NCBI GenBank assembly: GCA_028820655.1
Contig: JAPPIK010000040.1
Coordinates: 1 to 64,000 of the forward strand
Reading direction: 5' to 3'
From: Candidatus Poribacteria bacterium
GTDB taxonomy: Bacteria; Poribacteria; WGA-4E; JAJDTR01
Length of the DNA stretch: 64,000 nucleotides
In this document: piece after piece, positions 1-64,000 of the stretch
How the letters are laid out: each line of letters opens with the position of its first letter
Position numbering within the stretch: position 1 is the stretch's first letter
The notes under the pieces: generated by a model
The model's database searches: none
What the model was told of the DNA's origin: nothing
What the model saw: the letters and a program-made list of their open reading frames with translations, nothing else
Position numbers and translations under genes: made by a program

Positions 1-240
1 TGAAAAATACAATTTGTAGGGTGCGCACTGCGCGCCAGCCTCCTCTAAAAGCCCCGGAGGGGCGGAAGGTGTATAGAAACACCGAACCCCCACGCATCTA
101 AGCCCCAGAGGGGATCAAGCGAGTGGATAGCGAGTGCGATAGAGATCCCAAAGGTATATAGCGAGGAATTACAAAAACATGAAAAAACTGTCTTCAAATG
201 ACGAAAGATGGCTTGGCTGCCGACTTTTCAAACAGGTTCT
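1..240. repeat. MITE-like dispersed repeat, copy 1 (left end cut by window)
   Basis: This non-coding element matches, with scattered differences, a second copy at 24518-24730. Shared landmarks in order are a hairpin of type GGTGCGC-n3-GCGCACC, a block GCCCCGGAGGGGCGG, a block AAGCCCCAG, GGAATTACAAAAACAT, CTGTCTTCAA and the right end CAAACAGGTTCT. In copy 2 the two ends are inverted repeats around TGTTTGAA; copy 1 has the right end (221-240) and begins just inside the left one. Copy 1 also carries an extra block at 111-150, itself found elsewhere. No ORF is present, so any movement would depend on a transposase encoded elsewhere. Bases 241-470 hold nothing I recognise. Confidence 0.6.
111..150 (-). 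repeat. Short dispersed repeat of the GGGATCTCTATCG family
   Basis: Read on the minus strand this 40-base block starts TGGGATCTCTATCG and ends CTCGCTTGATCCC. A near-identical copy lies at 59564-59604 on the plus strand, differing at about three positions. A longer version with an internal insertion lies at 28972-29036. It is embedded in the MITE-like repeat at the window start but is absent from that element's copy at 24.5 kb, so it is an independent unit. Confidence 0.6.
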
Positions 241-470
241 TAAGTTGTAGACAGCGGGGGTAAAGATCGGTACTCAACGTTTTTCAAGCAGGCGTCCGAT
301 AAAGAATATGAGAATCCCTGCCGCCAACGATCCCATCTCAACTCCCATCGACTCACCCTCCGTTAAACCGTAGGGCTTGGCACATCCCAAATACAAACCT
401 GCTCCAAGAAGGACGATTCCCATGAGCTCTAAGACTTTTCCGACAAAATACACAAAGCGTCTTCCTCAAA

Positions 471-1193
471 TCAATAATAGAAACTCTTAATTCGTCCCCA
501 CTGTAGGATTTTTTGGTTTGAATGTGGTTTTAATTTGGCAGTGAACACGAGATCCGGTAACGACAGATCGTCATATGTGTACCCCGGTGGGCCCCAACTA
601 ATCCGATGCTCCAAACGTCCGTTGTCTACATCATTGTAGTAAATCCAAAACCCGACTGAATTCCCTTTTTCAGCTATATCTCCCAAGTAAAACATCAATT
701 CGCATGATAGCCCATCGTCTCCCCAAGCAACAGATCTAAGGGGCGGAACGAAGGATTGCCGTTCGTCCTCGCCTACGGGTAAATCATATCGGTATAAGTC
801 ACTCTTGTGCCCGCTATGATCAGGATCAAGATAAACGACTAGATGATCTTTCTCCGAGAGTTTGGCACCAAAATTCTCTACATGGTCATCGGTCAATTGA
901 ACAGCAATATAGAGGAAGCCACTCCGCCACACACCGGTGAACAAGCCCGTAAAGTCAGATGATTCTTGCCATTGCTCATCGTAAATGACTTCCTGCTCCA
1001 TTTTTCCAGGTATTCCGGTCTCATGCCAAGGGGTGTCATTGAGAATTCCATCGATTACGGGAGAAACTTCCACCAATTCGGCGCTATACTGGAACTTCAA
1101 TCCACTTTCCAAGTTGATGATATGGGCAAAACCGGCAGGGACTGCTACTAGCGACAATAGAGCGATAGTAGAAATCGCTTTTCCAGACTTCAT
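471..1193 (-). CDS. Secreted CBM9/DOMON-like domain protein
   Basis: The 240-residue product starts with a clear signal peptide (about residues 1-24, ending near GFAH). It continues with a pattern typical of family-9 carbohydrate-binding-like domains: SPVIDGILNDTPW near residue 45, then hydrophobic strand pairs such as LYIAVQLTDDHV and HLVVYLDPDHSG, and WIYYNDVDN near the C-terminus. Such domains bind sugars or haem-like ligands in exported proteins. No catalytic domain is attached, so the ligand is unknown. The start is supported by an AAGGAGGAC ribosome-binding site directly upstream. The gene stands alone, divergent from ftsH. Domain family is inferred from motif pattern only. Confidence 0.6.
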   Translation of the reverse strand: MKSGKAISTIALLSLVAVPAGFAHIINLESGLKFQYSAELVEVSPVIDGILNDTPWHETGIPGKMEQEVIYDEQWQESSDFTGLFTGVWRSGFLYIAVQLTDDHVENFGAKLSEKDHLVVYLDPDHSGHKSDLYRYDLPVGEDERQSFVPPLRSVAWGDDGLSCELMFYLGDIAEKGNSVGFWIYYNDVDNGRLEHRISWGPPGYTYDDLSLPDLVFTAKLKPHSNQKILQWGRIKSFYY

Positions 1194-1616
1194 GTGTCCT
1201 CCTTCTCCTTCTCAGATTCTCTCATGAAGAAAACAATTCCAATTGCCAATCCCGATATTTCTGTAGTATACTGTCAAGGCGGTGGAGTGTCAAGTGAAAA
1301 CTGTGTGAATGTCAACCAAGGGAAATCACGAATTTATGAACACATCGTTCAAGTGTCGAACCAATTCAGTGACACAGTGTGTTACGGACGAACGGGGCTG
1401 AGAATTTCCGTTTGATATTTGGCAATGCATTTGTTATACTTCTCTTCCTGTGCCGTTGTGAGTTCCGACCCTCTTTTGACAATAATTCCCGGAAAAATTT
1501 GAACTGTTAGGATTCGGCGGTTCACAACGGGCGTAGGTCGGCTTGAAGTTCCGTAACCGTACGGATTGTATGGGTGTGGTCATTCTTACACTATTGAAAT
1601 AGAGAGGCATGTAGTA
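1194..1616. other. Intergenic region between divergent genes
   Basis: These 423 bases separate the secreted CBM9-like gene from ftsH and should hold both promoters. A TTGACA occurs at 1477-1482 on the plus strand, but no good -10 box lies at the right distance, so I do not call a promoter. The short reading frames here (for example on the minus strand, overlapping the ftsH start) show no recognisable features. Confidence 0.5.
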
Positions 1617-3542
1617 GTGAGCAAGAACGCTAAAAGTACCTTGGTTTGGGTGGTAATGGCATCGATCTTTGTCCTCGCACTGTCCCAGGTAATCAACCGC
1701 AAAGATCGAGTCCATGAGCTATCTACATCGAGTTTCTACCAGTTGGTGGATAATCGTAAGAAGTTGGTCGAGGAAAGCGGACGGTTAGCCCCGGAGGATG
1801 GAGGCTTGTTTGAGGATGAAGTTATCATCAAAAAGGAATGGATTCAGGGTACGTTCAGCCATCCGCAGGACGTCCAAGCAGAGTTGCGGCAAATGGGTGA
1901 AATTGTTGAGATTGAGGATTGGAATGGACAATTTAAAACGAGCCGAGATCAATTTTCCGAATTCCCGCTTCACCAAACGCTTAAGGAGGCGCAGGTTCGT
2001 TTCGACGTTGATGCGGCATCAAGCGTTCCTCAATGGTTGCTCATCTTTGGAACAACCGTGTTGCCAATTTTGCTGTTTGTCGGCATCATGATTTTTTTCA
2101 TGAGGCAAGTACAGGGCACGGGCAATCGAGCGCTATCATTCGGAAAGAGCCGTGCACGACTTCATTCCGAAGACCAAACCAAAATTACTTTTGCCGACGT
2201 TGCAGGAGTCGATGAGGCGAAGGAAGCGCTTCAGGAAGTGATTGAATTTCTCAAGGATCCCAAGAAATTTCAACGGCTTGGCGGTCGCATTCCCAAAGGC
2301 GTTCTTCTCATGGGACCGCCGGGAACCGGAAAGACGATGTTGGCGCGCGCAGTGGCGGGCGAGGCAAACGTACCTTTTTATAGCATCAGTGGATCAGATT
2401 TCGTCGAGATGTTTGTTGGTGTTGGAGCGTCCCGCGTCCGAGACCTTTTTGAAACGGGCAAGAAGAATGCGCCATGCATCATATTCATTGATGAACTTGA
2501 TGCCGTGGGACGGCATCGCGGGGCGGGAATTGGCGGCGGACACGACGAGCGGGAGCAGACATTAAACCAACTGCTTGTTGAAATGCAAGGTTTCGATACC
2601 TCGGAAGGCGTCATACTGATTGCCGCAACGAATCGTCCAGATGTCTTGGACCCGGCCTTGTTGAGACCGGGACGATTTGACCGCCAAATTGTCGTAGATT
2701 TGCCAGACGTGGGCGGACGGGAGTCTATCCTTAAAGTCCATACAAAGGACCCTTACAAACTTGCCGAAGATGTTGATTTGAACGTGCTTGCAAAGGCAAC
2801 GCCGGGATTTTCGGGCGCAGATATTGAAAACATGGCAAACGAAGCCGCATTACTCGCAGCGAAGCAGGACAAAGACAACATTGACATGAACTGCTTCGAT
2901 GAAGCCAAGGATCGGGTAATGATGGGACCTGAACGACGAAGTTTGGTGATTAGCGATGAGGAAAGGCGGGTAGTAGCCTTCCACGAAGCCGGACACGCGT
3001 TGATGCTGCATTTTGTGCCTGAGAGCGATCCCAACTATAAATGCACGATTGTGCCCCGTGGGCGTGCACTTGGCGTTACGGCAAAATTGCCTCTCGAAGA
3101 GCGCCATAATATGAGCAAGAAACATATCTTGGCACATATTCTATTCGCACTCGGTGGGCGCGTTGCAGAGGAATTAATCTTTGGAGAACAGACAACCGGT
3201 GCTCAAAACGACTTTGAGCAGGCTACGGCTATGGCACGCCGAATGGTTACCCAATGGGGAATGAGCGAGATGGGGCCGCTGACTTTCGGGCGGCGCGATG
3301 AACAGATTTTTCTCGGCAAGGAGTTGGCTCACCATCAAGATTATAGCGAAAAAACGGCGATTGAAATTGATCAGGCGGTACACCGGATTATCATGGAGTG
3401 TTACGAGAAAGCCAGACATCTTCTTGAAACTAATCTTGACGGGCTAAAATCTCTTGCCGATGCACTGCTTGACAAGGAAACGCTTGTCAGCAAAGAGATT
3501 GAAGATATCCTCGGACCGAGACCGCCTGTTCCTATAACTTGA
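1617..3542 (+). CDS. ftsH: ATP-dependent zinc metalloprotease FtsH
   Basis: Membrane-anchored AAA+ protease that unfolds and degrades membrane and regulatory proteins. From the chosen start the product is 641 residues, the usual length. A first membrane helix lies near residues 8-25 and a second near 140-165, with the periplasmic segment between. The AAA module has Walker A GPPGTGKT near 233 and Walker [12 protein letters not shown] with its acidic pair at about 292-293. The M41 peptidase domain has HEAGH at about 456-460 and the third zinc ligand Asp in GAQNDFEQ near 532. The frame is open upstream to a TTG at 1566, but the GTG at 1617 follows a GAGAGG site and puts the first helix at the normal position. 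The stop overlaps the folP start (TGATG), indicating an operon. Confidence 0.97.
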
Positions 3543-4366
3543 TGGACTGCCGCGGGAAGCAACTCACTTTCGGACAGCGCACCCTCATCATGGGCATCTT
3601 GAATGTGACGCCCGATTCATTTTCCGATGGTGGACGCTATAGTGATGTTGCCGCAGCGATCAGCCATGCTAAGGAGATGGTAGAGGATGGAGCCGATGTC
3701 ATTGACATTGGCGGCGAATCTTCTCGGCCGGGGGCTTCGCCAGCGTCCAAAGATGAAGAATTGGCGCGAGTCCTGCCTGTGGTTGAGGGCCTTGCTGGTG
3801 AAATCTCGGTGCCTCTATCAATCGACACGTGTAAAGCGGAGGTTGCTCGACGGGCGATTGAAGCCGGGGCTCATATCGTTAATGACATTACGGCACTCCA
3901 AGGCGATGCCGAGATGGCGAATGTTGTTGCAGGCATGAATACCGGGGTAATCCTGATGCACATGCGCGGTAGCCCGCGGACGATGCAACACTCGCCGGTC
4001 TACGATGATGTCGTGTCAGAAATATCTTCTTGGCTGCTATGCCGTATTCAGTACGCAGAATCAAAAGGAATTCCCCCCGATCACATTGTTATTGACCCCG
4101 GCATCGGCTTTGGTAAAACTGTTGACCATAATTTGGAGATTTTGCGCAGGCTTGAGGAATTTCGTCACTTGGAAAAGCCTATGCTTATCGGTACATCAAG
4201 GAAGTCCTTTATTGGAAAAATCCTTAATCTCCCGGTAAACAATCGTATAGAAGGAACCGCCGCTACCATATCATGGGCAATCGCTCACGGAGCGGACATG
4301 GTTCGTGTCCACGATGTGAAGATTATGCATCGAGTCGTGCGAATGACAGATGTGCTTTACCGCTAG
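3542..4366 (+). CDS. folP: Dihydropteroate synthase
   Basis: Cytoplasmic folate enzyme joining p-aminobenzoate to the pterin pyrophosphate to give dihydropteroate. The 274-residue TIM-barrel protein has the family motifs in order: MGILNVTPDSFSDGG near the N-terminus, DIGGESSRPGA, the pterin-binding DPGIGFGKT and GTSRKSFIG. The ATG at 3542 overlaps the ftsH stop codon; a TTG one codon earlier is in frame but less likely. Coupling of folP to ftsH is a common bacterial arrangement. All expected catalytic motifs are intact. Confidence 0.97.
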   Translation: MDCRGKQLTFGQRTLIMGILNVTPDSFSDGGRYSDVAAAISHAKEMVEDGADVIDIGGESSRPGASPASKDEELARVLPVVEGLAGEISVPLSIDTCKAEVARRAIEAGAHIVNDITALQGDAEMANVVAGMNTGVILMHMRGSPRTMQHSPVYDDVVSEISSWLLCRIQYAESKGIPPDHIVIDPGIGFGKTVDHNLEILRRLEEFRHLEKPMLIGTSRKSFIGKILNLPVNNRIEGTAATISWAIAHGADMVRVHDVKIMHRVVRMTDVLYR

Positions 4367-4463
4367 ATTGACCGTTCCCTCCTAAACGTCTCCAATCCCG
4401 AGATTAACGTACTCCAGAGGATGCCTCCAACCAACGCCAATTCGCTGGCGAAATCTATCTAAA

Positions 4464-5570
4464 ATGAAAATTCTTCGAGTCACATATCCCGTCTTAATCT
4501 TTGCTGCCTTAACGTGTGGGGTTTCAGCCCAGCAGGTGAATGTTACCGTCCCCGCAACCGTGGACATCTTTCTCAAGCAGTTGGCGCGGTCCGAACATCA
4601 GGGCATGGAAAGCAGTTTTGTCGGTGGGAATATAGGAGCACATGCACTCAACGGTAATCCCGCCGGACTCAGCCTGATTCACGACGATCGATTTTCACTT
4701 TACACGGCTCGCTTTCCCCGAACCATTGCGGTCGTGTCTCATCAAAACGAAACCGAGCGATATGAAGATTATGGCGAATATGACCTCTATGCGTCGGGAG
4801 TTGAGCTTTTGAATTATGCGGCACCGATAAGATCCATCGGCATAATCGGTTTCGATTTTGCCCGTGGGCACGACGGACAGTTCAGCCGTGTAGACTATCT
4901 CGGGAAAGCAACCAACAATTTTCCCCAGAGCGACTGGGCACTTGGTGTTGGATTTAGCAGGAATCTTTTCGCCGGTTTGGCGTTTGGCGTGGATGCCAAA
5001 TGGCTGCGTTCCAAAATTCAATTGCCCGAGAACGAAGAACATGCCGGACACGGTTATGCATACAGTCTTGGATTAAGCCAAAAAATAGGCGAACAGCTTC
5101 GAATTGGCGGGGTAGTCAGAAATCTCAGTAACGGGTTGTCGTTTTCGGACGACACCATCCCTGATCAGATTGAACAAGATGTCCTCGTCGGAGGCGTCTA
5201 CTACCAGCGGCATAGAGATTTAGATTTGAAGCTCAGCCTTGACGCGAATCCTCCGTTCAAAAACGGCGTGCGAGCGAGCCTTGGTGCAGAAATCTGGTAT
5301 ATGGGACGGATTGGGTGCAGAATCGGTTATCTGCGACACACAGAGCACAGATGGCAGCCGGTTCAAATTATCCGGAGCGAAACGCTTCAAATGGAAGAAA
5401 GAATCTGGAAAACCGAGGGGCCAACATTCGGTATCGGCTTCAACCTAGGGCGGGTACGTATAAGTGGTGCATATACGCCTCAAGCAAAACCGACTGCAAA
5501 GGACGGCGAGAGAATTCGCGTGGACCAAGGAGGGGTTGCGTACTATTTTTCGATTGGACAAGGTTCTTGA
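4464..5570 (+). CDS. PorV/PorQ-like outer-membrane beta-barrel protein
   Basis: The 368-residue product has a signal peptide ending near GVSAQQ, then a conserved-looking N-terminal stretch (GAHALNGNPAGLSLI, near residue 55) of the kind seen in PorV/UPF0164-type barrels. After this come alternating strands with aromatic girdle residues, and the protein ends in YYFSIGQ. Members of this group are integral outer-membrane proteins, sometimes shuttle or anchor proteins for type IX secretion. No type IX genes are visible here, so that role is not claimed. It follows folP by 97 bases on the same strand with no obvious terminator. Family call is from pattern, not from a search. Confidence 0.6.
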   Translation: MKILRVTYPVLIFAALTCGVSAQQVNVTVPATVDIFLKQLARSEHQGMESSFVGGNIGAHALNGNPAGLSLIHDDRFSLYTARFPRTIAVVSHQNETERYEDYGEYDLYASGVELLNYAAPIRSIGIIGFDFARGHDGQFSRVDYLGKATNNFPQSDWALGVGFSRNLFAGLAFGVDAKWLRSKIQLPENEEHAGHGYAYSLGLSQKIGEQLRIGGVVRNLSNGLSFSDDTIPDQIEQDVLVGGVYYQRHRDLDLKLSLDANPPFKNGVRASLGAEIWYMGRIGCRIGYLRHTEHRWQPVQIIRSETLQMEERIWKTEGPTFGIGFNLGRVRISGAYTPQAKPTAKDGERIRVDQGGVAYYFSIGQGS

Positions 5571-5673
5571 TATGGGATATGTCAGTCTTTGCGGATGAAA
5601 GTCGATAAAAAATTGGAAAATTAATTTTCGCAGTTAAGGCCTAGGTAATTTTGGAAAACCAATTTGGCGATTC

Positions 5674-6288
5674 ATGTCGGATCAATACAAAACGGTAGTT
5701 GCCATTGCAGAATCAAAACTGGAAATCAAAAAATCCAGATTCATCTGTTTGGCAACAGCGGTCGAGAGCCAAGACGCCATATCGGATTTCCTAATCCTCG
5801 CCCGGCACAAAAATCCCGATGCATCACACTACTGCTATGCCTACAAGATTAAAACAGGGGGCGAGGTTCGGGAATACGCTACCGATGCCGGGGAACCCAC
5901 TCACTCGGCAGGCCCTCCGATACTCTCCGCGATCAAAGCGGCCAAACTGTCAAATGTCATTTGTGTGGTTGTCCGCTATTATGGTGGAATTAACCTTGGA
6001 GTAGGAGGACTCATCCGTGCGTATGGAGGCTGCGCTCGGAGTTGCCTGTCGAATGCCAACATCGAAACACGAGTCCTATACCAGAGGTTGCGGCTGCGAG
6101 TGTTTCATGGTCAGATCGGCTCCGTCCTCAATCTATGTCGTCGACTCAGGGGAGACATCCTAAATATTGAATTTGATGAGGAGGCTATTGTATATCTGCA
6201 AATTCGTCTGCGCGAGCTAAACACCTTGGAGACGAATCTTCAGCGAATGGCGGTAACAATTGAGACAAGCAGCCTTGCCACAACCTGA
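5674..6288 (+). CDS. YigZ/IMPACT family protein
   Basis: A 204-residue protein with the two-domain layout of the YigZ/IMPACT family: an N-terminal UPF0029 domain and a small C-terminal ferredoxin-like domain. The signature lies near residues 95-115: VVRYYGGINLGVGGLIRAY, preceded by DAGEPTHSAGPPIL. Family members are thought to bind RNA or ribosomes and affect translation, but the biochemical role in bacteria is not settled. It sits 9 bases ahead of the GcvH-like gene on the same strand, so the two are probably co-transcribed. Confidence 0.9.
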   Translation: MSDQYKTVVAIAESKLEIKKSRFICLATAVESQDAISDFLILARHKNPDASHYCYAYKIKTGGEVREYATDAGEPTHSAGPPILSAIKAAKLSNVICVVVRYYGGINLGVGGLIRAYGGCARSCLSNANIETRVLYQRLRLRVFHGQIGSVLNLCRRLRGDILNIEFDEEAIVYLQIRLRELNTLETNLQRMAVTIETSSLATT

Positions 6289-6297
6289 AATGGAGAT

Positions 6298-6753
6298 ATG
6301 AATAGACTCGGGAGGCTAACCTTGAACGAGGTCAAATATACAACTACCCATGAATGGATTGAACTCACAGATAATGAAGGAGTTGTTGGAATCACTGAAC
6401 GTGTGCAACTCATCTACGGGGATATCATCTTCGTAGATTTACCACCCGTTAACGAGGAATTTGAACAAGACGATGTGATCGGTAGAGTCGAAGTTGCGGA
6501 CGGCGATTCGTTTCCCATTCATGCGCCAATAACGGGTGAAATCCGTGCGGTCAACACTGCTCTTGATGACGACCCGTATATCATCAATCGTTCCCCGGAG
6601 GGTGATGGCTGGGTCTGCAAGATGAGTGTCGAAAGTTCAAAAGAACTGGATGAGCTGATGGATGCGAAAGAGTACGATATCTATGAAGAGGAAGAGGCCG
6701 ACGGAGATTTGCTGGAGGAGACGGATTTCTACGATAATGATGAAGATTTTTAA
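6298..6753 (+). CDS. GcvH-like protein lacking the lipoyl-lysine, with acidic tail
   Basis: The protein keeps the glycine-cleavage H-protein fold signature: YTTTHEWIEL, VGITERVQLIYGDIIFVDLP, then HAPITGEI and VNTALDDDPY-IIN with GDGWVCKM. The lipoylation segment, normally VESVKA-SD, here reads VEVADGDSF, placing Asp68 where the modified Lys belongs, so it cannot carry lipoate in the usual way. A very acidic C-terminal extension (about residues 122-151, rich in D/E) is added. Length is 151 residues from ATG 6298; a TTG at 6322 follows a better GGGAGG site at 6310-6315 and may be the true start (143 residues). No gcvT, gcvP or lipoate genes lie nearby. A non-enzymatic or regulatory job is possible but unproven. 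Confidence 0.8.
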   Translation: MNRLGRLTLNEVKYTTTHEWIELTDNEGVVGITERVQLIYGDIIFVDLPPVNEEFEQDDVIGRVEVADGDSFPIHAPITGEIRAVNTALDDDPYIINRSPEGDGWVCKMSVESSKELDELMDAKEYDIYEEEEADGDLLEETDFYDNDEDF

Positions 6754-6914
6754 TGGCGGTGCGATGCTGGATTGGTCTGAAGAGTATCGTGCCTATTCGG
6801 GTGTTGCAACAATCTTACGTGATGAAACCACTGTTTTCGCCTCCTCTCGCCCTATAATGCGTCACATCCAATCCGAGGTGCAGCCGCCTTAACGACCCGA
6901 AAAAATATGATTCC

Positions 6915-7862
6915 CTACCCCCAACCAGGATCGTTTCGGGTAGAGGCGATAAAGATTTTACGAACCATCGTGTGTTTTCGCACTGGCACAACTCGCTCAA
7001 TGAAATATCCAATATCGACAAGTTCGCTGCTAAGGTCTCTGGTGTGCACAAACGCCGCTCTGGGTGCAAGCTGACGAATTCGCCGCAGAATTTCCCTATC
7101 CACCGTTGGGTCTTTGGCAAGTCCGATTCCGTACGGAAAATCTGTAATCACCGCGTCAAATCGCCCGCTGATTTGCCGAGCGTCGCCAAGGCAAACCTCC
7201 GCGCTCAAACCGTAATGATCCAGATTCTTTCGTGTTGCTCCCACCATTCGCACGTTGATGTCGTAACCGACGGCAATCATCCCCATCTGCGCAGCTTCGA
7301 GTATAATCGTTCCCGTTCCGCAACACGGATCAAGGATGCGGTCGCCGAGTGAGGCGGTTAGATTGACAATTGCTCTTGCGAGTCTGGTAGGCAAGGAACT
7401 TGAGGTCACGTGCGGCCTACTGTTATGGGCCACCCACCGACCATCCGATTCCGATAGTAACTTTCCAAACAAGATTTTTTCGCCTTTTATGACGGTCAAG
7501 AATTTGACTCGTGGCCTATCCAAATCAGGTCTTCCACCAATTTCCGCTCCTAACTCATGGGCGATCCTGAGGCTATTAACCTCGAGGTTACGGGGCAACT
7601 TAACGACAGATACTCGAAAATCATCGGCGTACAGGTCCGCCGCACGTATCTTCGCGCAGATGTCTGAAATACTTCCTCCTTCAAATAGAAGTTCCGCACA
7701 GCTCCTCACGTATGCACCTCGTCTGACATCAGTGCATGCCAACGAAACAGCAAGGCCGTGCGAATCTGGAGCAGATCCGGTCAAAGCGAGGCATTCCGCG
7801 TTGATTATCTCGGCGTCTAAGTCGGGAATATTTGTCAAATAGAAATACCGCTTCGAAGGCAT
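6915..7862 (-). CDS. Trm11/TrmG10-like RNA guanine-N2 methyltransferase
   Basis: A 315-residue SAM-dependent methyltransferase. The N-terminal half looks like a THUMP-type RNA-binding region. The catalytic half has the SSLPTRLARAIVNL approach helix, SAM motif DPCCGTGTIILEAA and motif IV TDFPYG in place of DPPY. This order is that of the Trm11/TrmG10 family, which methylates guanosine 10 of tRNA. The phenylalanine in motif IV (DFPYG) differs from the commonest form but retains the Asp, Pro and Tyr. It is convergent with the GcvH-like gene and divergent from mqnD. Exact RNA target is inferred from family only. Confidence 0.75.
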   Translation of the reverse strand: MPSKRYFYLTNIPDLDAEIINAECLALTGSAPDSHGLAVSLACTDVRRGAYVRSCAELLFEGGSISDICAKIRAADLYADDFRVSVVKLPRNLEVNSLRIAHELGAEIGGRPDLDRPRVKFLTVIKGEKILFGKLLSESDGRWVAHNSRPHVTSSSLPTRLARAIVNLTASLGDRILDPCCGTGTIILEAAQMGMIAVGYDINVRMVGATRKNLDHYGLSAEVCLGDARQISGRFDAVITDFPYGIGLAKDPTVDREILRRIRQLAPRAAFVHTRDLSSELVDIGYFIERVVPVRKHTMVRKIFIASTRNDPGWG

Positions 7863-7991
7863 GCTTTGGATTCCTGTTGATGAGGCGTGAGTAAAGATGG
7901 TATCATACGGATATTGGATTCAATGATATAGAATGTAAGAAAGCTAGCTATCAGCTGAGGAATACCGGCCAATAATTAACAGGAGTTTCAG

Positions 7992-8834
7992 ATGCCAGAA
8001 ACGGAACAGATACGAATCGGTCATAGTCCCGATTCCGATGACGCATTCATGTTTTATGCTCTCGCCAAAGGGCTCATTCCAACGAATGGAATCGACGTCG
8101 TGCATATTATTGAGGACATTGAGAGCTTGAACCGCCGTGCACTGAATGCGGAACTTGAGGTCACGGCGATTTCGGCTCACGCGTACGCCTATGTGGCAGA
8201 CAGTTACGCCCTCACACCGTGCGGCGCAAGCATCGGGGACAAGTACGGTCCATTGGTAGTTTCTCGGGAACCGATGAGTCGTACGGAACTTGCCGGCAAG
8301 AAGATAGCGATTCCCGGAAAGCTGACAACCGCCTTCCTCACTCTCAGTCTGTACCAACCCGAATTTCAGCCGGAGACGGTACGTTTCGATCAGATATTGG
8401 CCCATGTCGAGGAGGGAAAAGCGGACGCCGGGTTGATTATCCATGAAGGGCAGCTAACATACGCACGCATGGGGCTGCACAAAGTAGAGGATCTTGGAGA
8501 ATGGTGGTATGAAGAAACGGGATTGCCGCTCCCGCTGGGTGCCAACGCCATTCGGCGCGACCTCGGGGGTGATAAAATTCGGCAGGTTACGACCCTGCTC
8601 AAACAAAGTATTCAGTATTCTCTCGATCACCGTAAGAAAGGTCTCGAATACGCCATGACCTACGCGCGTGATATGGAAACCGATCTCGCCGACAAATTCG
8701 TGGGAATGTACGTGAACGAGTACACTCTTGATTACGGTGAGGACGGTAGAGCCGGCGTTCGTGAACTGCTTCGCCGCGGATTCGAGTCCGGCATTATTCC
8801 CAATCCGGTAGAGGTTGAGTTCGTCGAAATCTGA
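7992..8834 (+). CDS. mqnD: 1,4-dihydroxy-6-naphthoate synthase-like protein (MqnD family)
   Basis: In the futalosine pathway MqnD converts cyclic dehypoxanthinyl futalosine into 1,4-dihydroxy-6-naphthoate on the way to menaquinone. The 280-residue product has the periplasmic-binding-protein-like fold of this family. It opens with IGHSPDSDDAFMFYAL and carries GLIIHEGQ with His151 at the place of the proposed catalytic histidine, and GLPLPLGAN, which shapes the substrate pocket. A CAGGAG site precedes ATG 7992. No other mqn gene is in the window, so a paralog with another substrate cannot be excluded. Confidence 0.8.
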   Translation: MPETEQIRIGHSPDSDDAFMFYALAKGLIPTNGIDVVHIIEDIESLNRRALNAELEVTAISAHAYAYVADSYALTPCGASIGDKYGPLVVSREPMSRTELAGKKIAIPGKLTTAFLTLSLYQPEFQPETVRFDQILAHVEEGKADAGLIIHEGQLTYARMGLHKVEDLGEWWYEETGLPLPLGANAIRRDLGGDKIRQVTTLLKQSIQYSLDHRKKGLEYAMTYARDMETDLADKFVGMYVNEYTLDYGEDGRAGVRELLRRGFESGIIPNPVEVEFVEI

Positions 8835-8841
8835 TGTGAAG

Positions 8842-8859
8842 CGTTAATCTAGATTAACG
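8842..8859. repeat. Perfect 18-base palindrome downstream of mqnD
   Basis: CGTTAATCTAGATTAACG is a perfect palindrome with no loop, starting eight bases after the mqnD stop. It lacks a U-tract, so it is not a standard terminator. It could be a protein-binding site or simply chance. Confidence 0.5.
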
Positions 8860-8974
8860 TGCGAGGACATTCCAATGCCCGACTGTTGGATAAGAAGATT
8901 GCTCCTACCATCTCGGTTTGCTGCACATGGGTGATATTGATAACGTCCAATTCGTGTATGCTTCAAGTTCGCTT

Positions 8975-8998
8975 GGTCTGGATAGCCAAGTCCAGACC
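8975..8998. repeat. Dispersed hairpin repeat (GGTCTGGA/TCCAGACC), copy 1
   Basis: GGTCTGGA, an eight-base loop and TCCAGACC form a perfect stem in the mqnD-queC gap. A close relative lies at 28796-28817. Both sit in non-coding DNA and look like members of a short interspersed palindromic family. Confidence 0.55.
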
Positions 8999-9076
8999 GC
9001 AGAGACACAACTTGTCACTACTATTTAGTTCATCCCGCTCATCCCTTCGTCTCCCTCACTAGCCATTGACCACAGG

Positions 9077-9775
9077 TCACTGCTCGGTGCTCTGGTACTC
9101 CGTCGGATCGGAGATGCCCGCTTCAATGAATCCCATCTTCCTCAAAAGACAGCTATCGCAAGTACCGCAAGCCCTGCCACGCTCATCCGGGTCGTAACAG
9201 CTAAAGGTTAACCCGTAATCAACGCCAAGTTCTGCTCCCTTCCTGATTATTTCCGCTTTGGTCATCAAGATGAGAGGCGTCAGAATCTTCAGTAGCGCTT
9301 TTCCCTCCACGCCCGCCTTTGTTGCGAGGTCTGCCATTCGTTGATAGGCTTCAATATATTCGGGTCTGCAGTCCGGATAACCGCTATAATCTAGTGCGTT
9401 GACACCTATAAAAATTGCATCTGCCTCTAATGTCTCCGCCCACGCAAGTGCAAAGGATAGAAAGATTGTGTTGCGAGCCGGAACGTACGTCACCGGAATA
9501 CCCGTCCCCATCTCCTCTTGCGAGCGGTCTCGCGGTACTTCGATATTATCGGTCAACGCAGAACCGCCAAACGAGCGCAAATCGATATCAATGACGGTAT
9601 GTTTCTTCACATCCATGCGCTCGGCAATCTGTTTTGCTCGCTCAAGTTCAAGTGCATGGCGTTGGCCGTACCGGAAACTCATCGCGTACGTTTCATATCC
9701 TTGCGACTTAGCGATGGCAAGCATGGTGGTTGAATCAATGCCGCCGCTCAAAAGGACAACTGCATTCTTTGCCAA
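9077..9775 (-). CDS. queC: 7-cyano-7-deazaguanine (preQ0) synthase QueC
   Basis: QueC uses ATP and ammonia to turn 7-carboxy-7-deazaguanine into preQ0, the precursor of queuosine in tRNA. The product shows the PP-loop SGGIDSTT at its N-terminus, Arg/Asn-rich [13 protein letters not shown] in the middle, and the zinc site at the C-terminus: a first Cys in FSCYDPDE, then the [17 protein letters not shown] motif. The frame is open to a GTG at 9802. The TTG at 9773-9775 follows an AAGGAGG site at good spacing and gives the usual short N-terminus (232 residues), so it is chosen. A promoter lies upstream at 9832-9860. No other que genes are nearby. Confidence 0.95.
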
Positions 9776-9831
9776 CCGAAATACCTCCTTCTTCCCGTAC
9801 ACCTTGACATTCTATCAATGCTGTAATATTT

Positions 9832-9860
9832 AGTGTATCTACAGGCAGAACGAATGTCAA
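9832..9860 (-). promoter_or_regulatory. Probable sigma-70 promoter of queC
   Basis: On the minus strand TTGACA (9855-9860) is followed by 17 bases and TACACT (9832-9837), giving a short leader of about 50 bases to the queC start. No preQ1 riboswitch could be recognised in that leader. Confidence 0.5.
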
Positions 9861-10059
9861 CAAATCAAATACCGTAGAATCAAGCGAGATAAAAATCAAC
9901 TTCCTTTGTCGGGAATTGGAATTCCCTCCTACAGGAGACCAACACGCCGTAGGAGCGATCTCCGAATCGTGACTCCGATTATCGCTTCCATCCTTCCTCA
10001 CGCTGTACCGACCATTACCTATCCACTTCCATCCTTCCATTCTCATGTGTTATTATATC

Positions 10060-10442
10060 GGGAGCCTGAGTTGGGTAGATGATCGCGTTTCGAGAAATCG
10101 GGATGAGGAAAGTCCGGACTCCGCAGGGCGGGATGCTGGGTAACGCCCAGGAGCGGCGACGCTATGGAAAGTGCAACAGAGAGCAGACTACAACGCACCA
10201 CGCGTTGTACAGGTGAAACGGTGCGGTAAAAGCGCACCAGTCCCGATGGTGACATCGGGAGCTTGGCAAACCCCATCTGGAGCAAGGCTAAATAGGAGGA
10301 CATTGCAGGCGCGCCCGCCTCGTCCTCGGGTAAAGCCGCTTGAGGTCGGTGGCAACATCGATCCCAGATGAATGACCATCGCCCTGATGAGCGAAAGCGA
10401 GTCGGGGAACAGAATCCGGCTTATTCCCAGCTCAGGCGCTCT
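10060..10442 (+). ncRNA. rnpB: RNase P RNA, bacterial type A
   Basis: Catalytic RNA of RNase P, which trims the 5' ends of pre-tRNAs. The ends pair as helix P1: GAGCCTGAG at about 10062-10070 against CTCAGGCGCTC at 10431-10441. Universally conserved pieces are in order: GAGGAAAGTCCGGACTCC (P4 5' strand, near 10105), a CR-II/III-like segment with GGTGAAACGGTG and GGTAA-AGCGCACC (near 10215), and ACAGAATCCGGCTTA (P4 3' strand, near 10411). The total of about 380 bases fits type A. End positions are estimated from P1. A TATTAT at 10051-10056 could be its -10 box, without a clear -35. Confidence 0.93.
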
Positions 10443-10487
10443 TCTAGTAAGATTAAACAGTTAAACTTGAACAATCTCCAAATCGTG

Positions 10488-10518
10488 ATGGTCGGGAATC
10501 GGTGGGAACTCCTCCTAC
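10488..10518 (+). repeat. Exact 31-base dispersed repeat, copy 1
   Basis: The block starting ATGGTCGGGAATCGG and ending ACTCCTCCTAC, just after rnpB, recurs exactly in inverted orientation at 28918-28948, about 18.4 kb away. Similarity extends a further dozen bases on the 5' side. It is non-coding. Related CTCCTAC-type fragments occur at 9930-9990, 24476-24500 and 59690-59830. Confidence 0.75.
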
Positions 10519-10527
10519 GAACGTGGT

Positions 10528-12180
10528 TCAATAGAACCGCCACTTCTCATCGTCGTAATAAAACATCAGGACGGGCTTGAGCAGCTTGTTAAGTCTGGTC
10601 TCGACTTCGGCGACATCCTTCCCGAATTGGAACATCGCGCCCGCCAAATTATCAGTGAGAAAGTCCGTGTCAACCTTAAGGCGAATGTCTTCCACGTCGC
10701 AAGGCGTTTTTGAGGCGAGGTTAAATCCCCAATTCCCCATCGACGGCACCTCTACGTGGTAAGGATATGTGTGCCATCCCGCCTCCTCAATCGACTGGTG
10801 AATGCACCAGAAGGCGCGGCGTGCGAAGAAAGGGGAGGTACTTTGCGTCACCATCGTACCGCCGGGGCTGAGTATATCCCCGACCAGCTTATAGAATGAG
10901 ACGCTATAGAGTTTCGACAGCCCTTCGTCGTTTGGATCGGGCAGATCGATGATAACCACATCAAAAGTCTGATTAGTCCGCTCGCGTTCTACGAATATGT
11001 AGGCATCTTCATTGACTATCGTAACATTCGGATGCGATAAAGAGCCGCCGTTGAGCGCCACAATTGCCTTATTGCTGCTGCAAACCTCCGTAATCTCGGG
11101 ATCAATGTCCACCAAGACGATTCGCCGCACCTCCCCGTATTTTAGTACCTCCCGCGCCGCCAAACCATCACCTCCGCCGAGGATCAGCACACTTGCGCGG
11201 CTGTTGGCGAGCGTCATTGCGGGATGAACAAGCGCTTCATGATAGCGAAACTCGTCTACCGAACTGAATTGCAGGTGCATGTCAATGAAAAGCCTGACAT
11301 CCCTGCCCCGGTTGGTGACCTTGATCTGACGAGGATCCGCACTCGAATGTTTTGACGAGGTTTCCTTACGTGGATTGCGTTCTGTCACGACAATCTTTTG
11401 ATATTTCGATTGTTTCGAGAAAAGTATACGATGATGGTAGATTTTACTTTCGAGCCAAACACCGATGCGACCGCCGTAAGCGGAGGCAACGGCAAGAAAA
11501 CTGCCAGCCAACACGACGGTTACCACCACCCTAGCTCTCTTTTCAATATCGCTCCAAAAGTGGAGAAGCACAAGTCCGGCGACGAGAACGTTCACAAATC
11601 CGATGATGAAAGCAGTCTGAATCAAGCCGGTGTACTTCAATAGCACTAGTGGAAAGGCGATCGAACCGATTAACGCCCCAACATAGTCAAAAGCAAGAAC
11701 GTTCGCGAGCGTGACGCGCAGCGATTCGTATTGGGCGACAATTCGCGTCAAGATCGGGATTTCCAAACCGACCAATGTCCCAATTGCCATAATCAGCGTG
11801 AACATCACCGCAAGATACCCTACCGTAGACTCAACGATGATGTAGGCATTGAAGAGAATTATGGACGACACTCCGCCCAGCACGCCGATGATTATCTCAA
11901 TCAAGATGAATCGGTTTACGAGATAGCGGTCGAAATATTTTGACAGAAAGGAGCCCAATCCCATCGAACTCATGAATAGTCCAATGGTAATCGAGAATTG
12001 ATAGACGCTGTTACCGAGGAGGTACGAAGACACGGCGGCGATAATGATTTCATAAATTATCGCGCATATTGAAATGAGGGAAACGGCGAGAAGCAGTACA
12101 AGAATAGCACGCCGACTGCCGGTGTTGATGGTATCGGCAGGCACATCCGAATTATCGGTGTTTTTCGTCTGCGTGGCCAT
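10528..12180 (-). CDS. Membrane-anchored spermidine synthase-like protein
   Basis: The first half (about residues 25-245) contains six to seven hydrophobic helices. The C-terminal half is a Rossmann aminopropyltransferase-like domain with VLILGGGDGLAAREVLKY and IVLVDIDPEI for nucleoside binding and VVIIDLPDPND near the active site. Such fused SpeE-like proteins may aminopropylate polyamines or an unknown membrane-associated acceptor; classical spermidine synthases lack the membrane part. Total length is 550 residues. A DUF2617-like gene lies 68 bases upstream on the same strand. This pairing recalls multi-domain SpeE loci in actinobacteria. Substrate is not predictable. Confidence 0.85.
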   Translation of the reverse strand: MATQTKNTDNSDVPADTINTGSRRAILVLLLAVSLISICAIIYEIIIAAVSSYLLGNSVYQFSITIGLFMSSMGLGSFLSKYFDRYLVNRFILIEIIIGVLGGVSSIILFNAYIIVESTVGYLAVMFTLIMAIGTLVGLEIPILTRIVAQYESLRVTLANVLAFDYVGALIGSIAFPLVLLKYTGLIQTAFIIGFVNVLVAGLVLLHFWSDIEKRARVVVTVVLAGSFLAVASAYGGRIGVWLESKIYHHRILFSKQSKYQKIVVTERNPRKETSSKHSSADPRQIKVTNRGRDVRLFIDMHLQFSSVDEFRYHEALVHPAMTLANSRASVLILGGGDGLAAREVLKYGEVRRIVLVDIDPEITEVCSSNKAIVALNGGSLSHPNVTIVNEDAYIFVERERTNQTFDVVIIDLPDPNDEGLSKLYSVSFYKLVGDILSPGGTMVTQSTSPFFARRAFWCIHQSIEEAGWHTYPYHVEVPSMGNWGFNLASKTPCDVEDIRLKVDTDFLTDNLAGAMFQFGKDVAEVETRLNKLLKPVLMFYYDDEKWRFY

Positions 12181-12248
12181 AAAGATTGGATATCAAACCG
12201 ATTATAGTTGCGAAGCTAATGCGCTTCATTCTTCCAATCCCATCAGGT

Positions 12249-12806
12249 TCAGTCTTTTCCGGCGACCTCAATCGTCGTTCGCGTAACCACTACGGCAGGC
12301 GCCTCAACATACGAATGGAAGGTTTTCAACTCTATCCCGGTTTCATCTGCTTTAAGCACATCAATCACCGTGATAGGTGTTTCCGCCATGTCTTCTCGAG
12401 TTGGAAAACGGTGGCGCAGCCGAAACAGTGTGCTCGAATCGGGCGGTGTCGGTTCATCTAGCAGAAAATCTTCTCCCGGAGAGTTCACCAGTTGTAGCTC
12501 TACGCTGTAATTGAATTCGTCTGCGATCCACGAGCTGTAACAACAGTTCTCAAAAGCGCGAATAAGCTTAAGCCTGCCATCCGGAGGAAGTGCGTTTGAA
12601 CCGCCGGAGATAACCTCTGCCAAGGATGCCCGTTCCGTTTCTACATTGACAACATGGCTGCTGCCTATAATCCAAAAATCCGCGCGGTAGGCGGCTCGCT
12701 CAATCGTCCGCTGTTCAAAGATGCGAAACAAGCTGCGCTCCAGTCGCCGTTCGTAGACGCCGAAACTTAGATTCGCAATATCCTGTCCGACATAGATGCG
12801 CTGCAA
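12249..12806 (-). CDS. DUF2617-like protein
   Basis: A 185-residue soluble protein without signal peptide. The stretch FWIIGSSHVVNVE near residue 48, the pattern of charged residues before it and the FRLRHRFP motif near residue 130 suggest the DUF2617 family, which lies beside multi-domain spermidine-synthase-like genes in other phyla. Here too it directly precedes such a gene on the same strand. The function is unknown. Translation appears to start at a TTG (12804-12806) preceded by GGGAG. The family call rests on remembered motif pattern and neighbourhood. Confidence 0.55.
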   Translation of the reverse strand: MQRIYVGQDIANLSFGVYERRLERSLFRIFEQRTIERAAYRADFWIIGSSHVVNVETERASLAEVISGGSNALPPDGRLKLIRAFENCCYSSWIADEFNYSVELQLVNSPGEDFLLDEPTPPDSSTLFRLRHRFPTREDMAETPITVIDVLKADETGIELKTFHSYVEAPAVVVTRTTIEVAGKD

Positions 12807-13044
12807 TCGTATTCACTCCCAATAGTGCTGCCTTTTTCCCTTGGCTTATCGCCGTTGATTGTATCAATTTGCTGCTTTGCGGAGCTTCTCGAAAGTTGGA
12901 ATATGTAAATAAAACGTTAACGAAACATGATAAACGTGATTTTTCTCCGAACAATTTCCGCACTTGTTTGCCAAAGGAAACAGTTACGACAGAACATGTG
13001 AAACACCATCGTTCAACTTAATTCATGAGAAAAGGAATAGAATA

Positions 13045-13602
13045 ATGAAAACCAGAACTGTAGTCACCATTTGCATCGCTCTTCTCACCGTCGGCATCAT
13101 GGCATCAACCGCGTATTCACGCGGCGGGCATTCGCACGAAAAGGACAAGAAGGGATATTACCTTAAATCCAAAATGATGAAAATGCTCTCCGAAGAGCAA
13201 CGCCAACAATTAAAGTCGCTGAAAGTCGATCACGCGAAGCACATTATACCGCTAAAAGCGGACATGAAGGTTAAGCGTTTGGAACTCAAGCAACTTTGGG
13301 CGGCGGACGAACTTGATGAAGACGCAATTCTCGCCAAATCTGACGAGGTATTGGCAATTGGAACAAAGATTCGCCAAGCCGGGACTCGTCACAAACTCGA
13401 GACTGCAAAGCTGCTTACGAAGGAACAACGTGAGATGTTGACGAAAGCCCGCCACCATCTTGATGGTTGCAAGAAAAAAGCCCGCGAATTTCGTGGTAGA
13501 CGACATCACAGGGATCGGGACGAGGAACGCGAAATGCGTCATCGTGACCGACACGAGCGTCGAAAACATAGAGATGCCGAGGAAGAATCCGAGGATGAGT
13601 AA
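13045..13602 (+). CDS. Spy/CpxP-like periplasmic protein with charged tail
   Basis: The product (185 residues) has a signal peptide ending near TAYSRG and a helical domain with two LTxxQ-type motifs: MLSEEQRQQL near residue 51 and LLTKEQREML near residue 125. This is the layout of Spy/CpxP/ZraP periplasmic chaperones and metal-stress proteins. Histidines cluster after the signal peptide (GGHSHEKD), and the last 40 residues are a very basic/acidic H/R/D/E-rich tail, compatible with metal binding. The open frame reaches back to 12964, but ATG 13045 follows AAAGGAA and begins the signal peptide. A strong terminator follows. Confidence 0.75.
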   Translation: MKTRTVVTICIALLTVGIMASTAYSRGGHSHEKDKKGYYLKSKMMKMLSEEQRQQLKSLKVDHAKHIIPLKADMKVKRLELKQLWAADELDEDAILAKSDEVLAIGTKIRQAGTRHKLETAKLLTKEQREMLTKARHHLDGCKKKAREFRGRRHHRDRDEEREMRHRDRHERRKHRDAEEESEDE

Positions 13603-13664
13603 CCTCGGCAGCTTGGGACGAGATGGCAACATCAACGTCGGACCTCTAATCCAAATCTAATAAG

Positions 13665-13698
13665 ACCCCCGTACGCAGTGAACGTGCGGGGGTTTTTC
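13665..13698 (+). terminator. Rho-independent terminator
   Basis: ACCCCCGTACG and CGTGCGGGGGT form a long GC-rich stem with a short loop (GCAGTGAA region), followed at once by TTTTT. It lies about 60 bases after the Spy/CpxP-like gene and ends that unit. Confidence 0.9.
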
Positions 13699-13802
13699 AT
13701 TTGTGTGCCAACCTCCATGAATCCGGGGGATCGAAAGTTCCTGTCATCCACTGTTTCGAAATTACACCTGCCTCTAACGAGATGTCGTCGTTAATCTGCT
13801 TC

Positions 13803-15185
13803 TCATGTTTCTCCTCCCGGCAGCGTCATCTTCCATACCCTCAAGCCTTGAATGGATCCCGCATCTTCCTTTTCAGGCAACCCAAGTCTCACCTGTTTGG
13901 CTTCCGGACAATCCATTCTTTGGCATTCCATGAAATGGTCATCGAGATAGGCTTCCAACATACCGCGCCGTACCAGGAGACGGAGGTCGGCGGTCCCACC
14001 GAAATCCCATTCCCGGTCGGCTAACTGCTGTTGCTCCCAATTTCCACCATCCGAGTCCACTGTCCCCATCTGCATAGAGCCATCGTGAAAGATGCGGATT
14101 TCGTAATCTTGGGCGTCGGCTTGAAGTCGCACTGTAGTGGGATTAACATGCGGCCGTTCCGGCAATCGCACAGTTGCCTCCGCGACAATGCCCGTTCCAA
14201 TGTCCAAACCGTCGGTGATCGATCGGGTATTGTTAGCCGACGGCTCAAACACTTCGACCTCTTCACCCTTCAGTGCATCGTTGCCCTCCCAGTATTTGAA
14301 CCGAAGCGTGCCCTCGTTGTCAACAACCGCCCGTTTCAATGGCGCTGCGTAACAGATATGGCGCATGATTTCGGCGGTGGGAAAGTGCCGAGCACCCGAC
14401 ATTGAGTGATGGTTAACCAAAACACCGTCGGGAGTCGGCAAAAACCGCGAAAAATAGGTGTGCCAGAGGTTCAGCAACAATCCGTTCTTCGTGGCTCTTT
14501 TGTACGGTCCTCTGACATCGTCGGCGACATAAGTCCACATTCCGTCACGGGGCTGACCGGATGTCCCGAACATACCGTACACCTTAGCCCCGAACCGATA
14601 GAATGCGCCGGACTCTCCCGTTCCCGGTTCAACCGCTGGCGGCGGTAACGCCCTCCACCTCAATCCATCTTCCGAGTAACCGATTCCGACAATGCCGCTC
14701 AAGCCGCTATCGGGACTTTCCGATGCGGTCCACGTTCCCCAGTAGCCGCCTTCCGCGCGCGGCATTGGAAATATACAGTCCCATCGCCCGTGAATGTGGT
14801 AGTAACGCTGATCTACCTTGAAGATATAATCTTCGCCGAACTCCGTCCAGTGGATCAAGTCGGTTGACCAAGCGAATAGGATGTTCTGCGTGGTCCGACC
14901 GGTTGCGTCCTTCCGGTGTTCGGAGTAGTTGCAAATGAATCTCCCGCTTTTCTCAAAATCCGGTGATTTCCAGACGGCGCCAGTCCCCAGAAACTCCAGA
15001 TTTCGCTCCGACTCTCGAATTGCCCAACCGTGATCATGCCAGTGAACGCCATCTTTCGAGGTCGCTACCCCGAAGCCTTCGCCGGCGCTGCGCTCCGTAA
15101 TCAGATAGTAAAGGTAATAGGTTCCTTCATGGTAATATGCCCATGTGTCCCAATGCGCCTTTACGTTGTCAGACTTGAAAATCAT
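13803..15185 (-). CDS. GH32/GH43-like five-bladed propeller glycosidase homolog
   Basis: The 460-residue product appears cytoplasmic (no signal peptide). Residues 1-300 form propeller-like repeats with recurring glycosidase motifs: HWDTWAYYHEGTYYLYYL, GVATSKDGVHW, LFAWSTDLIHWT and GYSEDGLRW. The C-terminal part (about 330-455) resembles the beta-sandwich module of GH32 enzymes, ending in LRLLVRRGMLEAYLDDHF. GH32/GH43 enzymes hydrolyse fructans, arabinans or xylans. The usual nucleophile block WMNDPNG is not seen; WDTW takes its place. Activity is therefore uncertain. It lies just downstream of the hydratase gene on the same strand. Confidence 0.65.
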   Translation of the reverse strand: MIFKSDNVKAHWDTWAYYHEGTYYLYYLITERSAGEGFGVATSKDGVHWHDHGWAIRESERNLEFLGTGAVWKSPDFEKSGRFICNYSEHRKDATGRTTQNILFAWSTDLIHWTEFGEDYIFKVDQRYYHIHGRWDCIFPMPRAEGGYWGTWTASESPDSGLSGIVGIGYSEDGLRWRALPPPAVEPGTGESGAFYRFGAKVYGMFGTSGQPRDGMWTYVADDVRGPYKRATKNGLLLNLWHTYFSRFLPTPDGVLVNHHSMSGARHFPTAEIMRHICYAAPLKRAVVDNEGTLRFKYWEGNDALKGEEVEVFEPSANNTRSITDGLDIGTGIVAEATVRLPERPHVNPTTVRLQADAQDYEIRIFHDGSMQMGTVDSDGGNWEQQQLADREWDFGGTADLRLLVRRGMLEAYLDDHFMECQRMDCPEAKQVRLGLPEKEDAGSIQGLRVWKMTLPGGET

Positions 15186-15247
15186 TCGCTCAACTCGGCG
15201 TGCAGTTGTCCAACCCAGAATTCAAACACGCGATGAATCAACATATC

Positions 15248-16039
15248 CTAGTCAACAAAACGCGTCGATACATATCCCACACGATCAAAGGTTGCCCGAT
15301 AGCAAGATCCCGCCACGGGCGTTTCCACGGCGTGCGCCGTCCCCGGTATGACAAACTCGCCGGCGGACAAGCCTATGTCGAACTCGGCAAGTTTGTTTAC
15401 CAAGTTAACGACCGAATGGATGGGATTGCCCAGTACCGCGGCTGTGGCGGCGGTAGCAACGACTTCCCCGTCCTTCTCCAACACTACACCGATGTGCCGG
15501 AAGTCGATGCCTTCGATAGGTGTGAGTTGTCCGCCCAAAACAACCTTGCACGCGCCGCAGCTATCCGCGATCAAATCCTGAGCTGATTTCGGCTTGTCCA
15601 CCCCGCGCGTGTCGGCAATTTCAAAGGCGGGCATGACTCCAGCTATAGAAGCCATAACGCTTGCCGGCGTAGCACCCGGTCCTTTTAGGTCGCTTTTTAG
15701 AACGAAAGCGGTTTCACCTTCCAACATCGGCCTACACAAGCCGCTCATCGAAATCGGCTCGCCCTCCAGCACTATCATAGAGGCAAATAGATTGCCGTAA
15801 GCCGGGCTGTCTGCATTGAACAACTCCTGCGCAGCCTTCGATGAAAGACCTATCTTTCGACCTATAACGGTATCACCGTTGTTGATTCGCGTATCGTATG
15901 TTTTCTTATGAACGGCATAAGCTTCGGCGATGGTTATGTCAGGATACTGATCGAGCACGTTGGTTAATGGTGTGGCAGTCTCTTGAGCATTCATGAGCGC
16001 TTGAGACAACTCTGTAATTTGACTTTCCGTCAGGGGCAT
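15248..16039 (-). CDS. 2-keto-4-pentenoate hydratase-like protein (MhpD/FAH family)
   Basis: A 263-residue member of the fumarylacetoacetate-hydrolase-like fold. It shows GRKIGLSSKAAQELF near residue 60, the metal-binding MLEGETAFVL near 105-113, and PAFEIADTRGVDKP near 137. MhpD-type enzymes hydrate 2-oxopent-4-enoate in meta-cleavage of aromatic compounds; related enzymes act as decarboxylases or on other 2-oxo acids. No other aromatic-degradation gene is nearby, so the substrate is open. A strong AAAGGAG site precedes ATG 16039. The GH32-like gene follows 62 bases downstream. Confidence 0.85.
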   Translation of the reverse strand: MPLTESQITELSQALMNAQETATPLTNVLDQYPDITIAEAYAVHKKTYDTRINNGDTVIGRKIGLSSKAAQELFNADSPAYGNLFASMIVLEGEPISMSGLCRPMLEGETAFVLKSDLKGPGATPASVMASIAGVMPAFEIADTRGVDKPKSAQDLIADSCGACKVVLGGQLTPIEGIDFRHIGVVLEKDGEVVATAATAAVLGNPIHSVVNLVNKLAEFDIGLSAGEFVIPGTAHAVETPVAGSCYRATFDRVGYVSTRFVD

Positions 16040-16875
16040 AGATGATTCTCCTTTGCTTCAAGAGTAAATCTCTGATTGATGAAACACTGCGAAGTTTAAG
16101 TCTGAAATCTGGTCAAGTGAAATAGCGTTGTGGAGTATGAGTGCTTTGGGGGATGGAGGGTCTTGTGTACCACGGTAACATGGACGCAACCTTGGGACAA
16201 ACCGAGGCTCCACTATGAAGATATCTTAGCACAGGAGAGTTTTCATTACAACGTTTTATCGCTAGACTAACTACGGGCTACTCTCATGTCTCCCTGTTTA
16301 GCGCTTTTCAATTCCTCGATCCACATTACCCTCCGCGACCGTATATCACACATCCTTTTCTATTTAGAAAATCTCGTAGGTTCGGTTGAACAGTGATTCA
16401 TAGGAACTCACGTGTAGAAGAGATGTTTTCCAAGATTAATTTTGTTCACAAACGCCGAAGATCGACTGAAACCCAATACTTCAACACACACTATCCACAA
16501 TTGTCAGACAAACGATTTCCCTTCTACTTTTTACATCCACATATTCTCGCATGTCCGATTTTGAGAAAGGTGAAGAACACCTCTACAGCCAAAGATTATA
16601 TGCAACTGCCCAAGAGACGTCAGTGTTTTCTATTAACAAGACTACACAGTTGGTATATACTGAAAGAACTTCAGATGATAGATGGTTGGGATGCTCCAGA
16701 CTCTTTGTCCATTTTCAAGTCGCCCATGGACAGGTTAATGCGTCAATCAGACCATGCTTCTTAATCAACATAAACCGATTGTAATAAAACACAAACCTCG
16801 GCATCTACTTTGCGCGAGATTGATTTTGTCGTTTCTATTCATGAAAGGATACGAAATTTGCAGTAGGAGGAGACG
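16040..16875. other. Long intergenic region
   Basis: 836 bases without a gene I can support. Two plus-strand frames (16393-16764 and 16551-16784) overlap each other, have no convincing ribosome-binding sites or motifs and look like chance. No tRNA, terminator or repeat was recognised. The region lies between divergent genes and must hold the promoter for the gene at 16876. Confidence 0.5.
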
Positions 16876-17574
16876 ATGAAACAGCAAACGGGCTTCGACC
16901 GGCACAAATTTCTAACAATCTCAATGGTGGTTGTTGGAGTTGGATTTTTCCTGTTTTCTCTTATTTTTACAAGACTTCGGTTCAATACGGAACTGCCTAA
17001 GCACAGAATAACTCCCGATTCAGAGATTCCACCGGCGACACAAACATCGTCGCGGGATTCGTTCGAGCGCAATGAGGGACTTGGAAACCTGCAAGATTCA
17101 GTATTTCCCGACGAGGCCCCAGTCTCCGAAGCTTTGGAAAGACAAGAATGGGAGGACTCCTTACTAGATATGCTTGACGAGGAAACGGCGGAGACATCGG
17201 AATCGGAGGAGATTTCGGAGTCTCAAGAAGAGCGTTTCTTCGGTTTGACTCGAGCCGAGATTGAGGCGAGAATTCCCGTGCTTGAGGAAGAAATACGCAC
17301 CAATCTCACGAAGGCGGTGGAGTTGTACGCCGAACTTGGAAATACAGATGGTATGGCAGGAGATTCGCCGGAAATTGCCGCGTGGCGTGACGAGACTTGG
17401 GCGGAGGTAAAGCGCCTATTTCATGAAGTATCGAACACAGGGATAATCCTGCGTTATGTTACATTCATGGATTTCACAGGTAGAGGAAATCCATTGGACG
17501 AAGGTGAGTGGATATCTGAACTGATTGAGCCTCTGCCGATGCGGGTGAATGTCACCCTTTATGACCATAAATGA
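16876..17574 (+). CDS. Single-pass membrane protein of unknown function
   Basis: A 232-residue product with one N-terminal membrane helix (about residues 13-31), an acidic low-complexity linker rich in E/S (about 80-120), and a C-terminal part beginning FGLTRAEIEARIPVLEEEI that is mostly helical. I do not recognise a family. The start is well supported by TAGGAGGAGACG directly upstream. The next gene's true start lies about 110 bases downstream on the same strand, so the two may be co-transcribed. Topology suggests a large domain outside the cytoplasm. Confidence 0.6.
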   Translation: MKQQTGFDRHKFLTISMVVVGVGFFLFSLIFTRLRFNTELPKHRITPDSEIPPATQTSSRDSFERNEGLGNLQDSVFPDEAPVSEALERQEWEDSLLDMLDEETAETSESEEISESQEERFFGLTRAEIEARIPVLEEEIRTNLTKAVELYAELGNTDGMAGDSPEIAAWRDETWAEVKRLFHEVSNTGIILRYVTFMDFTGRGNPLDEGEWISELIEPLPMRVNVTLYDHK

Positions 17575-17686
17575 GCGCTTAAGGCGACAACGCCTAGAAC
17601 TCTGCCATTTTGCGCGACAAGGATTGATTCTATCCCTCAACGCTCAAAAAAAATCACTTCATATAGAGTCAATCACGAAGAAAACG

Positions 17687-18667
17687 ATGTTTAATTTACG
17701 TCTTAAGATATGCACATTTGTATTTTCAGGTCTATTATTGCTCAATTCAGCCACTGCGTCAGTGACAAAGGAGGAGCAAAGTAGCGAATTGAATCTTGAG
17801 ATGATTTTAGCCGGTATCAAAAATTGTGATGAACTAATTCGCTCCGGAGAAGGAAAATGCACATTAACATGGGAGCAATCAGGGATACAGGCAGACAAGT
17901 CTGTCTGGAAGTATGATTTCATTTTCGATAAAAATCAGATACGTATGGAATTAGAAGAAAGTTTCTCGCGCCGGAGAGTTCACCGGCTGAAAACGACCGT
18001 CACGGCAACCTCAGCCGGAGTCTGGCAAATCGCCTTTTACAGAAACAGGAAGCCTGATTATTCGTTTCACACAAACACTAGATTGGCCCCTTTTGACATT
18101 GGGATGGAACCGAGACGGTGGCTCACACTCTTGGATGAAGTGCCTCTTTCAACCTATCGGAAAAACGACAATTTCCGCATCATCAAGCGGGAGAATTTGA
18201 ATAACACGCTTTGTTATGTGCTAGAGCAGAAACCAGAGATTTTGTCTACCGAACAGACGGGAAGTTTTGACAGGGTTTGGATCTCACCTGAACAAGGATT
18301 TCGCTACCTGAAGCGCGAAAAACGGCATATTCTCAGGCTAGACACCGTTGATTTCGGTATCAGGAAAGGCACCCCATACGTCAGTTACGACACGATTTCC
18401 CTTAAGCAGTACGGCGAAACGTGGTTTCCTAACGCAGGTGTACAGGAAAACTAATGGTTAGACTCGGACGGTAAGAAGCATTTCATCAGTCGAATGACCC
18501 TAGGGACGGGACACTTCAAGGTTAATCATCACATTCCGCCTGAGACATTCATCGTTGACATCCCCGACAGTGCGATGATTCGGGTGCGCGAGTTTCGTCA
18601 GGAATTGACAAAAAAGAATTCCTTCAACGATACGGTCGCAAGTAGGAAGACTGCATGGGTGCCCTAA
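17687..18667 (+). pseudogene. LolA-like secreted protein gene interrupted by an in-frame TAA
   Basis: From ATG 17687 the frame encodes a signal peptide (FVFSGLLLLNSATAS), a helical start and a beta-rich domain like outer-membrane lipoprotein-sorting (LolA-like) proteins. It reaches TAA at 18452-18454 after GETWFPNAGVQEN. The same frame then stays open for 70 more codons to TAA at 18665-18667. The extra part (DGKKHFISRMTLGTG, then HFKVNHHIPPETFIVDIPD) is just what normally ends such proteins. One base change therefore appears to have cut the gene; no frameshift is needed. The truncated product would be 255 residues. Recoding or a sequencing error cannot be excluded. Confidence 0.65.
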
Positions 18668-18879
18668 ACCTAATCGTAATCACGAGAATAGTTCGCCTGA
18701 AAATATAATGCACCCATTGTTTTATCTTCCCAATTTTACTTTTATGCATCATGCAAACGAAACTGCTAACAAATACATGCCATTCTAAATGAACTTGGGG
18801 ACATTCTTAATACAGTCTGTACGCTCTGTTCGACAGTATTGTTCTTTACCATTCCTCGATCAATTTTACGTTCTCCGCA

Positions 18880-19866
18880 TCACATTTCACGTAGCTCAAT
18901 CCACTTTCCGGTACGCGCCGCTTCGGTTACGGCATCAATGACGCGCATATTCCGACGGGCATTTTCCAGTCCAACCAGCGGCGGTTGTCCGGCCTCCAAC
19001 GATTCGCACAGATCGAACATCTCCGCCGAATAAGGATTAACCCCCGTTAGGTTGACGGCTTCTCCGTTTAACAGGAACTCGCAGCAACCGTCTCCGTTGC
19101 TCCATGCACGCGGGACTAGAATCGTTCCCTTCGTGCCGACCACCTCATAAGACTCCCGAGTGCTCCAACCGAAACCGCAATCGAATTGAGCGAAGACACC
19201 TTCGCCAAAAGCCAAGGTACCGACCATCGTCTCCCAAGCGTTGCTTACGGGTTCAAATGTTCCGCACGCCCAAGCCGCCTTTGGCTCGACATTGACGAGA
19301 TGGCGAATCACGTCGACACAATAACAGCCTAAAACCCTCGCCGCACCGCCCCCGAGATCGTCGTGAAAGCGCCAGTTCGTCCGATCCGTCAGCGCTGTCG
19401 ACAAGGTCGATCGGATAAACCTTACGTCTCCAATTGCGCCATCATTAACGTGTTGTTTTACCGCGAGAGTCAACGGGTGATGCCTGTACACCAGCCCTTC
19501 CGTCAGTTGGACGCCCGCCTTCTCGGTAACCTGAATCATCAACTCGACATCATTGGCGTTCATGGCGATCGGCGCTTCACACAGTATCGCTCGAACGCCG
19601 TTGCGAATCCCCTCCAAGATTATCTCCAAGTGCGCGCTGGGAGTTGTCCCGATCACCACTATGTCCGGCTGCTGCTTTTCGAGCATGGTTCGCGCGTCCT
19701 TGTAGGTATGCTTAACCTCGAACGCATTGGCAAAACTTGCAAGCGCTTCAAACTTCGTGTCGCAGGCGGCTACCAGATTGATTTCGGGAAGGTTTTTCCA
19801 TGCGCTGGCGTGAACCTTGGAAATTTCGCCGCATCCAATGATGGCAACGCGATATGTCGATTTCAT
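18880..19866 (-). CDS. Gfo/Idh/MocA family oxidoreductase with altered EKP motif
   Basis: A 328-residue NAD(P)-dependent sugar oxidoreductase homolog. The Rossmann domain opens with RVAIIGCGEISKVH, followed by VAACD and the usual GTTPSAHLEIILEGIRNG. The catalytic EKP motif reads EAP (Glu97-Ala98-Pro99), so the lysine that normally helps proton transfer is missing. The C-terminal domain has RVLGCYCVDVIRHL, typical of the xylose-dehydrogenase-like branch. The frame is open further upstream to 20211, but ATG 19866 begins the Rossmann strand. Activity is uncertain without the lysine. The gene lies in its own unit. Confidence 0.85.
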   Translation of the reverse strand: MKSTYRVAIIGCGEISKVHASAWKNLPEINLVAACDTKFEALASFANAFEVKHTYKDARTMLEKQQPDIVVIGTTPSAHLEIILEGIRNGVRAILCEAPIAMNANDVELMIQVTEKAGVQLTEGLVYRHHPLTLAVKQHVNDGAIGDVRFIRSTLSTALTDRTNWRFHDDLGGGAARVLGCYCVDVIRHLVNVEPKAAWACGTFEPVSNAWETMVGTLAFGEGVFAQFDCGFGWSTRESYEVVGTKGTILVPRAWSNGDGCCEFLLNGEAVNLTGVNPYSAEMFDLCESLEAGQPPLVGLENARRNMRVIDAVTEAARTGKWIELREM

Positions 19867-20189
19867 GGTTAGCACTCTATGTGTGAACAGACAGGAGCAG
19901 GCAGGGAAAAGCCAGCTCACATTAAACGCGGCTGGCAACCGTGGGCAAGGGACCACTATCGGAGTCGCTATTTTCTTCCTTGATCCCACAGTAATAAAAC
20001 TTGAGTTGAGAAATGAACCTAGGTGGGAGGATGAGGACAAAACGTCCAAGGACGTAGAATTTGGTGGGAAGAAACTGACGCTCTTATCGCCGGATGAGTA
20101 CATGAATCCCAATTGACTAAGAGACTCTTCCGTAGAGCGTGCGGCGTTTGGTTGTTTTGCACGGCTTAACTGCCGGATCCGGGTATCGC
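19867..20189. other. Intergenic region with an unassigned open frame
   Basis: 323 bases between two minus-strand genes. On the plus strand a frame (about 19960-20116) encodes FLDPTVIKLELRNEPRW, then VEFGGKKLTLLSPDEYM, which looks protein-like but has no start or family that I can name. It may be the remnant of a lost gene. Nothing else is recognised. Confidence 0.35.
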
Positions 20190-20375
20190 TCAGGTCGATC
20201 CGGTGTCGCATGCCGCGGACTTATCGGTTCCGAGGGATGCAAATGGGGCAAATACTTTTGCCGTCTCGAATGAATCACACTCCGGACATGCAAGTTCGGT
20301 GTCCAATTCATTGATGCTTTGCAGCACTTCAAATTTTGACTCGCAGGTTTTGCATTGATACTCATAAAGTGGCAT
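20190..20375 (-). CDS. FmdB-family zinc-ribbon protein
   Basis: A 61-residue protein with the FmdB pattern: MPLYEYQCKTCESKFE at the N-terminus and a second cysteine pair in ACPECDS, giving CxxC-n-CxxC for one zinc. Such small regulators are widespread, and their targets are mostly unknown. It begins 40 bases after the end of the HTH/zinc-ribbon gene on the same strand and probably shares its transcript. Length and motif are typical. Confidence 0.85.
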   Translation of the reverse strand: MPLYEYQCKTCESKFEVLQSINELDTELACPECDSFETAKVFAPFASLGTDKSAACDTGST

Positions 20376-20415
20376 TGCGTCCTACCTCCACGATCTATTG
20401 CAATCGGGTGAACTT

Positions 20416-20697
20416 TTATGCGTCCTGAATCTGAAAGAGCGGCGGCTTTAACCACGTGCCCTTGCACTTCGGACATCGTGACGGTGTCTTAATCTTACGC
20501 CTATCTCTGAACGTGAACCTGCATTTCTGGCAGTGGGCCGGTACAATAACCAATCGCGCTTGAGGCCGAATGGACTTCTCGATGTGCGGAATATCTTCGA
20601 GAATCTCCTTGATGTGCACTTTCAAGAATATCGAGAGATCCTGCAACGAGAGCGTCTCGCCCCGAAGAATTTCGATAATCTCTTGGCGTCTGGTCAC
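20416..20697 (-). CDS. Predicted HTH regulator fused to a zinc ribbon
   Basis: A 93-residue protein. The N-terminal half (TRRQEIIEILRGETLSLQDL) looks like a winged-helix DNA-binding domain. The C-terminal half has two CxxC pairs, HCQKCRFTF and RCPKCKGTW, forming a zinc ribbon. This matches the small predicted regulators with HTH plus Zn ribbon that are best known from archaea (COG3357-like). The start is a GTG (20695-20697) three bases after the stop of the large CARDB/YdjY gene, indicating translational coupling. Targets are unknown. Confidence 0.7.
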   Translation of the reverse strand: MTRRQEIIEILRGETLSLQDLSIFLKVHIKEILEDIPHIEKSIRPQARLVIVPAHCQKCRFTFRDRRKIKTPSRCPKCKGTWLKPPLFQIQDA

Positions 20698-20700
20698 GCG

Positions 20701-23187
20701 TTAACCTTCTCCCAGCGCGCCGTTTTTCCGCTCGGGTTCATCGGTACGCCTGCCGCCCACCCTCTCCGCAATCGGATGGATAATCACCTTCACTTCCGTA
20801 CCTTTGGCTGGAATTACGTCGCCGTTGACGCGGTAAGTTCGATCATCCGTGCCGCCCGAAAGCGTGTGATTGAAAATTGAGTCCGGATCACGATAAACGG
20901 CGATGATGTTGTGGTGTACCTGGGGCGTAAATTGAATGTTGTTAATGAGGCGTCCTCCGGTGAAAACCCAGTTCGTTCTTTGCATCGGACGACCTTCAAA
21001 CGCGTTCCAAAGCAGATTTTCGGCTCGCTGTCGAACCACTTCTTCGCCCTGCTTCCATTCCACCCAGATTTCCGCTCGGTCACCTTTAGGAGTGTGCGGG
21101 TCGCCGACTACGGTAAGGTTCATGCCCGGATCCATGCCGAGCCCAGCCCCGAGTGCAAGGAAGATGTGAATCGGTTCGGAATTAAGCATCAGAACGCTCT
21201 CGTGGGTCTTGCCGAGTTTACCGCAGGCAAAAAACTCGATAATGGTATCGCCGTTAATGATGTTGATTTCACCCGTAATAGTGACTTCGCGCTTGTTCAC
21301 GTCGAAAACCACGTCCCCGATTTGGAAACGTCCCTCCCCGATTTCACGGGGTTTTGCCAATGCAGGGTCCGTCGCAGCCATCGTTTTGGGATAGATAGTC
21401 AACTCCTGAGAATCGGCGTTGTTCTCCCTATCAAGGTCCTCAATTTGATTATCGGGATCGACCACAACGTAGATTTGATGCGTTCCTTCGGTCTGCGGCG
21501 CCCAATTTATGGATACGGTGGTCTCCCGGAGTTTCGGTGAGAAGATTGCTTCTTGAACGGCGATTTTCTCTCCGCCGTCCTCCGGTGGGTAGTCGTAAAA
21601 GTGGAGAGGAACAATCCCGTCAAGAGGTGCGCCCGTGTTGGTCAACGTCAGGCTAATTCGTGTCGGTTCACCGACGCGAGGTGAAGGCGGAGAAAAACGA
21701 ATACTGCGCGGAGCCACGCCCAGATTTGGTCGAGTCGCTTCCGGAAGTTCGCGGCTCAATAACATCAGTGCAAAACAGGTTGCGGAAGCGTCGCCCTCTT
21801 GGTCTGCCCATCGCCCGTCATCTTCCTGTCGAGCGACGAGCATATTAGAGAATTCCCGATACCAACTGTGACCGGCAAGTGTTGTCAGTTCCGGCGGGAT
21901 GTCGGCGAAGCGTTGAAGAGAGAGAAGATAGAAGTAAAGCCACGCATTTGATCCGGGGTTTCGAGTCACCGACCAATGTTTGTTGATCCACGCTAACCCT
22001 TTCCTAATTTGCGCATCCTCAATAGACGCTCCACAAGCGCGAAGTATCCAAAGCCCGGTTGCGGTCATACTGCCATAGTCGCCAGCTGCCCAAGGCGAGC
22101 CGTCCTCAACGAGATTGTAGAGCCAGCCCCCGGTGTCCGTCTGATTACTTCGAATCCATTTTTCGGCGCGGTCCCACGTCTCTTGAGGAACTTTCAAGCC
22201 CCACTGCTTCCCCGCGTAAAGCGCGTAGACTACCATATTTGTATGTGCGCCGTTAGCCGTAAATCCATGCCCCCAACCACCGTCGTCCCTAGGATCTTCA
22301 AAGCCGCTCCCCTTCAATGGGAGTTGGGTTTCTACAAGTTTGTTAACGGCAAATTGGGCGCGTTCCCGGTAACTGTCATCATCGGCCGCAACCAAGATGG
22401 GTAGAATAGCCGCATAGTGATAGACGGTGAAGTCATTCCAGTCCGATTCCATGAGGAATTTAAGTGCATTTGCCACCACGGGGTGTGATTGATCCAAACC
22501 GGCGGAGAATAGCCCCTGTAATGCGAGAGCCGTTTCCTGTTTGCTGTCCTCGCCGTACTCCCAAGCCGGACCGGGGACGAGATCTTCGGGCAATCCTTTA
22601 ACCGTAGCACCGCATATCACGCAGGTTGAAACAATCTGAATCTCGGTACCGCATTGCAGACAAGTGCGGCTATGTTTTCCCCGCTGCGACTCTATCCACT
22701 CTGCACCCTTCCGGATAGCCGCTTGAATCTGCTCGGGTGTTGCTTGGGGAAAGGTGACGGGTGTGGCGGTTATGGAGATGTGGGTGATATTGTCATCCCA
22801 ATTGGATTCGTGGATTCTTTTTTCGCCGGACGGATTTACAACAGCGTAAATTGTGGTTGTGCCCGCGGGTGGACGCCATTGCGCCTTTATGTCGTCAGAT
22901 TCACCCGGCTCCAGACCCAGAATGACGTCCTTGCATAGGATTTGAAGCGAGTCTGTGGCGGGGTCCCCTTCGTAGAGCTTGACAATAAGATCTTCGTTGA
23001 GGGTTGGCGCCGCCTGCCCGACATTGTCGACGCGAACGTTGATTGTAATCTCTTCGCCTTCGACCGGATCCGAATTTGAAAAGGTGATGCTTGCGGTATT
23101 AACAGCGAAATTGGGCAGATCCGGTTGCTGCGCATGCGCACCGAAATCACCCAAAAGGAAGATGAAGAAAAGGTAGTATTTACACAT
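20701..23187 (-). CDS. Secreted CARDB / zinc-ribbon / alpha-toroid / YdjY-like multidomain protein
   Basis: The 828-residue exported protein has a signal peptide (1-19). A first CARDB-like adhesion domain follows (about 25-135, VDNVGQAAPTL...NWDDNI). Next is a small insert with Cys176/Cys179 and Cys189/Cys192 that looks like a zinc ribbon. A prenyltransferase/squalene-cyclase-like toroid comes after it (about 205-480, with GGWGHGF, DTGGWLYN and DDGRWADQEGDA). A second CARDB domain (about 500-615, DRENNADSQ) and a YdjY-like domain near 640-745 (FFACGKLGKTHESVLML) complete it. A catalytic role for the toroid is not shown; the aspartate-rich cyclase motif was not found. It is translationally coupled to the HTH/zinc-ribbon gene. 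AAGGAG precedes ATG 23187. Confidence 0.75.
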   Translation of the reverse strand: MCKYYLFFIFLLGDFGAHAQQPDLPNFAVNTASITFSNSDPVEGEEITINVRVDNVGQAAPTLNEDLIVKLYEGDPATDSLQILCKDVILGLEPGESDDIKAQWRPPAGTTTIYAVVNPSGEKRIHESNWDDNITHISITATPVTFPQATPEQIQAAIRKGAEWIESQRGKHSRTCLQCGTEIQIVSTCVICGATVKGLPEDLVPGPAWEYGEDSKQETALALQGLFSAGLDQSHPVVANALKFLMESDWNDFTVYHYAAILPILVAADDDSYRERAQFAVNKLVETQLPLKGSGFEDPRDDGGWGHGFTANGAHTNMVVYALYAGKQWGLKVPQETWDRAEKWIRSNQTDTGGWLYNLVEDGSPWAAGDYGSMTATGLWILRACGASIEDAQIRKGLAWINKHWSVTRNPGSNAWLYFYLLSLQRFADIPPELTTLAGHSWYREFSNMLVARQEDDGRWADQEGDASATCFALMLLSRELPEATRPNLGVAPRSIRFSPPSPRVGEPTRISLTLTNTGAPLDGIVPLHFYDYPPEDGGEKIAVQEAIFSPKLRETTVSINWAPQTEGTHQIYVVVDPDNQIEDLDRENNADSQELTIYPKTMAATDPALAKPREIGEGRFQIGDVVFDVNKREVTITGEINIINGDTIIEFFACGKLGKTHESVLMLNSEPIHIFLALGAGLGMDPGMNLTVVGDPHTPKGDRAEIWVEWKQGEEVVRQRAENLLWNAFEGRPMQRTNWVFTGGRLINNIQFTPQVHHNIIAVYRDPDSIFNHTLSGGTDDRTYRVNGDVIPAKGTEVKVIIHPIAERVGGRRTDEPERKNGALGEG

Positions 23188-23278
23188 GAGACTCCTTATG
23201 AAACAACAGATCGGTTTTCAATCATAACCGCGCACCCAATCTACTTTCCCACTCTTCGACCCTCTCAATTTTCTAGCG

Positions 23279-24250
23279 CTACTGCCCTTCCCAATTCCCG
23301 ACGGAGACATGAGACGGCATAAGAATCGGTCGACCAAACAGTTTTTGTCCCGAGGCCGAGAATTTGGAAACTTCGCCTTGAAAAGTGGAACCTATCTGGT
23401 CGGCGACCCAGACCCCGCCATCAGTGCCGTCGACGGCAATCGCGAGAACCGCCATGCCCGCCGGAACTTCCATGGTTTTTTGACCGCTTGAAGAGAGTTT
23501 AACCAGCATTGAGGCGTTGGAAACTAACCACAGGCTCCCATCCTTGACATTGACCTGCGGGGAGGTCGGCTTGGAGATGTCGATGATGCGGAGCAACTCT
23601 TGCCCTGTAGGGCTAAGTTTGACCAGCACGCTTGCCTGAGTATCCGCCACCCACGCATTTCCCGTCTTTGGATTGACGGCGACAAACTTCGGCTCTTTGA
23701 GTTTTGGGCCTTGGGCAACAGCCGCGCCGTTAGCGTCGTACCGAGTGGCAGAACCCCGAGAGTCGGTAACCCAGCAACTGCCATCCGTGGGGTTTACATC
23801 GACTTCGGGTTCGTGAACGCCCGTTATCTCGGCGAGGACTTGGCTGCCATCCGCAGAGATCTTCTTGACGACGCTCTTCCCGCCGATCCATACCGTGCCA
23901 TCACCGGGATTGATCGAGATCGACCGCGCGCCCGGGATACCCGAAATGGTTTTGAACATTTCATTTTCGTCGGTCGCCGCGGGATCGTATCTAAAGGCCG
24001 CGTTTGCGGCGGACACGGAGATCCACACCACTCCGTTTTTCGGATTCACTTCCGCCGACTGCGCTTGCGTCAACCCCGGGATGCCTGCCGGATCAACTGA
24101 ACCGTCTGCGTGGAGTTTGCGAACGGTGTCTCCGCCGCTAACTACCCAACACTCACCGTTGTAAGCAGCGTACGAATGTGTTAGTGGAAAACTCGAGAAT
24201 ATGGCAAGGGCAATCAGTGCTTTGAGGTGCGAGAAACGTCGTCGAATCAT
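23279..24250 (-). CDS. Secreted NHL/SMP-30-like beta-propeller protein
   Basis: The 323-residue product has a signal peptide ending near THSYAA. About six repeats of a propeller blade follow, each with a core like VNPKTGNAWVADT or VNPKNGVVWISVS. Such propellers serve as protein- or ligand-binding platforms, or as lactonase-like enzymes; no metal site could be assigned, so no reaction is suggested. A GGAGAAAG site precedes ATG 24250. It lies 91 bases upstream of the CARDB/YdjY gene on the same strand and may form an operon with it and the two zinc-ribbon genes. Confidence 0.75.
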   Translation of the reverse strand: MIRRRFSHLKALIALAIFSSFPLTHSYAAYNGECWVVSGGDTVRKLHADGSVDPAGIPGLTQAQSAEVNPKNGVVWISVSAANAAFRYDPAATDENEMFKTISGIPGARSISINPGDGTVWIGGKSVVKKISADGSQVLAEITGVHEPEVDVNPTDGSCWVTDSRGSATRYDANGAAVAQGPKLKEPKFVAVNPKTGNAWVADTQASVLVKLSPTGQELLRIIDISKPTSPQVNVKDGSLWLVSNASMLVKLSSSGQKTMEVPAGMAVLAIAVDGTDGGVWVADQIGSTFQGEVSKFSASGQKLFGRPILMPSHVSVGNWEGQ

Positions 24251-24804
24251 TATTCTTTCTCCAATTCACAAAAGGTCAATTCAGCGTGTGTTTTAAGCGT
24301 AAAGGGCTGTTTAGATGAAACGAAATCCTCAACGAAAAAGATTAACACATTCGACTGTGGATGTCCAAGCAATTTCAATGCCGTTCTCCGGGCGATGGAT
24401 TAATCTGATTTTACGCAGAAACTAACGCCAAAATTGACTGAAACTTGAACACGGCGACCAACTATTGAACAATCAGTAGGAGCGACCTCCGGGTCGGGCG
24501 TTCTCTCGCAATCTTTAAGAGCTTGTTTGAAAAGTGCAGTTTATCGGGTGCGCATCGCGCACCAACCTCTAATAGCCCCGGAGGGGCGGTAGGTGTGTAG
24601 AAAAGCCGGAATCCCGGCACCCAAGCCCCAGCGGGGCGACAGATAAATGGCAGGGAATTACAAAAACATACAAAAAACCTGTCTTCAATTGCTGAAAACA
24701 GTTTTGCTACCGATTATTCAAACAGGTTCTAATCATCGAATCGATTATCTTTCCGATTCGCGGTTTGCTGTGCAACACGTCTGACGAGTTGAAAGTATTG
24801 AATG
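24251..24804. other. Intergenic region holding the second MITE-like copy
   Basis: 554 bases between two minus-strand genes. The left part (24251-24517) holds only a short fragment of another repeat family (GTAGGAGCGACCTCC, near 24477). The right part contains the MITE-like element at 24518-24730. No gene is recognised. In other genomes a second ABC permease gene would be expected just left of 24805, and none is present. Confidence 0.6.
24518..24730. repeat. MITE-like dispersed repeat, copy 2 (complete)
   Basis: A 213-base non-coding element with imperfect terminal inverted repeats: AGAGCTTGTTTGAA at the left end and, on the other strand, AGAACCTGTTTGAA at the right end. Inside are a perfect GGTGCGC-ATC-GCGCACC hairpin and several GC blocks also found in the copy at 1-240. 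A TTA flanks each end, so a TA target duplication is conceivable. It sits immediately downstream of the ABC permease gene. Confidence 0.65.
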
Positions 24805-25869
24805 CTACCCGACGTTTAGTTTCCGCCGCTGTTCCCTGAAGCTGGAGACGCCGTAAATCAACACGAAGAAGATAATCGTCGCTTGAATAACGAACGTCAT
24901 CTTCGCGGAAATGCCCGCCATCTGCTGCATGGCATCCGAGCCTGTCTTTAACGCCCCAAACAGCAGGGACGACAGGATAACCCACAGCGGATGGAGTTTC
25001 GCCAATAGGGCGACAGCAATTGCCGTGTACCCGTACCCGGGCGAAAAGTTTAGAAACAGTCGTCGAGTGAGCGCGGTGAGTTCAATGGCGCCTCCCAGTC
25101 CGGCAAGCGCACCGCTGATGAAAAGCGCGAGAATCACGTTCTTGGAGATTGAGATTCCGGCTGCCTGAGCCGCTTTCGGATTGGCGCCCACGGCTCTGAT
25201 TTGATATCCCAATACGGTGCGAAACAGAACGATTGACAATATAATGGCGAGAGCAATCGCTAGCGGGAGACCGAGATGGAATCGCGTGTGTGGAATCAAG
25301 CGCGGCAGGTACGATGCGGCGGCAATCATGTCGCTTTGGGGACCGCGTTTCGCCGCCTCCTGTAACGGGCCGCCGTCGACCATATAACTCAGAAGATGGA
25401 TGGCGACGTAGTTCAGCATAATCGTGCTGATGACTTCCTGCACGCCGCGGTACACCTTTAGCAAAGCCGCAATCAACGCCCAGAACCCGCCTGCCGCCGC
25501 TCCCACGAGTAGAGTCAGCGGGATAGCGAGGACTGCTGGAAGATGCGGCGCGATTTGCATTCCGCACCATGTGGATGCGATAGCCCCGACCAAGAACTGG
25601 CCCTCCGCGCCGATATTCCATATACCGCAGCGGAACGAAAAGGCAACCGCCAAACCGGTGAGGAGGAAGGGCACACCTTTAATCAGCGTTTCCGCGATTC
25701 GCTGTCCGTTGCCGAACGCTCCAACGATCGCGACCCATAGTGCTTCCCACGGATTGTAGCTACAAAGCGCGAGGATGATCCCGTTGGTGACGAGCGTAGA
25801 GAGAAGGATGGCAAGCGGAAATAAAATCTGCCTCCGGCTTAGAGATGTGAACTTGGATAGGACGTTCAT
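24805..25869 (-). CDS. ABC transporter permease, BMP/nucleoside type
   Basis: A 354-residue integral membrane protein with about eight to ten hydrophobic helices, including FSFRCGIWNIGAEGQFLVGA and VGANPKAAQAAGI, which are typical of BmpA-linked sugar/nucleoside permeases. Its ATG overlaps the ATPase stop (ATGA), so the two are translationally coupled. Systems of this kind usually encode two permeases that form a heterodimer. Here only one is found, and the repeat region follows. The substrate is probably a nucleoside by family, not proven. Confidence 0.9.
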   Translation of the reverse strand: MNVLSKFTSLSRRQILFPLAILLSTLVTNGIILALCSYNPWEALWVAIVGAFGNGQRIAETLIKGVPFLLTGLAVAFSFRCGIWNIGAEGQFLVGAIASTWCGMQIAPHLPAVLAIPLTLLVGAAAGGFWALIAALLKVYRGVQEVISTIMLNYVAIHLLSYMVDGGPLQEAAKRGPQSDMIAAASYLPRLIPHTRFHLGLPLAIALAIILSIVLFRTVLGYQIRAVGANPKAAQAAGISISKNVILALFISGALAGLGGAIELTALTRRLFLNFSPGYGYTAIAVALLAKLHPLWVILSSLLFGALKTGSDAMQQMAGISAKMTFVIQATIIFFVLIYGVSSFREQRRKLNVG

Positions 25870-27383
25870 GGGTGGGTTTCGGCGCCCGTCATCAGCAACC
25901 CGAGGGCGGTCATATCGCTCCGCTTCGATGTGGCGTCGATCAGATTCCCGTTGGACATGACGAACACGCGGTCGCTTAGGGCTAACGCTTCATCGAGTTC
26001 CGTGGAGATCAGCAGCACCGCTTTTGACGCTTGCCGTTGCGCTATCAAGCTGTTATGCACGTATTCCGCCGCGTTAATATCCAGCCCTCGTGTGGGGTTG
26101 ACGGCGATTAACAGCGCCGGATTTCGCGAAATCTCACGAGCTAAAACAATCTTCTGCTGATTGCCTCCGGAAAGGGCATGCGCCTCAATATCCATGGAGG
26201 GTGTGCGTATGTCGTAGTTCCTAATCAAACGCTCCGAATCATCCCCTATTCCCGTTTTATCCAGAAGAATGCGCTTGCGATGCTCCCGGAGATGGTGCAC
26301 GTCAAGAATCAAATTTTCGCTTATTGAGAAGTTGACGACTAAACCGGCGCTTTGTCTATCGCCCGGTATGTACCCTACTCCCAGTCCTCGAATATCCGCG
26401 GTAGTCTTGTTCGTAATAGAAGTATCGAATAATCTGATGTCGCCGGAGATTACCTTACGCAGCCCGATTAGCGCTTCCGCCAACTCCACTTGACCGTTCC
26501 CATCTACCCCGGCTATTCCTACGATCTCCCCTCGGCGCACCTCGAGCGAAACGCCTTGAACCGCAATTTCGCCCTGATCTCCACGAATTTCAACATCCTG
26601 GACATTTAGCGCGGCATCGTCGGAAGCTACCTCCTCAATCAATTCCGTGTCGTCTTGCGAGACAGGTGGCTCATTCCCCATCATCTGCCGAGCGAGTTCT
26701 TCGGTCGAGGTGTCCGCCGTATTCGTCGCATATGTCTTGCTCCCGTTTCGCATCACGGTCACGCGATCGCTGATCGTCATGACCTCCTTCAATTTATGGC
26801 TGATGAAGATGATTGAACGACCATCAGCCTTTAGTCGTCCCAGGATAGAAAAGAGTTCGTCAACCTCTTGAGGGGCAAGCGCGGCGGTGGGCTCGTCAAG
26901 GATAAGAATTCGGGCGTCTGCCGCCAGCGCCTTAAGGATTTCCACACGTTGTTGAAGTCCGACCGGCAATTGCCAGATGTAAGCCTCCGGTTCAATGGCA
27001 AATCCGAACTGTTCGGACAACTCCCGTGTCTTCTGATTTGCTTCGTCTCTGCGGAACCGGAATCCTCGATCTCGGGTGCCGAGGGCCATGTTCTCCGCGA
27101 CAGTCAGGTTCTGGATGAGCAAGAAGTGTTGGTGAACCATACCGACGCCGTGGGTGATGGCGTCGCGCGGAGAGTCTAGTTGGGTGGGTTCACCGGAGAT
27201 TCTAATCTCCCCGGCATCTGGCTGGCGCAAGCCATAAATGAGATTCATCAAGGTGGATTTTCCCGCGCCGTTTTCACCCAAAACGGCATGGATCTCCCCT
27301 GCCTTTAGGTCGAAATCCACGTTGTCAACCGCGGCGAGATTCCCAAACCTCTTCGTAATGCCGTTCAGTTCAAGTAGAATCAT
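25866..27383 (-). CDS. ABC transporter ATPase with two nucleotide-binding domains, BMP/nucleoside type
   Basis: A 505-residue cytoplasmic ATPase with two ABC modules, as in sugar and nucleoside importers. The first has Walker A GENGAGKST, the signature LPVGLQQRVEIL and Walker B ILILDEPTAAL. The second has a degenerate Walker A (GVDGNGQVELAEAL) and the signature ALSGGNQQKIVLARE, a normal asymmetry in this family. It lies between the binding protein (126 bases upstream) and the permease (4-base overlap), so the three form one operon. Confidence 0.95.
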   Translation of the reverse strand: MILLELNGITKRFGNLAAVDNVDFDLKAGEIHAVLGENGAGKSTLMNLIYGLRQPDAGEIRISGEPTQLDSPRDAITHGVGMVHQHFLLIQNLTVAENMALGTRDRGFRFRRDEANQKTRELSEQFGFAIEPEAYIWQLPVGLQQRVEILKALAADARILILDEPTAALAPQEVDELFSILGRLKADGRSIIFISHKLKEVMTISDRVTVMRNGSKTYATNTADTSTEELARQMMGNEPPVSQDDTELIEEVASDDAALNVQDVEIRGDQGEIAVQGVSLEVRRGEIVGIAGVDGNGQVELAEALIGLRKVISGDIRLFDTSITNKTTADIRGLGVGYIPGDRQSAGLVVNFSISENLILDVHHLREHRKRILLDKTGIGDDSERLIRNYDIRTPSMDIEAHALSGGNQQKIVLAREISRNPALLIAVNPTRGLDINAAEYVHNSLIAQRQASKAVLLISTELDEALALSDRVFVMSNGNLIDATSKRSDMTALGLLMTGAETHP

Positions 27384-27509
27384 GTCTGTGGCGATGCGTA
27401 TTCCGCGGAATGAGGATGAAATCTCTTACCTATGCGAGGCAGTGAATCTGATTCTGGGATTTGCGTGCATGAAGTGTTGGCGAAGGCACGTGCAATAGCT
27501 AACCAGCCA

Positions 27510-28541
27510 TTACAGATCATCCACGCCGAAGTGGATTCGAGGCACCTCGATCTGTTTCGCCAAGATCTGTGATTTGACTTCCTCGACCTTCTTTGTCACG
27601 TGCTCCGGAATCTTGTCGGCAAGTTCCGGGTTGTAGACAACCTTTATTGCCTCGTCGTTTGACATGGTCATGTTGAGAGTTTTTGCCTCGAATGTGCCGT
27701 CTTTTACACTCCTCGCCACTCTCACAAAGCAATCTAACGAGATAACCGCGTTGGCAAGGATTGTTGTGGGCGAAACATGGCTCTGATCGCGGTTGGATCC
27801 GAAGCAAAAAACATCCTTGCCTGACTGACGCGCGTTTTCCATAGCTTCAAAGACACCTCGTCCAGCCGCGTTCGCGTTGTGGAAGATGAAGTCGATGCCC
27901 TCGTTAATCTGTGCTAACGCGATCTCCTTTGCTTTGCCGATGTTATCCCAATCTCCCACATACGCACGCCGAACTTCCGCGTCCGGATTCGCAGCTTTCA
28001 CTCCGCCTTCAAATGCCATGAATGTGCTGTTGATCGATGGGATGTTCGTTCCGCCGACGACGCCAACCTTCCCGGTTTGCGTCATCATTCCCGCAATGAC
28101 TCCGAGTAGGTAGGTGGCTTCCTCCATTTCAAACACAATCGGTGCTACATTTTTTAGTATCGTGCTTCCCGACGAGGTGACAAACACCGTCCCGGGAAAG
28201 TCGGGAGCGACCGCTTTGGCTGGGTCTTGGTATTCGTACCCATGGCCAAAAACCAGACTGTATCCGTTCTGTGCGTACGACCGAAAATGGTCCTCCTGAT
28301 CTGCAGGAGTACGGCTTTCGATATGGCTAATCTGGGCGCCGAGTTCCTTCTCAATGGCTTTGAGCCCCTCAAAAGCCAGGGCATTCCACCCGGCATCGCT
28401 TGCCGAACCGGGCAACAACAACCCCACCTTGAACGGTTTTTCCGCCGCCTTTTTGTCGCAGGCGATCATTCCGAGTAGACATGCTGTTCCAAAAATCAAA
28501 AGAAATGCTAAAATCTTAAACGAGTAATGCTTCATACGCAT
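27510..28541 (-). CDS. BMP-family substrate-binding lipoprotein
   Basis: The binding protein of the importer, a 343-residue lipoprotein. The signal ends in a lipobox (LGMIAC), so Cys28 is probably lipid-anchored. The mature part shows the BMP fold: FKVGLLLPGSASDAGWNALAFEGL, GVVGGTNIPSINSTFMAFEGG and DFIFHNANAAGRGVFEA. Such proteins bind purine nucleosides or related small molecules in the periplasm. A GGAGG site precedes ATG 28541. A perfect promoter lies about 85 bases upstream. Confidence 0.93.
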   Translation of the reverse strand: MRMKHYSFKILAFLLIFGTACLLGMIACDKKAAEKPFKVGLLLPGSASDAGWNALAFEGLKAIEKELGAQISHIESRTPADQEDHFRSYAQNGYSLVFGHGYEYQDPAKAVAPDFPGTVFVTSSGSTILKNVAPIVFEMEEATYLLGVIAGMMTQTGKVGVVGGTNIPSINSTFMAFEGGVKAANPDAEVRRAYVGDWDNIGKAKEIALAQINEGIDFIFHNANAAGRGVFEAMENARQSGKDVFCFGSNRDQSHVSPTTILANAVISLDCFVRVARSVKDGTFEAKTLNMTMSNDEAIKVVYNPELADKIPEHVTKKVEEVKSQILAKQIEVPRIHFGVDDL

Positions 28542-28625
28542 TCAGTGTTTCCTCCGTATAGGTTCATGAGATTATGTCGAAATGGGGGTAGTCTCTAATT
28601 TCCTCCGGATCGCCAGATTGCCGTG

Positions 28626-28654
28626 ATTATAGCACACCGAAGAGTGCTTGTCAA
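28626..28654 (-). promoter_or_regulatory. Consensus sigma-70 promoter of the BMP transporter operon
   Basis: On the minus strand TTGACA (28649-28654), a 17-base spacer and TATAAT (28626-28631) match the consensus perfectly. Transcription should begin near 28619, giving a leader of about 75 bases. I could not recognise a purine riboswitch in that leader. Confidence 0.85.
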
Positions 28655-28795
28655 TTTCGTGCCGTAGGGCGAGATTAACCACTAGCGTCCGATTCTGAGC
28701 GCGTTGTAGGGTGGGCATTGCCCACCGTTTTCATCCCTGTTGGTTTGCCGCTCGCCAAGCGTCAGCAAACGAATTTCATAACTGTATAGTCCACC

Positions 28796-28817
28796 GGTCT
28801 GGATTTGCCAATCCAGA
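28796..28817. repeat. Dispersed hairpin repeat (GGTCTGGA/TCCAGAC), copy 2
   Basis: GGTCTGGA, an eight-base loop and TCCAGAC. This is the relative of the hairpin at 8975-8998. Confidence 0.55.
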
Positions 28818-28917
28818 CAGAGCGGGCGGGGAACGCGCCGAGTAGGGAAGTGTACTCTGCGTTGTTGGAAGTTGCGTTTTTCAAGCGTCAATAAATGGAG
28901 CGTGGGTTTTTCAGGTG

Positions 28918-28948
28918 GTAGGAGGAGTTCCCACCGATTCCCGACCAT
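28918..28948 (-). repeat. Exact 31-base dispersed repeat, copy 2
   Basis: The exact reverse complement of 10488-10518. It is followed after some 24 bases by the GGGATCTCTATCG repeat, so several repeat families lie side by side here. Confidence 0.75.
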
Positions 28949-28971
28949 AGCGATTCGGAGAAGGATCTGTA

Positions 28972-29036
28972 TGGGATCTCTATCGCCTTCGCTAATCGCT
29001 CAGTTGATCACTCACTATTCGTTCGCTTGATCCCCT
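28972..29036 (+). repeat. Long version of the GGGATCTCTATCG dispersed repeat
   Basis: It starts TGGGATCTCTATCG and ends CGCTTGATCCCC like the copies at 111-150 and 59564-59604, but carries about 25 extra bases in the middle, which look like a partial internal duplication (CTATTCG / CTAATCG). Confidence 0.55.
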
Positions 29037-29398
29037 ACAAACCTTCGGTGCACAATTGCGTAAAATTAACCGAAGCAGAGTATACGATGCTAATTCCGAC
29101 GAATCGGGAGTTTAACTGCCTAGAACGGACGTGCAATGAATTACACTACTACAAACCGAAATCGTCAATATAGATTGACGGACTAAACAGTTACCGAATA
29201 TCTTGATACCCACATTCCTTTTGTCTCTGTGAATTCCCGCTCATGCACGTGGAATTGAAACCGGGGCGGTGTAACCTCTGTGGCCTGCATTCAGCTACGG
29301 GTGTCCGAGGCTCACCGGATTTCTCCTTGACTACGCGGAATCCCGATGTTATGATTAGCCGCGCAAACTTTACAAGGATTGTTTGGACCGAGTCCGAA

Positions 29399-30007
29399 AT
29401 GGCGAAACGCAAAAGACGGAAACGCATCCCAGCCCATGCACCGAGCGCGTCCGATGCGGCGATAGGAAACCAGGAGCAAAAACAAGAGAATGGCGTCCTC
29501 CAACTAAGAATTTACGGAGATCCTGTGTTGCGGCAAAAGGCAATTCCTGTTGAGGAAATTTCCGGCGCCGAAAAGGAGCTGGCGGATTCCATGCTGGCAA
29601 CGCTATACGCCATTCCCAATGGTGTCGGCTTGGCAGCGCCGCAGGTCGGTGTTCTGAAGCGGTTGGTCGTGATTGACGTAAGCAGAGAAGACCTTGACGG
29701 CAAACCGCTGGTGCTGATCAATCCAAAGATTCAAAGCCGAGAAGGGGAGGTTGTCGACGAAGAAGCGTGTTTGAGCATCCCCGATGTCACGGCCGATGTC
29801 AAGCGATCGGAAAAAGTTGCTGTCTCCGCACTCGATCTGGACGGCGAGCCCGTCTCAATTGAAGGCGAGGGTTTCTTTGCCCGTGTACTCCAGCATGAGA
29901 TTGATCATCTGGACGGCGTGCTGTTCATCGACCATGTTGGCGGTCTCAAACGTGGACTCCTCCGAAAAAAACTGCGCAGACTTCAGCAACAATCTACGGA
30001 TGAATAA
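29399..30007 (+). CDS. def: Peptide deformylase
   Basis: Removes the formyl group from the N-terminal methionine of new proteins. From ATG 29399 the product has 202 residues. It begins with a basic extension (AKRKRRKRIPAHAP) and then the family motifs: GVGLAAPQVG, EACLSIPD (EGCLS in most relatives, metal Cys kept) and QHEIDHLDGVLF with both metal histidines and the catalytic Glu. The frame is open back to 29243, but the chosen ATG avoids an unrelated leader. larE follows nine bases after the stop. Confidence 0.95.
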   Translation: MAKRKRRKRIPAHAPSASDAAIGNQEQKQENGVLQLRIYGDPVLRQKAIPVEEISGAEKELADSMLATLYAIPNGVGLAAPQVGVLKRLVVIDVSREDLDGKPLVLINPKIQSREGEVVDEEACLSIPDVTADVKRSEKVAVSALDLDGEPVSIEGEGFFARVLQHEIDHLDGVLFIDHVGGLKRGLLRKKLRRLQQQSTDE

Positions 30008-30016
30008 ATAAGAAAA

Positions 30017-30874
30017 ATGTCACAGACTCTCGCATTGGAAACAGATCGAAAGTTAGAGGCCTTGAATGCCCTTCTGAAGTCCTACGGGGATGTAATTGTT
30101 GCGTTCTCGGGTGGCGTGGACAGTACCTTCTTGGCCGAGGCGGCACGGCGCGTCCTTGCAGACCATGCTCTGGCTGTCACTGCAATCTCCGATTCCTATC
30201 CGGAGCGTGAGATGGTAGCGGCTAAAGACATTGCAAAACAGATCGGGATTCGCTTCGAAACTGTAAATACCGACGAACTGGAGATGGAAGGCTACGCCAG
30301 CAATCCCACCAATCGTTGTTACTTTTGCAAAACGGAACTTTTCACAAAACTTAAACCTATTGCCGAGAAATACCGAGTTAACACGATTGTGTACGGCGCG
30401 ATTCCTGATGACATCGGCGATTATCGTCCCGGCATGGATGCTGCGAAAAGCATGGGGATAAAGGCGCCGCTAATCGATGCCAATCTGACGAAAGCCGATA
30501 TTCGAGATGTGTCAAATGCATGGGGGTTGCCGACATGGGACAAACCCGCGTTCGCCTGTCTGTCATCACGGTTCCCGTACGGGACACGCATTACCCGTGA
30601 CCTGCTCCGACAAGTCGATCGTGCGGAACAGTTCCTGTATGATCTGGGCGTTCGACAATTTCGAGTGCGCCATCACGAGGATCTCGCGCGAATAGAACTT
30701 GAACCCCAGGAAATCTCGAATATCGCCACGAAATCAATGCGCACCCAGATTGACGAGTATTTCAAATCGCTCGGCTATCGATATGTCACCCTAGATCTGC
30801 AGGGGTATCGTTCCGGCAGCTTGAATGAAGGGGTAGCAAACGTTTCGATTGGGCGGTCTCAACAAATTAAATAG
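30017..30874 (+). CDS. larE: LarE-type ATP-dependent sulfur transferase
   Basis: A 285-residue PP-loop protein. The N-terminal AFSGGVDSTFLAEAA binds ATP, RCYFCKTEL lies in the middle, and ACLSSRFPYGTRIT contains the cysteine that serves as sacrificial sulfur donor in the best-studied LarE. LarE builds the nickel-pincer cofactor of lactate racemase together with LarB and LarC. Neither of these is in the window, so it may work with distant genes or a different substrate. It follows the deformylase gene by 9 bases in the same direction. Confidence 0.9.
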   Translation: MSQTLALETDRKLEALNALLKSYGDVIVAFSGGVDSTFLAEAARRVLADHALAVTAISDSYPEREMVAAKDIAKQIGIRFETVNTDELEMEGYASNPTNRCYFCKTELFTKLKPIAEKYRVNTIVYGAIPDDIGDYRPGMDAAKSMGIKAPLIDANLTKADIRDVSNAWGLPTWDKPAFACLSSRFPYGTRITRDLLRQVDRAEQFLYDLGVRQFRVRHHEDLARIELEPQEISNIATKSMRTQIDEYFKSLGYRYVTLDLQGYRSGSLNEGVANVSIGRSQQIK

Positions 30875-30992
30875 CGTTTGTTGAAGGCTGGCGCAGCCGA
30901 ATTTGGGATTCAACGCTCCCAAAGGCGCGTAGCGAGCCACGTCGCGAACCGCGTCCCGCCCGAATTAATAGGGTTATCGGCAATCCGCGGGA

Positions 30993-31325
30993 ATGGCTAT
31001 TCACCCCGACCTCATCCCTGTTTTTTTCTTGATACTGCTTGGCACCGTAGGATTGATTGCGCTTATTTGGTTGTCTAGTAAGAGGGGCATGCGCAAGCGT
31101 CCGGCAGCAGAGCGCGGGAAATTGTTCACGGCTAAGAAGGAATTGACTGATTCGGAAAAGCGGGCGATTTCGGAGAAAATTCGCCAATCGCGCACCGAAA
31201 CGCTGAAGAAGATGCCCAATCTCGACAGTAATAGGATTTTCATCTTGGTTGCAATAATCGGACTCGGCATCTTATCTCTTGTTTGGGTACTTATGCTCAT
31301 AAGTCGAGGTTTTCGCAAATGGTGA
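30993..31325 (+). CDS. Small two-helix membrane protein, unknown function
   Basis: The 110-residue product has a hydrophobic helix near residues 8-27 and another near 84-105. Between them lies a charged, helical linker (RGMRKRPAAERGKLF...SEKIRQSRTETLKKM). No family is recognised. It lies between larE and the GlcF-like gene on the same strand, 20 bases before the latter, and may share their transcript. The ribosome-binding site is weak. Confidence 0.55.
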   Translation: MAIHPDLIPVFFLILLGTVGLIALIWLSSKRGMRKRPAAERGKLFTAKKELTDSEKRAISEKIRQSRTETLKKMPNLDSNRIFILVAIIGLGILSLVWVLMLISRGFRKW

Positions 31326-31345
31326 ACTATCAAAGGAAGTAGTAG

Positions 31346-32683
31346 ATGTTGGGACAAGAGGCGCAATCCAGGCAACAAATGAATCCGCTAATCGGCGTCG
31401 AATTTTTCAGCCAGAAGAAATTGGATGCGTGCACACATTGCGGTCTGTGTCTGCCAACTTGTCCGACCTATCGCGAGTTGGGGTTGGAGACGGATTCGCC
31501 GCGAGGTCGGCTCTATTTGATGAGCACGGCGTTCAGGGATATTGATCCGACGCCGCTCAATGAGGATTGGGGGAAATATATCTACCGCTGCTTGGATTGC
31601 CGCGCATGTGAAACGGCGTGTCCGTCCGGCGTACATTTTGGAGAACTCGTCGAGGAAGCGCGTGCCATCTATGAGCTGAACACGAAACGTCCGAAGAAGC
31701 ATCGGTTATGGACAAACTTGGTTTTTAAGGGACTCCTGCCTAAGCGTATGCGACTCAACTTGGTTTTTGAGTTGCTGTGGTTATATCAGCGCTTAGGGAT
31801 TCGTTCGCTTGTGCGCCGCACCAGAATCCTGAAGCTGATGGGCAAAATGGGCGAGATGGAAGCCATGATGCCCGAAGTTCCAACCCCCACCCTAAAATAT
31901 TCTCTGCGGAAGCTATCTCCCGCAATAGGCAAGGCGAAATATCGTGTCGGGTTTATCTCCGGATGTGTGATGAACCAACTCTTCACGCAGACAAATCTTG
32001 CAACCGTTCGAGTGCTTCAGGAAAACGGTGCCGACGTTCTTACGCCGCGAAAACAGAACTGTTGCGGCGCGCTGCATGTGCATAACGGTGTTCGTGAAAC
32101 CGCGCTCGGTTTGGCGCGGCAAAATATTAATGCCTTTGAAGGGGAAGATCTGGATGCCATTATAATTAACTCGGCGGGCTGCGGCGCGACGCTTAAAGAG
32201 TATGACGCGCTGATGCAACACGATAGCGAATACGCCGAAAAAGCCGTAAGTTTCAGCGGGAAGATGCGCGACATCAGCGAATTTCTGGCTGAAATTGGCA
32301 TTGCGCAGCCCAAAGGCGAGATTAAGCGTACCGTGACATACGATGAGCCGTGTCACCTCGTGCATGGACAGAATGTTCACGCCCAACCCCGCCAATTGCT
32401 TCAATCCATTCAGGGCTTGAACCTTGTTGAACTCAAGGAATCCGAATGGTGTTGCGGTAGCGCAGGCATCTATAATATTACCCAGCCCGAGATGTCAAAA
32501 AGTATCTTGGATCGCAAATTGAATCATATTGCTGACACGGAGGCGGAGATTGTGGCGTCGGGAAACCCCGGGTGTATCCTACAAATTCAACTCGGAATCC
32601 GGGAACGTGACTTGCCGATGAGCGTGATGCATCCGGTCGACCTTCTTGATTGCGCCTATCGCGGCGTTGATCCCCTTGAGTAG
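31346..32683 (+). CDS. GlcF-like iron-sulfur (CCG-domain) protein
   Basis: A 445-residue subunit of a flavin-linked 2-hydroxyacid oxidase type system. The N-terminal part has two ferredoxin-type clusters: CTHCGLCLPTCPTY near residue 29 and CLDCRACETACPSG near 82. The C-terminal part has two CCG-type cysteine domains with KQNCCGALHVHNG and ESEWCCGSAGIYN, which bind a further cofactor or cluster. GlcF oxidises glycolate with GlcD/GlcE; neither flavin subunit is next to this gene. A GGAAG site precedes ATG 31346. Confidence 0.85.
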   Translation: MLGQEAQSRQQMNPLIGVEFFSQKKLDACTHCGLCLPTCPTYRELGLETDSPRGRLYLMSTAFRDIDPTPLNEDWGKYIYRCLDCRACETACPSGVHFGELVEEARAIYELNTKRPKKHRLWTNLVFKGLLPKRMRLNLVFELLWLYQRLGIRSLVRRTRILKLMGKMGEMEAMMPEVPTPTLKYSLRKLSPAIGKAKYRVGFISGCVMNQLFTQTNLATVRVLQENGADVLTPRKQNCCGALHVHNGVRETALGLARQNINAFEGEDLDAIIINSAGCGATLKEYDALMQHDSEYAEKAVSFSGKMRDISEFLAEIGIAQPKGEIKRTVTYDEPCHLVHGQNVHAQPRQLLQSIQGLNLVELKESEWCCGSAGIYNITQPEMSKSILDRKLNHIADTEAEIVASGNPGCILQIQLGIRERDLPMSVMHPVDLLDCAYRGVDPLE

Positions 32684-32705
32684 ACTATCATATAGAGACT
32701 TAAGA

Positions 32706-33125
32706 ATGATGAAGTGGCAGCTAGTCGCTTTATGTTCGGCAATTCTACTTCTTAACGCTGGTTGTGGAGGAAAAAACCATCCCGTGGCTGGGCTAATTTA
32801 CGAAACCAGAGCGCAGATAGAGGTTGCCAAACAGGCGGAAGCAGCGACGCGTGCCAGTCAAGAATTTGCGGATGCCGAACAGATGCTTGCTCAAGCTGAA
32901 ACCGCGCTAGACGCGGGAGAGGGCGACCAAGCCTATCGATTGGGGATGCGAGCCTATCTCAACGCGAGGCTGGCGGAAGCGACCGCTATCTTGGCTCAGA
33001 GCGAGGACCAAGCGATTCAAATTGCGAAGGACTTGGAATCGAAACTTCGCGCCGCGGACGCGGCACTCCGCCAACTTGAAGAAGCGGAGACTAGATTGGA
33101 AAAACTTAAGGCGGCACCTCCATAA
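32706..33125 (+). CDS. DUF4398-like helical lipoprotein
   Basis: The 139-residue product has a lipoprotein signal with lipobox LNAGC (Cys19 or so), followed by an alanine/glutamate-rich helical region: ASQEFADAEQMLAQAETALDAGEGDQAYRLGMRAYLNARLAEA. This pattern matches the DUF4398 family. The frame is open back to 32646, inside the end of the GlcF-like gene, but ATG 32706 begins the signal peptide. It precedes the OmpA lipoprotein by 56 bases and shares its helical motif, so the two probably act together in the envelope. Confidence 0.75.
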   Translation: MMKWQLVALCSAILLLNAGCGGKNHPVAGLIYETRAQIEVAKQAEAATRASQEFADAEQMLAQAETALDAGEGDQAYRLGMRAYLNARLAEATAILAQSEDQAIQIAKDLESKLRAADAALRQLEEAETRLEKLKAAPP

Positions 33126-33181
33126 TCCCACCTCGTGCTATTCGAGACATCCTACCCCCTGCGCCGGGAAAATGGTCCATA

Positions 33182-34897
33182 ATGCAATTTTATCAATTAA
33201 CATCGGTTCTTTACCTTCTAATCGTCTGCATAGTGATCGTCGGATGCGGGGGAACGGTTGATTCAATCTTGCTCGAAACATCCCTGCAAAATGCGCAGAG
33301 TGCCGTTTCCGATGCACAGCGCCTTGATGCCGAAATATATGCCAAAAACGAAATCACTCGGGCAATGAAGCTGCTTGAGGACGCGCGAAGCGCGCAGCTC
33401 GCCGGAAAGGGAGCTCAAAGCATGGAGTTGGCGTATCAGGCGCAGATGGAGGCAAAAATTTCGGGTGTCCAAGCCCGTCAATCGGTTTTGCAAACACAAA
33501 TCGATCAAGTTAAAACGGAGATACTGGATGCCATCATACAAGAGAAAACCCATCAAGTATCGACCGCTCAAACGCACCAAGCGATTGCCGAGGAACTAAC
33601 AAGACGTGCTCTGGATGGATCCGATCGCGCCGAAAAACGGGCGAACGATGCCCAAGCTGCCGCAGAGGAAGCCAAGAAAGCTGCCCAAAAGTCGATGCGG
33701 TATCATGAGACGCAGTTAGCCATCTCGGAGGCCAAGTACGTGCTCGGGTTCGCTAAAGAAGTTGGCGCCACGGTTCACGCACAGGGTGACTATGCGGAAG
33801 CGGAGAATCTGATTGCACAGGCGGCCGCGATGCTCCAGCGCGACGCCTTTGACGATGCGGCGCGATTGGCCGGTCAGGCCGAGGAACGAGCGCAAAGTGC
33901 TCGCCTTACTTCTATAAAAGCTGCGGACGCGGTGAGTGCCAAGAAAACGAAGGCGTTTACAACGGCAAAAATCGCTATCGCGGCGGCGCAGGAAGAAATT
34001 GGTCGAGCGGAAAGTGTATTTGCGTCGGTATATGCCGAAGACCTCTTCAGGCGCGCTGCATCGGCGCTTGAACAAGCCAATGCCTCGTTGAATGCCGAGC
34101 AGTATTCGCAGGCTTTGCAAACAGCGGAGCAGGCGGAAGAGCTGGCGCGTCAAGCGTATACCGCTGCCGAAGGGATAGACAGCCAACGACGGGCGGAAGA
34201 AGCGTTGGAGGAACAAATTGCTCAAGCAAAGGATGCGATCTTCAAGGCGGAGGAATCTATTGAGGGCAAGCGCAAAACGGATGTCCCGCACCTCGCTTCC
34301 GAAATGTACGAACGCGCCGATGCCTTATTGGCGGATGCAAGGACCGCGCTCTCTGATGAGCGTTACGAATCTGCTATCAACTCCGCCACTCAGAGCCAGG
34401 ACGCGCTTGGCGAAGCCATTGACGCCGCGGAGCAATTAAAGAACGTAGAAGATGGTATCTTTGAGGCTGCCATTGCAATTTCATCGGCTGAGGTTGAAAA
34501 AAACGAGGATGGAATCTTAATCCGGTTTAGCGGGAATCTGTTTGCCTCCGGAAGCGCAAAACTGAATGCCGAATTTCTACCGCGCTTGGAGCAGCTCGCG
34601 GAAGTTATTAAAAGTCTCCCCGACTATAATGTACGAATTGAGGGACACAGTGATAGCAGTGGGAGTGAAAAAGCCAACCTCAGATTAACGGAGAAGAGAG
34701 CGGCCGCTTTTAAGAAATACCTTGTGGATCAGTGTGGCGTGCCGGACGAACGCCTAAGGACCGTTGGGTTGGGAGAGACAGCACCGATTTCGGCCGAAAA
34801 CGACAATTCTGGCAAATCGAAGAACCGTCGAATCGATACAATTATCATAACGCGAGAGCAATCCGGCGCGGATAATAATCGGCTTGGGAGGCCTTAA
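33182..34897 (+). CDS. OmpA-family lipoprotein with long helical DUF4398-like repeats
   Basis: The 571-residue product has a lipobox signal (VIVGCGG). A long coiled/helical region rich in A/E/Q follows, with repeated units such as YAEAENLIAQAAAML and YSQALQTAEQAEEL (about residues 40-430). The C-terminal OmpA domain (about 445-560) carries VRIEGHSDSSGSEKANLRLTEKRA, which binds peptidoglycan. A lipid anchor at one end and an OmpA domain at the other would bridge membrane and cell wall. It probably forms a unit with the DUF4398-like lipoprotein upstream. Confidence 0.88.
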   Translation: MQFYQLTSVLYLLIVCIVIVGCGGTVDSILLETSLQNAQSAVSDAQRLDAEIYAKNEITRAMKLLEDARSAQLAGKGAQSMELAYQAQMEAKISGVQARQSVLQTQIDQVKTEILDAIIQEKTHQVSTAQTHQAIAEELTRRALDGSDRAEKRANDAQAAAEEAKKAAQKSMRYHETQLAISEAKYVLGFAKEVGATVHAQGDYAEAENLIAQAAAMLQRDAFDDAARLAGQAEERAQSARLTSIKAADAVSAKKTKAFTTAKIAIAAAQEEIGRAESVFASVYAEDLFRRAASALEQANASLNAEQYSQALQTAEQAEELARQAYTAAEGIDSQRRAEEALEEQIAQAKDAIFKAEESIEGKRKTDVPHLASEMYERADALLADARTALSDERYESAINSATQSQDALGEAIDAAEQLKNVEDGIFEAAIAISSAEVEKNEDGILIRFSGNLFASGSAKLNAEFLPRLEQLAEVIKSLPDYNVRIEGHSDSSGSEKANLRLTEKRAAAFKKYLVDQCGVPDERLRTVGLGETAPISAENDNSGKSKNRRIDTIIITREQSGADNNRLGRP

Positions 34898-34902
34898 CGG
34901 TC

Positions 34903-35211
34903 ATGGCATATCCGGGACCGCCGCCGCAGCTTGACCCTTTTATCGTTACCCAAATCTCCCAAAGTTTATTCGGCGATCGGTTCATCATCTTCTACGATAA
35001 CATCATCCAGTTCCACAATCACTGTTACTCCGTTGAGCGGATCAACGAACCTGGCCATCCCTACTACGATCATTACTATTTGGTAGACGTAAACTCCAAG
35101 TTGGCGATGCGCTCCGACATCGAGTGCGCACCGCCCGGGAGTTACGGCGCAATTTTTGATCCGGAAACTGGGGAGATTGTCGGGCATGATCAGCCCGAGG
35201 CGGTTAACTGA
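34903..35211 (+). CDS. Small hypothetical protein
   Basis: The 102-residue product starts five bases after the OmpA lipoprotein gene. It is soluble, rich in Tyr, Pro and His (NEPGHPYYDHYYLVDVNSK), with no signal peptide and no family that I know. The tight spacing and open frame with an ordinary composition suggest that it is real and belongs to the same operon. It ends 52 bases before the convergent MTA phosphorylase gene. Confidence 0.55.
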   Translation: MAYPGPPPQLDPFIVTQISQSLFGDRFIIFYDNIIQFHNHCYSVERINEPGHPYYDHYYLVDVNSKLAMRSDIECAPPGSYGAIFDPETGEIVGHDQPEAVN

Positions 35212-35263
35212 GTCGTGAGGTAAACATGTGACTTGGAGTGTGTTGTGCTTACGTGACTCATGT

Positions 35264-36127
35264 TCACGTGATGTACCTGCCGATTAGCAGATCTAATTTG
35301 CGGCGGGTAGCATCGGGAATCGATTGCTGATTGGTTGCGATTGATTTTTCGAGAGCGGTTGGGCACGCGCAACCGGTTCGCTCGTCCGGAATTCGGCGAA
35401 TGGTGGCTTTGGCTGCCTCTTTCGCGGTTTCCACGTTGGCAAGCAAATGCTGCAGAATCATCTCCGCGGTGACATTGTCGTGGTCCGGATGCCAGCAGTC
35501 GTAATCCGTTGAACAGGCAAGCGTCGCATAACAAATTTCGGCTTCGCGCGCAAGTTTCGCTTCGGTGGCAGCCGTCATGCCGATGACATCAAAGCCGAGA
35601 TGTCTGTACACATTGGATTCCGCCTGGGTTGAGAAGGCGGGACCTTCCATACAGATATACGTGCCGCCCTTGTGCGTTGTTACCCCGACCGAAGTGCCTC
35701 CCTCATAGATGAGTTCACGTAGAACGGGGCAGAATGGATGAGCGAGGCTGACATGCGCCGATAGTCCCTCTCCAAAAAATGTGCTTATCCGATTCTTGGT
35801 GTGATCGTACAACTGATCCGGAACAACGAAGTGACGAGGTTCTATCTCCGATTTCAGACTTCCAACGGCGCTAACGGAAATAATCCATTCGACCCCAAGG
35901 CTCTTTAGGGCATAGATGTTTGCACGAACGTTGATCTCCGAGGGAAGCAATCGATGTCCGACACCGTGGCGCGGCAGGAATACGACCCGTTTCCCTTCAA
36001 TCGTGCCCGATATCAGCGAATCGCTGGGTCTTCCAAAAGGGGTATCTAGGTTTATCTCCTCTATGTCGCATAGTCCCTCCATCTGATAGAAGCCGCTGCC
36101 GCCAATCACCCCAATTTTGACACTCAT
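35264..36127 (-). CDS. mtnP: S-methyl-5'-thioadenosine phosphorylase
   Basis: Cleaves methylthioadenosine, a by-product of polyamine synthesis, into adenine and methylthioribose phosphate. The 287-residue product has IGVIGGSGFYQ at its N-terminus, LPRHGVGHRLLPSEINVRANI, CMEGPAFSTQAES, and MTAATEAKLAREAEICYA followed by STDYDCWH, all typical of MTAP. ATG 36127 has a GGAGG site six bases upstream; the in-frame ATG at 36133 is too close to it. Supply of its substrate by the spermidine-synthase-like protein at 10.5 kb is plausible. Confidence 0.93.
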   Translation of the reverse strand: MSVKIGVIGGSGFYQMEGLCDIEEINLDTPFGRPSDSLISGTIEGKRVVFLPRHGVGHRLLPSEINVRANIYALKSLGVEWIISVSAVGSLKSEIEPRHFVVPDQLYDHTKNRISTFFGEGLSAHVSLAHPFCPVLRELIYEGGTSVGVTTHKGGTYICMEGPAFSTQAESNVYRHLGFDVIGMTAATEAKLAREAEICYATLACSTDYDCWHPDHDNVTAEMILQHLLANVETAKEAAKATIRRIPDERTGCACPTALEKSIATNQQSIPDATRRKLDLLIGRYIT

Positions 36128-36224
36128 ATACATCCTCCAATCATCTTTGAATATGGATATATTGCACGTTATAATGTCCCTGCCTATTATTCCTCTGTTT
36201 AATTGTGTTTGCGCTGCCGATTCC

Positions 36225-36242
36225 GAACCCTAAAGAGGGTTC
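36225..36242. repeat. Perfect hairpin between mtnP and the RNase Z-like gene
   Basis: GAACCCT-AAAG-AGGGTTC forms a seven-base stem with a four-base loop in the divergent gap. No U-tract follows. A protein site or a leader hairpin is possible. Confidence 0.4.
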
Positions 36243-36300
36243 TCGGAACTGATTTCCGGGAAGATACTATTGACATGGTAAAGAAAGGTTCTCACTAAGA

Positions 36301-37122
36301 ATGGTCTCGTTACAGTGCGGAGATTTGCTAATCGAAGGTGAATCCGGATCTGCCGTTGCCACCTTTATACGCGTGAAGGAATTGGACCTCATTTTCGATC
36401 TCGGCCGGTGCCCGATGAGTTTTATCGGAACCGGGCATGTGTTCATCTCCCATTTTCATTTGGACCACTACTTCGGGCTGCCGATATATATCAGTCAACG
36501 CTGGCTTGCCGGGATACCGCCCGGTAAAATTTATGTTCCAAAGGCTGGTGTAGAGCAGTTGCGGAGTATTTTGGACAGGATTTCGGTACTCGACTGCGGC
36601 GACGTGTGGGACTATCATGTGGCGCCGGTTCAGGCCGGAGATCGGGTTCCTTTCCGACAGAATCTGGTGGCGCATGTGTTGGCGGGTTACCATAGAGTGC
36701 CGTCGGTCGGTTACCTCATTTGCGAGACCCGCGAGAAACTCAAGCCCGAATTCCGCGGACTGCCGGGAAAAGAGATTGCCGAATTGCGGCGATCCGGTAC
36801 AAAGGTTACCGCTCAAGTCGAGTTGCCGTTGATCGCATACCTCGGAGATACGCAGCGCGTCGATCCCGATGCCCATCCCCTGTTGCGGCAGTGCAAGGTC
36901 TTTATCTGTGAGTGTACCTTCCTGACGCCGGAACACCGCAAACGCGCGGAAAGATCAATGCACCTGCATCTTGACGATATGCCGGCTTTATTGGCTGCCT
37001 TTGAAAGCGATCATATTGTGCTCACCCACTTCTCACGCCGATATACGCCAGACGTTATTCGTGAACGCATCAATAGCGTGCTGTCCCCAGATGATCGCTC
37101 CCGCGTTCAGCTTTTGATCTAG
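36301..37122 (+). CDS. RNase Z-like metallo-beta-lactamase-fold hydrolase
   Basis: The 273-residue product has the zinc motif SHFHLDHYFGLP near residue 50, LAYLGDT near 180, ECTF near 203, the histidine run MHLHLDDM near 220 and LTHFSRRY near 240. These match the tRNase Z group, which cuts the 3' trailer of pre-tRNA. It is somewhat short, and the long flexible arm is not evident, so another phosphodiesterase or hydrolase role is possible. Its last 53 bases overlap, on the opposite strand, the end of the following TPR gene. Confidence 0.75.
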   Translation: MVSLQCGDLLIEGESGSAVATFIRVKELDLIFDLGRCPMSFIGTGHVFISHFHLDHYFGLPIYISQRWLAGIPPGKIYVPKAGVEQLRSILDRISVLDCGDVWDYHVAPVQAGDRVPFRQNLVAHVLAGYHRVPSVGYLICETREKLKPEFRGLPGKEIAELRRSGTKVTAQVELPLIAYLGDTQRVDPDAHPLLRQCKVFICECTFLTPEHRKRAERSMHLHLDDMPALLAAFESDHIVLTHFSRRYTPDVIRERINSVLSPDDRSRVQLLI

Positions 37123-38563
37123 ACGCTGTGGTTCGCGGATTGCCAAAAGCAGGGAGTCGATTCTCTGTATTTCCCTGAAATAATCGGATCAAAAAAGACT
37201 TCACACCCCTGTGATCAATTGGATCTTGATCCGTTGTTCCAGCCTTCTGTTCAATTTCAGACTCACACCAGTCCCCATCCTTGTCCGTCTCAAGTTCACG
37301 GATAGCTCGCTCCGCCTCGTGGTAATATTCCACATCGCGTCCAAGCTTCATATATTCTTTGAATCCTTCATAAGCCTTGGTGAATTCCCGAACTTCACGA
37401 TAGCAAACAGCTTGTTGGTAGATTCCCTCGGCACACCACATGGATTCGGGATTGTTGTCAAACAGCTCCTGATAGGCGTCAATCGCTTGATCGAGCTGCC
37501 CGTTCAACTGATATAACCTGCCAATTTGATAACGCGCATCTGCTGCCGCAAATCTTTTATACGGCAGTTCCCCTGCCAATTCCCGATAGGTGGCAATAGC
37601 CATAGGATAGTTCCTAAGGTCTTCCCAACGCCGTGCGATTATCTGGTAGGCTTGGACGACTAAGTCGGTCTGCCTATATCTGTATCTCTGATTCGCAAAC
37701 ATCTTTCTCGGGTTTGCGTAGGACTTTTCGGTATTTTCGTAGCGATGCTTCCCAATCTCCTCTCTGTATTGGAAGATACTCTCTAGTTCACGGTGCGTTT
37801 CTTTCACAATTCGAACGGCTTGCGTTGCCTCGTACGAGTCGGGATAGATCTCAATTACTTTACTGTGCGCGGGCCAACCACCCTGATATTCATACAACTT
37901 GTAGAAGTGGATTTCCCCAATCTTGGTCAATGCTGCAGGTGCTTTTTCATCGTCCGGGAATTCGTCTGCAATCCGTTGGTAATACGTGATTGCCTCGGGA
38001 TAGTCGCCTAGCTGCTCGAAACTCTCGGCAACATCATACAGCGCTTGAACCGTTGCGCGATAGTGTTCCGGTGCATTGTCCTCGGCATATAGCGTACCGT
38101 TTTTGTGTATTCTTCCCCTCTTTTCATCAATCAGCCGACGATACTTTAGACTATCCACTTTGGCGCTTTTTGCACGTTCACCGTAGTAGGTTGATGGCTC
38201 AATGGCTATGATCGCGTTATAAATTTCGACGACTTTGTCCCACTCGTAGCGTCTCCGGTAAATCTCGGCAATCTGCCATAGAGAACGTTGCGCTAATTTA
38301 CCGGTCGGTTCGGCTTTGACTATAGCTCGGTAGGCACTAAGCACTTCATCATAAAGTAACTTCCTTTGCTCAACTTGCTCGTGCCTCTTCTCTTGCTCGG
38401 TATCCTTGTCCGCCGTGATACGAAACGCCACCGCCGCATCAAACTTTCTATCCGCATCCCGAATTCTTAAGTCGGGCGAATTAAGCCGCACCCCACAACC
38501 CCCAAGCGCCGAAATAAAGATCACGTATGCAAGGCAAGAATAGGTAAGGCTGCGACTCTTCAT
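37070..38563 (-). CDS. TPR-type lipoprotein, copy A (apparently decaying, extended C-terminus)
   Basis: A lipobox signal (ALGGCGV) is followed by several tetratricopeptide-like repeats (for example RSLWQIAEIYRRRYEWDKVVEIYNAI, trimmed). It is clearly a duplicate of the gene at 38728-40101. The paralog stops right after its final KS. Here a run of six T's (37191-37196 on the complement) follows KS, and the frame runs on for about 40 residues of unrelated sequence antisense to the RNase Z-like gene. With five T's it would read TGA at once and give 457 residues, exactly the paralog's length. The ribosome-binding site is degraded (GAATGA for GGAGGA). Function is probably envelope scaffolding. Confidence 0.75.
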   Translation of the reverse strand: MKSRSLTYSCLAYVIFISALGGCGVRLNSPDLRIRDADRKFDAAVAFRITADKDTEQEKRHEQVEQRKLLYDEVLSAYRAIVKAEPTGKLAQRSLWQIAEIYRRRYEWDKVVEIYNAIIAIEPSTYYGERAKSAKVDSLKYRRLIDEKRGRIHKNGTLYAEDNAPEHYRATVQALYDVAESFEQLGDYPEAITYYQRIADEFPDDEKAPAALTKIGEIHFYKLYEYQGGWPAHSKVIEIYPDSYEATQAVRIVKETHRELESIFQYREEIGKHRYENTEKSYANPRKMFANQRYRYRQTDLVVQAYQIIARRWEDLRNYPMAIATYRELAGELPYKRFAAADARYQIGRLYQLNGQLDQAIDAYQELFDNNPESMWCAEGIYQQAVCYREVREFTKAYEGFKEYMKLGRDVEYYHEAERAIRELETDKDGDWCESEIEQKAGTTDQDPIDHRGVKSFLIRLFQGNTENRLPAFGNPRTTASRSKAERGSDHLGTARY

Positions 38564-38670
38564 TTTGGGTTCATTCGAATTTATAGCCGGAGAGCACAAC
38601 TTCGGGCACAGGTTTACAGAATTTGTATCCCGCTATGGTTCGTAATTACGCAATTCAATCCCCATTCATG

Positions 38671-38702
38671 AAAAAAGCAGGGAACGACGTTCCCTGCTTT
38701 CT
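38671..38702 (-). terminator. Rho-independent terminator of TPR lipoprotein copy B
   Basis: On the minus strand GCAGGGAAC and GTTCCCTGC form a perfect stem, followed by TTTTTT. It lies 25 bases after the copy-B stop codon. A degraded relative of it lies near 37148-37168, downstream of copy A. Confidence 0.9.
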
Positions 38703-38727
38703 TGAATTGATGGATCTGACGGTTCGA

Positions 38728-40101
38728 TTAGGATTTTGCGCCGGGGTGATCGTTTGGATCTCGATCCGACGTACCGGCCTCCTGTTCAAGATAGAACAAA
38801 TGTCCATCTCCGTCTTGATCGATCTCAAACTGCCGGACAATCTGTTCCGCTTCCCGATAGTATTCCACATCGCGGCCAAGGCTCATGTAGGCTTTGAAAG
38901 ATTCATAAGCTTTGGCAAACTCGCGAATGCCTCGGTAGCACACAGCTTGCTGGTAGACTCCTTCGGCGCGCCACATTGATTCGGGATTGTTTTTAAACAG
39001 GTCCTGATAGGCTTCGATTGCCTGTTCAAGTTGCCCGTTCAATTGATACAGCCTGCCAATTTGATAACGCGCATCCGCAGCCGCGAATTTCTTGTAAGAG
39101 AGTTGATCGACTAACGTACGATATGCAACAATCGCGTTAGGATAATTTCGGAGGTCCTCCCAACGCCGACCAATATACTGAAAGCACTGAACGACAATGT
39201 CGACATAACGGCTTCCGTATCTTTCGTTCGGCAGAATTACTCGCCCGGAATCTTCATATTGAATCGCCTTTTTGCTTCGATACCGCTTAATCTCCGCCTG
39301 GTTTTGGGCAATCTCCGTTAAGGTGCGGTCAGTTTCCTTTAGGAGTCGAATGGCCTGCGTCGCATCGTAAGAATCGGGATATTTGTCAATTACTTCATTG
39401 TACGAGGGCCAACCACCCAGATAATCGTACAGTTTGTAGAAATGGATGTAGCCAATCTTCGTCAACGCCGCAGACGCTTTTTCATGCTCCGGAAATTCAT
39501 CAACCATGCGCTGATAATTCGCAATCGCCTCCGGATAGTTCCCTAGCCGTTCATAACCGTCGGCAACATCATACAACGCTTGACCGGCTGTGTTGTAGTG
39601 TTCCTGCTCGTTGTTTTGTTCAAATAAGGCAAGGTAGTTTTGGTATCTGCGCCGCTCATCGCCAATCAGCTTTCGATACTTGCGAATGTTAGCAATTCCA
39701 CTCTTTGCTTGACCGCCGTAGTAACCTGACGGCGCTATCTCGATAATCGCGTTATAGTGTTCCGTGGCTTTGTCCCATTCATAGCGTCTCTTGTAGATTT
39801 CAGCAATCTGATAGTGCGATCGCTGGGAATACTTGCCGGTCGGTTCCCTCTCGATTATTTCGAGATATGCTTTAAGAGCATCATCGTACATTGCTTTCTT
39901 TTCCGCGACTTCTTCGCGCCACTTGTCTCGCTCCTCATCCTTGTCGGCTTTGATTCGATACGCTTCCGCTTTGTCAAACTTTTTGTCGGCGTTCTGGACT
40001 TTTGCGCCGATTGGGACAATCTTCACACCGCCGCAACCTGTCAGCGTTAGAGTAACAAGCACAAATGCGAGGCACAGGCTAAAACACACAAGTCGTTTCA
40101 T
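38728..40101 (-). CDS. TPR-type lipoprotein, copy B
   Basis: The 457-residue product has a lipoprotein signal (TLTGCGG) and then repeated helix pairs with tetratricopeptide spacing, e.g. SHYQIAEIYKRRYEWD, ALYDVADGYERLGNYPEA and DARYQIGRLYQLNGQLEQA. The order resembles YbgF/BamD-like envelope scaffold proteins. Near the C-terminus EIDQDGDGHLFYLEQ resembles an EF-hand loop. GGAGGAACCCAAA precedes ATG 40101, and a terminator closes the gene. It is a tandem paralog of the gene at 37070-38563. I cannot name a specific partner. Confidence 0.85.
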   Translation of the reverse strand: MKRLVCFSLCLAFVLVTLTLTGCGGVKIVPIGAKVQNADKKFDKAEAYRIKADKDEERDKWREEVAEKKAMYDDALKAYLEIIEREPTGKYSQRSHYQIAEIYKRRYEWDKATEHYNAIIEIAPSGYYGGQAKSGIANIRKYRKLIGDERRRYQNYLALFEQNNEQEHYNTAGQALYDVADGYERLGNYPEAIANYQRMVDEFPEHEKASAALTKIGYIHFYKLYDYLGGWPSYNEVIDKYPDSYDATQAIRLLKETDRTLTEIAQNQAEIKRYRSKKAIQYEDSGRVILPNERYGSRYVDIVVQCFQYIGRRWEDLRNYPNAIVAYRTLVDQLSYKKFAAADARYQIGRLYQLNGQLEQAIEAYQDLFKNNPESMWRAEGVYQQAVCYRGIREFAKAYESFKAYMSLGRDVEYYREAEQIVRQFEIDQDGDGHLFYLEQEAGTSDRDPNDHPGAKS

Positions 40102-40332
40102 TTTGGGTTCCTCCAAAATCTGTAATCGATTTTCATTAGGTATATATAGCCGGATCAATCAAATCCGCCGTTGACTTTAGGCTGAACCTGAAGTCGACCA
40201 GCTACTATGCAGAATTTTACATTTTAGAAAGATAGCTACTACCAATATCGAAGATATATTAAACCATCTGCGCAAATATATCAAGAAAATTCTCACGTCC
40301 CCATCTTTTACCGTCGGAGTAATATCCAGTTT

Positions 40333-40391
40333 GCGGCTTCATCCTACGATTGTCCGGTATCGGCCGCAGTTTCCGTTGATGCCAATCTCCA
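40333..40391. repeat. Imperfect direct repeat, unit 1
   Basis: About 58 bases starting GCGGCT and containing ATTGTCCGGTATCGG, GCAGTTTCCGTTGATGCC and AATCTCCAC. The second unit at 40447-40503 agrees at roughly three quarters of positions. Confidence 0.5.
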
Positions 40392-40446
40392 CCTTTTGCT
40401 ATAATCGGTTCCATAGTCGGGAGAACAGGGCTTTCCTGCGAATCGC

Positions 40447-40503
40447 GGCTGCTTTTCCGCCATTGCCCGTTAGCGACGGCAGTTTCCTTTACGCCAATTT
40501 CCA
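40447..40503. repeat. Imperfect direct repeat, unit 2
   Basis: Related to 40333-40391, with ATTGCCCGTTAGCGACGG, GCAGTTTCCTTTACGCC and AATTTCCAC. Period about 114 bases. Confidence 0.5.
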
Positions 40504-40545
40504 CTGTTTGTAGGAATCTATTTTAGGTTTTCAGGGGTTAACGCT

Positions 40546-41292
40546 ATGACATCCCCCGTAAATTCTTGGGAACATTCTCCGGTATCGCCTACCATTACGA
40601 CGGATAATGTCCACGTATGGAAAGCGTCGTTGGACTGCGATCCATCGGACCTTGATTGCTTGAGACGAACACTCACGCAGGATGAAAACGCGCGAGCTGA
40701 CCGCTTCCGATTCGAGAAACACCGTAACCGGTTCATAGCGGGTCGGGGGGTGCTTAGAGCTATTCTTAGCAAGTATTTGGAGCCACAGCCGCACCAATTA
40801 CGATTTCAGTACACACCGTACGGCAAGCCGACGCTTTCGCCGGAAGTGGGGGCCTTGAGTTTTAATCTGTCTCATTCACGCGACATAGCCCTATATGCGG
40901 TCACTCAAGAACGTGAAATTGGGGTCGATGTAGAGTTCATCCGCAAAGAAATCAATCTGCTCGGAATTGCCAAGCGTTTTTTTTCGAAGCGAGAGTACGT
41001 TCAACTTCAAGCGCTCCCTCGGTCCCGCCAACTTCAGTCGTTTTTCGATTGCTGGACTCGAAAAGAAGCGTTCATCAAAGCAAGGGGGGACGGTTTTTTT
41101 CTGCCTCTTCACCAGTTCGATGTTTCAATCACTCCGGGAGAGCCTGCGGCGCTCTTGCGTACAGAATGGAATCCCGATGAAGCCGCGCTCTGGTCGCTGA
41201 AATCTTTGAACCCTGGTCCCGGTTATGCTGCCGCGCTAGCTGTAGAAGGCAAACATTGGCACCTTAGGCACTGGGATTTTGAATTGGCGTAG
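40546..41292 (+). CDS. 4'-phosphopantetheinyl transferase (Sfp/AcpT type)
   Basis: Transfers the phosphopantetheine arm from CoA to carrier proteins. The 248-residue product has the two-lobed Sfp-type layout: FNLSHSRDIALYAV near residue 105, the Mg-binding GVDVEFI near 125, and FFDCWTRKEAFIKARGDGF near 165, with Asp/Glu ligands present. No polyketide, peptide-synthetase or ACP gene is adjacent, so the target is unknown. Start at ATG 40546 follows an AGGGGT site. Confidence 0.92.
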   Translation: MTSPVNSWEHSPVSPTITTDNVHVWKASLDCDPSDLDCLRRTLTQDENARADRFRFEKHRNRFIAGRGVLRAILSKYLEPQPHQLRFQYTPYGKPTLSPEVGALSFNLSHSRDIALYAVTQEREIGVDVEFIRKEINLLGIAKRFFSKREYVQLQALPRSRQLQSFFDCWTRKEAFIKARGDGFFLPLHQFDVSITPGEPAALLRTEWNPDEAALWSLKSLNPGPGYAAALAVEGKHWHLRHWDFELA

Positions 41293-41310
41293 CAGAGCTA
41301 TTCTGAAACA

Positions 41311-42426
41311 CTAGGAAGCCTTGGACATCCTAATCCCCGGTTTTCCGAAGTCAGTCCTGAGTTGACCGCAGGCGGCGGCGATATCGTGTCCTTTGCTGAA
41401 TCGGACGGGGGCGGCATGACGTGCGGATGCAATGAGTTGACGGAAGCGCTCAATTCGATTAAGTTCCGGACGGCGGAAATCTGAATCCTCGATTTCGTTG
41501 AACGGGATGAGGTTCAGTTTGCATGGCAATCGATTCATCAGTTTGCGGAGACGCTTCGCATCGGCGTCCGTGTCGTTTACATCACGGATGAGTACATATT
41601 CAAGTGTGGCTTTTCTTTTCGTTGCAACCGCCCATTCTTTGGCCGCATCAAGCACTTCGTCGATTGGATATTTTTCGTTTATCGGCATCAAACGCTCCCT
41701 TACGCCATCCGTCGTGGCGTTAAGCGAGAGCGCCAAGTTGCATTTCAACCCTTCTCTGGCGAGCTGCCGCATACGAGGCGCAAGTCCCACCGTTGAGATG
41801 GTGATTCGTTTCTCGGACACTCCGTAGCCATCCAAATCGGATAACAGACGCACCGATTTCAAAGTCTGATCGTAATTGGCTAATGGCTCTCCCATCCCCA
41901 TGAAGACGACGTTTGTGACCGTCTCTTCCCGGCTCAAATCTCTCTCAATAGCCGTGAATTGGTCCAGAATTTGCGACGCACTCAGGTTACGAAAGAAGCC
42001 CATTTTACCCGTCGCACAAAAATCACACGCCATAGCACACCCGACCTGCGAAGAAATACAGATAGTCGTACGTTCTTGGTCGCGCATTAGGACACTTTCG
42101 ACCCTGTCTCCGTTTGCCAATTCAAAAAGATACTTCGTGGCAACATCCGCGTCGGAAGCGGTGCAGCGAGCGGCTCGTACCTCGCTAACGGAAGCTTCTG
42201 CCATGAGTTTCGCCCTGAAGCGCTTTGGCAAATTGGTCATGTGCTCAAAGTTCGACACACGTTTACCGTAAATCCACGCAGCGAGTTGGGTTGCCCGATA
42301 TCTTGGCTCCTCCCAGTCCGCGACAAGGTTTTCCAATTCAGGCAGCGTTAACCCCTTCAGATTAATCTTCTCTTGTGACTCGAAGGTTTCCATCAATTTT
42401 ATGCTATCCCTGCGCCGTTCTTGCAT
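41311..42426 (-). CDS. rlmN: Dual-specificity rRNA/tRNA adenine-C2 methyltransferase RlmN
   Basis: A radical-SAM enzyme that methylates A2503 of 23S rRNA and A37 of some tRNAs. The 371-residue product has the N-terminal accessory domain, then CISSQVGCAMACDFCATGKMG with the CxxxCxxC cluster motif, MGMGEPLANY, ITISTVGL, LALSLNA and the C-terminal SKGHDIAAACGQLRT, which holds a mechanistic cysteine. An alternative ATG at 42393 would remove eleven residues; neither start has a strong ribosome-binding site. Convergent with the phosphopantetheinyl transferase. Confidence 0.95.
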   Translation of the reverse strand: MQERRRDSIKLMETFESQEKINLKGLTLPELENLVADWEEPRYRATQLAAWIYGKRVSNFEHMTNLPKRFRAKLMAEASVSEVRAARCTASDADVATKYLFELANGDRVESVLMRDQERTTICISSQVGCAMACDFCATGKMGFFRNLSASQILDQFTAIERDLSREETVTNVVFMGMGEPLANYDQTLKSVRLLSDLDGYGVSEKRITISTVGLAPRMRQLAREGLKCNLALSLNATTDGVRERLMPINEKYPIDEVLDAAKEWAVATKRKATLEYVLIRDVNDTDADAKRLRKLMNRLPCKLNLIPFNEIEDSDFRRPELNRIERFRQLIASARHAAPVRFSKGHDIAAACGQLRTDFGKPGIRMSKAS

Positions 42427-42466
42427 TCATGGCTTGTCTCTCGAAAGAGGCTTCCGGATTGATCAT

Positions 42467-43918
42467 TTAGGAAGATTCCAGTTTCTGCCTCAGAATCTGG
42501 TTGACCATTTGCGGGTTTGCTTTCCCTTTGGTAGCTCTCATAACCTGCCCCACCAGAAATCCGATTGCCTTCTTCTTTCCATCCCTGACATCCTGCGCCG
42601 ATCCCGAATTTTCGGCAATAACCTGATCGATAACTGTTTCGATTGCCGACGAATCGGAGATTTGTGCAAGTCCTTTCTCTTCAACCATTTGACGAGGCGA
42701 CTTACCGGTTTCAAAGACTTCCGGAAGAACTGATTTGGCGATCTTTCCGCTGATTGTTCCTTCCTTGATTAGACCGATAAGTTCGCTGAGATGTATTGGC
42801 GTGACTTCAGTGTCTTGAATCTGCAGCCCGGCGCTGTTCAGCAATCCTGACAAGTCGCCCATAATCCAATTGCTGCTGGCTTTCGGATCGTTGCTCAAGC
42901 GGGCGGTTTCGTCAAAATAGTCAGCCATTTGCCGTGTCGCCGTCAAAAACTCCGCGACGTATTCGGGAATCTGAAATTCTGTTACGAAGCGTTCGCGCCG
43001 CGCGGCGGGCAACTCGGGCAACGCCGTACGAATTTTCTCAATTCTATCGGGACTAACATTGGTGCGCACAAGATCCGGCTCGGGAAAATAACGGTAATCG
43101 TGAGCCTCCTCTTTGCTTCGCATAGGTGATGTTCTACCTGTGTCGAGATCGAACAACAGCGTTTCCTGATGTATTTCGCCGCCCTCATCCAGGATCCTTG
43201 CCTGGCGCTTTTCTTCGTAATTTAGCGCCGCCAAAACGTGCTGGAACGAGTTCTTGTTTTTCAATTCGGTCCGCGTTCCGAATTCATTACTACCGATTGG
43301 ACGCAACGAAATGTTGGCGTCGCATCGGAAACTACCCTCCTCCATATTGCAGTCGCTGATGTCAATATATTCAATAATCTCCTTGACCGCACGCCAATAG
43401 GCAATCGCTTCGTCGGGAGATCTCAAATCCGGTTCGCTGACAATCTCAAGCAACGGAACACAAGCGCGGTTGAGATCTACATAGCTCCGATTCACGTTAC
43501 CCGTTACATCTGCGTGAACAAGCTTGCCCGCATCCTCTTCCAAGTGAATCTGATGGACGCGTGTCCGGTGGGTTTCACCCTCAAATTCAAAGTCGACATA
43601 ACCGTTTCGACCCAATGGGGCGTATTTTTGTGAAATCTGGTAGCCTTTCGGCAGATCGGGATAAAAATAGTTCTTGCGGTCAAAGCTGCAGGCGGGCGAA
43701 ATCTCGCAGTTCAAGGCTACCGCGGCGCGGAGCGCGAATTCAAACGCGCGCTCGTTCAGGACCGGCAAGACACCCGGCATTCCCAAACAGATAGGGCATG
43801 TTCGCGTGTTGGCATCCGTGCCAAATGCTACCTCGCAATTGCAAAAAAGCTTGCTACGGGTGTTCAGTTCGGCGTGAATTTCCAAGCCGATGACGGTTTC
43901 ATAATTGGAGTTGGACAT
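42467..43918 (-). CDS. gatB: Aspartyl/glutamyl-tRNA amidotransferase subunit B
   Basis: GatB with GatA and GatC amidates misacylated Glu-tRNA(Gln) or Asp-tRNA(Asn). The 483-residue product begins YETVIGLEIHAELNTRSKLFC. It has zinc-type cysteines in FCNCEVAFG and CPICLGMPG, KNYFYPDLPKGYQISQ, HLEEDAGKLVH, and the C-terminal tail domain ending VGQVMRATKGKANP. Length and motifs are complete. rlmN lies 40 bases downstream. gatA and gatC are not in the window. Confidence 0.97.
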   Translation of the reverse strand: MSNSNYETVIGLEIHAELNTRSKLFCNCEVAFGTDANTRTCPICLGMPGVLPVLNERAFEFALRAAVALNCEISPACSFDRKNYFYPDLPKGYQISQKYAPLGRNGYVDFEFEGETHRTRVHQIHLEEDAGKLVHADVTGNVNRSYVDLNRACVPLLEIVSEPDLRSPDEAIAYWRAVKEIIEYIDISDCNMEEGSFRCDANISLRPIGSNEFGTRTELKNKNSFQHVLAALNYEEKRQARILDEGGEIHQETLLFDLDTGRTSPMRSKEEAHDYRYFPEPDLVRTNVSPDRIEKIRTALPELPAARRERFVTEFQIPEYVAEFLTATRQMADYFDETARLSNDPKASSNWIMGDLSGLLNSAGLQIQDTEVTPIHLSELIGLIKEGTISGKIAKSVLPEVFETGKSPRQMVEEKGLAQISDSSAIETVIDQVIAENSGSAQDVRDGKKKAIGFLVGQVMRATKGKANPQMVNQILRQKLESS

Positions 43919-44063
43919 ACTTTTTTCCTATAAGAATTGCAAATTAATCGGAAAGGATATGATCCACTTTGCGTGCCTTTATGAATTTGTAGGGTGGGAT
44001 CAAAAGCGCAGTGAAACTCTCGCCTGATACTTGAAGCGCCGGCGGTATAACAGGTTGCAACAA

Positions 44064-44510
44064 CTACCGGGAAGCTGCCTCATTCAACGCCTCGTGAAGC
44101 GCCTTCGCAAATCCTTCGAGATCATCGGTCCCGATTCGGCATGTTTTGCCATTCTTCATCAGAAGTTCAATTGCAGAGAGACCGAAGATGCTGTAAAGCC
44201 AGCCGCGCGGCGTGTATCGAATCCCCAAACCATAATACCACGGATTCCGCACTTTCGCGTAAGTCTCGACATCACTTAACTGAATGCGTTTACGGATAAA
44301 TCCCACCCCGAATTTCGCCGTAATCACTCCGCCGCCTACCCTTACTGTCAATGACGAGAACAGTACCAGCAAAATAAGCATGACAGTCAAGGGAATCAAA
44401 GTAAACAGTACAAAACCTGTGAAGATATTTAAGCAGCCCAAAAACAGGATAACGGCACTGTACGAAATGACATGTATGTAACCAACTTGAGTGTGATTGT
44501 ATCCTCTCAT
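44064..44510 (-). CDS. PH-like domain membrane protein, unknown function
   Basis: From ATG 44510 the product has 148 residues. It starts MRGYNHTQVGYIH, followed by two hydrophobic helices (about residues 14-50), then a domain beginning LTVRVGGGVITAKFGVGFIRKRIQLSDVE that resembles bacterial PH domains. The frame is open to 44552, but the N-terminus YNHTQ fits the family start that I remember. The role is unknown. It lies 55 bases downstream of the alcohol dehydrogenase gene in the same direction. Confidence 0.55.
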   Translation of the reverse strand: MRGYNHTQVGYIHVISYSAVILFLGCLNIFTGFVLFTLIPLTVMLILLVLFSSLTVRVGGGVITAKFGVGFIRKRIQLSDVETYAKVRNPWYYGLGIRYTPRGWLYSIFGLSAIELLMKNGKTCRIGTDDLEGFAKALHEALNEAASR

Positions 44511-44565
44511 CAGCTCGCCACACTTTCCATTTGTTCCTTCTCCCGGCGCCAAATCGTACGGTGGC

Positions 44566-45657
44566 TCAAAGCAGAATCATACCGCGGGCGACTTTCCCGT
44601 CCAGCATATCCTTAAACGCGGTATTCACTTCCTCCAAACGATAAGTTTGGGTGATTAATTCGTCCAGTTTGAGAATGCCGGCGCGATACAGCGCAAGCAA
44701 ACGCGGCATGTCGAATCGAGACCGAGATGAACCGTAGCAACAGCCCTTTACGGTTTTCTCGCCCCAGAAAACCACTCCTGCGTCAAAGGATAGTGGTTCT
44801 CGCGGAGGTGCGCCCACCCAAACAGCGGTTCCCCCATTCCGTAAGGCGTACAACGCTTGCTCGTAGGTGGTGCGTGCGCCGATAGCTTCAAACGAATACT
44901 CGACCCCCAATCCATCCGTCAGAGCGTGAATGGCTTCTATAGGGTCAACATGGTCCGCATTGACCGTATGCGTGGCGCCAAATTCCAGTGCAAATGCCAG
45001 TTTCGACGCTAGTAAATCGACAGCGATGATTTTTTCCGCGCCGGCTATGGCGGCTCCTTGAATGACATTCAGACCGATACCGCCAGCGCCAAACACGGCG
45101 ACACTGCTCCCGGGACGAACCTGTGCGGTATTGGTCGCGGCGCACACTCCGGTTGTAACACTGCAACCAATCAACGCAGCTTTGTCTAGTGGAATTTTTC
45201 GATCAATGGGCACGGCACAGGTTTCGGGGATTACGCTATATTCGGCGAAAGATGCCACGGTCGCAAAATGATGAATCGATTTTCCGTTCTTCTTATAACG
45301 AGTTGTTCCGTCCGGCAGGAATCCCTCCTCCTTTTCTCTTCCGGCTAAGCAAAGATTGGAGCGTCCTTGGACGCAATAGATACAGTGTCCGCAGGATTCC
45401 ATCCATGAAAGGATGACGTGGTCGCCGGGTTTTACCAATGTGACCCCCTCACCGATCTCTTCAACCACACCAGCTCCTTCATCCCCGAGCACGGTAGGCA
45501 ACGGAGGCGTTAGCAGCCCAGTGACAACGTGATAGCAACTATGACACACGCCCGTAGCCGCCATTTTGACGAGGATTTCCCCTTTCCTCGGAGCTTCCAT
45601 CTCGATATCTTCGACGACGACCGGCTGGTTCGGTTCGTACAAGACTGCGGCTTTCAT
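44566..45657 (-). CDS. Zinc-dependent alcohol dehydrogenase (MDR family)
   Basis: From ATG 45657 (GGAGGGAGC upstream) the product has 363 residues. It is like class-III alcohol/formaldehyde dehydrogenases: Cys38 in ATGVCHSCY, structural-zinc cysteines in CGHCIYCVQGRSNLC, the third catalytic cysteine in LIGCSVTTGVCAA, and the NAD site VFGAGGIGLNV. The usual catalytic-zinc ligand in GHEGAG is replaced by Asp59 (GDEGAG). Substrate is unknown. The frame extends upstream to 45741, but without a matching signal. Confidence 0.9.
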   Translation of the reverse strand: MKAAVLYEPNQPVVVEDIEMEAPRKGEILVKMAATGVCHSCYHVVTGLLTPPLPTVLGDEGAGVVEEIGEGVTLVKPGDHVILSWMESCGHCIYCVQGRSNLCLAGREKEEGFLPDGTTRYKKNGKSIHHFATVASFAEYSVIPETCAVPIDRKIPLDKAALIGCSVTTGVCAATNTAQVRPGSSVAVFGAGGIGLNVIQGAAIAGAEKIIAVDLLASKLAFALEFGATHTVNADHVDPIEAIHALTDGLGVEYSFEAIGARTTYEQALYALRNGGTAVWVGAPPREPLSFDAGVVFWGEKTVKGCCYGSSRSRFDMPRLLALYRAGILKLDELITQTYRLEEVNTAFKDMLDGKVARGMILL

Positions 45658-45890
45658 GCTCCCTCCTATGACGTTTAAACGCAACGGCGGGTGCGGCGGC
45701 AAAAAAGCGATGCGGCATAAATTACGCCGACCGGCGAGCACCCCTGGCGCGATTTAACGCCTCTCGACCCTTTACCCAAGACCAGTAGGCAATTTTTAAA
45801 CCATATAAAATCCAAAAGCACATTTCGATCCCGGGCATCACAATGACACATTTTATCTATCATCTATCAATCGGTCAATGAGAATATTTT

Positions 45891-45919
45891 TTGACTCTGA
45901 CCGCGAATTCTACTAAAAT
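45891..45919 (+). promoter_or_regulatory. Sigma-70 promoter of the pterin dehydratase gene
   Basis: TTGACT (45891-45896), 17 bases, TAAAAT (45914-45919). The gene starts about 30 bases further on. Confidence 0.7.
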
Positions 45920-45949
45920 GAAAATACTTAAGATTTGAGGAGGGTTAAA

Positions 45950-46237
45950 ATGGCTGCCGAAAAACTAACGAATGCTGAGATTGAGGGTCACTTGGAAGGC
46001 GTCGCAGGTTGGAGCGTCAAGGATGGAAAACTGCACAAGCAGTTCCAATTTGAATCTTTTGTTGAAGCCTTCGGTTTCATGGCGAGCCTCGCGCTCATCG
46101 CCGAAAAAATGAATCATCACCCGGAGTGGTTTAACGTCTACAACCGAGTCACAATCGACCTCATGACGCACGACGTAGAAGGTATCAGTGATTTGGACTT
46201 CCAGTTGGCGAAACAGGCTGATGCCTTAGCGAGTTGA
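45950..46237 (+). CDS. 4a-hydroxytetrahydrobiopterin dehydratase (PCD/DCoH)
   Basis: A 95-residue protein of the pterin-4a-carbinolamine dehydratase family, which recycles the pterin cofactor of aromatic hydroxylases or helps in molybdopterin metabolism. It shows GWSVKDGKLHKQFQF, the active-site KMNHHPEWFNVYNRVTI with its two histidines and Trp, and LMTHDVEGISDLDFQLA. ATG 45950 follows GGAGGG; the open frame begins 15 bases earlier at a TTG. No phenylalanine hydroxylase is nearby. The last 12 bases overlap the convergent ELM1-like gene. Confidence 0.93.
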   Translation: MAAEKLTNAEIEGHLEGVAGWSVKDGKLHKQFQFESFVEAFGFMASLALIAEKMNHHPEWFNVYNRVTIDLMTHDVEGISDLDFQLAKQADALAS

Positions 46238-47356
46238 AACGCCGATTTCAAGGCTAAGTCCAAGCATATGCGCGACGGCCGATGCCGCGACTTCGGTATC
46301 GCATAGGGAATTGACCGGCACGGGTTCTATTGGCGCGTGCCGGATGTGTCTGTCCAGTGCTTCAACGCTGTACCAGCCGACGGAAGCGCGGCTGATAATA
46401 TCGGCGTATACCCGATGTCGCTTGGGACGCCGCCGAGTTCGGTGATCAACCGGTACGATGAACGCATGGCGTCCGCTGCTGGCGGCTTCGCAGACCATTG
46501 AAAAGCTGTCTTCGGTAACAAGAATAACATCGGATAGTGCGAGGATCCCTTCAACCGGATTGGAGATAGGGCTCTCACGATCCGCCGCCACCAATATGGG
46601 GCAGAGATCTGAATCCGATAGGCGTTGGCTGATTAACGTCGCCACCCCGGATGGGGTACGGCGGGAGGTCGTCAACAGAATCTGACAATCGAGTTTTCCG
46701 CAGACTGCTTCCAAATCGTCAATTAACCGCGTAGCGGTATGCTCGGTGATGGTGTCGTAGCGGTCCTCGCCGCCGATCAAGACGCCGATTCTCGGGCGGT
46801 TCGGCAGATTAAGTTCCGTCCGCAACTGCCTGCGTCGCGCATTTAGCTTGTCTTCGGAGATGGAATTGGGAACCCCGATCGTCTTGCAGACGTGTTTTTT
46901 CTCTCGACGGGGCCAATTCTCTTGCGGGAGTATGGCCAAATCAAAGTAAATCGCGCCCATGGGGGATGGACGACGGCAGGTCACGTTTTTCGCGCCGAGG
47001 AATTGTCCGAGAAGCAGGTTAATCGATGCGACAGATGATCCGGTCGAGAGTATGAAATCTGCCCGTTTCAAAGCAAGTATCTCATGGAGCGTTTCCGATT
47101 GCAGTCCAATATGGAGGAATCGCTTTATAAGCCAATTGGGTAGTCGAAACCCTCCAAACAAACAGATTAGCAAGCGCATGAAATTGTCATGCCGCTTGCC
47201 GCGGAATTTAACATTTACCCACCGCGGATGGCACATAGGAAGGCGCTGTATTACGCCGAGAGATTGATTCACGTGCCCCGCTTTGCCGTCACTGAGTACG
47301 ATCGCGTCGAAATACCTCTCCGCAACACCTATATCTTCAGATTGCCGGTTTTCCAT
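46226..47356 (-). CDS. ELM1-like (COG3660) glycosyltransferase-fold protein
   Basis: The 376-residue product opens with IVLSDGKAGHVNQSLGVI and shows GVLIGGEDRYD, LLTTSRRTP and VILVTEDSFSMVCEAASSG. These motifs match the ELM1 family, named from a plant mitochondrial division factor; bacterial members are thought to be related to lipid-A-type glycosyltransferases, but their reaction is not known. It is soluble or peripheral, with one hydrophobic patch near residue 65. No envelope-sugar genes are adjacent. Confidence 0.8.
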   Translation of the reverse strand: MENRQSEDIGVAERYFDAIVLSDGKAGHVNQSLGVIQRLPMCHPRWVNVKFRGKRHDNFMRLLICLFGGFRLPNWLIKRFLHIGLQSETLHEILALKRADFILSTGSSVASINLLLGQFLGAKNVTCRRPSPMGAIYFDLAILPQENWPRREKKHVCKTIGVPNSISEDKLNARRRQLRTELNLPNRPRIGVLIGGEDRYDTITEHTATRLIDDLEAVCGKLDCQILLTTSRRTPSGVATLISQRLSDSDLCPILVAADRESPISNPVEGILALSDVILVTEDSFSMVCEAASSGRHAFIVPVDHRTRRRPKRHRVYADIISRASVGWYSVEALDRHIRHAPIEPVPVNSLCDTEVAASAVAHMLGLSLEIGVSTR

Positions 47357-47463
47357 GGGGAAGACTTATCGTGGGGCGGCGGTACTCCTGCGTACCGACC
47401 GTGATGATATTCATGTCCCCGGTTCTATTTCATCTATCGCGGGACGCGTATCTGCAGTTACCA

Positions 47464-48264
47464 CTACTCGGCGATTGCATACTCCATCAATTCGGTAATC
47501 CCGTCTTCGTCCTCGATTTTCACCACTCCAACCTCCGGCGCTAGCCAGATGTTCTGCACTTCGGTGCGGAGTAGCTCCTCCTCTTCCTCATTGACGACCG
47601 CCGTAACTTTGGAATCGTACTGGATTTTGAAACAGTCGTCGAACGCGCCCGCCGGGGTTTCGACGGATTCCAAGCGTGTGACGATCCCCGTGTTCACCCA
47701 ATTGAGTTCAAACGGAAGAATGAAATTGCCTTGATCCCGGAAAATAACATTACCGGACGCTCTCATATCGATAACTTCCCACTGAATGCCGCGAGCGGGC
47801 GGAATGCGGAAAAAGACGAGTTCCTCTTGAGAAACGGCGTTCACATTAATCTTGATGTCTCCAAACTCCTGATAACTTTCTCGAAGAAAATCCGTCAAAT
47901 CTTCCTTGTAGGCGCGATCAATCTCGTCTCCGACAAAGAATAGGACGCGATTTCTAGTTATCCGGTAAGACGGAGTCTTGAGAAAGTTGAATCGCGCGTC
48001 TTCGATCGGCGGATCGTAATTGAAGACGTGGTAAAGGTGCAGCCCGATCTCTACGGTTTCCGTCACTTCACGTGCCCACTCAAAACCGTCCGGAGACCGG
48101 TATACCCATCGACTCCCTATCGTATTCGGGTAGTAGTTGGGCGGTTCCTCAAATGATCGTACGACACTTTCCCTTGTTATTCCCTCTTCTCCATTTCCGC
48201 ATCCAATTATCATGAGCAGAAGAAAAGGGATGCAAAACATTCCTCGCAAAAGTCGATAGCACAT
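47464..48264 (-). CDS. Lipoprotein of a local tandem family, copy 1
   Basis: A 266-residue lipoprotein with lipobox (MIIGCGN). The mature part has a recurring pattern shared with the next gene upstream: YYPNTIGSRWVYRSPDG, GLHLYHVFNYDPP, FLKTPSYRITRNR, ESVETPAGAFDDCFKIQYD and the C-terminal NIWLAPEVGVVKIE. I know no function for it; lipoproteins of this style are often annotated only as hypothetical. Its presence in tandem with a homolog and a third fragment suggests recent local duplication. Confidence 0.75.
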   Translation of the reverse strand: MCYRLLRGMFCIPFLLLMIIGCGNGEEGITRESVVRSFEEPPNYYPNTIGSRWVYRSPDGFEWAREVTETVEIGLHLYHVFNYDPPIEDARFNFLKTPSYRITRNRVLFFVGDEIDRAYKEDLTDFLRESYQEFGDIKINVNAVSQEELVFFRIPPARGIQWEVIDMRASGNVIFRDQGNFILPFELNWVNTGIVTRLESVETPAGAFDDCFKIQYDSKVTAVVNEEEEELLRTEVQNIWLAPEVGVVKIEDEDGITELMEYAIAE

Positions 48265-48384
48265 ATTATCTTCGCCTTTCTAATGTCGTTTAAGGAATGG
48301 TATCGATGTGCCAAGAGACGATTGGCCTTAATCCTGAGAGGTAGGGTACATTGTCGTACACACCCGCCATTACACAGGCGGCGA

Positions 48385-49254
48385 CTATCTTGCCTCCGAG
48401 AGATGGTATTCAATCAGTTCCGACGTTTTCTCGTCGCTTTCCATTTTCACCGGTCCCACTCCCGGCGCTAACCACACCGTTTCCATGTTTAAGTTCGGTA
48501 TTACGTTCGAAAACACGTCTGATAACTCTTCGCGGAGCGGTTTTTCGCGATCGCGCCAAACATCCTCCCAGAAGTCTCGGCCCCGCTCATCGGGCCCCCA
48601 CTCGAATTCAATCGATTCCTTCGTCTCGTACTCGACTTTTAGGCAGTTCTCAAAGGTGCCGGCGGGTGTTTCAACGGACTCACGGAAGCCAGCCATTGCC
48701 GTCACTTCCCAATCGGCCTCAAATGTGTGGCTGAACTCGCCGACACCCTCGCCTCCCCTCAGACTTACATTTAGCGCGTCCCATCTCAAACCGGCGGATA
48801 GCGGAAGACGGAACACGGTCAATTCGCCGTCCGAGACGATTTTTGTCTTGTAAAAGTCCAGGTAAAACCCGTCAACCTGTTCAATCGAACTCCTGATGGC
48901 GTCATCAATCTCATTTTCAACCAAAAGCAAAAGCCGGTTAGGGGCAATGGCGTAAGCGGGGGTTTTGAGAAACTCAAATTGAACATCGTCTAGTGGCGGG
49001 TGATAGTTGAAGACATGGAAGAGATATAATCCGATTTCCTTGGCTTCCTTCACTACACGCACCCATTCCGAACCGTCAGAATCTCGGTAAACCCACCGGC
49101 TGCCGACATTCATGGGAAAATAAACGGGATCAACCCGATCCGGTTTTACATTCCTCGCGGGTTCCGTTATGATTTCTTCCCCGCCTCCGCAGCCAAAAAT
49201 GAGCAGGAGGACATAAGACGAGAGAATCAATCTGAGAAATCGATGTATGGACAT
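48385..49254 (-). CDS. Lipoprotein of a local tandem family, copy 2
   Basis: The 289-residue lipoprotein (LIFGCGG) is a homolog of the gene at 47464-48264. It matches at YFPMNVGSRWVYRDSDG, GLYLFHVFNYHPP, FLKTPAYAIAPNRL, ESVETPAGTFENCLKVEY and TVWLAPGVGPVKME. It differs mainly by an inserted charged segment (about residues 218-245, FEWGPDERGRDFWEDVW). A GAGG site precedes ATG 49254. The two genes are 120 bases apart and probably co-transcribed. Function unknown. Confidence 0.75.
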   Translation of the reverse strand: MSIHRFLRLILSSYVLLLIFGCGGGEEIITEPARNVKPDRVDPVYFPMNVGSRWVYRDSDGSEWVRVVKEAKEIGLYLFHVFNYHPPLDDVQFEFLKTPAYAIAPNRLLLLVENEIDDAIRSSIEQVDGFYLDFYKTKIVSDGELTVFRLPLSAGLRWDALNVSLRGGEGVGEFSHTFEADWEVTAMAGFRESVETPAGTFENCLKVEYETKESIEFEWGPDERGRDFWEDVWRDREKPLREELSDVFSNVIPNLNMETVWLAPGVGPVKMESDEKTSELIEYHLSEAR

Positions 49255-49312
49255 CTTTACCTCAACTGGGCAGTAGTTAGATGTTGTCTTGATTGGAGTG
49301 GAAGGTAGAGTC

Positions 49313-50746
49313 TCAGTTTTGGGGGACCGATTTGCTTTCTCGGCTCAATCGTCTCTGCAACTGCTCCAATTGTGGGCTTAATTCAACAGGGTATGCTTCG
49401 CCGTCGGTAAACCTCTTGTGATGATCGGGAAGCTTCGTTAATTCCTCCGTTGCTCTGGCTTGCAGCTCTTTGAGAGATGGAAAATAATAGACTGATTTTC
49501 CCTGATTCACAATCGGCACGAGCAACCCTTCGCCTTCTTGACAAGATTCACCCCACAGGCAGATCAGATCCTTTTCGTAACAGCCGCCGGCGTCGTGAAA
49601 ACGATAAACCTGCTTCCGCGCAGGCAAGGTAGATTTCCCCGGTTCATCGCTAAGTTTGATTGTGGGTGTCACAGCGCTCCCGTCAATACGTTCCACATGC
49701 TTGTAAACGCCCGGCAACGCGGACACTGCGCCTTCGCCCGTCAAAGGATTGAAGTTTGCTCCGGTCGCTAGCCGTGTTCCGATGCCGAATCCGTCAATCG
49801 GCGCGTTCCGCTCCATGAGTTGGTTGATTTTGAATTCGTCCAAGTCTCCGCTGGCAAAGATTTGAACGTAGGTGAGTCCTGCCGCATCAAGTATGGATCG
49901 CACCTCTTGACTAAGTTTCAAAAGATCGCCGCTGTCTAGCCGTACCCCTTTCAAGCGATAGCCCTGCAATTCCATCTCTTTACCTACGTGGCACGCGATT
50001 TTCGCTCCCTGAATCGTGTCATACGTATCAATGAGTAAAACCGTATTGTTTGGGAACGCTTTGGCATACGCCCGGAATGCCTCCAATTCGCTTGGGCGGT
50101 CTTGGATAAACTTGTGCGCAACCGTCCCGACACACGGTATATCGAAATACCTGCCGGCTATGACCAAGGAAGTTCCCGCCGCCCCGCCGATAAACGACGC
50201 CCGCGCTGCCAGAATCCCCGCATCGCGTCCGTGTGCCCGCCGAGCACCGAAATCAAAACATGCACTGCCTCGCGCCGCTCTTATCATTCGAGATGTCTTT
50301 GTAGCAATCAATGTTTGAAAGTTCATAACGCTCAGAAGGTAAGTCTCAAAAATCTGAACATCGATTGTCGGTCCGGTGACATTTATCAGCGGCTCATTGG
50401 CAAAAACTGGCGTTCCCTCGGGGACGGCGTAGATATCGCCTTCAAACTTGAAACGGCACAGATAATCAACAAAATCGCCACTCATATTCCCCACCATCTG
50501 ACTCTCCCGAAGCCACGCAAGATCGGCATCGCTGAAACGAAGGTTCAAGATGTAGTGAATAACTTGCTCCAATCCGGCGACGATTAGGTAGTCCCCCTGC
50601 GGAATTGAGCGCACAAAGTAATTCGCGGTGCAAGTCGCGTTGTTTCCGTCAGTGATGTCCGCTTGCGCCATGGTCAGTTCATAGTAATCGGCGAACAACG
50701 CGATCTGCGATTCACTCAGGAGTGCGGATGCTGGAGGGCGCTTCAT
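49313..50746 (-). CDS. pncB: Nicotinate phosphoribosyltransferase
   Basis: Makes nicotinate mononucleotide from nicotinic acid and PRPP in NAD salvage. The 477-residue product starts LFADYYELTMAQA and has NYFVRSIPQGDYLIVAGLEQV, FDFGARRAHGRDAGILAARASFIGG, GTVAHKFIQ with the catalytic histidine, LLIDTYDTIQGA, GVRLDSGDL and FASGDLDE...GFGIGTRLATG. All are typical. No ribosome-binding site is obvious. The lipoprotein pair follows 58 bases downstream. Confidence 0.95.
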   Translation of the reverse strand: MKRPPASALLSESQIALFADYYELTMAQADITDGNNATCTANYFVRSIPQGDYLIVAGLEQVIHYILNLRFSDADLAWLRESQMVGNMSGDFVDYLCRFKFEGDIYAVPEGTPVFANEPLINVTGPTIDVQIFETYLLSVMNFQTLIATKTSRMIRAARGSACFDFGARRAHGRDAGILAARASFIGGAAGTSLVIAGRYFDIPCVGTVAHKFIQDRPSELEAFRAYAKAFPNNTVLLIDTYDTIQGAKIACHVGKEMELQGYRLKGVRLDSGDLLKLSQEVRSILDAAGLTYVQIFASGDLDEFKINQLMERNAPIDGFGIGTRLATGANFNPLTGEGAVSALPGVYKHVERIDGSAVTPTIKLSDEPGKSTLPARKQVYRFHDAGGCYEKDLICLWGESCQEGEGLLVPIVNQGKSVYYFPSLKELQARATEELTKLPDHHKRFTDGEAYPVELSPQLEQLQRRLSRESKSVPQN

Positions 50747-50934
50747 TGTTCGAATCCGTGTTTTGTATTGGTTTTGTACCTTGTCAGTGGGTCAATTCGG
50801 CAGTGAAGCGAAACTGACTTAGGAGGCCGAGCAACCATTAGTGAATCATAAAAGAAACGGCATCAGGGATTCCATACGAAGCGAAGCTGACACCGTATAA
50901 CACTGAAAAGTTTGGGGATGTTGGGAGGATTCCC

Positions 50935-51117
50935 ATGCTAGCCGTGTATCTCCGACTCGTGGAGACGTATACTCGCGAAGAGTTGATCGACCTGTTGCTG
51001 CGCCGGGTGTCACAATTGGGACTGCAAACCGTTTGGTTAGTGCCGGGGGTAGGACCGGTGAAATTAGAAACCCCAGGTCGCAATGCCGGTTTGATTTACT
51101 GCGAGATAAAGCAAGGC
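50935..51117 (+). pseudogene. Truncated third copy of the local lipoprotein family
   Basis: On the plus strand this fragment encodes TREELIDLLLRRVSQLGL, then QTVWLVPGVGPVKLE and GLIYCEIKQG (about 50971-51115). It lines up with the C-terminal end of the lipoprotein at 48385-49254 (REELSDVFSNVIPNLNM, then ETVWLAPGVGPVKME). No signal peptide or N-terminal two thirds is present. The frame lacks a stop at the family position and runs on to 51369, antisense to lexA. I read it as a remnant of a duplicated, inverted copy. The surrounding gap (50747-51185) holds nothing else. Confidence 0.65.
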
Positions 51118-51185
51118 AGGGCGGGAAAATGTCAATACTTCCTTGCCGAGGAGTTTATCCGGTATCTTGTGCGTCGATTTGCGTG

Positions 51186-51791
51186 CTATATTTGCCGGAA
51201 GAGCGCAATGACCTTGCCCAAAATCTGCACGCTATTAACGATTATTGGAGGTAACGCGGGATTCTCCGGTTGTAAACGAATCTTGTCTCCGTCAACGAAA
51301 AAGCGCTTTACCGTCGCTTCGTCGTCCAGCAGGGCAACCACAATATCCCCGGCATCCGCGTGCTCCTGAGATCTGACGACCACGAAGTCCCCCTCAAAGA
51401 TTCCCGCGTCAATCATACTCGAACCTTTGACACGCAGAGCAAAACATGTATCTCCATTTGCCATATCGTTCGGCAGCGGCAGAGTTCCGTCAATGTTCTG
51501 CGATGCGAGGAGTGGCGTACCGGCCGCAACGCGGCCGACAATGGGCACTTCAATGGCTTGAGCCGCTCCCTTTGCCAAGAACTCCATGACCTCTATCGCT
51601 CGAGGTTTACCCGGCACGCGCCGGATGTAATCCTTTTTTTCAATAGCGTTGAGATGGTCGTGTGCGCCCTTTTCCGAGATCTCGAATTCAGCTGCAATCT
51701 CGCGGACTGTCGGCGGAAAGCCGGCTTTTTGGATCTGGTTACGGATGAAGTTGTAAATTCTCTCTTGTCGATGAGTCAATTTTTTTCGCAC
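51186..51791 (-). CDS. lexA: LexA repressor
   Basis: SOS repressor that cleaves itself when RecA is activated. The 201-residue product has an N-terminal winged helix (QERIYNFIRNQIQKAGFPPT, then VREIAAEFEISE). The cleavage site Ala90-Gly91 lies in GRVAAGTP. Catalytic Ser125 lies in VKGSSMIDAG and Lys162 in EATVKRF. All are where expected. It starts at a GTG (51789-51791) after GAGAGGGGGT. A promoter with an overlapping palindrome lies about 210 bases upstream and may be its autoregulated operator. Confidence 0.96.
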   Translation of the reverse strand: MRKKLTHRQERIYNFIRNQIQKAGFPPTVREIAAEFEISEKGAHDHLNAIEKKDYIRRVPGKPRAIEVMEFLAKGAAQAIEVPIVGRVAAGTPLLASQNIDGTLPLPNDMANGDTCFALRVKGSSMIDAGIFEGDFVVVRSQEHADAGDIVVALLDDEATVKRFFVDGDKIRLQPENPALPPIIVNSVQILGKVIALFRQI

Positions 51792-51996
51792 GAGTTACCC
51801 CCTCTCTAATTCAATCAGCTCTATTTGGGACCAGTGCAGATTGCCCCGATTCATAGAGAACGATTGGGGTTTGACGTAATACGTAATGCAAAATACCTAA
51901 AAAATCTGTTTACGCATTATGGCTTTCCGCGACAACGAATTCGAGAATCATGTGCGGAAGTCCTACAGTCTATATCTAAAGATAAACCCGTCCCTC

Positions 51997-52028
51997 CCCG
52001 GATATACATAAACTATACTATACACGGG
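51997..52028. promoter_or_regulatory. Candidate LexA operator: symmetric CCCG-TATA/TATA-CGGG palindrome
   Basis: The sequence reads CCCG, two bases, TATA, twelve bases, TATA, two bases, CGGG: an exactly symmetric spacing of inverted half-sites. It covers the -10 box of the minus-strand promoter at 52012-52040, as an autorepressor site would. The LexA box of this lineage is not known to me, so the assignment is inferred from position and symmetry. Confidence 0.5.
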
Positions 52029-52040
52029 TTAAGTTGTCAA
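52012..52040 (-). promoter_or_regulatory. Sigma-70 promoter reading toward lexA
   Basis: On the minus strand TTGACA (52035-52040), a 17-base spacer, and TATAGT (52012-52017). The start point would be near 52005, about 214 bases ahead of the lexA GTG. Confidence 0.7.
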
Positions 52041-52336
52041 GCTAAATTGGAAAAAAAATTCAATTATGGGTTTCTCGGGAGGACGGAGAAGTGTTTCATA
52101 GCCCAAAAAGACTGGAAGGAGGTAGGCTTGGTAAAGTGGATGGATGACCGAACATCGTCCGTCGACACGGAGTTTGTCCATAAAACCCAGTTTCTTTGTT
52201 ATACATGGGGCGCGGAGCGGCTCTACCCGATTGCAACCAGTGTGTGGGGAACGCCTGTTGCGTTCCGATATTTTGTAGCCAACGTTTCACTTGGATTGGG
52301 GGATGACGCCCAATCGGCCGAGCTACTGACGACGCT

Positions 52337-53596
52337 TTAGCCCCGCTCGGACCAATCCAAACATATCAATTCCTCGGTGTTTCGCAAATACAGTTTGCCA
52401 TCGGACAACGTGGGCATGGTCCAACAGCGCCCATGGAAGATTTGTGTCTGGGCCGCTTCCTCATATTGGGTCGGCGTTGCCTTGGCTAAGACCAGACTTC
52501 CTTCTTCACCAAGGATAATCAGGTTGCCATCGGCAAAAAGCAGTGAGCCCTTTCCGAAGCCGCGTTTCACCCACTGTTCTTCACCGGTTTCCGCATCGAT
52601 ACACTTCAGGAAGGCATTGTCGAAACCGTACAGATAACCGTCATGCAGCACCGAGGAGGAAAAGTGGTTTTTCATCTCACGGCTAGTCCAAACCTCCGCA
52701 GCCGAGAGTCCATCGCCCGTTTCCTGGATTTGGACGACGGCAGCACCCATATCGTATCCGGAAGAGATGAAAATCTTGTCGGGCGAGATAAAAATGGGGG
52801 TGGCGGCGTTCACGTTGAATCGGGTCGGCCAATCGTAGCGCCAATATATCTCCCCATCCTTCGGTGATACGGAGACGAGACCTCTACCGGTGAAAAACAC
52901 CGTCTGCCGCTTACCTAGGACTGTTACCGTAATTGGCGATGAATAACCGCTAGCATCGTCCTCGGAACTCCAAACTATCTTTCCACTCCGTTTATCACAC
53001 GCCACAAGCGCTTTTCCGGATTCTCCGCCGGTCTCAATAAGCAGCAGATCTCCCTCAATGATGGGTGACGTGGAGAAGCCATGGCGCGGCATGTTACTGG
53101 AGAACGCCTTGGTGAAATCGTGACTCCATAACTCCTTTCCGTTGAGCGCATCGAGGGCGACCAATCTGCCATACGCACTTAGCACATAAACTCTGTTACC
53201 ATCCACTGTCGGGGTAGCACGAGGTCCGTCTCCTCCCTGACGGTTTTCAAAACGGTAATCATCGAGATAACGCCAGATTTCCTTTCCGCTAGCCGCATCG
53301 AGGCAGACGACAATCTCATCTTCGCCTTTGACGAACATCGTATAAGCACGTCCGTTGGAAATCGAAACTCCGGAGAAGCCCTCTCCAAGCGAGATTCGCC
53401 AAAGTTCGGTTGGGCCATCGTCGGACCACCGCTTGAGAAGACCGGTTTCCAAAGATATCCCATCCCGGTTCGGCCCTCGCCACTGGTGCCATTCGAGACT
53501 GTTTGCTTCGCTTTCCTCCGCATAAACGGCTATGTTCCAAACGCAGAAAAGCGCCAGAACTATGACAACTCCACTATATGACGTCTTTGATTTCAT
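52337..53596 (-). CDS. Exported PQQ-like beta-propeller protein
   Basis: From ATG 53596 the 419-residue product has a signal peptide (ALFCVWNIAVYAEE) followed by repeated PQQ-type blades: WHQWRGPNRDGIS, CLDAASGKEIWRY, ALDALNGKELWSHDF, ACDKRSGKIVWSSEDD and CIDAETGEEQWVKRG. These propellers resemble quinoprotein dehydrogenases and BamB; the residues for PQQ binding cannot be judged here, so a scaffold role is as likely. Its start lies 4 bases past the stop of the RseB-like gene, making it the last gene of the sigma-factor operon. Confidence 0.85.
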   Translation of the reverse strand: MKSKTSYSGVVIVLALFCVWNIAVYAEESEANSLEWHQWRGPNRDGISLETGLLKRWSDDGPTELWRISLGEGFSGVSISNGRAYTMFVKGEDEIVVCLDAASGKEIWRYLDDYRFENRQGGDGPRATPTVDGNRVYVLSAYGRLVALDALNGKELWSHDFTKAFSSNMPRHGFSTSPIIEGDLLLIETGGESGKALVACDKRSGKIVWSSEDDASGYSSPITVTVLGKRQTVFFTGRGLVSVSPKDGEIYWRYDWPTRFNVNAATPIFISPDKIFISSGYDMGAAVVQIQETGDGLSAAEVWTSREMKNHFSSSVLHDGYLYGFDNAFLKCIDAETGEEQWVKRGFGKGSLLFADGNLIILGEEGSLVLAKATPTQYEEAAQTQIFHGRCWTMPTLSDGKLYLRNTEELICLDWSERG

Positions 53597-53600
53597 GCGA

Positions 53601-54782
53601 TTATTCCTTTTTGATGTCGTTTCGGCTTGCAAGGATAGCCGATTCTGCGACTTTAATCAGCTCGGACGCGTCCAACTCTCCGATAAGTGTGAAATCGACT
53701 CCGGAATTCGACCATTCAAGAATATGCGTGTGATGTTGCCTCATTACGTGAATCGGCACATCGTGGCGTGTAATGGTTTTGCCGCCTCTTCTACGGGATC
53801 CTCGATCATGATCATGAGACTTGTGCTTCCCTTTTCGCTCAAACAGCGAAAAGGTTGCCAATCCGTCAGAGTACCGCAGAAACACGGTTGATGAGCGGCG
53901 TTTGATGTAGCGTGTGTCCAGCAACCGAAATCCGGTGGGAAGATAGGTAGGTTGTACCAACCGACCCTCCAACGCCTTTTCTGCCTCCGCGCCCTTGATG
54001 GGTAGACTTTGCCGCTCCCCTTTCTTGAATATCAGCTTCTCGTCGTTCTTCAATTCGGCGAGGGTTGCTTCAACTTTCTCACGATCGAACTCTATCCGAG
54101 TAAAGAGCGCCATGAATCGAAGGTGTCCGGTGTAGTCAAACTCATCCACGCGCAGGACAATGTCATTGCGCCGCGCAATGAATAGACGCTTAGTAGGTCT
54201 ATCCTCGTACTGGGGATAGATTTTAATCTCATCCGTTTCTTCGCCCGCAATAGCGGCTCCGCGCGACAGATGGAATCGGTAGTTTTGTACGAGGAGTTTA
54301 ATCTCCTCGTCGGAAAGGTTACTGATACGTTTCCGCGGCGGCAGCATCCTTCTACGGTCAGATAGGCGATCGCCTCGACTTCGCCGCCGCTCTCTGCGAT
54401 CTTTTCTCTTTAGGTGTTCGTTTTCGCGGTGTTTATCGAAATGTTCTCTGCCGATTATCGACAATACCTTGACCGCATCAACTTCCGGGGGATGGTGAAT
54501 AACGAGGTCCTCACGGACGGTTAGCCCGCGCGGCGTGTGGAATACAATTAACCGAGCACCGGAATAGCTTGTTTCGTCTTCGGCGCTCGCTAGGCGCCGC
54601 AAAACTTCGATAAACTCCTCCGGCGTACCGGACGAGGCGTTTTCCGTATAACCAATAAGCAACGCAAAAACGAGCAACGCGGGGAATAGCCATACGATGA
54701 CGTGACTCCCGAATTGCGTTCGATTGCCGGGTTGTTCCGTGTTTGGGAACGGACTGCTCAGTTTCCTTGTTGGATGTTTCAT
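53601..54782 (-). CDS. MucB/RseB-like periplasmic sigma-factor regulator
   Basis: A 393-residue protein with one N-terminal membrane or signal helix (about residues 28-46) and a LolA/RseB-like domain: EEFIEVLRRLASAEDETSYSG, ARLIVFHTP, LFIARRNDIVLRVDEFDYTG and LFTRIEFD. A C-terminal domain with YLPTGFRLLDT and FSLFERKG follows, as in RseB/MucB, which shield anti-sigma factors in the periplasm. A very basic segment (about 115-152, R/D/E/K-rich) is inserted in the middle, and another H/R/D-rich stretch lies near 325. It starts 3 bases after the anti-sigma gene, which supports the function. Confidence 0.8.
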   Translation of the reverse strand: MKHPTRKLSSPFPNTEQPGNRTQFGSHVIVWLFPALLVFALLIGYTENASSGTPEEFIEVLRRLASAEDETSYSGARLIVFHTPRGLTVREDLVIHHPPEVDAVKVLSIIGREHFDKHRENEHLKRKDRRERRRSRGDRLSDRRRMLPPRKRISNLSDEEIKLLVQNYRFHLSRGAAIAGEETDEIKIYPQYEDRPTKRLFIARRNDIVLRVDEFDYTGHLRFMALFTRIEFDREKVEATLAELKNDEKLIFKKGERQSLPIKGAEAEKALEGRLVQPTYLPTGFRLLDTRYIKRRSSTVFLRYSDGLATFSLFERKGKHKSHDHDRGSRRRGGKTITRHDVPIHVMRQHHTHILEWSNSGVDFTLIGELDASELIKVAESAILASRNDIKKE

Positions 54783-54785
54783 GGT

Positions 54786-55301
54786 TTATTCCCCGAGAAA
54801 AACCTCAAGAAGAAAATCGGTATCCTCCTCGACATTTGTGGTAGATTGTGCTCCATTCAAGTCGATCGAGTCGTTAGCATCCTCCGATCGTGTAGAGTAA
54901 ACGGAATACCGTGTATGCTCTGAAAGGTAAAGATCTAGCGAATCATCAGAGGTCGGCGTCAAATTTAAGTAGACCAGCGCAAAGAGCAGACATGCCGAAA
55001 CCACCGCGAAAGTGCCGCCCGTCACTGGACGGAAGAACCACCGTCGAAACTCCTCCGCGCTCGGGAGAAGTCTTCGGCGAACCGGCCCGCGGTCCGACAG
55101 TTGCGGCAGGACAAGATCCGCGATAGGAGGCGCTTCGTGTTTCAATGCGCCAAAGCATTGACGATTTCGCCGGAAGTCCGAGAGCATTTCAACACATTCG
55201 TCGCAGGTATTCAAGTGTGCTTCAATCCTTGCTCGATTCTCCGGACTTAACTGGTCGTCCAAGTAGGCGGATAGTTGATTTTGAATGCGTTTGTGGCTCA
55301 T
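54786..55301 (-). CDS. Zinc-finger anti-sigma factor (ZAS/HC2 type)
   Basis: The 171-residue product begins MSHKRIQNQLSAYLDDQLSPENRARIEAHLNTCDECVEML, whose His and CxxC form the zinc-finger anti-sigma signature. A membrane helix follows near residues 96-116 and an acidic C-terminal periplasmic tail ends the protein. Such proteins hold an ECF sigma factor at the membrane. It lies 15 bases after the sigma gene and before the RseB-like gene. ATG 55301 has GGAG upstream; a TTG at 55316 is in frame but overlaps the sigma stop region. Confidence 0.88.
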   Translation of the reverse strand: MSHKRIQNQLSAYLDDQLSPENRARIEAHLNTCDECVEMLSDFRRNRQCFGALKHEAPPIADLVLPQLSDRGPVRRRLLPSAEEFRRWFFRPVTGGTFAVVSACLLFALVYLNLTPTSDDSLDLYLSEHTRYSVYSTRSEDANDSIDLNGAQSTTNVEEDTDFLLEVFLGE

Positions 55302-55316
55302 GATGACAGTCTCCAA

Positions 55317-55901
55317 TCAGGAAAATTGCAAGACCAATTCCCTCAAGACTTTTCTGGCTTCGTGCAGTTTTGATTTTACGCGTCCGACCGAACAGCCGAT
55401 TACCTCTGCCAACTCCTCGTAGGAAAGGTCTTGCATTTCACGTAGAACCAAGATTTTTCGATAATCATCCTTCAACTCGCCGAGCGCCTTTTGAAGGATT
55501 TCTTGCTGTTCCAAGCGCAACACCGATTTTTCCGGGGTTTCCGTGTCGATGGGTACCCACGGTTGTGAATCGTCAATCTCCGTAGGATCCGTCTGACGCC
55601 GCTTTTTTTGGTCTTTGAGGTTTATACACCTGTTTGTCACGATTCGGTAGAGCCATGTGGAGAATCGCGATCGAAACTTGAACTGTCCGATATTTTCCCA
55701 TAGCCAGAGAAAAACCTCCTGCGCCATGTCGGAGGCGTCTTCCCGATTACCAAGCATACCGTATGCGATATTGTACACCCAGTGCTGGTAATGGAGAATA
55801 AGCGCCTCCATGGCGCGCTTGTCGCCATCTTGGCAGCGAATCACCAAATCCTTTTCCTGTTCCTTCGTCAATGCGTCCGCGACTTGGGTGTTCAGAGGCA
55901 C
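55317..55901 (-). CDS. RNA polymerase sigma factor, ECF (RpoE-like)
   Basis: The 194-residue product has region 2 (LILHYQHWVYNIAYGMLGNREDASDMAQEVFLWLW, in parts) with the FSTWLYRIVTNRCINLKDQ core, and region 4 (LGELKDDYRKILVLREMQDLSYEELAEVIGCSVGRVKSKLHEAR). This is the normal two-region layout of group-4 sigma factors. It starts at GTG 55901 after GGAGGAGA. It heads an operon with anti-sigma, RseB-like and PQQ-propeller genes, so it probably controls an envelope stress regulon. Confidence 0.94.
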   Translation of the reverse strand: MPLNTQVADALTKEQEKDLVIRCQDGDKRAMEALILHYQHWVYNIAYGMLGNREDASDMAQEVFLWLWENIGQFKFRSRFSTWLYRIVTNRCINLKDQKKRRQTDPTEIDDSQPWVPIDTETPEKSVLRLEQQEILQKALGELKDDYRKILVLREMQDLSYEELAEVIGCSVGRVKSKLHEARKVLRELVLQFS

Positions 55902-56104
55902 AGGGGAAAATCTCCTCCAGAATCGAGTACACGTTCACCATCCTGAGACGCGTTGGCTGGAAACCCTAACGGTTTCGCTATTTCCATTCATTAGACATGT
56001 AACGAAGGATAAGGTTCGCGGTTTATCGTTTTTGCATTTCAATGTATAGGCGCTGGGCTGCCGTTTGACATGCCTCATTTGGGTGCGGCGTGTTTGTTCG
56101 GTTC

Positions 56105-58576
56105 TCACGGGTTCGGGCCGCCCGGCGTCATCTCTGCCGCAGCGAAGTCACCGATGCCATTGGGAACTCTTGCGATAGCGGTATCTTCCTTCTGTGCTCC
56201 GAATCTTACAGTGTCTAGCACCTGATTGTGTCGTTCGTCCGTGTCCACGAGGAACAGCGTTTCGCCGCTCCTCGAGAGGTTAAAATTCGTGTGAAGCTCT
56301 GTCTGGCTTTCGCCATCGGAATCAGCCCAGACAATCAAGTACCCCTTCGGAGCGATGGTGGTCTGTTCTGGAAACTGCCATTTGCGAGGGTTCGCCCTAT
56401 CGTCGCTAAGATACATGCCGGCAAGATTAACGGGATTCTCGCCGGAGTTGAAGAGTTCGATCCAATCGTCATGATCGCCCTGAGCGTCCATGATACCGTT
56501 CGTATTACTCGCCATCAGTTCGTTGATTATAACATCCGAACGTTCTGCGGTTGGCGAATCTACGCGGAACGTCAGCGGTTCAAATTCAGCGGTTGCGGGA
56601 TAGAATGCGGTTGTTCCGTAAGACGCCACCGTACGCGCTTCAACGTAGTAACGCACCTCTGTTCCGGCTGGGAATTTTGGGATTTCGACGATGTATGCCC
56701 CTCCATGCTTTGCCATAGGCAGGCTCCGGAACGGTGATAGCCGTGCACTGGAATAATGTAGAATTACCTCGTCAACGGTAATCTTGTCACTGATCTTTGC
56801 CATGATTTGGACACGCTCACCCGCGGTCCGGTTTTCCGGCTCCGTGACGGATAGAATAACCGGTGTAGGATTATTGATTTCCGGGTGAGAAAGCAGATAT
56901 TCGCGGCGTTCGGTGACGAACTGTTTGAAACTGGGCGTGCCGCCTCTGCCGCCGCGTCCGCCTCCTCCTCGACCGAATCCGCGCGATTGTTCTTTGATAT
57001 GACTGGTGGCGAAGGCTTCGTAGGAATAGAGCTTCTTGTCATCCGCCTTGACAAACTCGTCGATTAGCGATTGGTAGGCTGCGATAATCGGTTCCAACTT
57101 TTCCCAATTTAGCCAGTCGGTGACGATGGTACGGACGTGGGCAATGTATCGTGCGCGGAGGCGGGGAATCGCGAATAGACGTTTGATGACGGGCCGCATC
57201 TCGTCGTCCGCTTGTCCAACCGGCGACAACATCGGCCCATCGGTCTGCCAGGAGTTCGGACCGCCGCCCCCGGCGAATCGAAAGGTTTCATTGCTATCGT
57301 ACGGCAGCAGGTGAAATCGGCCGCCAGAATCCTGATAAATTGAATAATCGCTGCCACGGCTAAAATAGCCGTCATTATCGATGAAAACGTTGTCAAGCGC
57401 GAGGAACCACAATGCCCTGTCTATGTCAAAGATGCGGGATAGCTCGGCTTCAAACCGGTCGTCGGGGGTTTGCCGAAGTGATTTGCACAGGTTGATTAAG
57501 TCAGTCCACGCATTGGGGGCTTCCTTCTCATTCGTTTTGAGTTGGTAGGACTCCTGGTAATCCGCCGGATTGTCGCCGTTGTAAACCAATCCGCTTTCGC
57601 GGCCGGGCGGTACTTTCCACCTAACGCCGCTCCTGGTGTCAAACCAATCCGACAGGAAATCCTTGTTGTACTGTTGGCTGTTGATATAGATACCCCAGTT
57701 CTCACCGTTAATGACCAATTTGACGAAGTTTGCTCGAAGCGCGGGGATATAGTTGCGAGCGATTCTTGAATAGAGAACTTCCCGAAGAAAAGAGGCATCC
57801 GCATGACCATTCAGCAGGTTCAGCGTTTTATACCGCAAGAGCCGTTGATTGTCATCGTTGGCATCGACAGCGATATTGAACGATTTCTTCTCGTTCCGTA
57901 CGGTGAAATAGGACGAACTTCCGCGAAAACGCACGCCGACCGATTCATATAGCTCCCCATCCGCTATCAAGTCCGCGGGGACGTCAACATCGGTTTTATA
58001 AAAATCCCCCAATTGCTCGTACCAATCGTCGTCGTGAAAACGGAGGTAGAGGGTGCGTAAGGTGTTGTCATCATAGAGTCCAACCTCCTCGGAAATTGCC
58101 GCCGCTTTACTGCCTTTCAAGTCGTCTGATCGTGTTGTTGCAGGCGCCGTTGCGTCCGATTGGCGAGAAGCGCCGGAGACGCCGCGACTTTCTTTGATGT
58201 ATTCGCGCGCCTCCATTCTCTCGACCGCATCCAGCTTCCCGTCTCCGTCCTTGTCGAATCGGTGCACAATCTTCTCGGCGCGTCTCGGGCCCCTCCTGCC
58301 TCTGTAGCCGCCCGATCCGCCACGTCGGCGCGCTGCGCGAATCGCTCGTTCATCCAACTGAACCCCCATCAGCGCTTCCCGAGTAACCGTTTCAAGCAGG
58401 ATCTCTTTCTCTTCCTCACTTAACCGCCCATCTCCGTTGAAATCGAATCGTTTATCCTGATCCGTGAGGACTGTTTCTGAATTCTCCGAGGTTTCCGAAT
58501 AGCTGCTTGATGCGACCGTCAGGCAAATCGTCAGAGTGATCGCAATCGTGCAGCAAATTAGGTTTTCCCGCGTCAT
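56105..58576 (-). CDS. Exported CotH-kinase-like protein with EF-hands and lamin-tail domain
   Basis: The 823-residue product has a signal peptide and two EF-hand-like loops (FDFNGDGRLSEEE near residue 45 and FDKDGDGKLDAVE near 112). The CotH domain follows (about 165-560): TLYLRFHDDDWYEQL, VGVRFRGSSSYF, KSFNIAVD, YKTLNLLNGHADASFLRE, WGIYINSQQYNK and LLPYDSNETFRF. A Gly/Arg-rich linker (GRGGGGRGGRGG) and a C-terminal lamin-tail domain (about 690-815, IINELMASNTNGIMDAQG) complete it. CotH kinases of spore coats phosphorylate proteins; here an extracellular or surface role is inferred. It follows an ECF sigma gene by 48 bases. Confidence 0.9.
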   Translation of the reverse strand: MTRENLICCTIAITLTICLTVASSSYSETSENSETVLTDQDKRFDFNGDGRLSEEEKEILLETVTREALMGVQLDERAIRAARRRGGSGGYRGRRGPRRAEKIVHRFDKDGDGKLDAVERMEAREYIKESRGVSGASRQSDATAPATTRSDDLKGSKAAAISEEVGLYDDNTLRTLYLRFHDDDWYEQLGDFYKTDVDVPADLIADGELYESVGVRFRGSSSYFTVRNEKKSFNIAVDANDDNQRLLRYKTLNLLNGHADASFLREVLYSRIARNYIPALRANFVKLVINGENWGIYINSQQYNKDFLSDWFDTRSGVRWKVPPGRESGLVYNGDNPADYQESYQLKTNEKEAPNAWTDLINLCKSLRQTPDDRFEAELSRIFDIDRALWFLALDNVFIDNDGYFSRGSDYSIYQDSGGRFHLLPYDSNETFRFAGGGGPNSWQTDGPMLSPVGQADDEMRPVIKRLFAIPRLRARYIAHVRTIVTDWLNWEKLEPIIAAYQSLIDEFVKADDKKLYSYEAFATSHIKEQSRGFGRGGGGRGGRGGTPSFKQFVTERREYLLSHPEINNPTPVILSVTEPENRTAGERVQIMAKISDKITVDEVILHYSSARLSPFRSLPMAKHGGAYIVEIPKFPAGTEVRYYVEARTVASYGTTAFYPATAEFEPLTFRVDSPTAERSDVIINELMASNTNGIMDAQGDHDDWIELFNSGENPVNLAGMYLSDDRANPRKWQFPEQTTIAPKGYLIVWADSDGESQTELHTNFNLSRSGETLFLVDTDERHNQVLDTVRFGAQKEDTAIARVPNGIGDFAAAEMTPGGPNP

Positions 58577-58624
58577 ATCGTCTCCTTGATGATTAAAACT
58601 CTGATTTTCGGTATTTCGCCGAGT

Positions 58625-59275
58625 TTAGCCTTTGTCCTCCCGCAGATAGGGAAGAAGCAACACTCTTAAGTTGCGTTGTGCTTGAAAGAGGTGCGCCTTG
58701 ATGGTTCCGGTCGACCGCCCCATTTTCCGACCAATTTCTTTCAACGGGAGATCCTCTCGATAACGGAGAATGAAAACCTCTCTCTGCTTTGGCGACAACT
58801 GCATAACCGCTCGGCGCAGATAAGCGTAAAACTCCTCATTTTCAACAGCCTTGGAAGGCGCCGACGGGTGTCGATTGGCGACATTGCCGTAGAATACATC
58901 ATCGGACACAGGATCATCGCTAATCACGCGGTGTTTTGACCGATGACGCATATAATCAATACAGCGGTTTATGGTGATGCGATAGAGCCAACTGTAAAAT
59001 TGGGAAGCTTTCTTAAAGTTGCCAAGACCCTGATATGCCTTGAGAAAAACGTCCTGAGTGACATCAAGTGCGTCTTCGGGATTTGTGATGATTGCGCGGA
59101 CAACCCCGTGAATTCGACTGCGATAGCGAAGATACAGGAGATTAAAGGCTTCCGAATCCCCCTCGTGGAATCGCTCGACGAGTTGGGCATCCTCCAGTTC
59201 AGTTTCAGGCACAAATTTGGAGTCGTCCATCGGAACAAAGTTAGCGTGAAATTGAAACCCTTGCCGAGTCTGCAT
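58625..59275 (-). CDS. RNA polymerase sigma factor, ECF
   Basis: A 216-residue sigma-70 family protein with region 2 (LLYLRYRSRIHGVVRAIITNPEDALDVTQDVFLKAY, in parts; FYSWLYRITINRCIDYMRHR) and region 4 (LSPKQREVFILRYREDLPLKEIGRKMGRSTGTIKAHLFQA). No anti-sigma gene is beside it; the next gene in its direction, 48 bases away, encodes the CotH protein. ATG 59275 is preceded by GGGAG; an in-frame ATG at 59230 is a weaker choice. It lies about 2.7 kb upstream of the second ECF operon on the same strand. Confidence 0.93.
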   Translation of the reverse strand: MQTRQGFQFHANFVPMDDSKFVPETELEDAQLVERFHEGDSEAFNLLYLRYRSRIHGVVRAIITNPEDALDVTQDVFLKAYQGLGNFKKASQFYSWLYRITINRCIDYMRHRSKHRVISDDPVSDDVFYGNVANRHPSAPSKAVENEEFYAYLRRAVMQLSPKQREVFILRYREDLPLKEIGRKMGRSTGTIKAHLFQAQRNLRVLLLPYLREDKG

Positions 59276-59563
59276 GAAAATCGTTCTCCCGTGTGGAAGT
59301 GCGTAAAATCCGGCTAGTTGAAGATGAACTGCGAAGTATCATTCATGATTATAGATCCCTGATTGTCTATTAGGCAGCCGAGTCCGCCATTTGTTCGGAA
59401 AAAAATGAGGCAAAATTCGACACATACGGAAAATTTTAGGATTTTCCGCTTTGCCCCATTACGCAATAACCTGAGCTTACCCCCATCCTTTAGACAGATC
59501 ATACAGCGATTTAATTGCTAAAGTCCGACTCGTTTTGGTCGGGCGAGGGATTTGCTATCGTCT

Positions 59564-59604
59564 TGGGATCTCTATCGTGCTCGCTATCCACTCGCTTGAT
59601 CTCC
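59564..59604 (+). repeat. Short dispersed repeat of the GGGATCTCTATCG family, copy 3
   Basis: It agrees with the complement of 111-150 at all but about three positions. Confidence 0.65.
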
Positions 59605-60478
59605 TACAGAAACAGTATTAAGATTCCTCGTGCAGTCTTTGACCGGTCAGTTTACGTTTCAGCCGATTTCCTGCAGTATCCGGGTTGGGAGATCCCTCCT
59701 ACCCTTTCGGGTTTCGGTTGATTCGCACCTTCGAAGTGTCGAAGCATGCTCCTTAGGGTGCACCCCCGGAGCGGGAGATGCACGCATCGGGGATCGGGAA
59801 TGTCTCCTACAACAATCGGATGATTGCGCCGTTGCAATGAAAACGGGTGCCAACGGAGCGCCGATTTCTGCGGCATGTTGGCATTATTTTGAAACGGAGG
59901 TTCCTTTGGTAGCGCGGGTTCCAGGGGATCTCAATGCCAACAAAATGCCAATAGAAAATAAAACTTCAAGGATGACGAATTGTCATGGTACATAGAATAT
60001 GCCACACAACTGTTAAGTTTTCAATTCAAAAATTGACACGATACAGGTACAGTTTGCGGTTTGTTGACAGTGGATGTCGGCTGCAGTCGGCGTGTCTGCC
60101 AAGCGTTCAACGCTTCTCTAAGGATATCGGAGCATTATGTCCACACAGGGGAAAGCAATACAACCGAAAGTTGATAGCAAGAAACAGTTTTCGCCGCACC
60201 CAAGTAACTGACGCCGCCAGGGTTTCCGGCATGACGAAAAGCGTGTATCAGGTGCAACGTCGGAACCATGAGAAGTCGATGTTGGTCAAACTGAAGGATT
60301 TATTGACAGTGCGACAAACTTTGTAACGGCGATGACCAGCACGATTAGGGTACCTTCACAGAGCTATGCCGGAGGATTTCCGAACTTACCGATTCCAATC
60401 ACATGCCCCAGATCTTTGGCGAAAAGGACTGAATTTTATAAAAATCCGCGGAGAATGCAGTTTTTTTAGCATTTTGTC

Positions 60479-60517
60479 TTGACAATCCATATTCGAGAAT
60501 GCTAGTATTTTAGCATT
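60479..60517 (+). promoter_or_regulatory. Promoter with overlapping palindromic operator upstream of blaI
   Basis: TTGACA (60479-60484), 18 bases, TAGTAT (60503-60508). Across the -10 box lies a perfect inverted repeat AATGCTA-GTATTT-TAGCATT (60498-60517), and a further TAGCATT half-site lies at 60467-60473, ahead of the -35. This is the layout of a repressor-controlled promoter. The next gene in this direction is blaI, about 520 bases on, so the BlaI-like protein is the obvious candidate repressor. This remains inference. Confidence 0.55.
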
Positions 60518-60546
60518 GATGAACATCTGATGTCAATTTCACCCTC

Positions 60547-60689
60547 TCAAGTAACACTTTTTCAAAGCCAGTCTCAGAGAAGGAAATCTGTACCACAATC
60601 TGTTAGATTGTGATCGCAAACTGACAGTTTGCGGTACGAGAGTGTTACGTGTTGAAAGAATTATTCCGAGAGGGATAATGGCGCGCTAT
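60547..60689 (+). repeat. Nested-palindrome tandem repeat, unit 1
   Basis: A unit of about 142 bases. Its outer arms are GTAACACT and AGTGTTAC. Inside lie GTACC / GGTAC arms enclosing two hairpins: CAATCT-GTT-AGATTG and GCAAACT-n3-AGTTTGC. It ends in a block with GAAAGAATTATTCCGA and GGCGCGCT. Confidence 0.8.
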
Positions 60690-60832
60690 CAAGTAACACT
60701 TTCTCAAAGCCAGTCTCAAAGAAGGAAATCTGTACCACAATCTGTTAGATTGTGATCGGCAAACTAACAGTTTGCGGTACAAGAGTGTTACGTGCTGAAA
60801 GAATTATTCCGACAGGGATGATGGCGTGCTCT
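60690..60832 (+). repeat. Nested-palindrome tandem repeat, unit 2
   Basis: Almost identical to unit 1, with one extra G between the two hairpins and a handful of changes. Period 142 bases (GTAACACT at 60551 and 60693). Confidence 0.85.
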
Positions 60833-61020
60833 CGATTAACATTTCATCCAAAGTAAGTGGTAGAGCGAAAAACGAATTCCGAAATGAGGGAATCGTATCG
60901 TTAAGCATACTGGCGTTCTCCGTGCCACATTCTGTTAGATTGTGATCGGCAAACTAACAGTTTGCGGTACGAGAGTGTTACGTGTTGAAAGAATCATTCC
61001 GACAGGGAAAATGGCGTGCT
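60833..61020 (+). repeat. Nested-palindrome tandem repeat, unit 3 (interrupted)
   Basis: The left end is diverged (ATTAACATTTCATCCAAAG against AGTAACACTTTCTCAAAG). About 50 bases of other sequence follow, and then from 60921 the double hairpin and right end are nearly identical to units 1 and 2. It ends 16 bases before the blaI start, next to its ribosome-binding site. Confidence 0.75.
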
Positions 61021-61036
61021 AACAAGGAAAGGAAAA

Positions 61037-61435
61037 ATGCCTACGACAAAATTACCCCACGATTTGAGCCGCCGCGAGCGACAGATTATGGACATCGTCT
61101 ATCGACGAGGCCGCGCTTCGGTGGCGGATGTATTGAACGGCCTAGCCGATCCCCCTTCCTATTCGGCGGTCAGGGCATTGATGCGAATCTTGGAAGAGAA
61201 GGGATATCTCAGGCATGAAAAAGAGGGTCTGCGATACATCTACACCCCGATTCACCCGCGTCAGAATGCCGGCGAGGCGGCGCTCAGCCGGGTGTTCCAG
61301 ACCTTTTTTGACAATTCAATCGAGAAAACGGTCGCCGCGCTGTTAAACGTCTCGGACACAATGCTTTCCGCGGAAGAATCCGACCGGTTGGCTCAACTCA
61401 TCGAACAGGCCAAGGAAAGAGAAGAAAAACCGTGA
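61037..61435 (+). CDS. BlaI/MecI/CopY-family transcriptional repressor
   Basis: A 132-residue winged-helix regulator: LSRRERQIMDIVYRRGRASVADVLNGL at the N-terminus, SYSAVRALMRILEEKGYLRHEKEGLRYIYTP in the wing region, and a helical dimerisation part. Proteins of this family are cleaved when a partner M56 receptor is activated. The gene next downstream encodes such a receptor-like protein. ATG 61037 follows AAGGAAAGGAAAA; the open frame begins at 61016. Three structured repeats lie immediately upstream. Confidence 0.93.
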   Translation: MPTTKLPHDLSRRERQIMDIVYRRGRASVADVLNGLADPPSYSAVRALMRILEEKGYLRHEKEGLRYIYTPIHPRQNAGEAALSRVFQTFFDNSIEKTVAALLNVSDTMLSAEESDRLAQLIEQAKEREEKP

Positions 61436-61564
61436 TGCAATCCATATGTGCCCTCAAACGTCTGACATAATTACAGCCCGAAAAGAAACGACGAATGAAA
61501 AGAAAGAAGAATGGAGAATCCGTCCCCTTTGCTTTCTTCCAATTTACCGTTATTGCAAAATTAA

Positions 61565-61590
61565 CCTGAGGATTGCTTAAATTCCTCAGG
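61565..61590. promoter_or_regulatory. Hairpin between blaI and the M56 gene
   Basis: CCTGAGGA, a ten-base loop and TCCTCAGG form a perfect eight-base stem about 28 bases before the M56 start. Only a few T's follow, after some distance, so it may be a weak terminator, an attenuator or an operator that sets the ratio of repressor to receptor. Confidence 0.5.
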
Positions 61591-61617
61591 AGCGTACATT
61601 TTAAGGAGGAATACCCC

Positions 61618-64000
61618 ATGATGTCCTTCATGTCGCTCTACGGAACTTCCGAACATTCGATAGGTTGGCTGGCAATATTACTTGATGCGTCCATAAAAAG
61701 CGTCATTGTGCTCGCACTTGCGGCGGGGTTGAACCTCGGGCTAAAACGCAGTTCCGCGGCGTTTCGTCACCTGCTCTGGTTACTGGCGGTTATGAGTTGC
61801 CTTTGTCTACCCGTCATCTCCGCAACCTTGCCAAGCTGGCGATTACCGCTTGGCGCACAGGCGGTTCCCTCGGCTAAAGCGGTCCCCGGTTTTGAAGGGA
61901 ATCCCTCGGCGCAATTATCATCAACAAATCGTCAGGCGGTGACCCGGCACGCGCAGAATCCTCAAATAGACGTTAACCATAAAGCGGTGGGATCGCCGGA
62001 CACGGTTCATGAGGCATTCGCCACCTCCGCTTCGCAGGCATCGGGTTGGTGGAATCAGTCTACCCTTTGGACATATGTTGGAATTGCCTGGGGCACCGGC
62101 ATGTTGGTTGTGCTGCTGCCGTTGTTAACGGGTTTAATCGGGATTTGGAGAATCGCACGACGAAGCCGGCGCATCACGGATGGCTCGCTGCTGGCGTTGG
62201 CTCGCGAACTCGCAGGGCAAGTCGGGATTAAACGCGGTATCAGGCTGTTGCAGGGCGAGACTGATATGCCGCTGACGTGGGGCATCCTTCGTCCCCGCGT
62301 CTTGATGCCCGCCAATGCGGAGAACTGGCCGACAGACCAACAGCGCGCCGTTCTGCTGCACGAATTCTCACACATCCAGCGGTGGGATTGGCTGACGCAG
62401 ACGATCGCCCAGATCTCCTGCGCCATTTATTGGTTCAATCCGCTAGTATGGGTCGCCGACCACCGGATGCGCCTCGAGCGTGAACGCGCCTGCGACGACC
62501 ACGTCCTGACCAATGGTTGCCGCGCGACAGACTATGCGTCACAACTGCTTGAGATCGCACGAACGTCGCGTCCGCCAGCTTTCGCTGCGCGCGCCGCGGT
62601 AGCGATGGCGCAACCCTCATGGATCGAGAAGCGACTGCGGGTCATTCTCGCCACAGACCGCAATCGAAATCCGGTGACCAAAGCGGTGGTTGCCGTTAGC
62701 GTGCTGGCTGTCGCTTGTCTCGTGCTGCTGATCGGCGTTATGCGTCCCGCGGAAGCGGTCGAGGAGGAAGAGTTGCTGCAGCAGATTCGCGAAGCCGCGC
62801 TATGGTGGCCCCAGCCGGCTGAATTGCCGCCGAGCGACGCGGAAATAGACGCCTTAATGGGACAGTTCGCGAAACGGATCAAAAACGGATTCAAACTCAG
62901 TGAACGGTTTCTCGACGCCTATCCCGAAAGCGAGGAGCGCGACGAAGTATGGATGTACAATGTCCGGTTTCTTTTGGGCCTTCGTAAACAGGAGCAAGCC
63001 AACGGCGAGATTGAAGCGTTCTTGAAGGCGTTTCCCGAATCGAAACACGCACCGGATGTATGGTCGATCAAGATTGAGTTGCTTGAGCGGGAGGGAAAAT
63101 TCAAGGAAGCGCTGGCGCAGATAGACAAGATGGATCACACGGTACCTCTTCCGGCCGTATATAAGCGGAAGGCGCAAATATACTCGCACATGGAGGATTC
63201 GGAAAAAGCCGCCGAATACCGGCTGCGCGCCGCGGAATCGACGTTGGGCAAACCCGCTCCGGATTTCACGCTGAAAGACATCAACGGCGAATCCGTCTCA
63301 CTGGCGGATTTTCGCGGCAAGGTCGTGCTGCTCAACTTCTGGGCGACGTGGAGCGAGCCGTGCATGTACGGGTTGCCGGCGCTGAAGGCAATCTATGAAA
63401 GATTCAAGCACAATCCCGATTTTGCGCTCATCGGCATCAGTTGGGATTTCAAAGACGAAACCGTGTCGAAATTCACTGCGGACAACGAGATGCCGTGGAT
63501 TCACATCCGCGATAGCAAAGATACGCGAGCCACATTCAACGTAAGAGCAATTCCGCACTTCACGGTCATCGGCAAGAGCGGGCTGATACACGAAAACAGT
63601 ATGAGCGGCGGCGGCGGGCTCGACGCGGTGATTGCTTCCCTGCTTGCCGATGCGCCGGGGGAACCGGATCAGTCAAACATCGCCAAACTTCACGAGTTGC
63701 GCGGGGATCTGCACGAAATACGCGGCGAAAGGGAGCAGGCTCTCACGGAATACGAGCGAGCCTTGCGTCTTCAACCGAAAAACATGGGACTGGTTTCCGC
63801 GATCAGAGATTGGTATGAACGCAGCGCCGCGGAAGGGCACAGCCAACCTGAAAAAGCGCTTGCATTTCACGACGAGTCGCTGCCGAAGCTGGTGGAGGCA
63901 AATCGGTATAAAACGCGCGCAAGTTTCGGAATGGGCTATACCGCCTTAAAATTTGCCGAGTTTTATGACGAACGAGGCAACGCCGAAAAATGCTGGCAGG
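61618..64000 (+). CDS. BlaR1-type M56 metalloprotease fused to TPR-like and thioredoxin domains (incomplete at window end)
   Basis: The frame is open from ATG 61618 (AAGGAGGA upstream) to the window end, 794 codons. The N-terminal part has hydrophobic helices and the M56 protease: HEFSH at about 248-252, and ERACDD near 289. A further membrane helix lies near 357-377. A helical, TPR-like region follows (about 400-535). A TlpA/AhpC-type thioredoxin domain (about 540-670) comes next: GKPAPDFTLKDINGE, VVLLNFWATWSEPC and the cis-Pro loop AIPHF with Pro646. The usual CxxC is SxxC (Ser579, Cys582). TPR-like repeats resume after it. It pairs with the BlaI-like gene. A redox- or envelope-sensing receptor is suggested. 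Confidence 0.88.
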   Translation, partial: MMSFMSLYGTSEHSIGWLAILLDASIKSVIVLALAAGLNLGLKRSSAAFRHLLWLLAVMSCLCLPVISATLPSWRLPLGAQAVPSAKAVPGFEGNPSAQLSSTNRQAVTRHAQNPQIDVNHKAVGSPDTVHEAFATSASQASGWWNQSTLWTYVGIAWGTGMLVVLLPLLTGLIGIWRIARRSRRITDGSLLALARELAGQVGIKRGIRLLQGETDMPLTWGILRPRVLMPANAENWPTDQQRAVLLHEFSHIQRWDWLTQTIAQISCAIYWFNPLVWVADHRMRLERERACDDHVLTNGCRATDYASQLLEIARTSRPPAFAARAAVAMAQPSWIEKRLRVILATDRNRNPVTKAVVAVSVLAVACLVLLIGVMRPAEAVEEEELLQQIREAALWWPQPAELPPSDAEIDALMGQFAKRIKNGFKLSERFLDAYPESEERDEVWMYNVRFLLGLRKQEQANGEIEAFLKAFPESKHAPDVWSIKIELLEREGKFKEALAQIDKMDHTVPLPAVYKRKAQIYSHMEDSEKAAEYRLRAAESTLGKPAPDFTLKDINGESVSLADFRGKVVLLNFWATWSEPCMYGLPALKAIYERFKHNPDFALIGISWDFKDETVSKFTADNEMPWIHIRDSKDTRATFNVRAIPHFTVIGKSGLIHENSMSGGGGLDAVIASLLADAPGEPDQSNIAKLHELRGDLHEIRGEREQALTEYERALRLQPKNMGLVSAIRDWYERSAAEGHSQPEKALAFHDESLPKLVEANRYKTRASFGMGYTALKFAEFYDERGNAEKCWQ

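Follow-up and report, generated by a model that had tools for sequence, protein, structure and literature searches.

The window, a 64,000-nucleotide stretch of DNA from a Candidatus Poribacteria bacterium, carries on its forward strand a run of genes that opens with a reading frame at 1566..3542, which we take from its sequence to encode an FtsH-like protease. This is followed on the same strand by the gene for dihydropteroate synthase, FolP (3539..4366), a PorV/PorQ-like outer-membrane protein gene (4464..5570; NF033709, 65.1 bits, under the cut-off of 90) and a YigZ/IMPACT gene (5674..6288; UPF0029, 111.5 bits). Directly downstream of the YigZ gene, at 6298..6753 and again on the forward strand, lies a reading frame of 151 codons from its ATG, encoding a protein that resembles the glycine-cleavage H-protein GcvH. 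GcvH is a textbook carrier protein whose known chemistry hangs on a single lysine. The protein in the window is without this lipoyl lysine, and we use the name GcvHL for GcvH-like proteins of this kind. The order FtsH, FolP, PorV-like, (YigZ), GcvHL is widespread, with FtsH first, FolP early and YigZ a frequent rather than a constant member; other neighbours of GcvHL are a methyltransferase gene and MqnD.

Judging from the bases upstream, GcvHL is probably translated from a TTG codon at 6322 rather than from the ATG, because a candidate ribosome-binding site, GGGAGG (6310..6315, forward strand), ends 6 nt 5' of the TTG whereas GGAG lies just 2 nt 5' of the ATG, and because the equivalent of the TTG codon is the first codon in many GcvHL orthologs. 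A scan for promoters and terminators gave nothing above shuffled background, and a search against PHROGs gave no family match for the protein.

Fold, lipoyl site and family-specific residues

Residues 13-130 of the window protein match the Pfam family GCV_H (PF01597) with 98.9 bits (cut-off 22.2). Against the NCBIfam GcvH equivalog TIGR00527 the protein scores 101.1 bits, under the cut-off of 115.85. Some of its relatives match TIGR00527 far better, with E-values down to 7.6e-38, and may be given the name gcvH automatically. The AlphaFold model (mean pLDDT 86.1, pTM 0.78) is of high confidence in the core and of low confidence in the tail. Foldseek placed H-protein chains at its top 22 ranks, and a second structural aligner superposed the model on the bovine H-protein 3klr with a Z of 22.9 and 1.0 Å over 125 residues, non-H-proteins falling at Z 8.2 and below. 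According to the predicted structure, then, GcvHL keeps the complete H-protein fold, in agreement with the sequence-only reading of this DNA, which had found the GcvH fold motifs well kept.

In GcvH the lipoyl lysine is carried on a hairpin. The equivalent hairpin of the window protein spans residues 65-77 (EVADGDSFPIHAP; 6490..6528, forward strand), where VEVADG stands in place of the VESVKA of GcvH, D-G replaces K-A, and Asp68 (Asp68-Gly69, 6499-6504) is aligned with the lipoyl lysine. The hairpin is longer by one residue than that of canonical GcvH, and no other lysine lies within residues 65-76.

Two alignments were used to describe the family. A1 comprises the window gene, which is also locus L004, together with 19 of 29 other loci; it omits L005 and L011, which stop at the start of the match, before the gene, and eight close relatives of rows that were kept. 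A2 comprises the window and 67 loci, drawn partly from the best 80 of 226 relatives in a contig scan across phyla that required conserved peptide patterns; it omits canonical GcvH loci and L151 and L152, which repeat L035 and L041. None of the 68 A2 rows has a lysine at the lipoyl position, which is occupied by D (38 rows), T (18), E (6), N (2), S (2) or A (2), and is directly followed by glycine (Gly69 in the window) in 67 of the 68. The traits common to the GcvHL site are the missing lysine and the following glycine, and aspartate is only one version of it. The earlier description of an Asp at the lipoyl-lysine position is therefore correct for the window and does not extend to the family, while the expectation that the protein is not lipoylated at the usual site is supported in every row, none of the orthologs having kept the lysine. 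We also considered whether another lysine in the loop could take over lipoylation. This was rejected: the window hairpin has none, and only L045 and L139, two of the 68 rows, have one nearby, two residues past the usual site at a position that is not conserved. As controls, the lipoyl lysine was found in each of 26 GcvH sequences belonging to other phyla (L088-L112 and L114, among the scan's best 80 of 226 relatives), in all 24 canonical GcvH representatives and, within ESSK, in all 20 chlamydial GcvH-like loci.

Around the site, Glu65, three residues before the lipoyl position, is kept in 18 of 20 GcvHL representatives and in most rows, so some of the recognition features of GcvH remain. Glu12, Glu14, Ser67, Asp68 and Tyr70 are given for the arm cavity of the E. 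coli H-protein in PMC7733448. In our own alignment, GcvHL retains the glutamate of the HEW motif and does not have the Asp that comes four residues past the lysine. Two further positions set the family apart: Arg35 is found in 18/20 GcvHL representatives vs His or Tyr in 23/24 canonical GcvH, and Glu101, mostly replacing Tyr, in 20/20 vs 4/24.

The protein ends in a tail that begins at Tyr126 (6673..6750, forward strand), 26 residues long, with 14 Asp or Glu and an aromatic last residue, as the proposed acidic C-terminal extension had it. The model predicts a helix to about residue 136 and is of low confidence beyond, and we take the tail to be disordered. Across the 68 rows the tail measures 18-32 residues and is 41-75% acidic (median 52% Asp plus Glu); in 62 of them it contains neither Lys nor Arg.

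Conservation and lipoate metabolism across Poribacteria

To define GcvHL across genomes, we required a match of at least 112 bits to a profile of the 20 members of A1, canonical copies scoring at most 107.5. By this measure 77 of the 84 Poribacteria genomes have GcvHL (the match in G076 is partial), and the profile found none in G009, G014, G019, G032, G045, G067 and G070. In a tree of 62 rows, 30 GcvHL and 32 canonical GcvH sequences are split by a branch with support 100/99, and six canonical GcvH of Poribacteria cluster together on the canonical side of the unrooted tree. The occurrence of GcvHL in ten families argues for an old split from canonical GcvH. Nei-Gojobori dN/dS came to 0.07 when the window gene was compared with its nearest relative; four further pairs gave 0.125, 0.024, 0.043 and 0.146, and in a sixth pair synonymous sites were saturated. 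The tail is also constrained (0.036-0.29 in scorable pairs). GcvHL is thus under strong purifying selection, and a decaying copy would hardly be found phylum-wide, in a single well-supported clade with dN/dS of 0.02-0.15; the sequence-only reading had likewise argued against a pseudogene.

The gene can nevertheless be lost. Both genomes of genus g10 (G045 and G070) show a clean natural deletion: the methyltransferase gene, whose normal place is 3' of GcvHL, comes directly after YigZ. Some 70 bases separate the two reading frames in G045 (L178:8303-8375; L179:7421-7463 in G070). It was therefore dispensable in this one genus. The G045 locus also holds, between FolP and an AcpS-like gene, a reading frame (L178:4727-5962) that is presumably TnpB-like, going by its sequence.

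GcvHL does not take the place of an ordinary H-protein in the window's genome. A search for a canonical gcvH elsewhere found one (ESVKA) at C15, between gcvT and gcvP. A weak GCV_H match at C13 (21.4 bits) is most likely the lipoyl domain of a 2-oxoacid dehydrogenase E2 enzyme, since the 444-residue frame around it contains an E2 domain as well. The YigZ gene of the window is the only one in this genome. GcvHL itself never adjoins gcv genes in the loci examined, which upholds its placement outside the glycine-cleavage genes. Most of the phylum has the pathway: GcvP was found in 75 of the 84 genomes and LipA above its cut-off (310 bits) in 72.

The families searched genome-wide were GcvP, GCV_H, LipA, LplA/LipB and the E2 catalytic domain, with LipS1/LipS2 and GcvT outside the search. 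In G061 (95% complete), G066 (91%) and G068 (95%), GcvHL is the sole GCV_H match: there is no GcvP and no canonical GcvH, the LipA-family matches are weak only (E 2.9e-4; 30 and 32 bits; cut-off 310), and neither LplA/LipB nor a 2-oxoacid-dehydrogenase E2 catalytic domain was found, the last two in a search of 11 genomes. The less complete G060 (76%) has the same absences. GcvHL is also kept in G058 and G059, which lack GcvP and canonical GcvH but do have LipA, E2 and a ligase or transferase. In metagenome assemblies that are 91-95% complete, single absences may be gaps; such gaps hardly account for five families missing jointly from three genomes that belong to two taxonomic families. Because GcvHL is kept in these three genomes, its function appears to need neither lipoate nor glycine cleavage, and we are highly confident that it is lipoate-independent. 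A lipoyl role is made very unlikely by three things together: what stands at the site, the lack of the pathway in these genomes, and the selection on the gene.

The same searches gave some observations on glycine cleavage in the phylum. GcvP frames (PF02347) are about 450-473 residues long in families f6-f8 (G062-G069) vs about 960-1010 in most genomes of the order that includes the window's, so that split and single-chain P-proteins occur within one phylum. G069 has five GCV_H matches, one of them within a 254-residue frame. In G065 and G069, GcvP, canonical GcvH and LipA are present and no 2-oxoacid dehydrogenase E2 domain was detected.

Proposed role and rival explanations

What, then, might an H-protein do without its cofactor? 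GcvHL is, in our judgement, rather likely to be an ancient cofactor-free H-protein paralogue that works by binding a partner protein. Partner binding is the most likely role because the protein lacks both an attachment site and a conserved nucleophile, and because it is small and soluble, with conserved family-specific residues and an acidic tail. Since the chemistry is lost, we favour with similar confidence a binding or adaptor mechanism over a different chemistry. GcvH inserts the tip of its hairpin into partner enzymes. GcvHL would bind its partner in the cytoplasm through a contact surface formed by the hairpin tip, the adjoining altered Arg35 and Glu101, and the acidic tail, and no covalent lipoyl arm would take part.

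Several other explanations were weighed against this. GcvHL might be an unmodifiable decoy or regulator that tunes GcvP, GcvT, LipA or lipoate ligases by binding them as GcvH does. The complete predicted fold, the retention of Glu65 in most representatives and the coexistence of a canonical glycine cleavage system in most genomes would all suit such a role. However, GcvHL never lies beside gcv genes in the loci examined, it is kept in G058 and G059 where GcvP and canonical GcvH are missing, and it is kept in G061, G066 and G068 without detected targets (GcvT being outside the family search). Because genomes without glycine cleavage and lipoylation targets keep the protein, a decoy can hardly be its general role, and we regard this explanation as unlikely overall, although acting on glycine cleavage or lipoylation is possible for GcvHL where these exist.

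Carrying is what the H-protein fold is made for, and GcvHL might still do so by other chemistry, as a thiol carrier that uses Cys107, say, or with a cofactor attached to some other residue. Cys107 lies in a conserved PEGDGWIC stretch and is present in 56 of the 68 rows. In the remaining 12, however, it is replaced by Phe, Leu, Ala, Val or Ile, including in rows from lipoate-free genomes, and no nucleophile is invariant in the hairpin across the 68 rows. Such a carrier therefore seems quite improbable.

A functional tie to the IMPACT-family gene next door had also been suggested, and the two genes could form a module, for instance one that controls stress or translation. Of the 67 loci examined, 63 have at least 1.5 kb of upstream sequence. 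Going upstream from GcvHL in these, the first recognised gene is YigZ in 41 loci and a member of the PorV/PorQ family in 19; three loci have neither. The genes in the window share a frame and are 9 nt apart after the stop. Against this, co-occurrence across the phylum is loose (YigZ in 50/77 genomes with GcvHL vs 4/7 without), 27 of the 77 genomes with GcvHL have no YigZ, genus g10 has YigZ without GcvHL, the two lie on separate contigs in G061, and in two loci (L061:3750-3962 and L068:3819-3974) only short pieces of YigZ adjoin an intact GcvHL, which suggests decay of YigZ in some lineages. The proposed tie thus found no support, and we consider a two-gene module very improbable. The PorV/PorQ-like gene, which is next beyond YigZ in the YigZ loci, is the steadier upstream neighbour, and in family f5 (G060 and G061) GcvHL stands apart from both; gene order is here a loose guide to function. 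As a separate observation, readthrough of the YigZ TGA in the window (6286-6300, the TGA plus 9 nt before the GcvHL frame) would join the two proteins into a YigZ-H-like fusion.

Finally, the loss of the functional lysine could point to a decaying gcvH duplicate, a recent pseudogene or a sequencing or assembly artefact, which the occurrence in 77 of 84 genomes, the monophyly, the low dN/dS and the conserved tail effectively rule out.

We return to partner binding as the preferred role. From gene order, a weak guess would be that the partner is a product of the FtsH-FolP-PorV neighbourhood. Tentatively, and with rather less confidence than in partner binding itself, we suggest that Poribacteria turned an H-protein into a cofactor-free binder of a new functional class, with the former swinging-arm hairpin as its recognition tip; the partner would be non-metabolic and might act in an envelope process whose genes lie with the PorV/PorQ-like one. 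If this is true, the H-protein fold gains a functional class that is inherited phylum-wide and has outlived lipoate metabolism. GcvHL represents a natural separation of the H-fold from its cofactor, by which cofactor-free roles of H-proteins become directly testable. It also carries a warning, as automatic annotation that calls it gcvH implies a glycine cleavage system in genomes where none was found.

Comparison with known relatives of the H-protein

In our literature search, no paper turned up that describes a bacterial GcvH family without the lysine, or GcvH in Poribacteria. The closest comparison is with GcvH itself (PF01597, TIGR00527), with which GcvHL shares the complete predicted fold, the HEW motif, the P-x-x-G-E turn and the N-x-x-P-E-G-x-G-W segment. 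Unlike GcvH, it has no lipoyl lysine, a longer hairpin with a D-G or similar turn, an acidic tail and a place outside the gcv operon.

The chlamydial not_gcvH proteins (TIGR03077) are also divergent H-like proteins, and the name of the model itself states that they are not GcvH. They were considered because their genes would adjoin an IMPACT-family gene. A search with the window YigZ over about 1.5 kb on each side of the chlamydial loci gave no match, where a diverged or remoter copy is possible. The window GcvHL scores 50.8 bits against the model (cut-off 144.05), and the chlamydial loci, as noted above, keep their lysine. We therefore rejected this group as the family of GcvHL, as there is no YigZ match nearby and all loci keep the lysine. 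GcvH-L of Streptococcus pyogenes is lipoylated and encoded in an operon with sirtuin and macrodomain genes (SirTM/macrodomain-linked). Its structure (5a35) shares the H-protein fold with GcvHL at Z 16.2, and ordinary GcvH is nearer (Z 18.9-22.9).

That the H-protein family can be repurposed is illustrated by Simiate/ABITRAM (FAM206A), which PMC3859600 describes as an H-protein relative of about 20% identity with other roles, found in eukaryotes only; we liken it to GcvHL by description only. LbpA of sHdr sulfur oxidation is a GcvH paralogue with a role outside glycine cleavage, and PMC6067878 reports the lysine in all 95 aligned LbpA and two conserved Cys in most. Against the nearest model to LbpA (NF045810, GcvH_rel_desulf), the window GcvHL reaches 29.5 bits vs a cut-off of 150. 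Unlike GcvHL, the paralogues of GcvH known to have other roles, LbpA among them, keep the lysine.

Follow-up and report, generated by a model that had tools for sequence, protein, structure and literature searches.

Introduction

BlaI and BlaR1 are the textbook antibiotic-sensing pair of repressor and protease, known mainly from beta-lactam resistance. The operators of the BlaI-BlaR1 and MecI-MecR1 systems are of the TACAnnTGTA type. BlaR1 of Staphylococcus aureus cuts BlaI directly, with the beta-lactam on its outer sensor driving the cytoplasmic protease (PMC9834060), and this sensor resembles class D beta-lactamases (PMC7593790). In Bacillus licheniformis, BlaI binds three operators (PMC3305447). 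Our literature search returned papers on the mechanism of BlaR1 but none that joined M56 receptors with thioredoxin domains.

Here we describe a BlaI/M56 gene pair of a Candidatus Poribacteria bacterium, which lies at the end of the window, i.e., the whole analysed stretch of 64,000 nucleotides (assembly GCA_028820655.1, contig JAPPIK010000040.1, positions 1 to 64,000 of the forward strand). Like the staphylococcal and B. licheniformis systems, the pair combines a winged-helix BlaI repressor with an M56 protease carrying HExxH, and as in BlaR1 the protease domain is predicted to be cytoplasmic, between membrane helices 3 and 4, with the ectodomain following helix 4. Unlike BlaR1 and MecR1, the Poribacterial receptor has no penicillin-binding sensor and its ectodomain consists of TPR, thioredoxin, TPR and HtrA folds; the repressor gene comes first, and the candidate operator is ATGCTAAAnnTTTAGCAT. 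No beta-lactamase or PBP gene was seen beside the pair. This is probably an autoregulated repressor-protease system of the BlaI/BlaR1 kind that senses extracytoplasmic proteins rather than beta-lactams.

Receptor architecture

The two genes and the segments of the receptor that fall within the window are the following:

61037 to 61435, plus strand: blaI-type repressor gene, encoding a Penicillinase_R winged helix (PF03965; PDB match 1p6r)
61618 to 64000, plus strand: gene of the M56 receptor, coding here for residues 1-794 out of 1069 (stop codon past the window, at contig 64825-64827)
61618 to 62742, plus strand: four transmembrane helices and M56 metalloprotease domain (PF05569, hydropathy, BlaR1 alignment, orthologue model)
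62770 to 63237, plus strand: TPR-like helical segment, residues 385-540 (weak TPR matches; all-helical in the orthologue model)
63238 to 63612, plus strand: ResA/TlpA-type thioredoxin fold, residues 541-665, motif WSEPC (AhpC-TSA profile, orthologue model against ResA, codon comparison)
63613 to 64000 (window part), plus strand: C-terminal TPR-like segment, reaching to about residue 869 past the window (PF13428 at residues 691-723; helices in the orthologue model)

The blaI gene starts with an ATG at 61037 after AAGGAAAGG, and its product belongs to Penicillinase_R (PF03965, 92.4 bits against a cut-off of 22.6, E 3.1e-26), with a further match to the DNA-binding domain of a penicillinase repressor in PDB entry 1p6r (E 1.8e-4). 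CopY and TcrY are of the same BlaI family; here the partial CopY_TcrY match of P0004 stays below the cut-off (51.6 bits versus 122) and the partner is an M56 protease. Near the position at which S. aureus BlaI is cleaved (N101-F102) the window BlaI reads LLN-V, which most of its relatives lack.

The receptor is encoded 3' of blaI by one unbroken open reading frame of 1069 codons, running from the ATG at 61618 to contig position 64827, i.e., 827 bases past the window edge, and the window stops at residue 794. The first-pass annotation had named a frameshift or contig error joining two genes between about 62800 and 63250 as what could overturn its domain order. No stop or frameshift was found between 62800 and 63250, and two further genomes keep the entire frame, one with 77% and one with 58% identity, so that a frameshift or an assembly join of two genes is ruled out. 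Relative to the same-genus orthologue, dN/dS is 0.13 for the M56 core, 0.24 for the thioredoxin domain, 0.22 for the HtrA-like domain and 0.25 for the whole protein; by this measure, all receptor domains are under purifying selection.

The membrane part matches PF05569 over residues 20-343 (130 bits against a cut-off of 31), and hydropathy places helices at residues 18-36, 52-70, 162-180 and 357-375, the four-helix pattern of BlaR1. The HEFSH motif lies at 62359-62373, and E289 and D293 are kept in the alignment to S. aureus BlaR1. Because the window protein runs past the window edge, a structure model of the 77% orthologue (L036) was used instead; this full-length model, of moderate confidence (mean pLDDT 67.6), matches BlaR1 8exs over residues 17-338 with Z 20.0 and rmsd 3.8 A across 251 residues. 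With its PF05569 match, HExxH, downstream Glu and four membrane helices the receptor is, judged by these features, a member of the BlaR1-type peptidase family M56 but not a BlaR1 beta-lactam receptor, as it fails on the sensor: no penicillin-binding transpeptidase or class D domain gave a Pfam match at E up to 1, and the NCBIfam blaR1_generic match reaches 114 bits against a cut-off of 400 and is confined to the M56 part. The pairing of BlaI with M56 and this partial NCBIfam match would be expected of a true beta-lactam receptor with a disguised sensor, but that reading is exceedingly improbable, given also that TPR, thioredoxin and HtrA folds explain the whole C-terminal half.

The order of domains is thus a four-helix BlaR1-type M56 protease, TPR-like helices, a ResA/TlpA thioredoxin fold, TPR and an HtrA fold. 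Matches to PF03965, PF05569, AhpC-TSA and TPR bear out the first-pass reading of a BlaI gene next to an M56 protease with TPR and thioredoxin domains in place of a penicillin-binding sensor. Extending the contig past 64000, as had been proposed there, completed the protein to 1069 residues and added TPR-like helices and an HtrA-fold domain; neither this domain nor the operators had figured in the annotation. Residues 870-1069 are weakly trypsin/HtrA-like. A profile from seven relatives retrieved mycobacterial PepD (E 8e-6) and plant Deg1 (E 5e-5), and a model of the region from four sequences (mean pLDDT 62.7, moderate confidence) matches DegP with Z 15.7 and rmsd 3.2 A over 158 residues. The fold is therefore that of HtrA, DegP and DegS (S1C). 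Unlike those proteases, the receptor domain does not hold the His-Asp-Ser triad, its catalytic His and Ser being absent from every member read (alignment of seven), and no PDZ domain was seen; by this alignment it is a pseudoprotease and not an active HtrA protease.

Thioredoxin fold and its cysteines

The AhpC-TSA profile covers residues 544-658 of the receptor (E 1.7e-18), and over residues 545-679 the orthologue model matches ResA with Z 20.7 and rmsd 1.6 A across 134 residues. Fold and motif position are those of the ResA, TlpA and StoA oxidoreductases, and an extracytoplasmic place is expected here as well. Unlike these enzymes, the domain sits inside a protease receptor and the first cysteine is replaced in the window copy, in which the motif is W-S(579)-E-P-C(582), with the serine codon at 63352-63354 and the cysteine codon at 63361-63363. 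The window copy thus has the thioredoxin fold by the orthologue model but SEPC in place of CxxC, and by its motif it is not an active thioredoxin.

The first-pass annotation regarded this SxxC as a meaningful motif, the single resolving cysteine of which could form a mixed disulphide with a signal molecule, and it called for a survey of M56-thioredoxin fusions for conservation of the pattern. Relatives give a different picture. The motif is WCEPC in the same-genus orthologue (77%), WCGPC in the 58% orthologue and TCGPC in the tandem paralogue; codon 579 is AGC in the window copy, one base from TGC, and TGC or TGT in these relatives; and a tree of the M56 part places the window copy among three CxxC sequences. 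On the same tree, at least eight changes between CxxC, one-cysteine and no-cysteine states are needed over the family. CxxC is present in 17 of the 29 Poribacterial M56-linked thioredoxin domains, and one or both cysteines are lost in the other 12, four of which keep one (SxxC twice, YxxC and CxxS once each) and eight neither. The natural CxxS, found in L131, corresponds to the substrate-trapping form. Both cysteines are gone in one whole lineage, including both copies at the second locus (C55) of the window's genome. A conserved SxxC signature is ruled out by the CxxC of the orthologues and the tandem paralogue together with the repeated losses elsewhere; as judged from the codon and the tree, SxxC is a recent one-base change private to the window copy and not a functional feature of the family. 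Intact CxxC in relatives, which the annotation itself had listed as counter-evidence, takes away the significance of SxxC and leaves the architecture unaffected. The remaining cysteine is the C-terminal one of the pair, which in thioredoxin folds usually lies buried and is a poor nucleophile, and a stable mixed disulphide through it is therefore unlikely.

The dN/dS of the thioredoxin domain is near that of the whole protein. Since the domain persists whatever becomes of its chemistry, it is best read as a binding module. If instead the receptor were a redox sensor, with the thioredoxin domain chemically active via its cysteine or cysteines and signalling the thiol-disulphide state across the membrane, one would expect the ResA-like fold, the intact CxxC of the closest orthologues, the tandem copy and 17 of the 29 sensor domains, the two further extracytoplasmic cysteines (C792 and C1027) common to the three nearest orthologues, and the operator that also stands before thioredoxin genes (see below). 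We nevertheless consider this unlikely, as the window copy lacks the nucleophilic cysteine, members without both cysteines still keep the domain, the BlaI partner and the operator, and cysteine loss happened several times. With CxxC still present in 17 of the 29 sensor domains, redox chemistry may nonetheless play a part in some of the family. The earlier suggestion of a receptor that answers not to beta-lactams but to redox state or protein partners thus remains reasonable, there being TPR and thioredoxin modules and no penicillin sensor, but the one-cysteine motif as its design does not hold.

Promoter and candidate operator

Upstream of blaI, the following features were located:

60455 to 60472, plus strand: distal operator-like dyad, degenerate, ATGCAGTTTTTTTAGCAT (2 mismatches to ATGCTAN6TAGCAT), upstream of the -35 element
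60479 to 60508, plus strand: sigma-70-type promoter TTGACA-N18-TAGTAT of the BlaI operon (consensus scan; TTGACA conserved between the dyads)
60499 to 60516, plus strand: main candidate BlaI operator ATGCTAGTATTTTAGCAT, over the -10 element (perfect ATGCTAN6TAGCAT)
60548 to 61020, plus strand: three copies of a dispersed palindromic repeat of about 141 bp in the gap between promoter and blaI (86 matches in the genome)

The palindromic repeats have, as far as is known, no part in the mechanism discussed here.

The main dyad is the only perfect ATGCTAN6TAGCAT in the 5.88-Mb genome. Three other near-matches in the same genome were treated as chance, as they fall below the reversed-pattern control (4 versus 15). 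At two mismatches the window match alone is not beyond chance (2 found against 1.5 expected), and the case for an operator in the window therefore rests on the family and the same-genus relative. The orthologous locus of that relative has ATGCTGTTATTTTAGCAT at the place of the distal dyad and the same promoter layout, with TTGACA between the dyads conserved. The window dyads are 44 bp apart, as they are at about 20 further BlaI promoters in the family. The dyad ATGCTAAAnnTTTAGCAT is usually present there as a pair that flanks TTGACA at a distance of 42-44 bp, with the second copy over the -10; a de novo dyad search upstream of BlaI genes recovered TGCTAA-n4-TTAGCA in 21 loci. The second BlaI locus of the genome (C55) carries the dyad variant ATGCTAAAATATTCGCAC. 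No consistent site of the TACAnnTGTA type was found upstream of BlaI in this clade. The putative arrangement of several operators at one promoter has a counterpart in the B. licheniformis bla system (three there, PMC3305447).

Across 85 Poribacteria genomes, the strict operator pattern ATGCTAANNNNTTAGCAT yielded 54 sites in 30 genomes, compared with 0 in all of them for the reversed-pattern control. Strict sites occur in 25 of the 29 genomes with this M56 clade versus 5 of the 56 without it (Fisher p 1.1e-12, which overstates independence because the genomes are related). Among the 52 sites read, 42 stand before BlaI (23), thioredoxin (14) or ABC-2 permease genes (5), and in some of the thioredoxin genes the thioredoxin domain is fused to an ECF sigma factor. 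The remaining 10 sites were left unassigned, and several of them lie at contig ends. Isolated strict sites in three genomes (G004, with three sites; G001, contig C20; G059) are not near BlaI, thioredoxin or ABC-2 genes. The conserved double dyad is a candidate BlaI operator, to which we infer that BlaI binds; in the genome of the window the perfect site stands only at the blaI promoter, and the predicted output there is autoregulation.

Family and distribution

In an alignment scan, the nearest named relatives were Candidatus Poribacteria MAGs. M56 genes of this clade are present in 29 of the 85 Poribacterial genomes, and wherever the DNA upstream of a clade-A M56 gene was read, the gene directly before it was a BlaI gene. 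Next to the architecture of the window receptor (M56-TPR-Trx-TPR-HtrA), we found family f2, in which the thioredoxin domain (Trx) is C-terminal (M56-TPR-Trx), M56 proteins with two thioredoxin domains, the first dead and the second with CxxC (L031, L121), and M56-HtrA proteins without a thioredoxin domain (L032, L035). In family f2, one to four TPR-thioredoxin genes often follow (L129, L133, L116), at least one of them with a signal-peptide-like N-terminus, and pairs of ABC-2 permease genes stand under the same operator. These permease pairs, as well as an ABC transporter and a GntR-type regulator (named from sequence) divergent from the second BlaI locus of the window's genome, point toward a response to envelope damage or antimicrobial peptides, in which attack on the cell wall or membrane would be sensed and the main output would be an ABC-2 transporter, as in peptide detoxification. 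That alternative appears improbable, since the window locus has no linked transporter, the operator stands before thioredoxin genes at least as often, and a known peptide-sensing domain was not found in the receptor.

Receptor genes of the window's genome are duplicated. The C-terminal domain of the tandem paralogue (P0002, contig 64980-67478) is split by a stop and a frameshift, and the second copy at the C55 locus likewise has an internal stop and a frameshift. Duplicated receptors could therefore be drifting to pseudogenes, with SxxC and the lost HtrA triad mere decay; it is very unlikely that this describes the window receptor, as each pair retains an intact first copy, purifying selection acts on every domain of the window copy and the same-genus relative has kept the promoter dyads.

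The search for M56-linked thioredoxin domains was extended to about 80 loci outside Poribacteria and to 20 plus 59 genomes, where at least two cases, both from Planctomycetota, were found among the matches listed. These proteins (L156 and L157, from two genomes) resemble the window receptor in having an adjoining BlaI gene upstream, M56 in front and a TlpA-type thioredoxin domain at the end, and differ in their linker domains (CarboxypepD_reg) and intact CxxC. Different linkers and intact CxxC suggest a separate fusion, and the combination of M56 with thioredoxin has probably arisen more than once.

Discussion

The reading that we favour, a BlaI/M56 pair sensing extracytoplasmic proteins, draws on the gene pair, the intact metalloprotease residues, the predicted topology, the folds, the missing enzyme motifs and the dyad with its gene neighbours, all of them read from sequence. 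In the resting state, BlaI would repress its own operon by occupying the two dyads that straddle the -35 and cover the -10. Four helices would anchor the receptor in the membrane, with its M56 protease on the cytoplasmic side and all that follows helix 4 beyond the cytoplasmic membrane, where the two TPR segments, the thioredoxin fold and the HtrA pseudoprotease fold could together serve as a non-catalytic binding array for exported or thiol proteins. Binding of a ligand would change the membrane part and activate the M56 domain, BlaI would be cut and the operon derepressed; we infer the binding of BlaI to the dyads, its cleavage, the kind of ligand and the direction of the response.

Since HtrA and TlpA folds typically belong to protein quality control and the cell envelope, our first guess for the signal is how exported proteins are folded or in what state their thiols are. 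In family f2, the same repressor type may also control ABC-2 permeases and thioredoxin genes, among them those for ECF-sigma/thioredoxin fusions. A wider and more tentative possibility is that Poribacteria possess a BlaI regulon unconnected with beta-lactams. Its sensor would be a pseudoenzyme ectodomain of thioredoxin and HtrA folds, paralogous to the controlled thioredoxins, which would monitor exported proteins for their folding or thiol state and switch on operons for thioredoxins, ECF-sigma/thioredoxin fusions and ABC-2 permeases. This would parallel BlaR1, whose sensor is likewise a paralogue of the kind of protein whose genes are controlled. The chassis of BlaI and BlaR1 would here carry an unrelated, pseudoenzyme-based sensor, and the operator is sharp enough for regulon prediction in uncultured bacteria, which may offer a direct route to asking what M56 receptors sense besides penicillin.

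Architecture of the window locus and its paralogues

The leader preceding blaI extends over ~520 bp, since a ~141-bp repeat that contains a palindrome, and has 86 matches in the window's own genome, occurs three times between the BlaI promoter and the gene. The main candidate operator is overlapped by a divergent promoter-like site, and on the minus strand beyond it no clear gene was found before the ECF sigma gene at 58625-59275.

60548-61020: three repeat copies, between BlaI promoter and blaI
60507-60536, minus strand: promoter-like TTGACA-N18-TAAAAT

Past the window end, at 64980-68148 of the same contig (C34), the M56 gene has a tandem paralogue. This copy carries CGPC, and a stop and a frameshift disrupt its HtrA-like tail; at the C55 locus of this genome, the second of the M56 genes is likewise broken.

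Candidate operators and thioredoxin folds across Poribacteria

Perfect candidate operator sites also occur in isolation, away from BlaI, thioredoxin and ABC-2 permease genes, at three loci of genome G004 (L197, L198 and L199), and at L207 (contig C20 of G001), where the gene downstream encodes an ECF sigma-WD40 fusion. Two fused genes lie under or near the same candidate BlaI-type operator, and hydropathy indicated no membrane helix in either.

L193:7183-9285: ECF sigma factor domain with C-terminal thioredoxin fold
L192:8301-10088: same fusion

In a second Poribacterial BlaI-M56 clade (L136-L151; ORFs of 590-1470 aa), no thioredoxin fold was found, and a different upstream box, near TATTACTACGTATTTAGA, recurs as a TAATAnTATTA dyad at 13 loci.

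Elsewhere, the fold is encoded by stand-alone neighbours.

L116:1403-2470
L130:2441-3511
L131:2252-3439
L132:4219-5412
L133:9788-10852
L135:4158-5345

A one-cysteine motif, WNSFC or WNGFC, is conserved in these neighbours across eight genomes, and it is this pattern, not the motif of the window copy, that constitutes the conserved single-cysteine signature.
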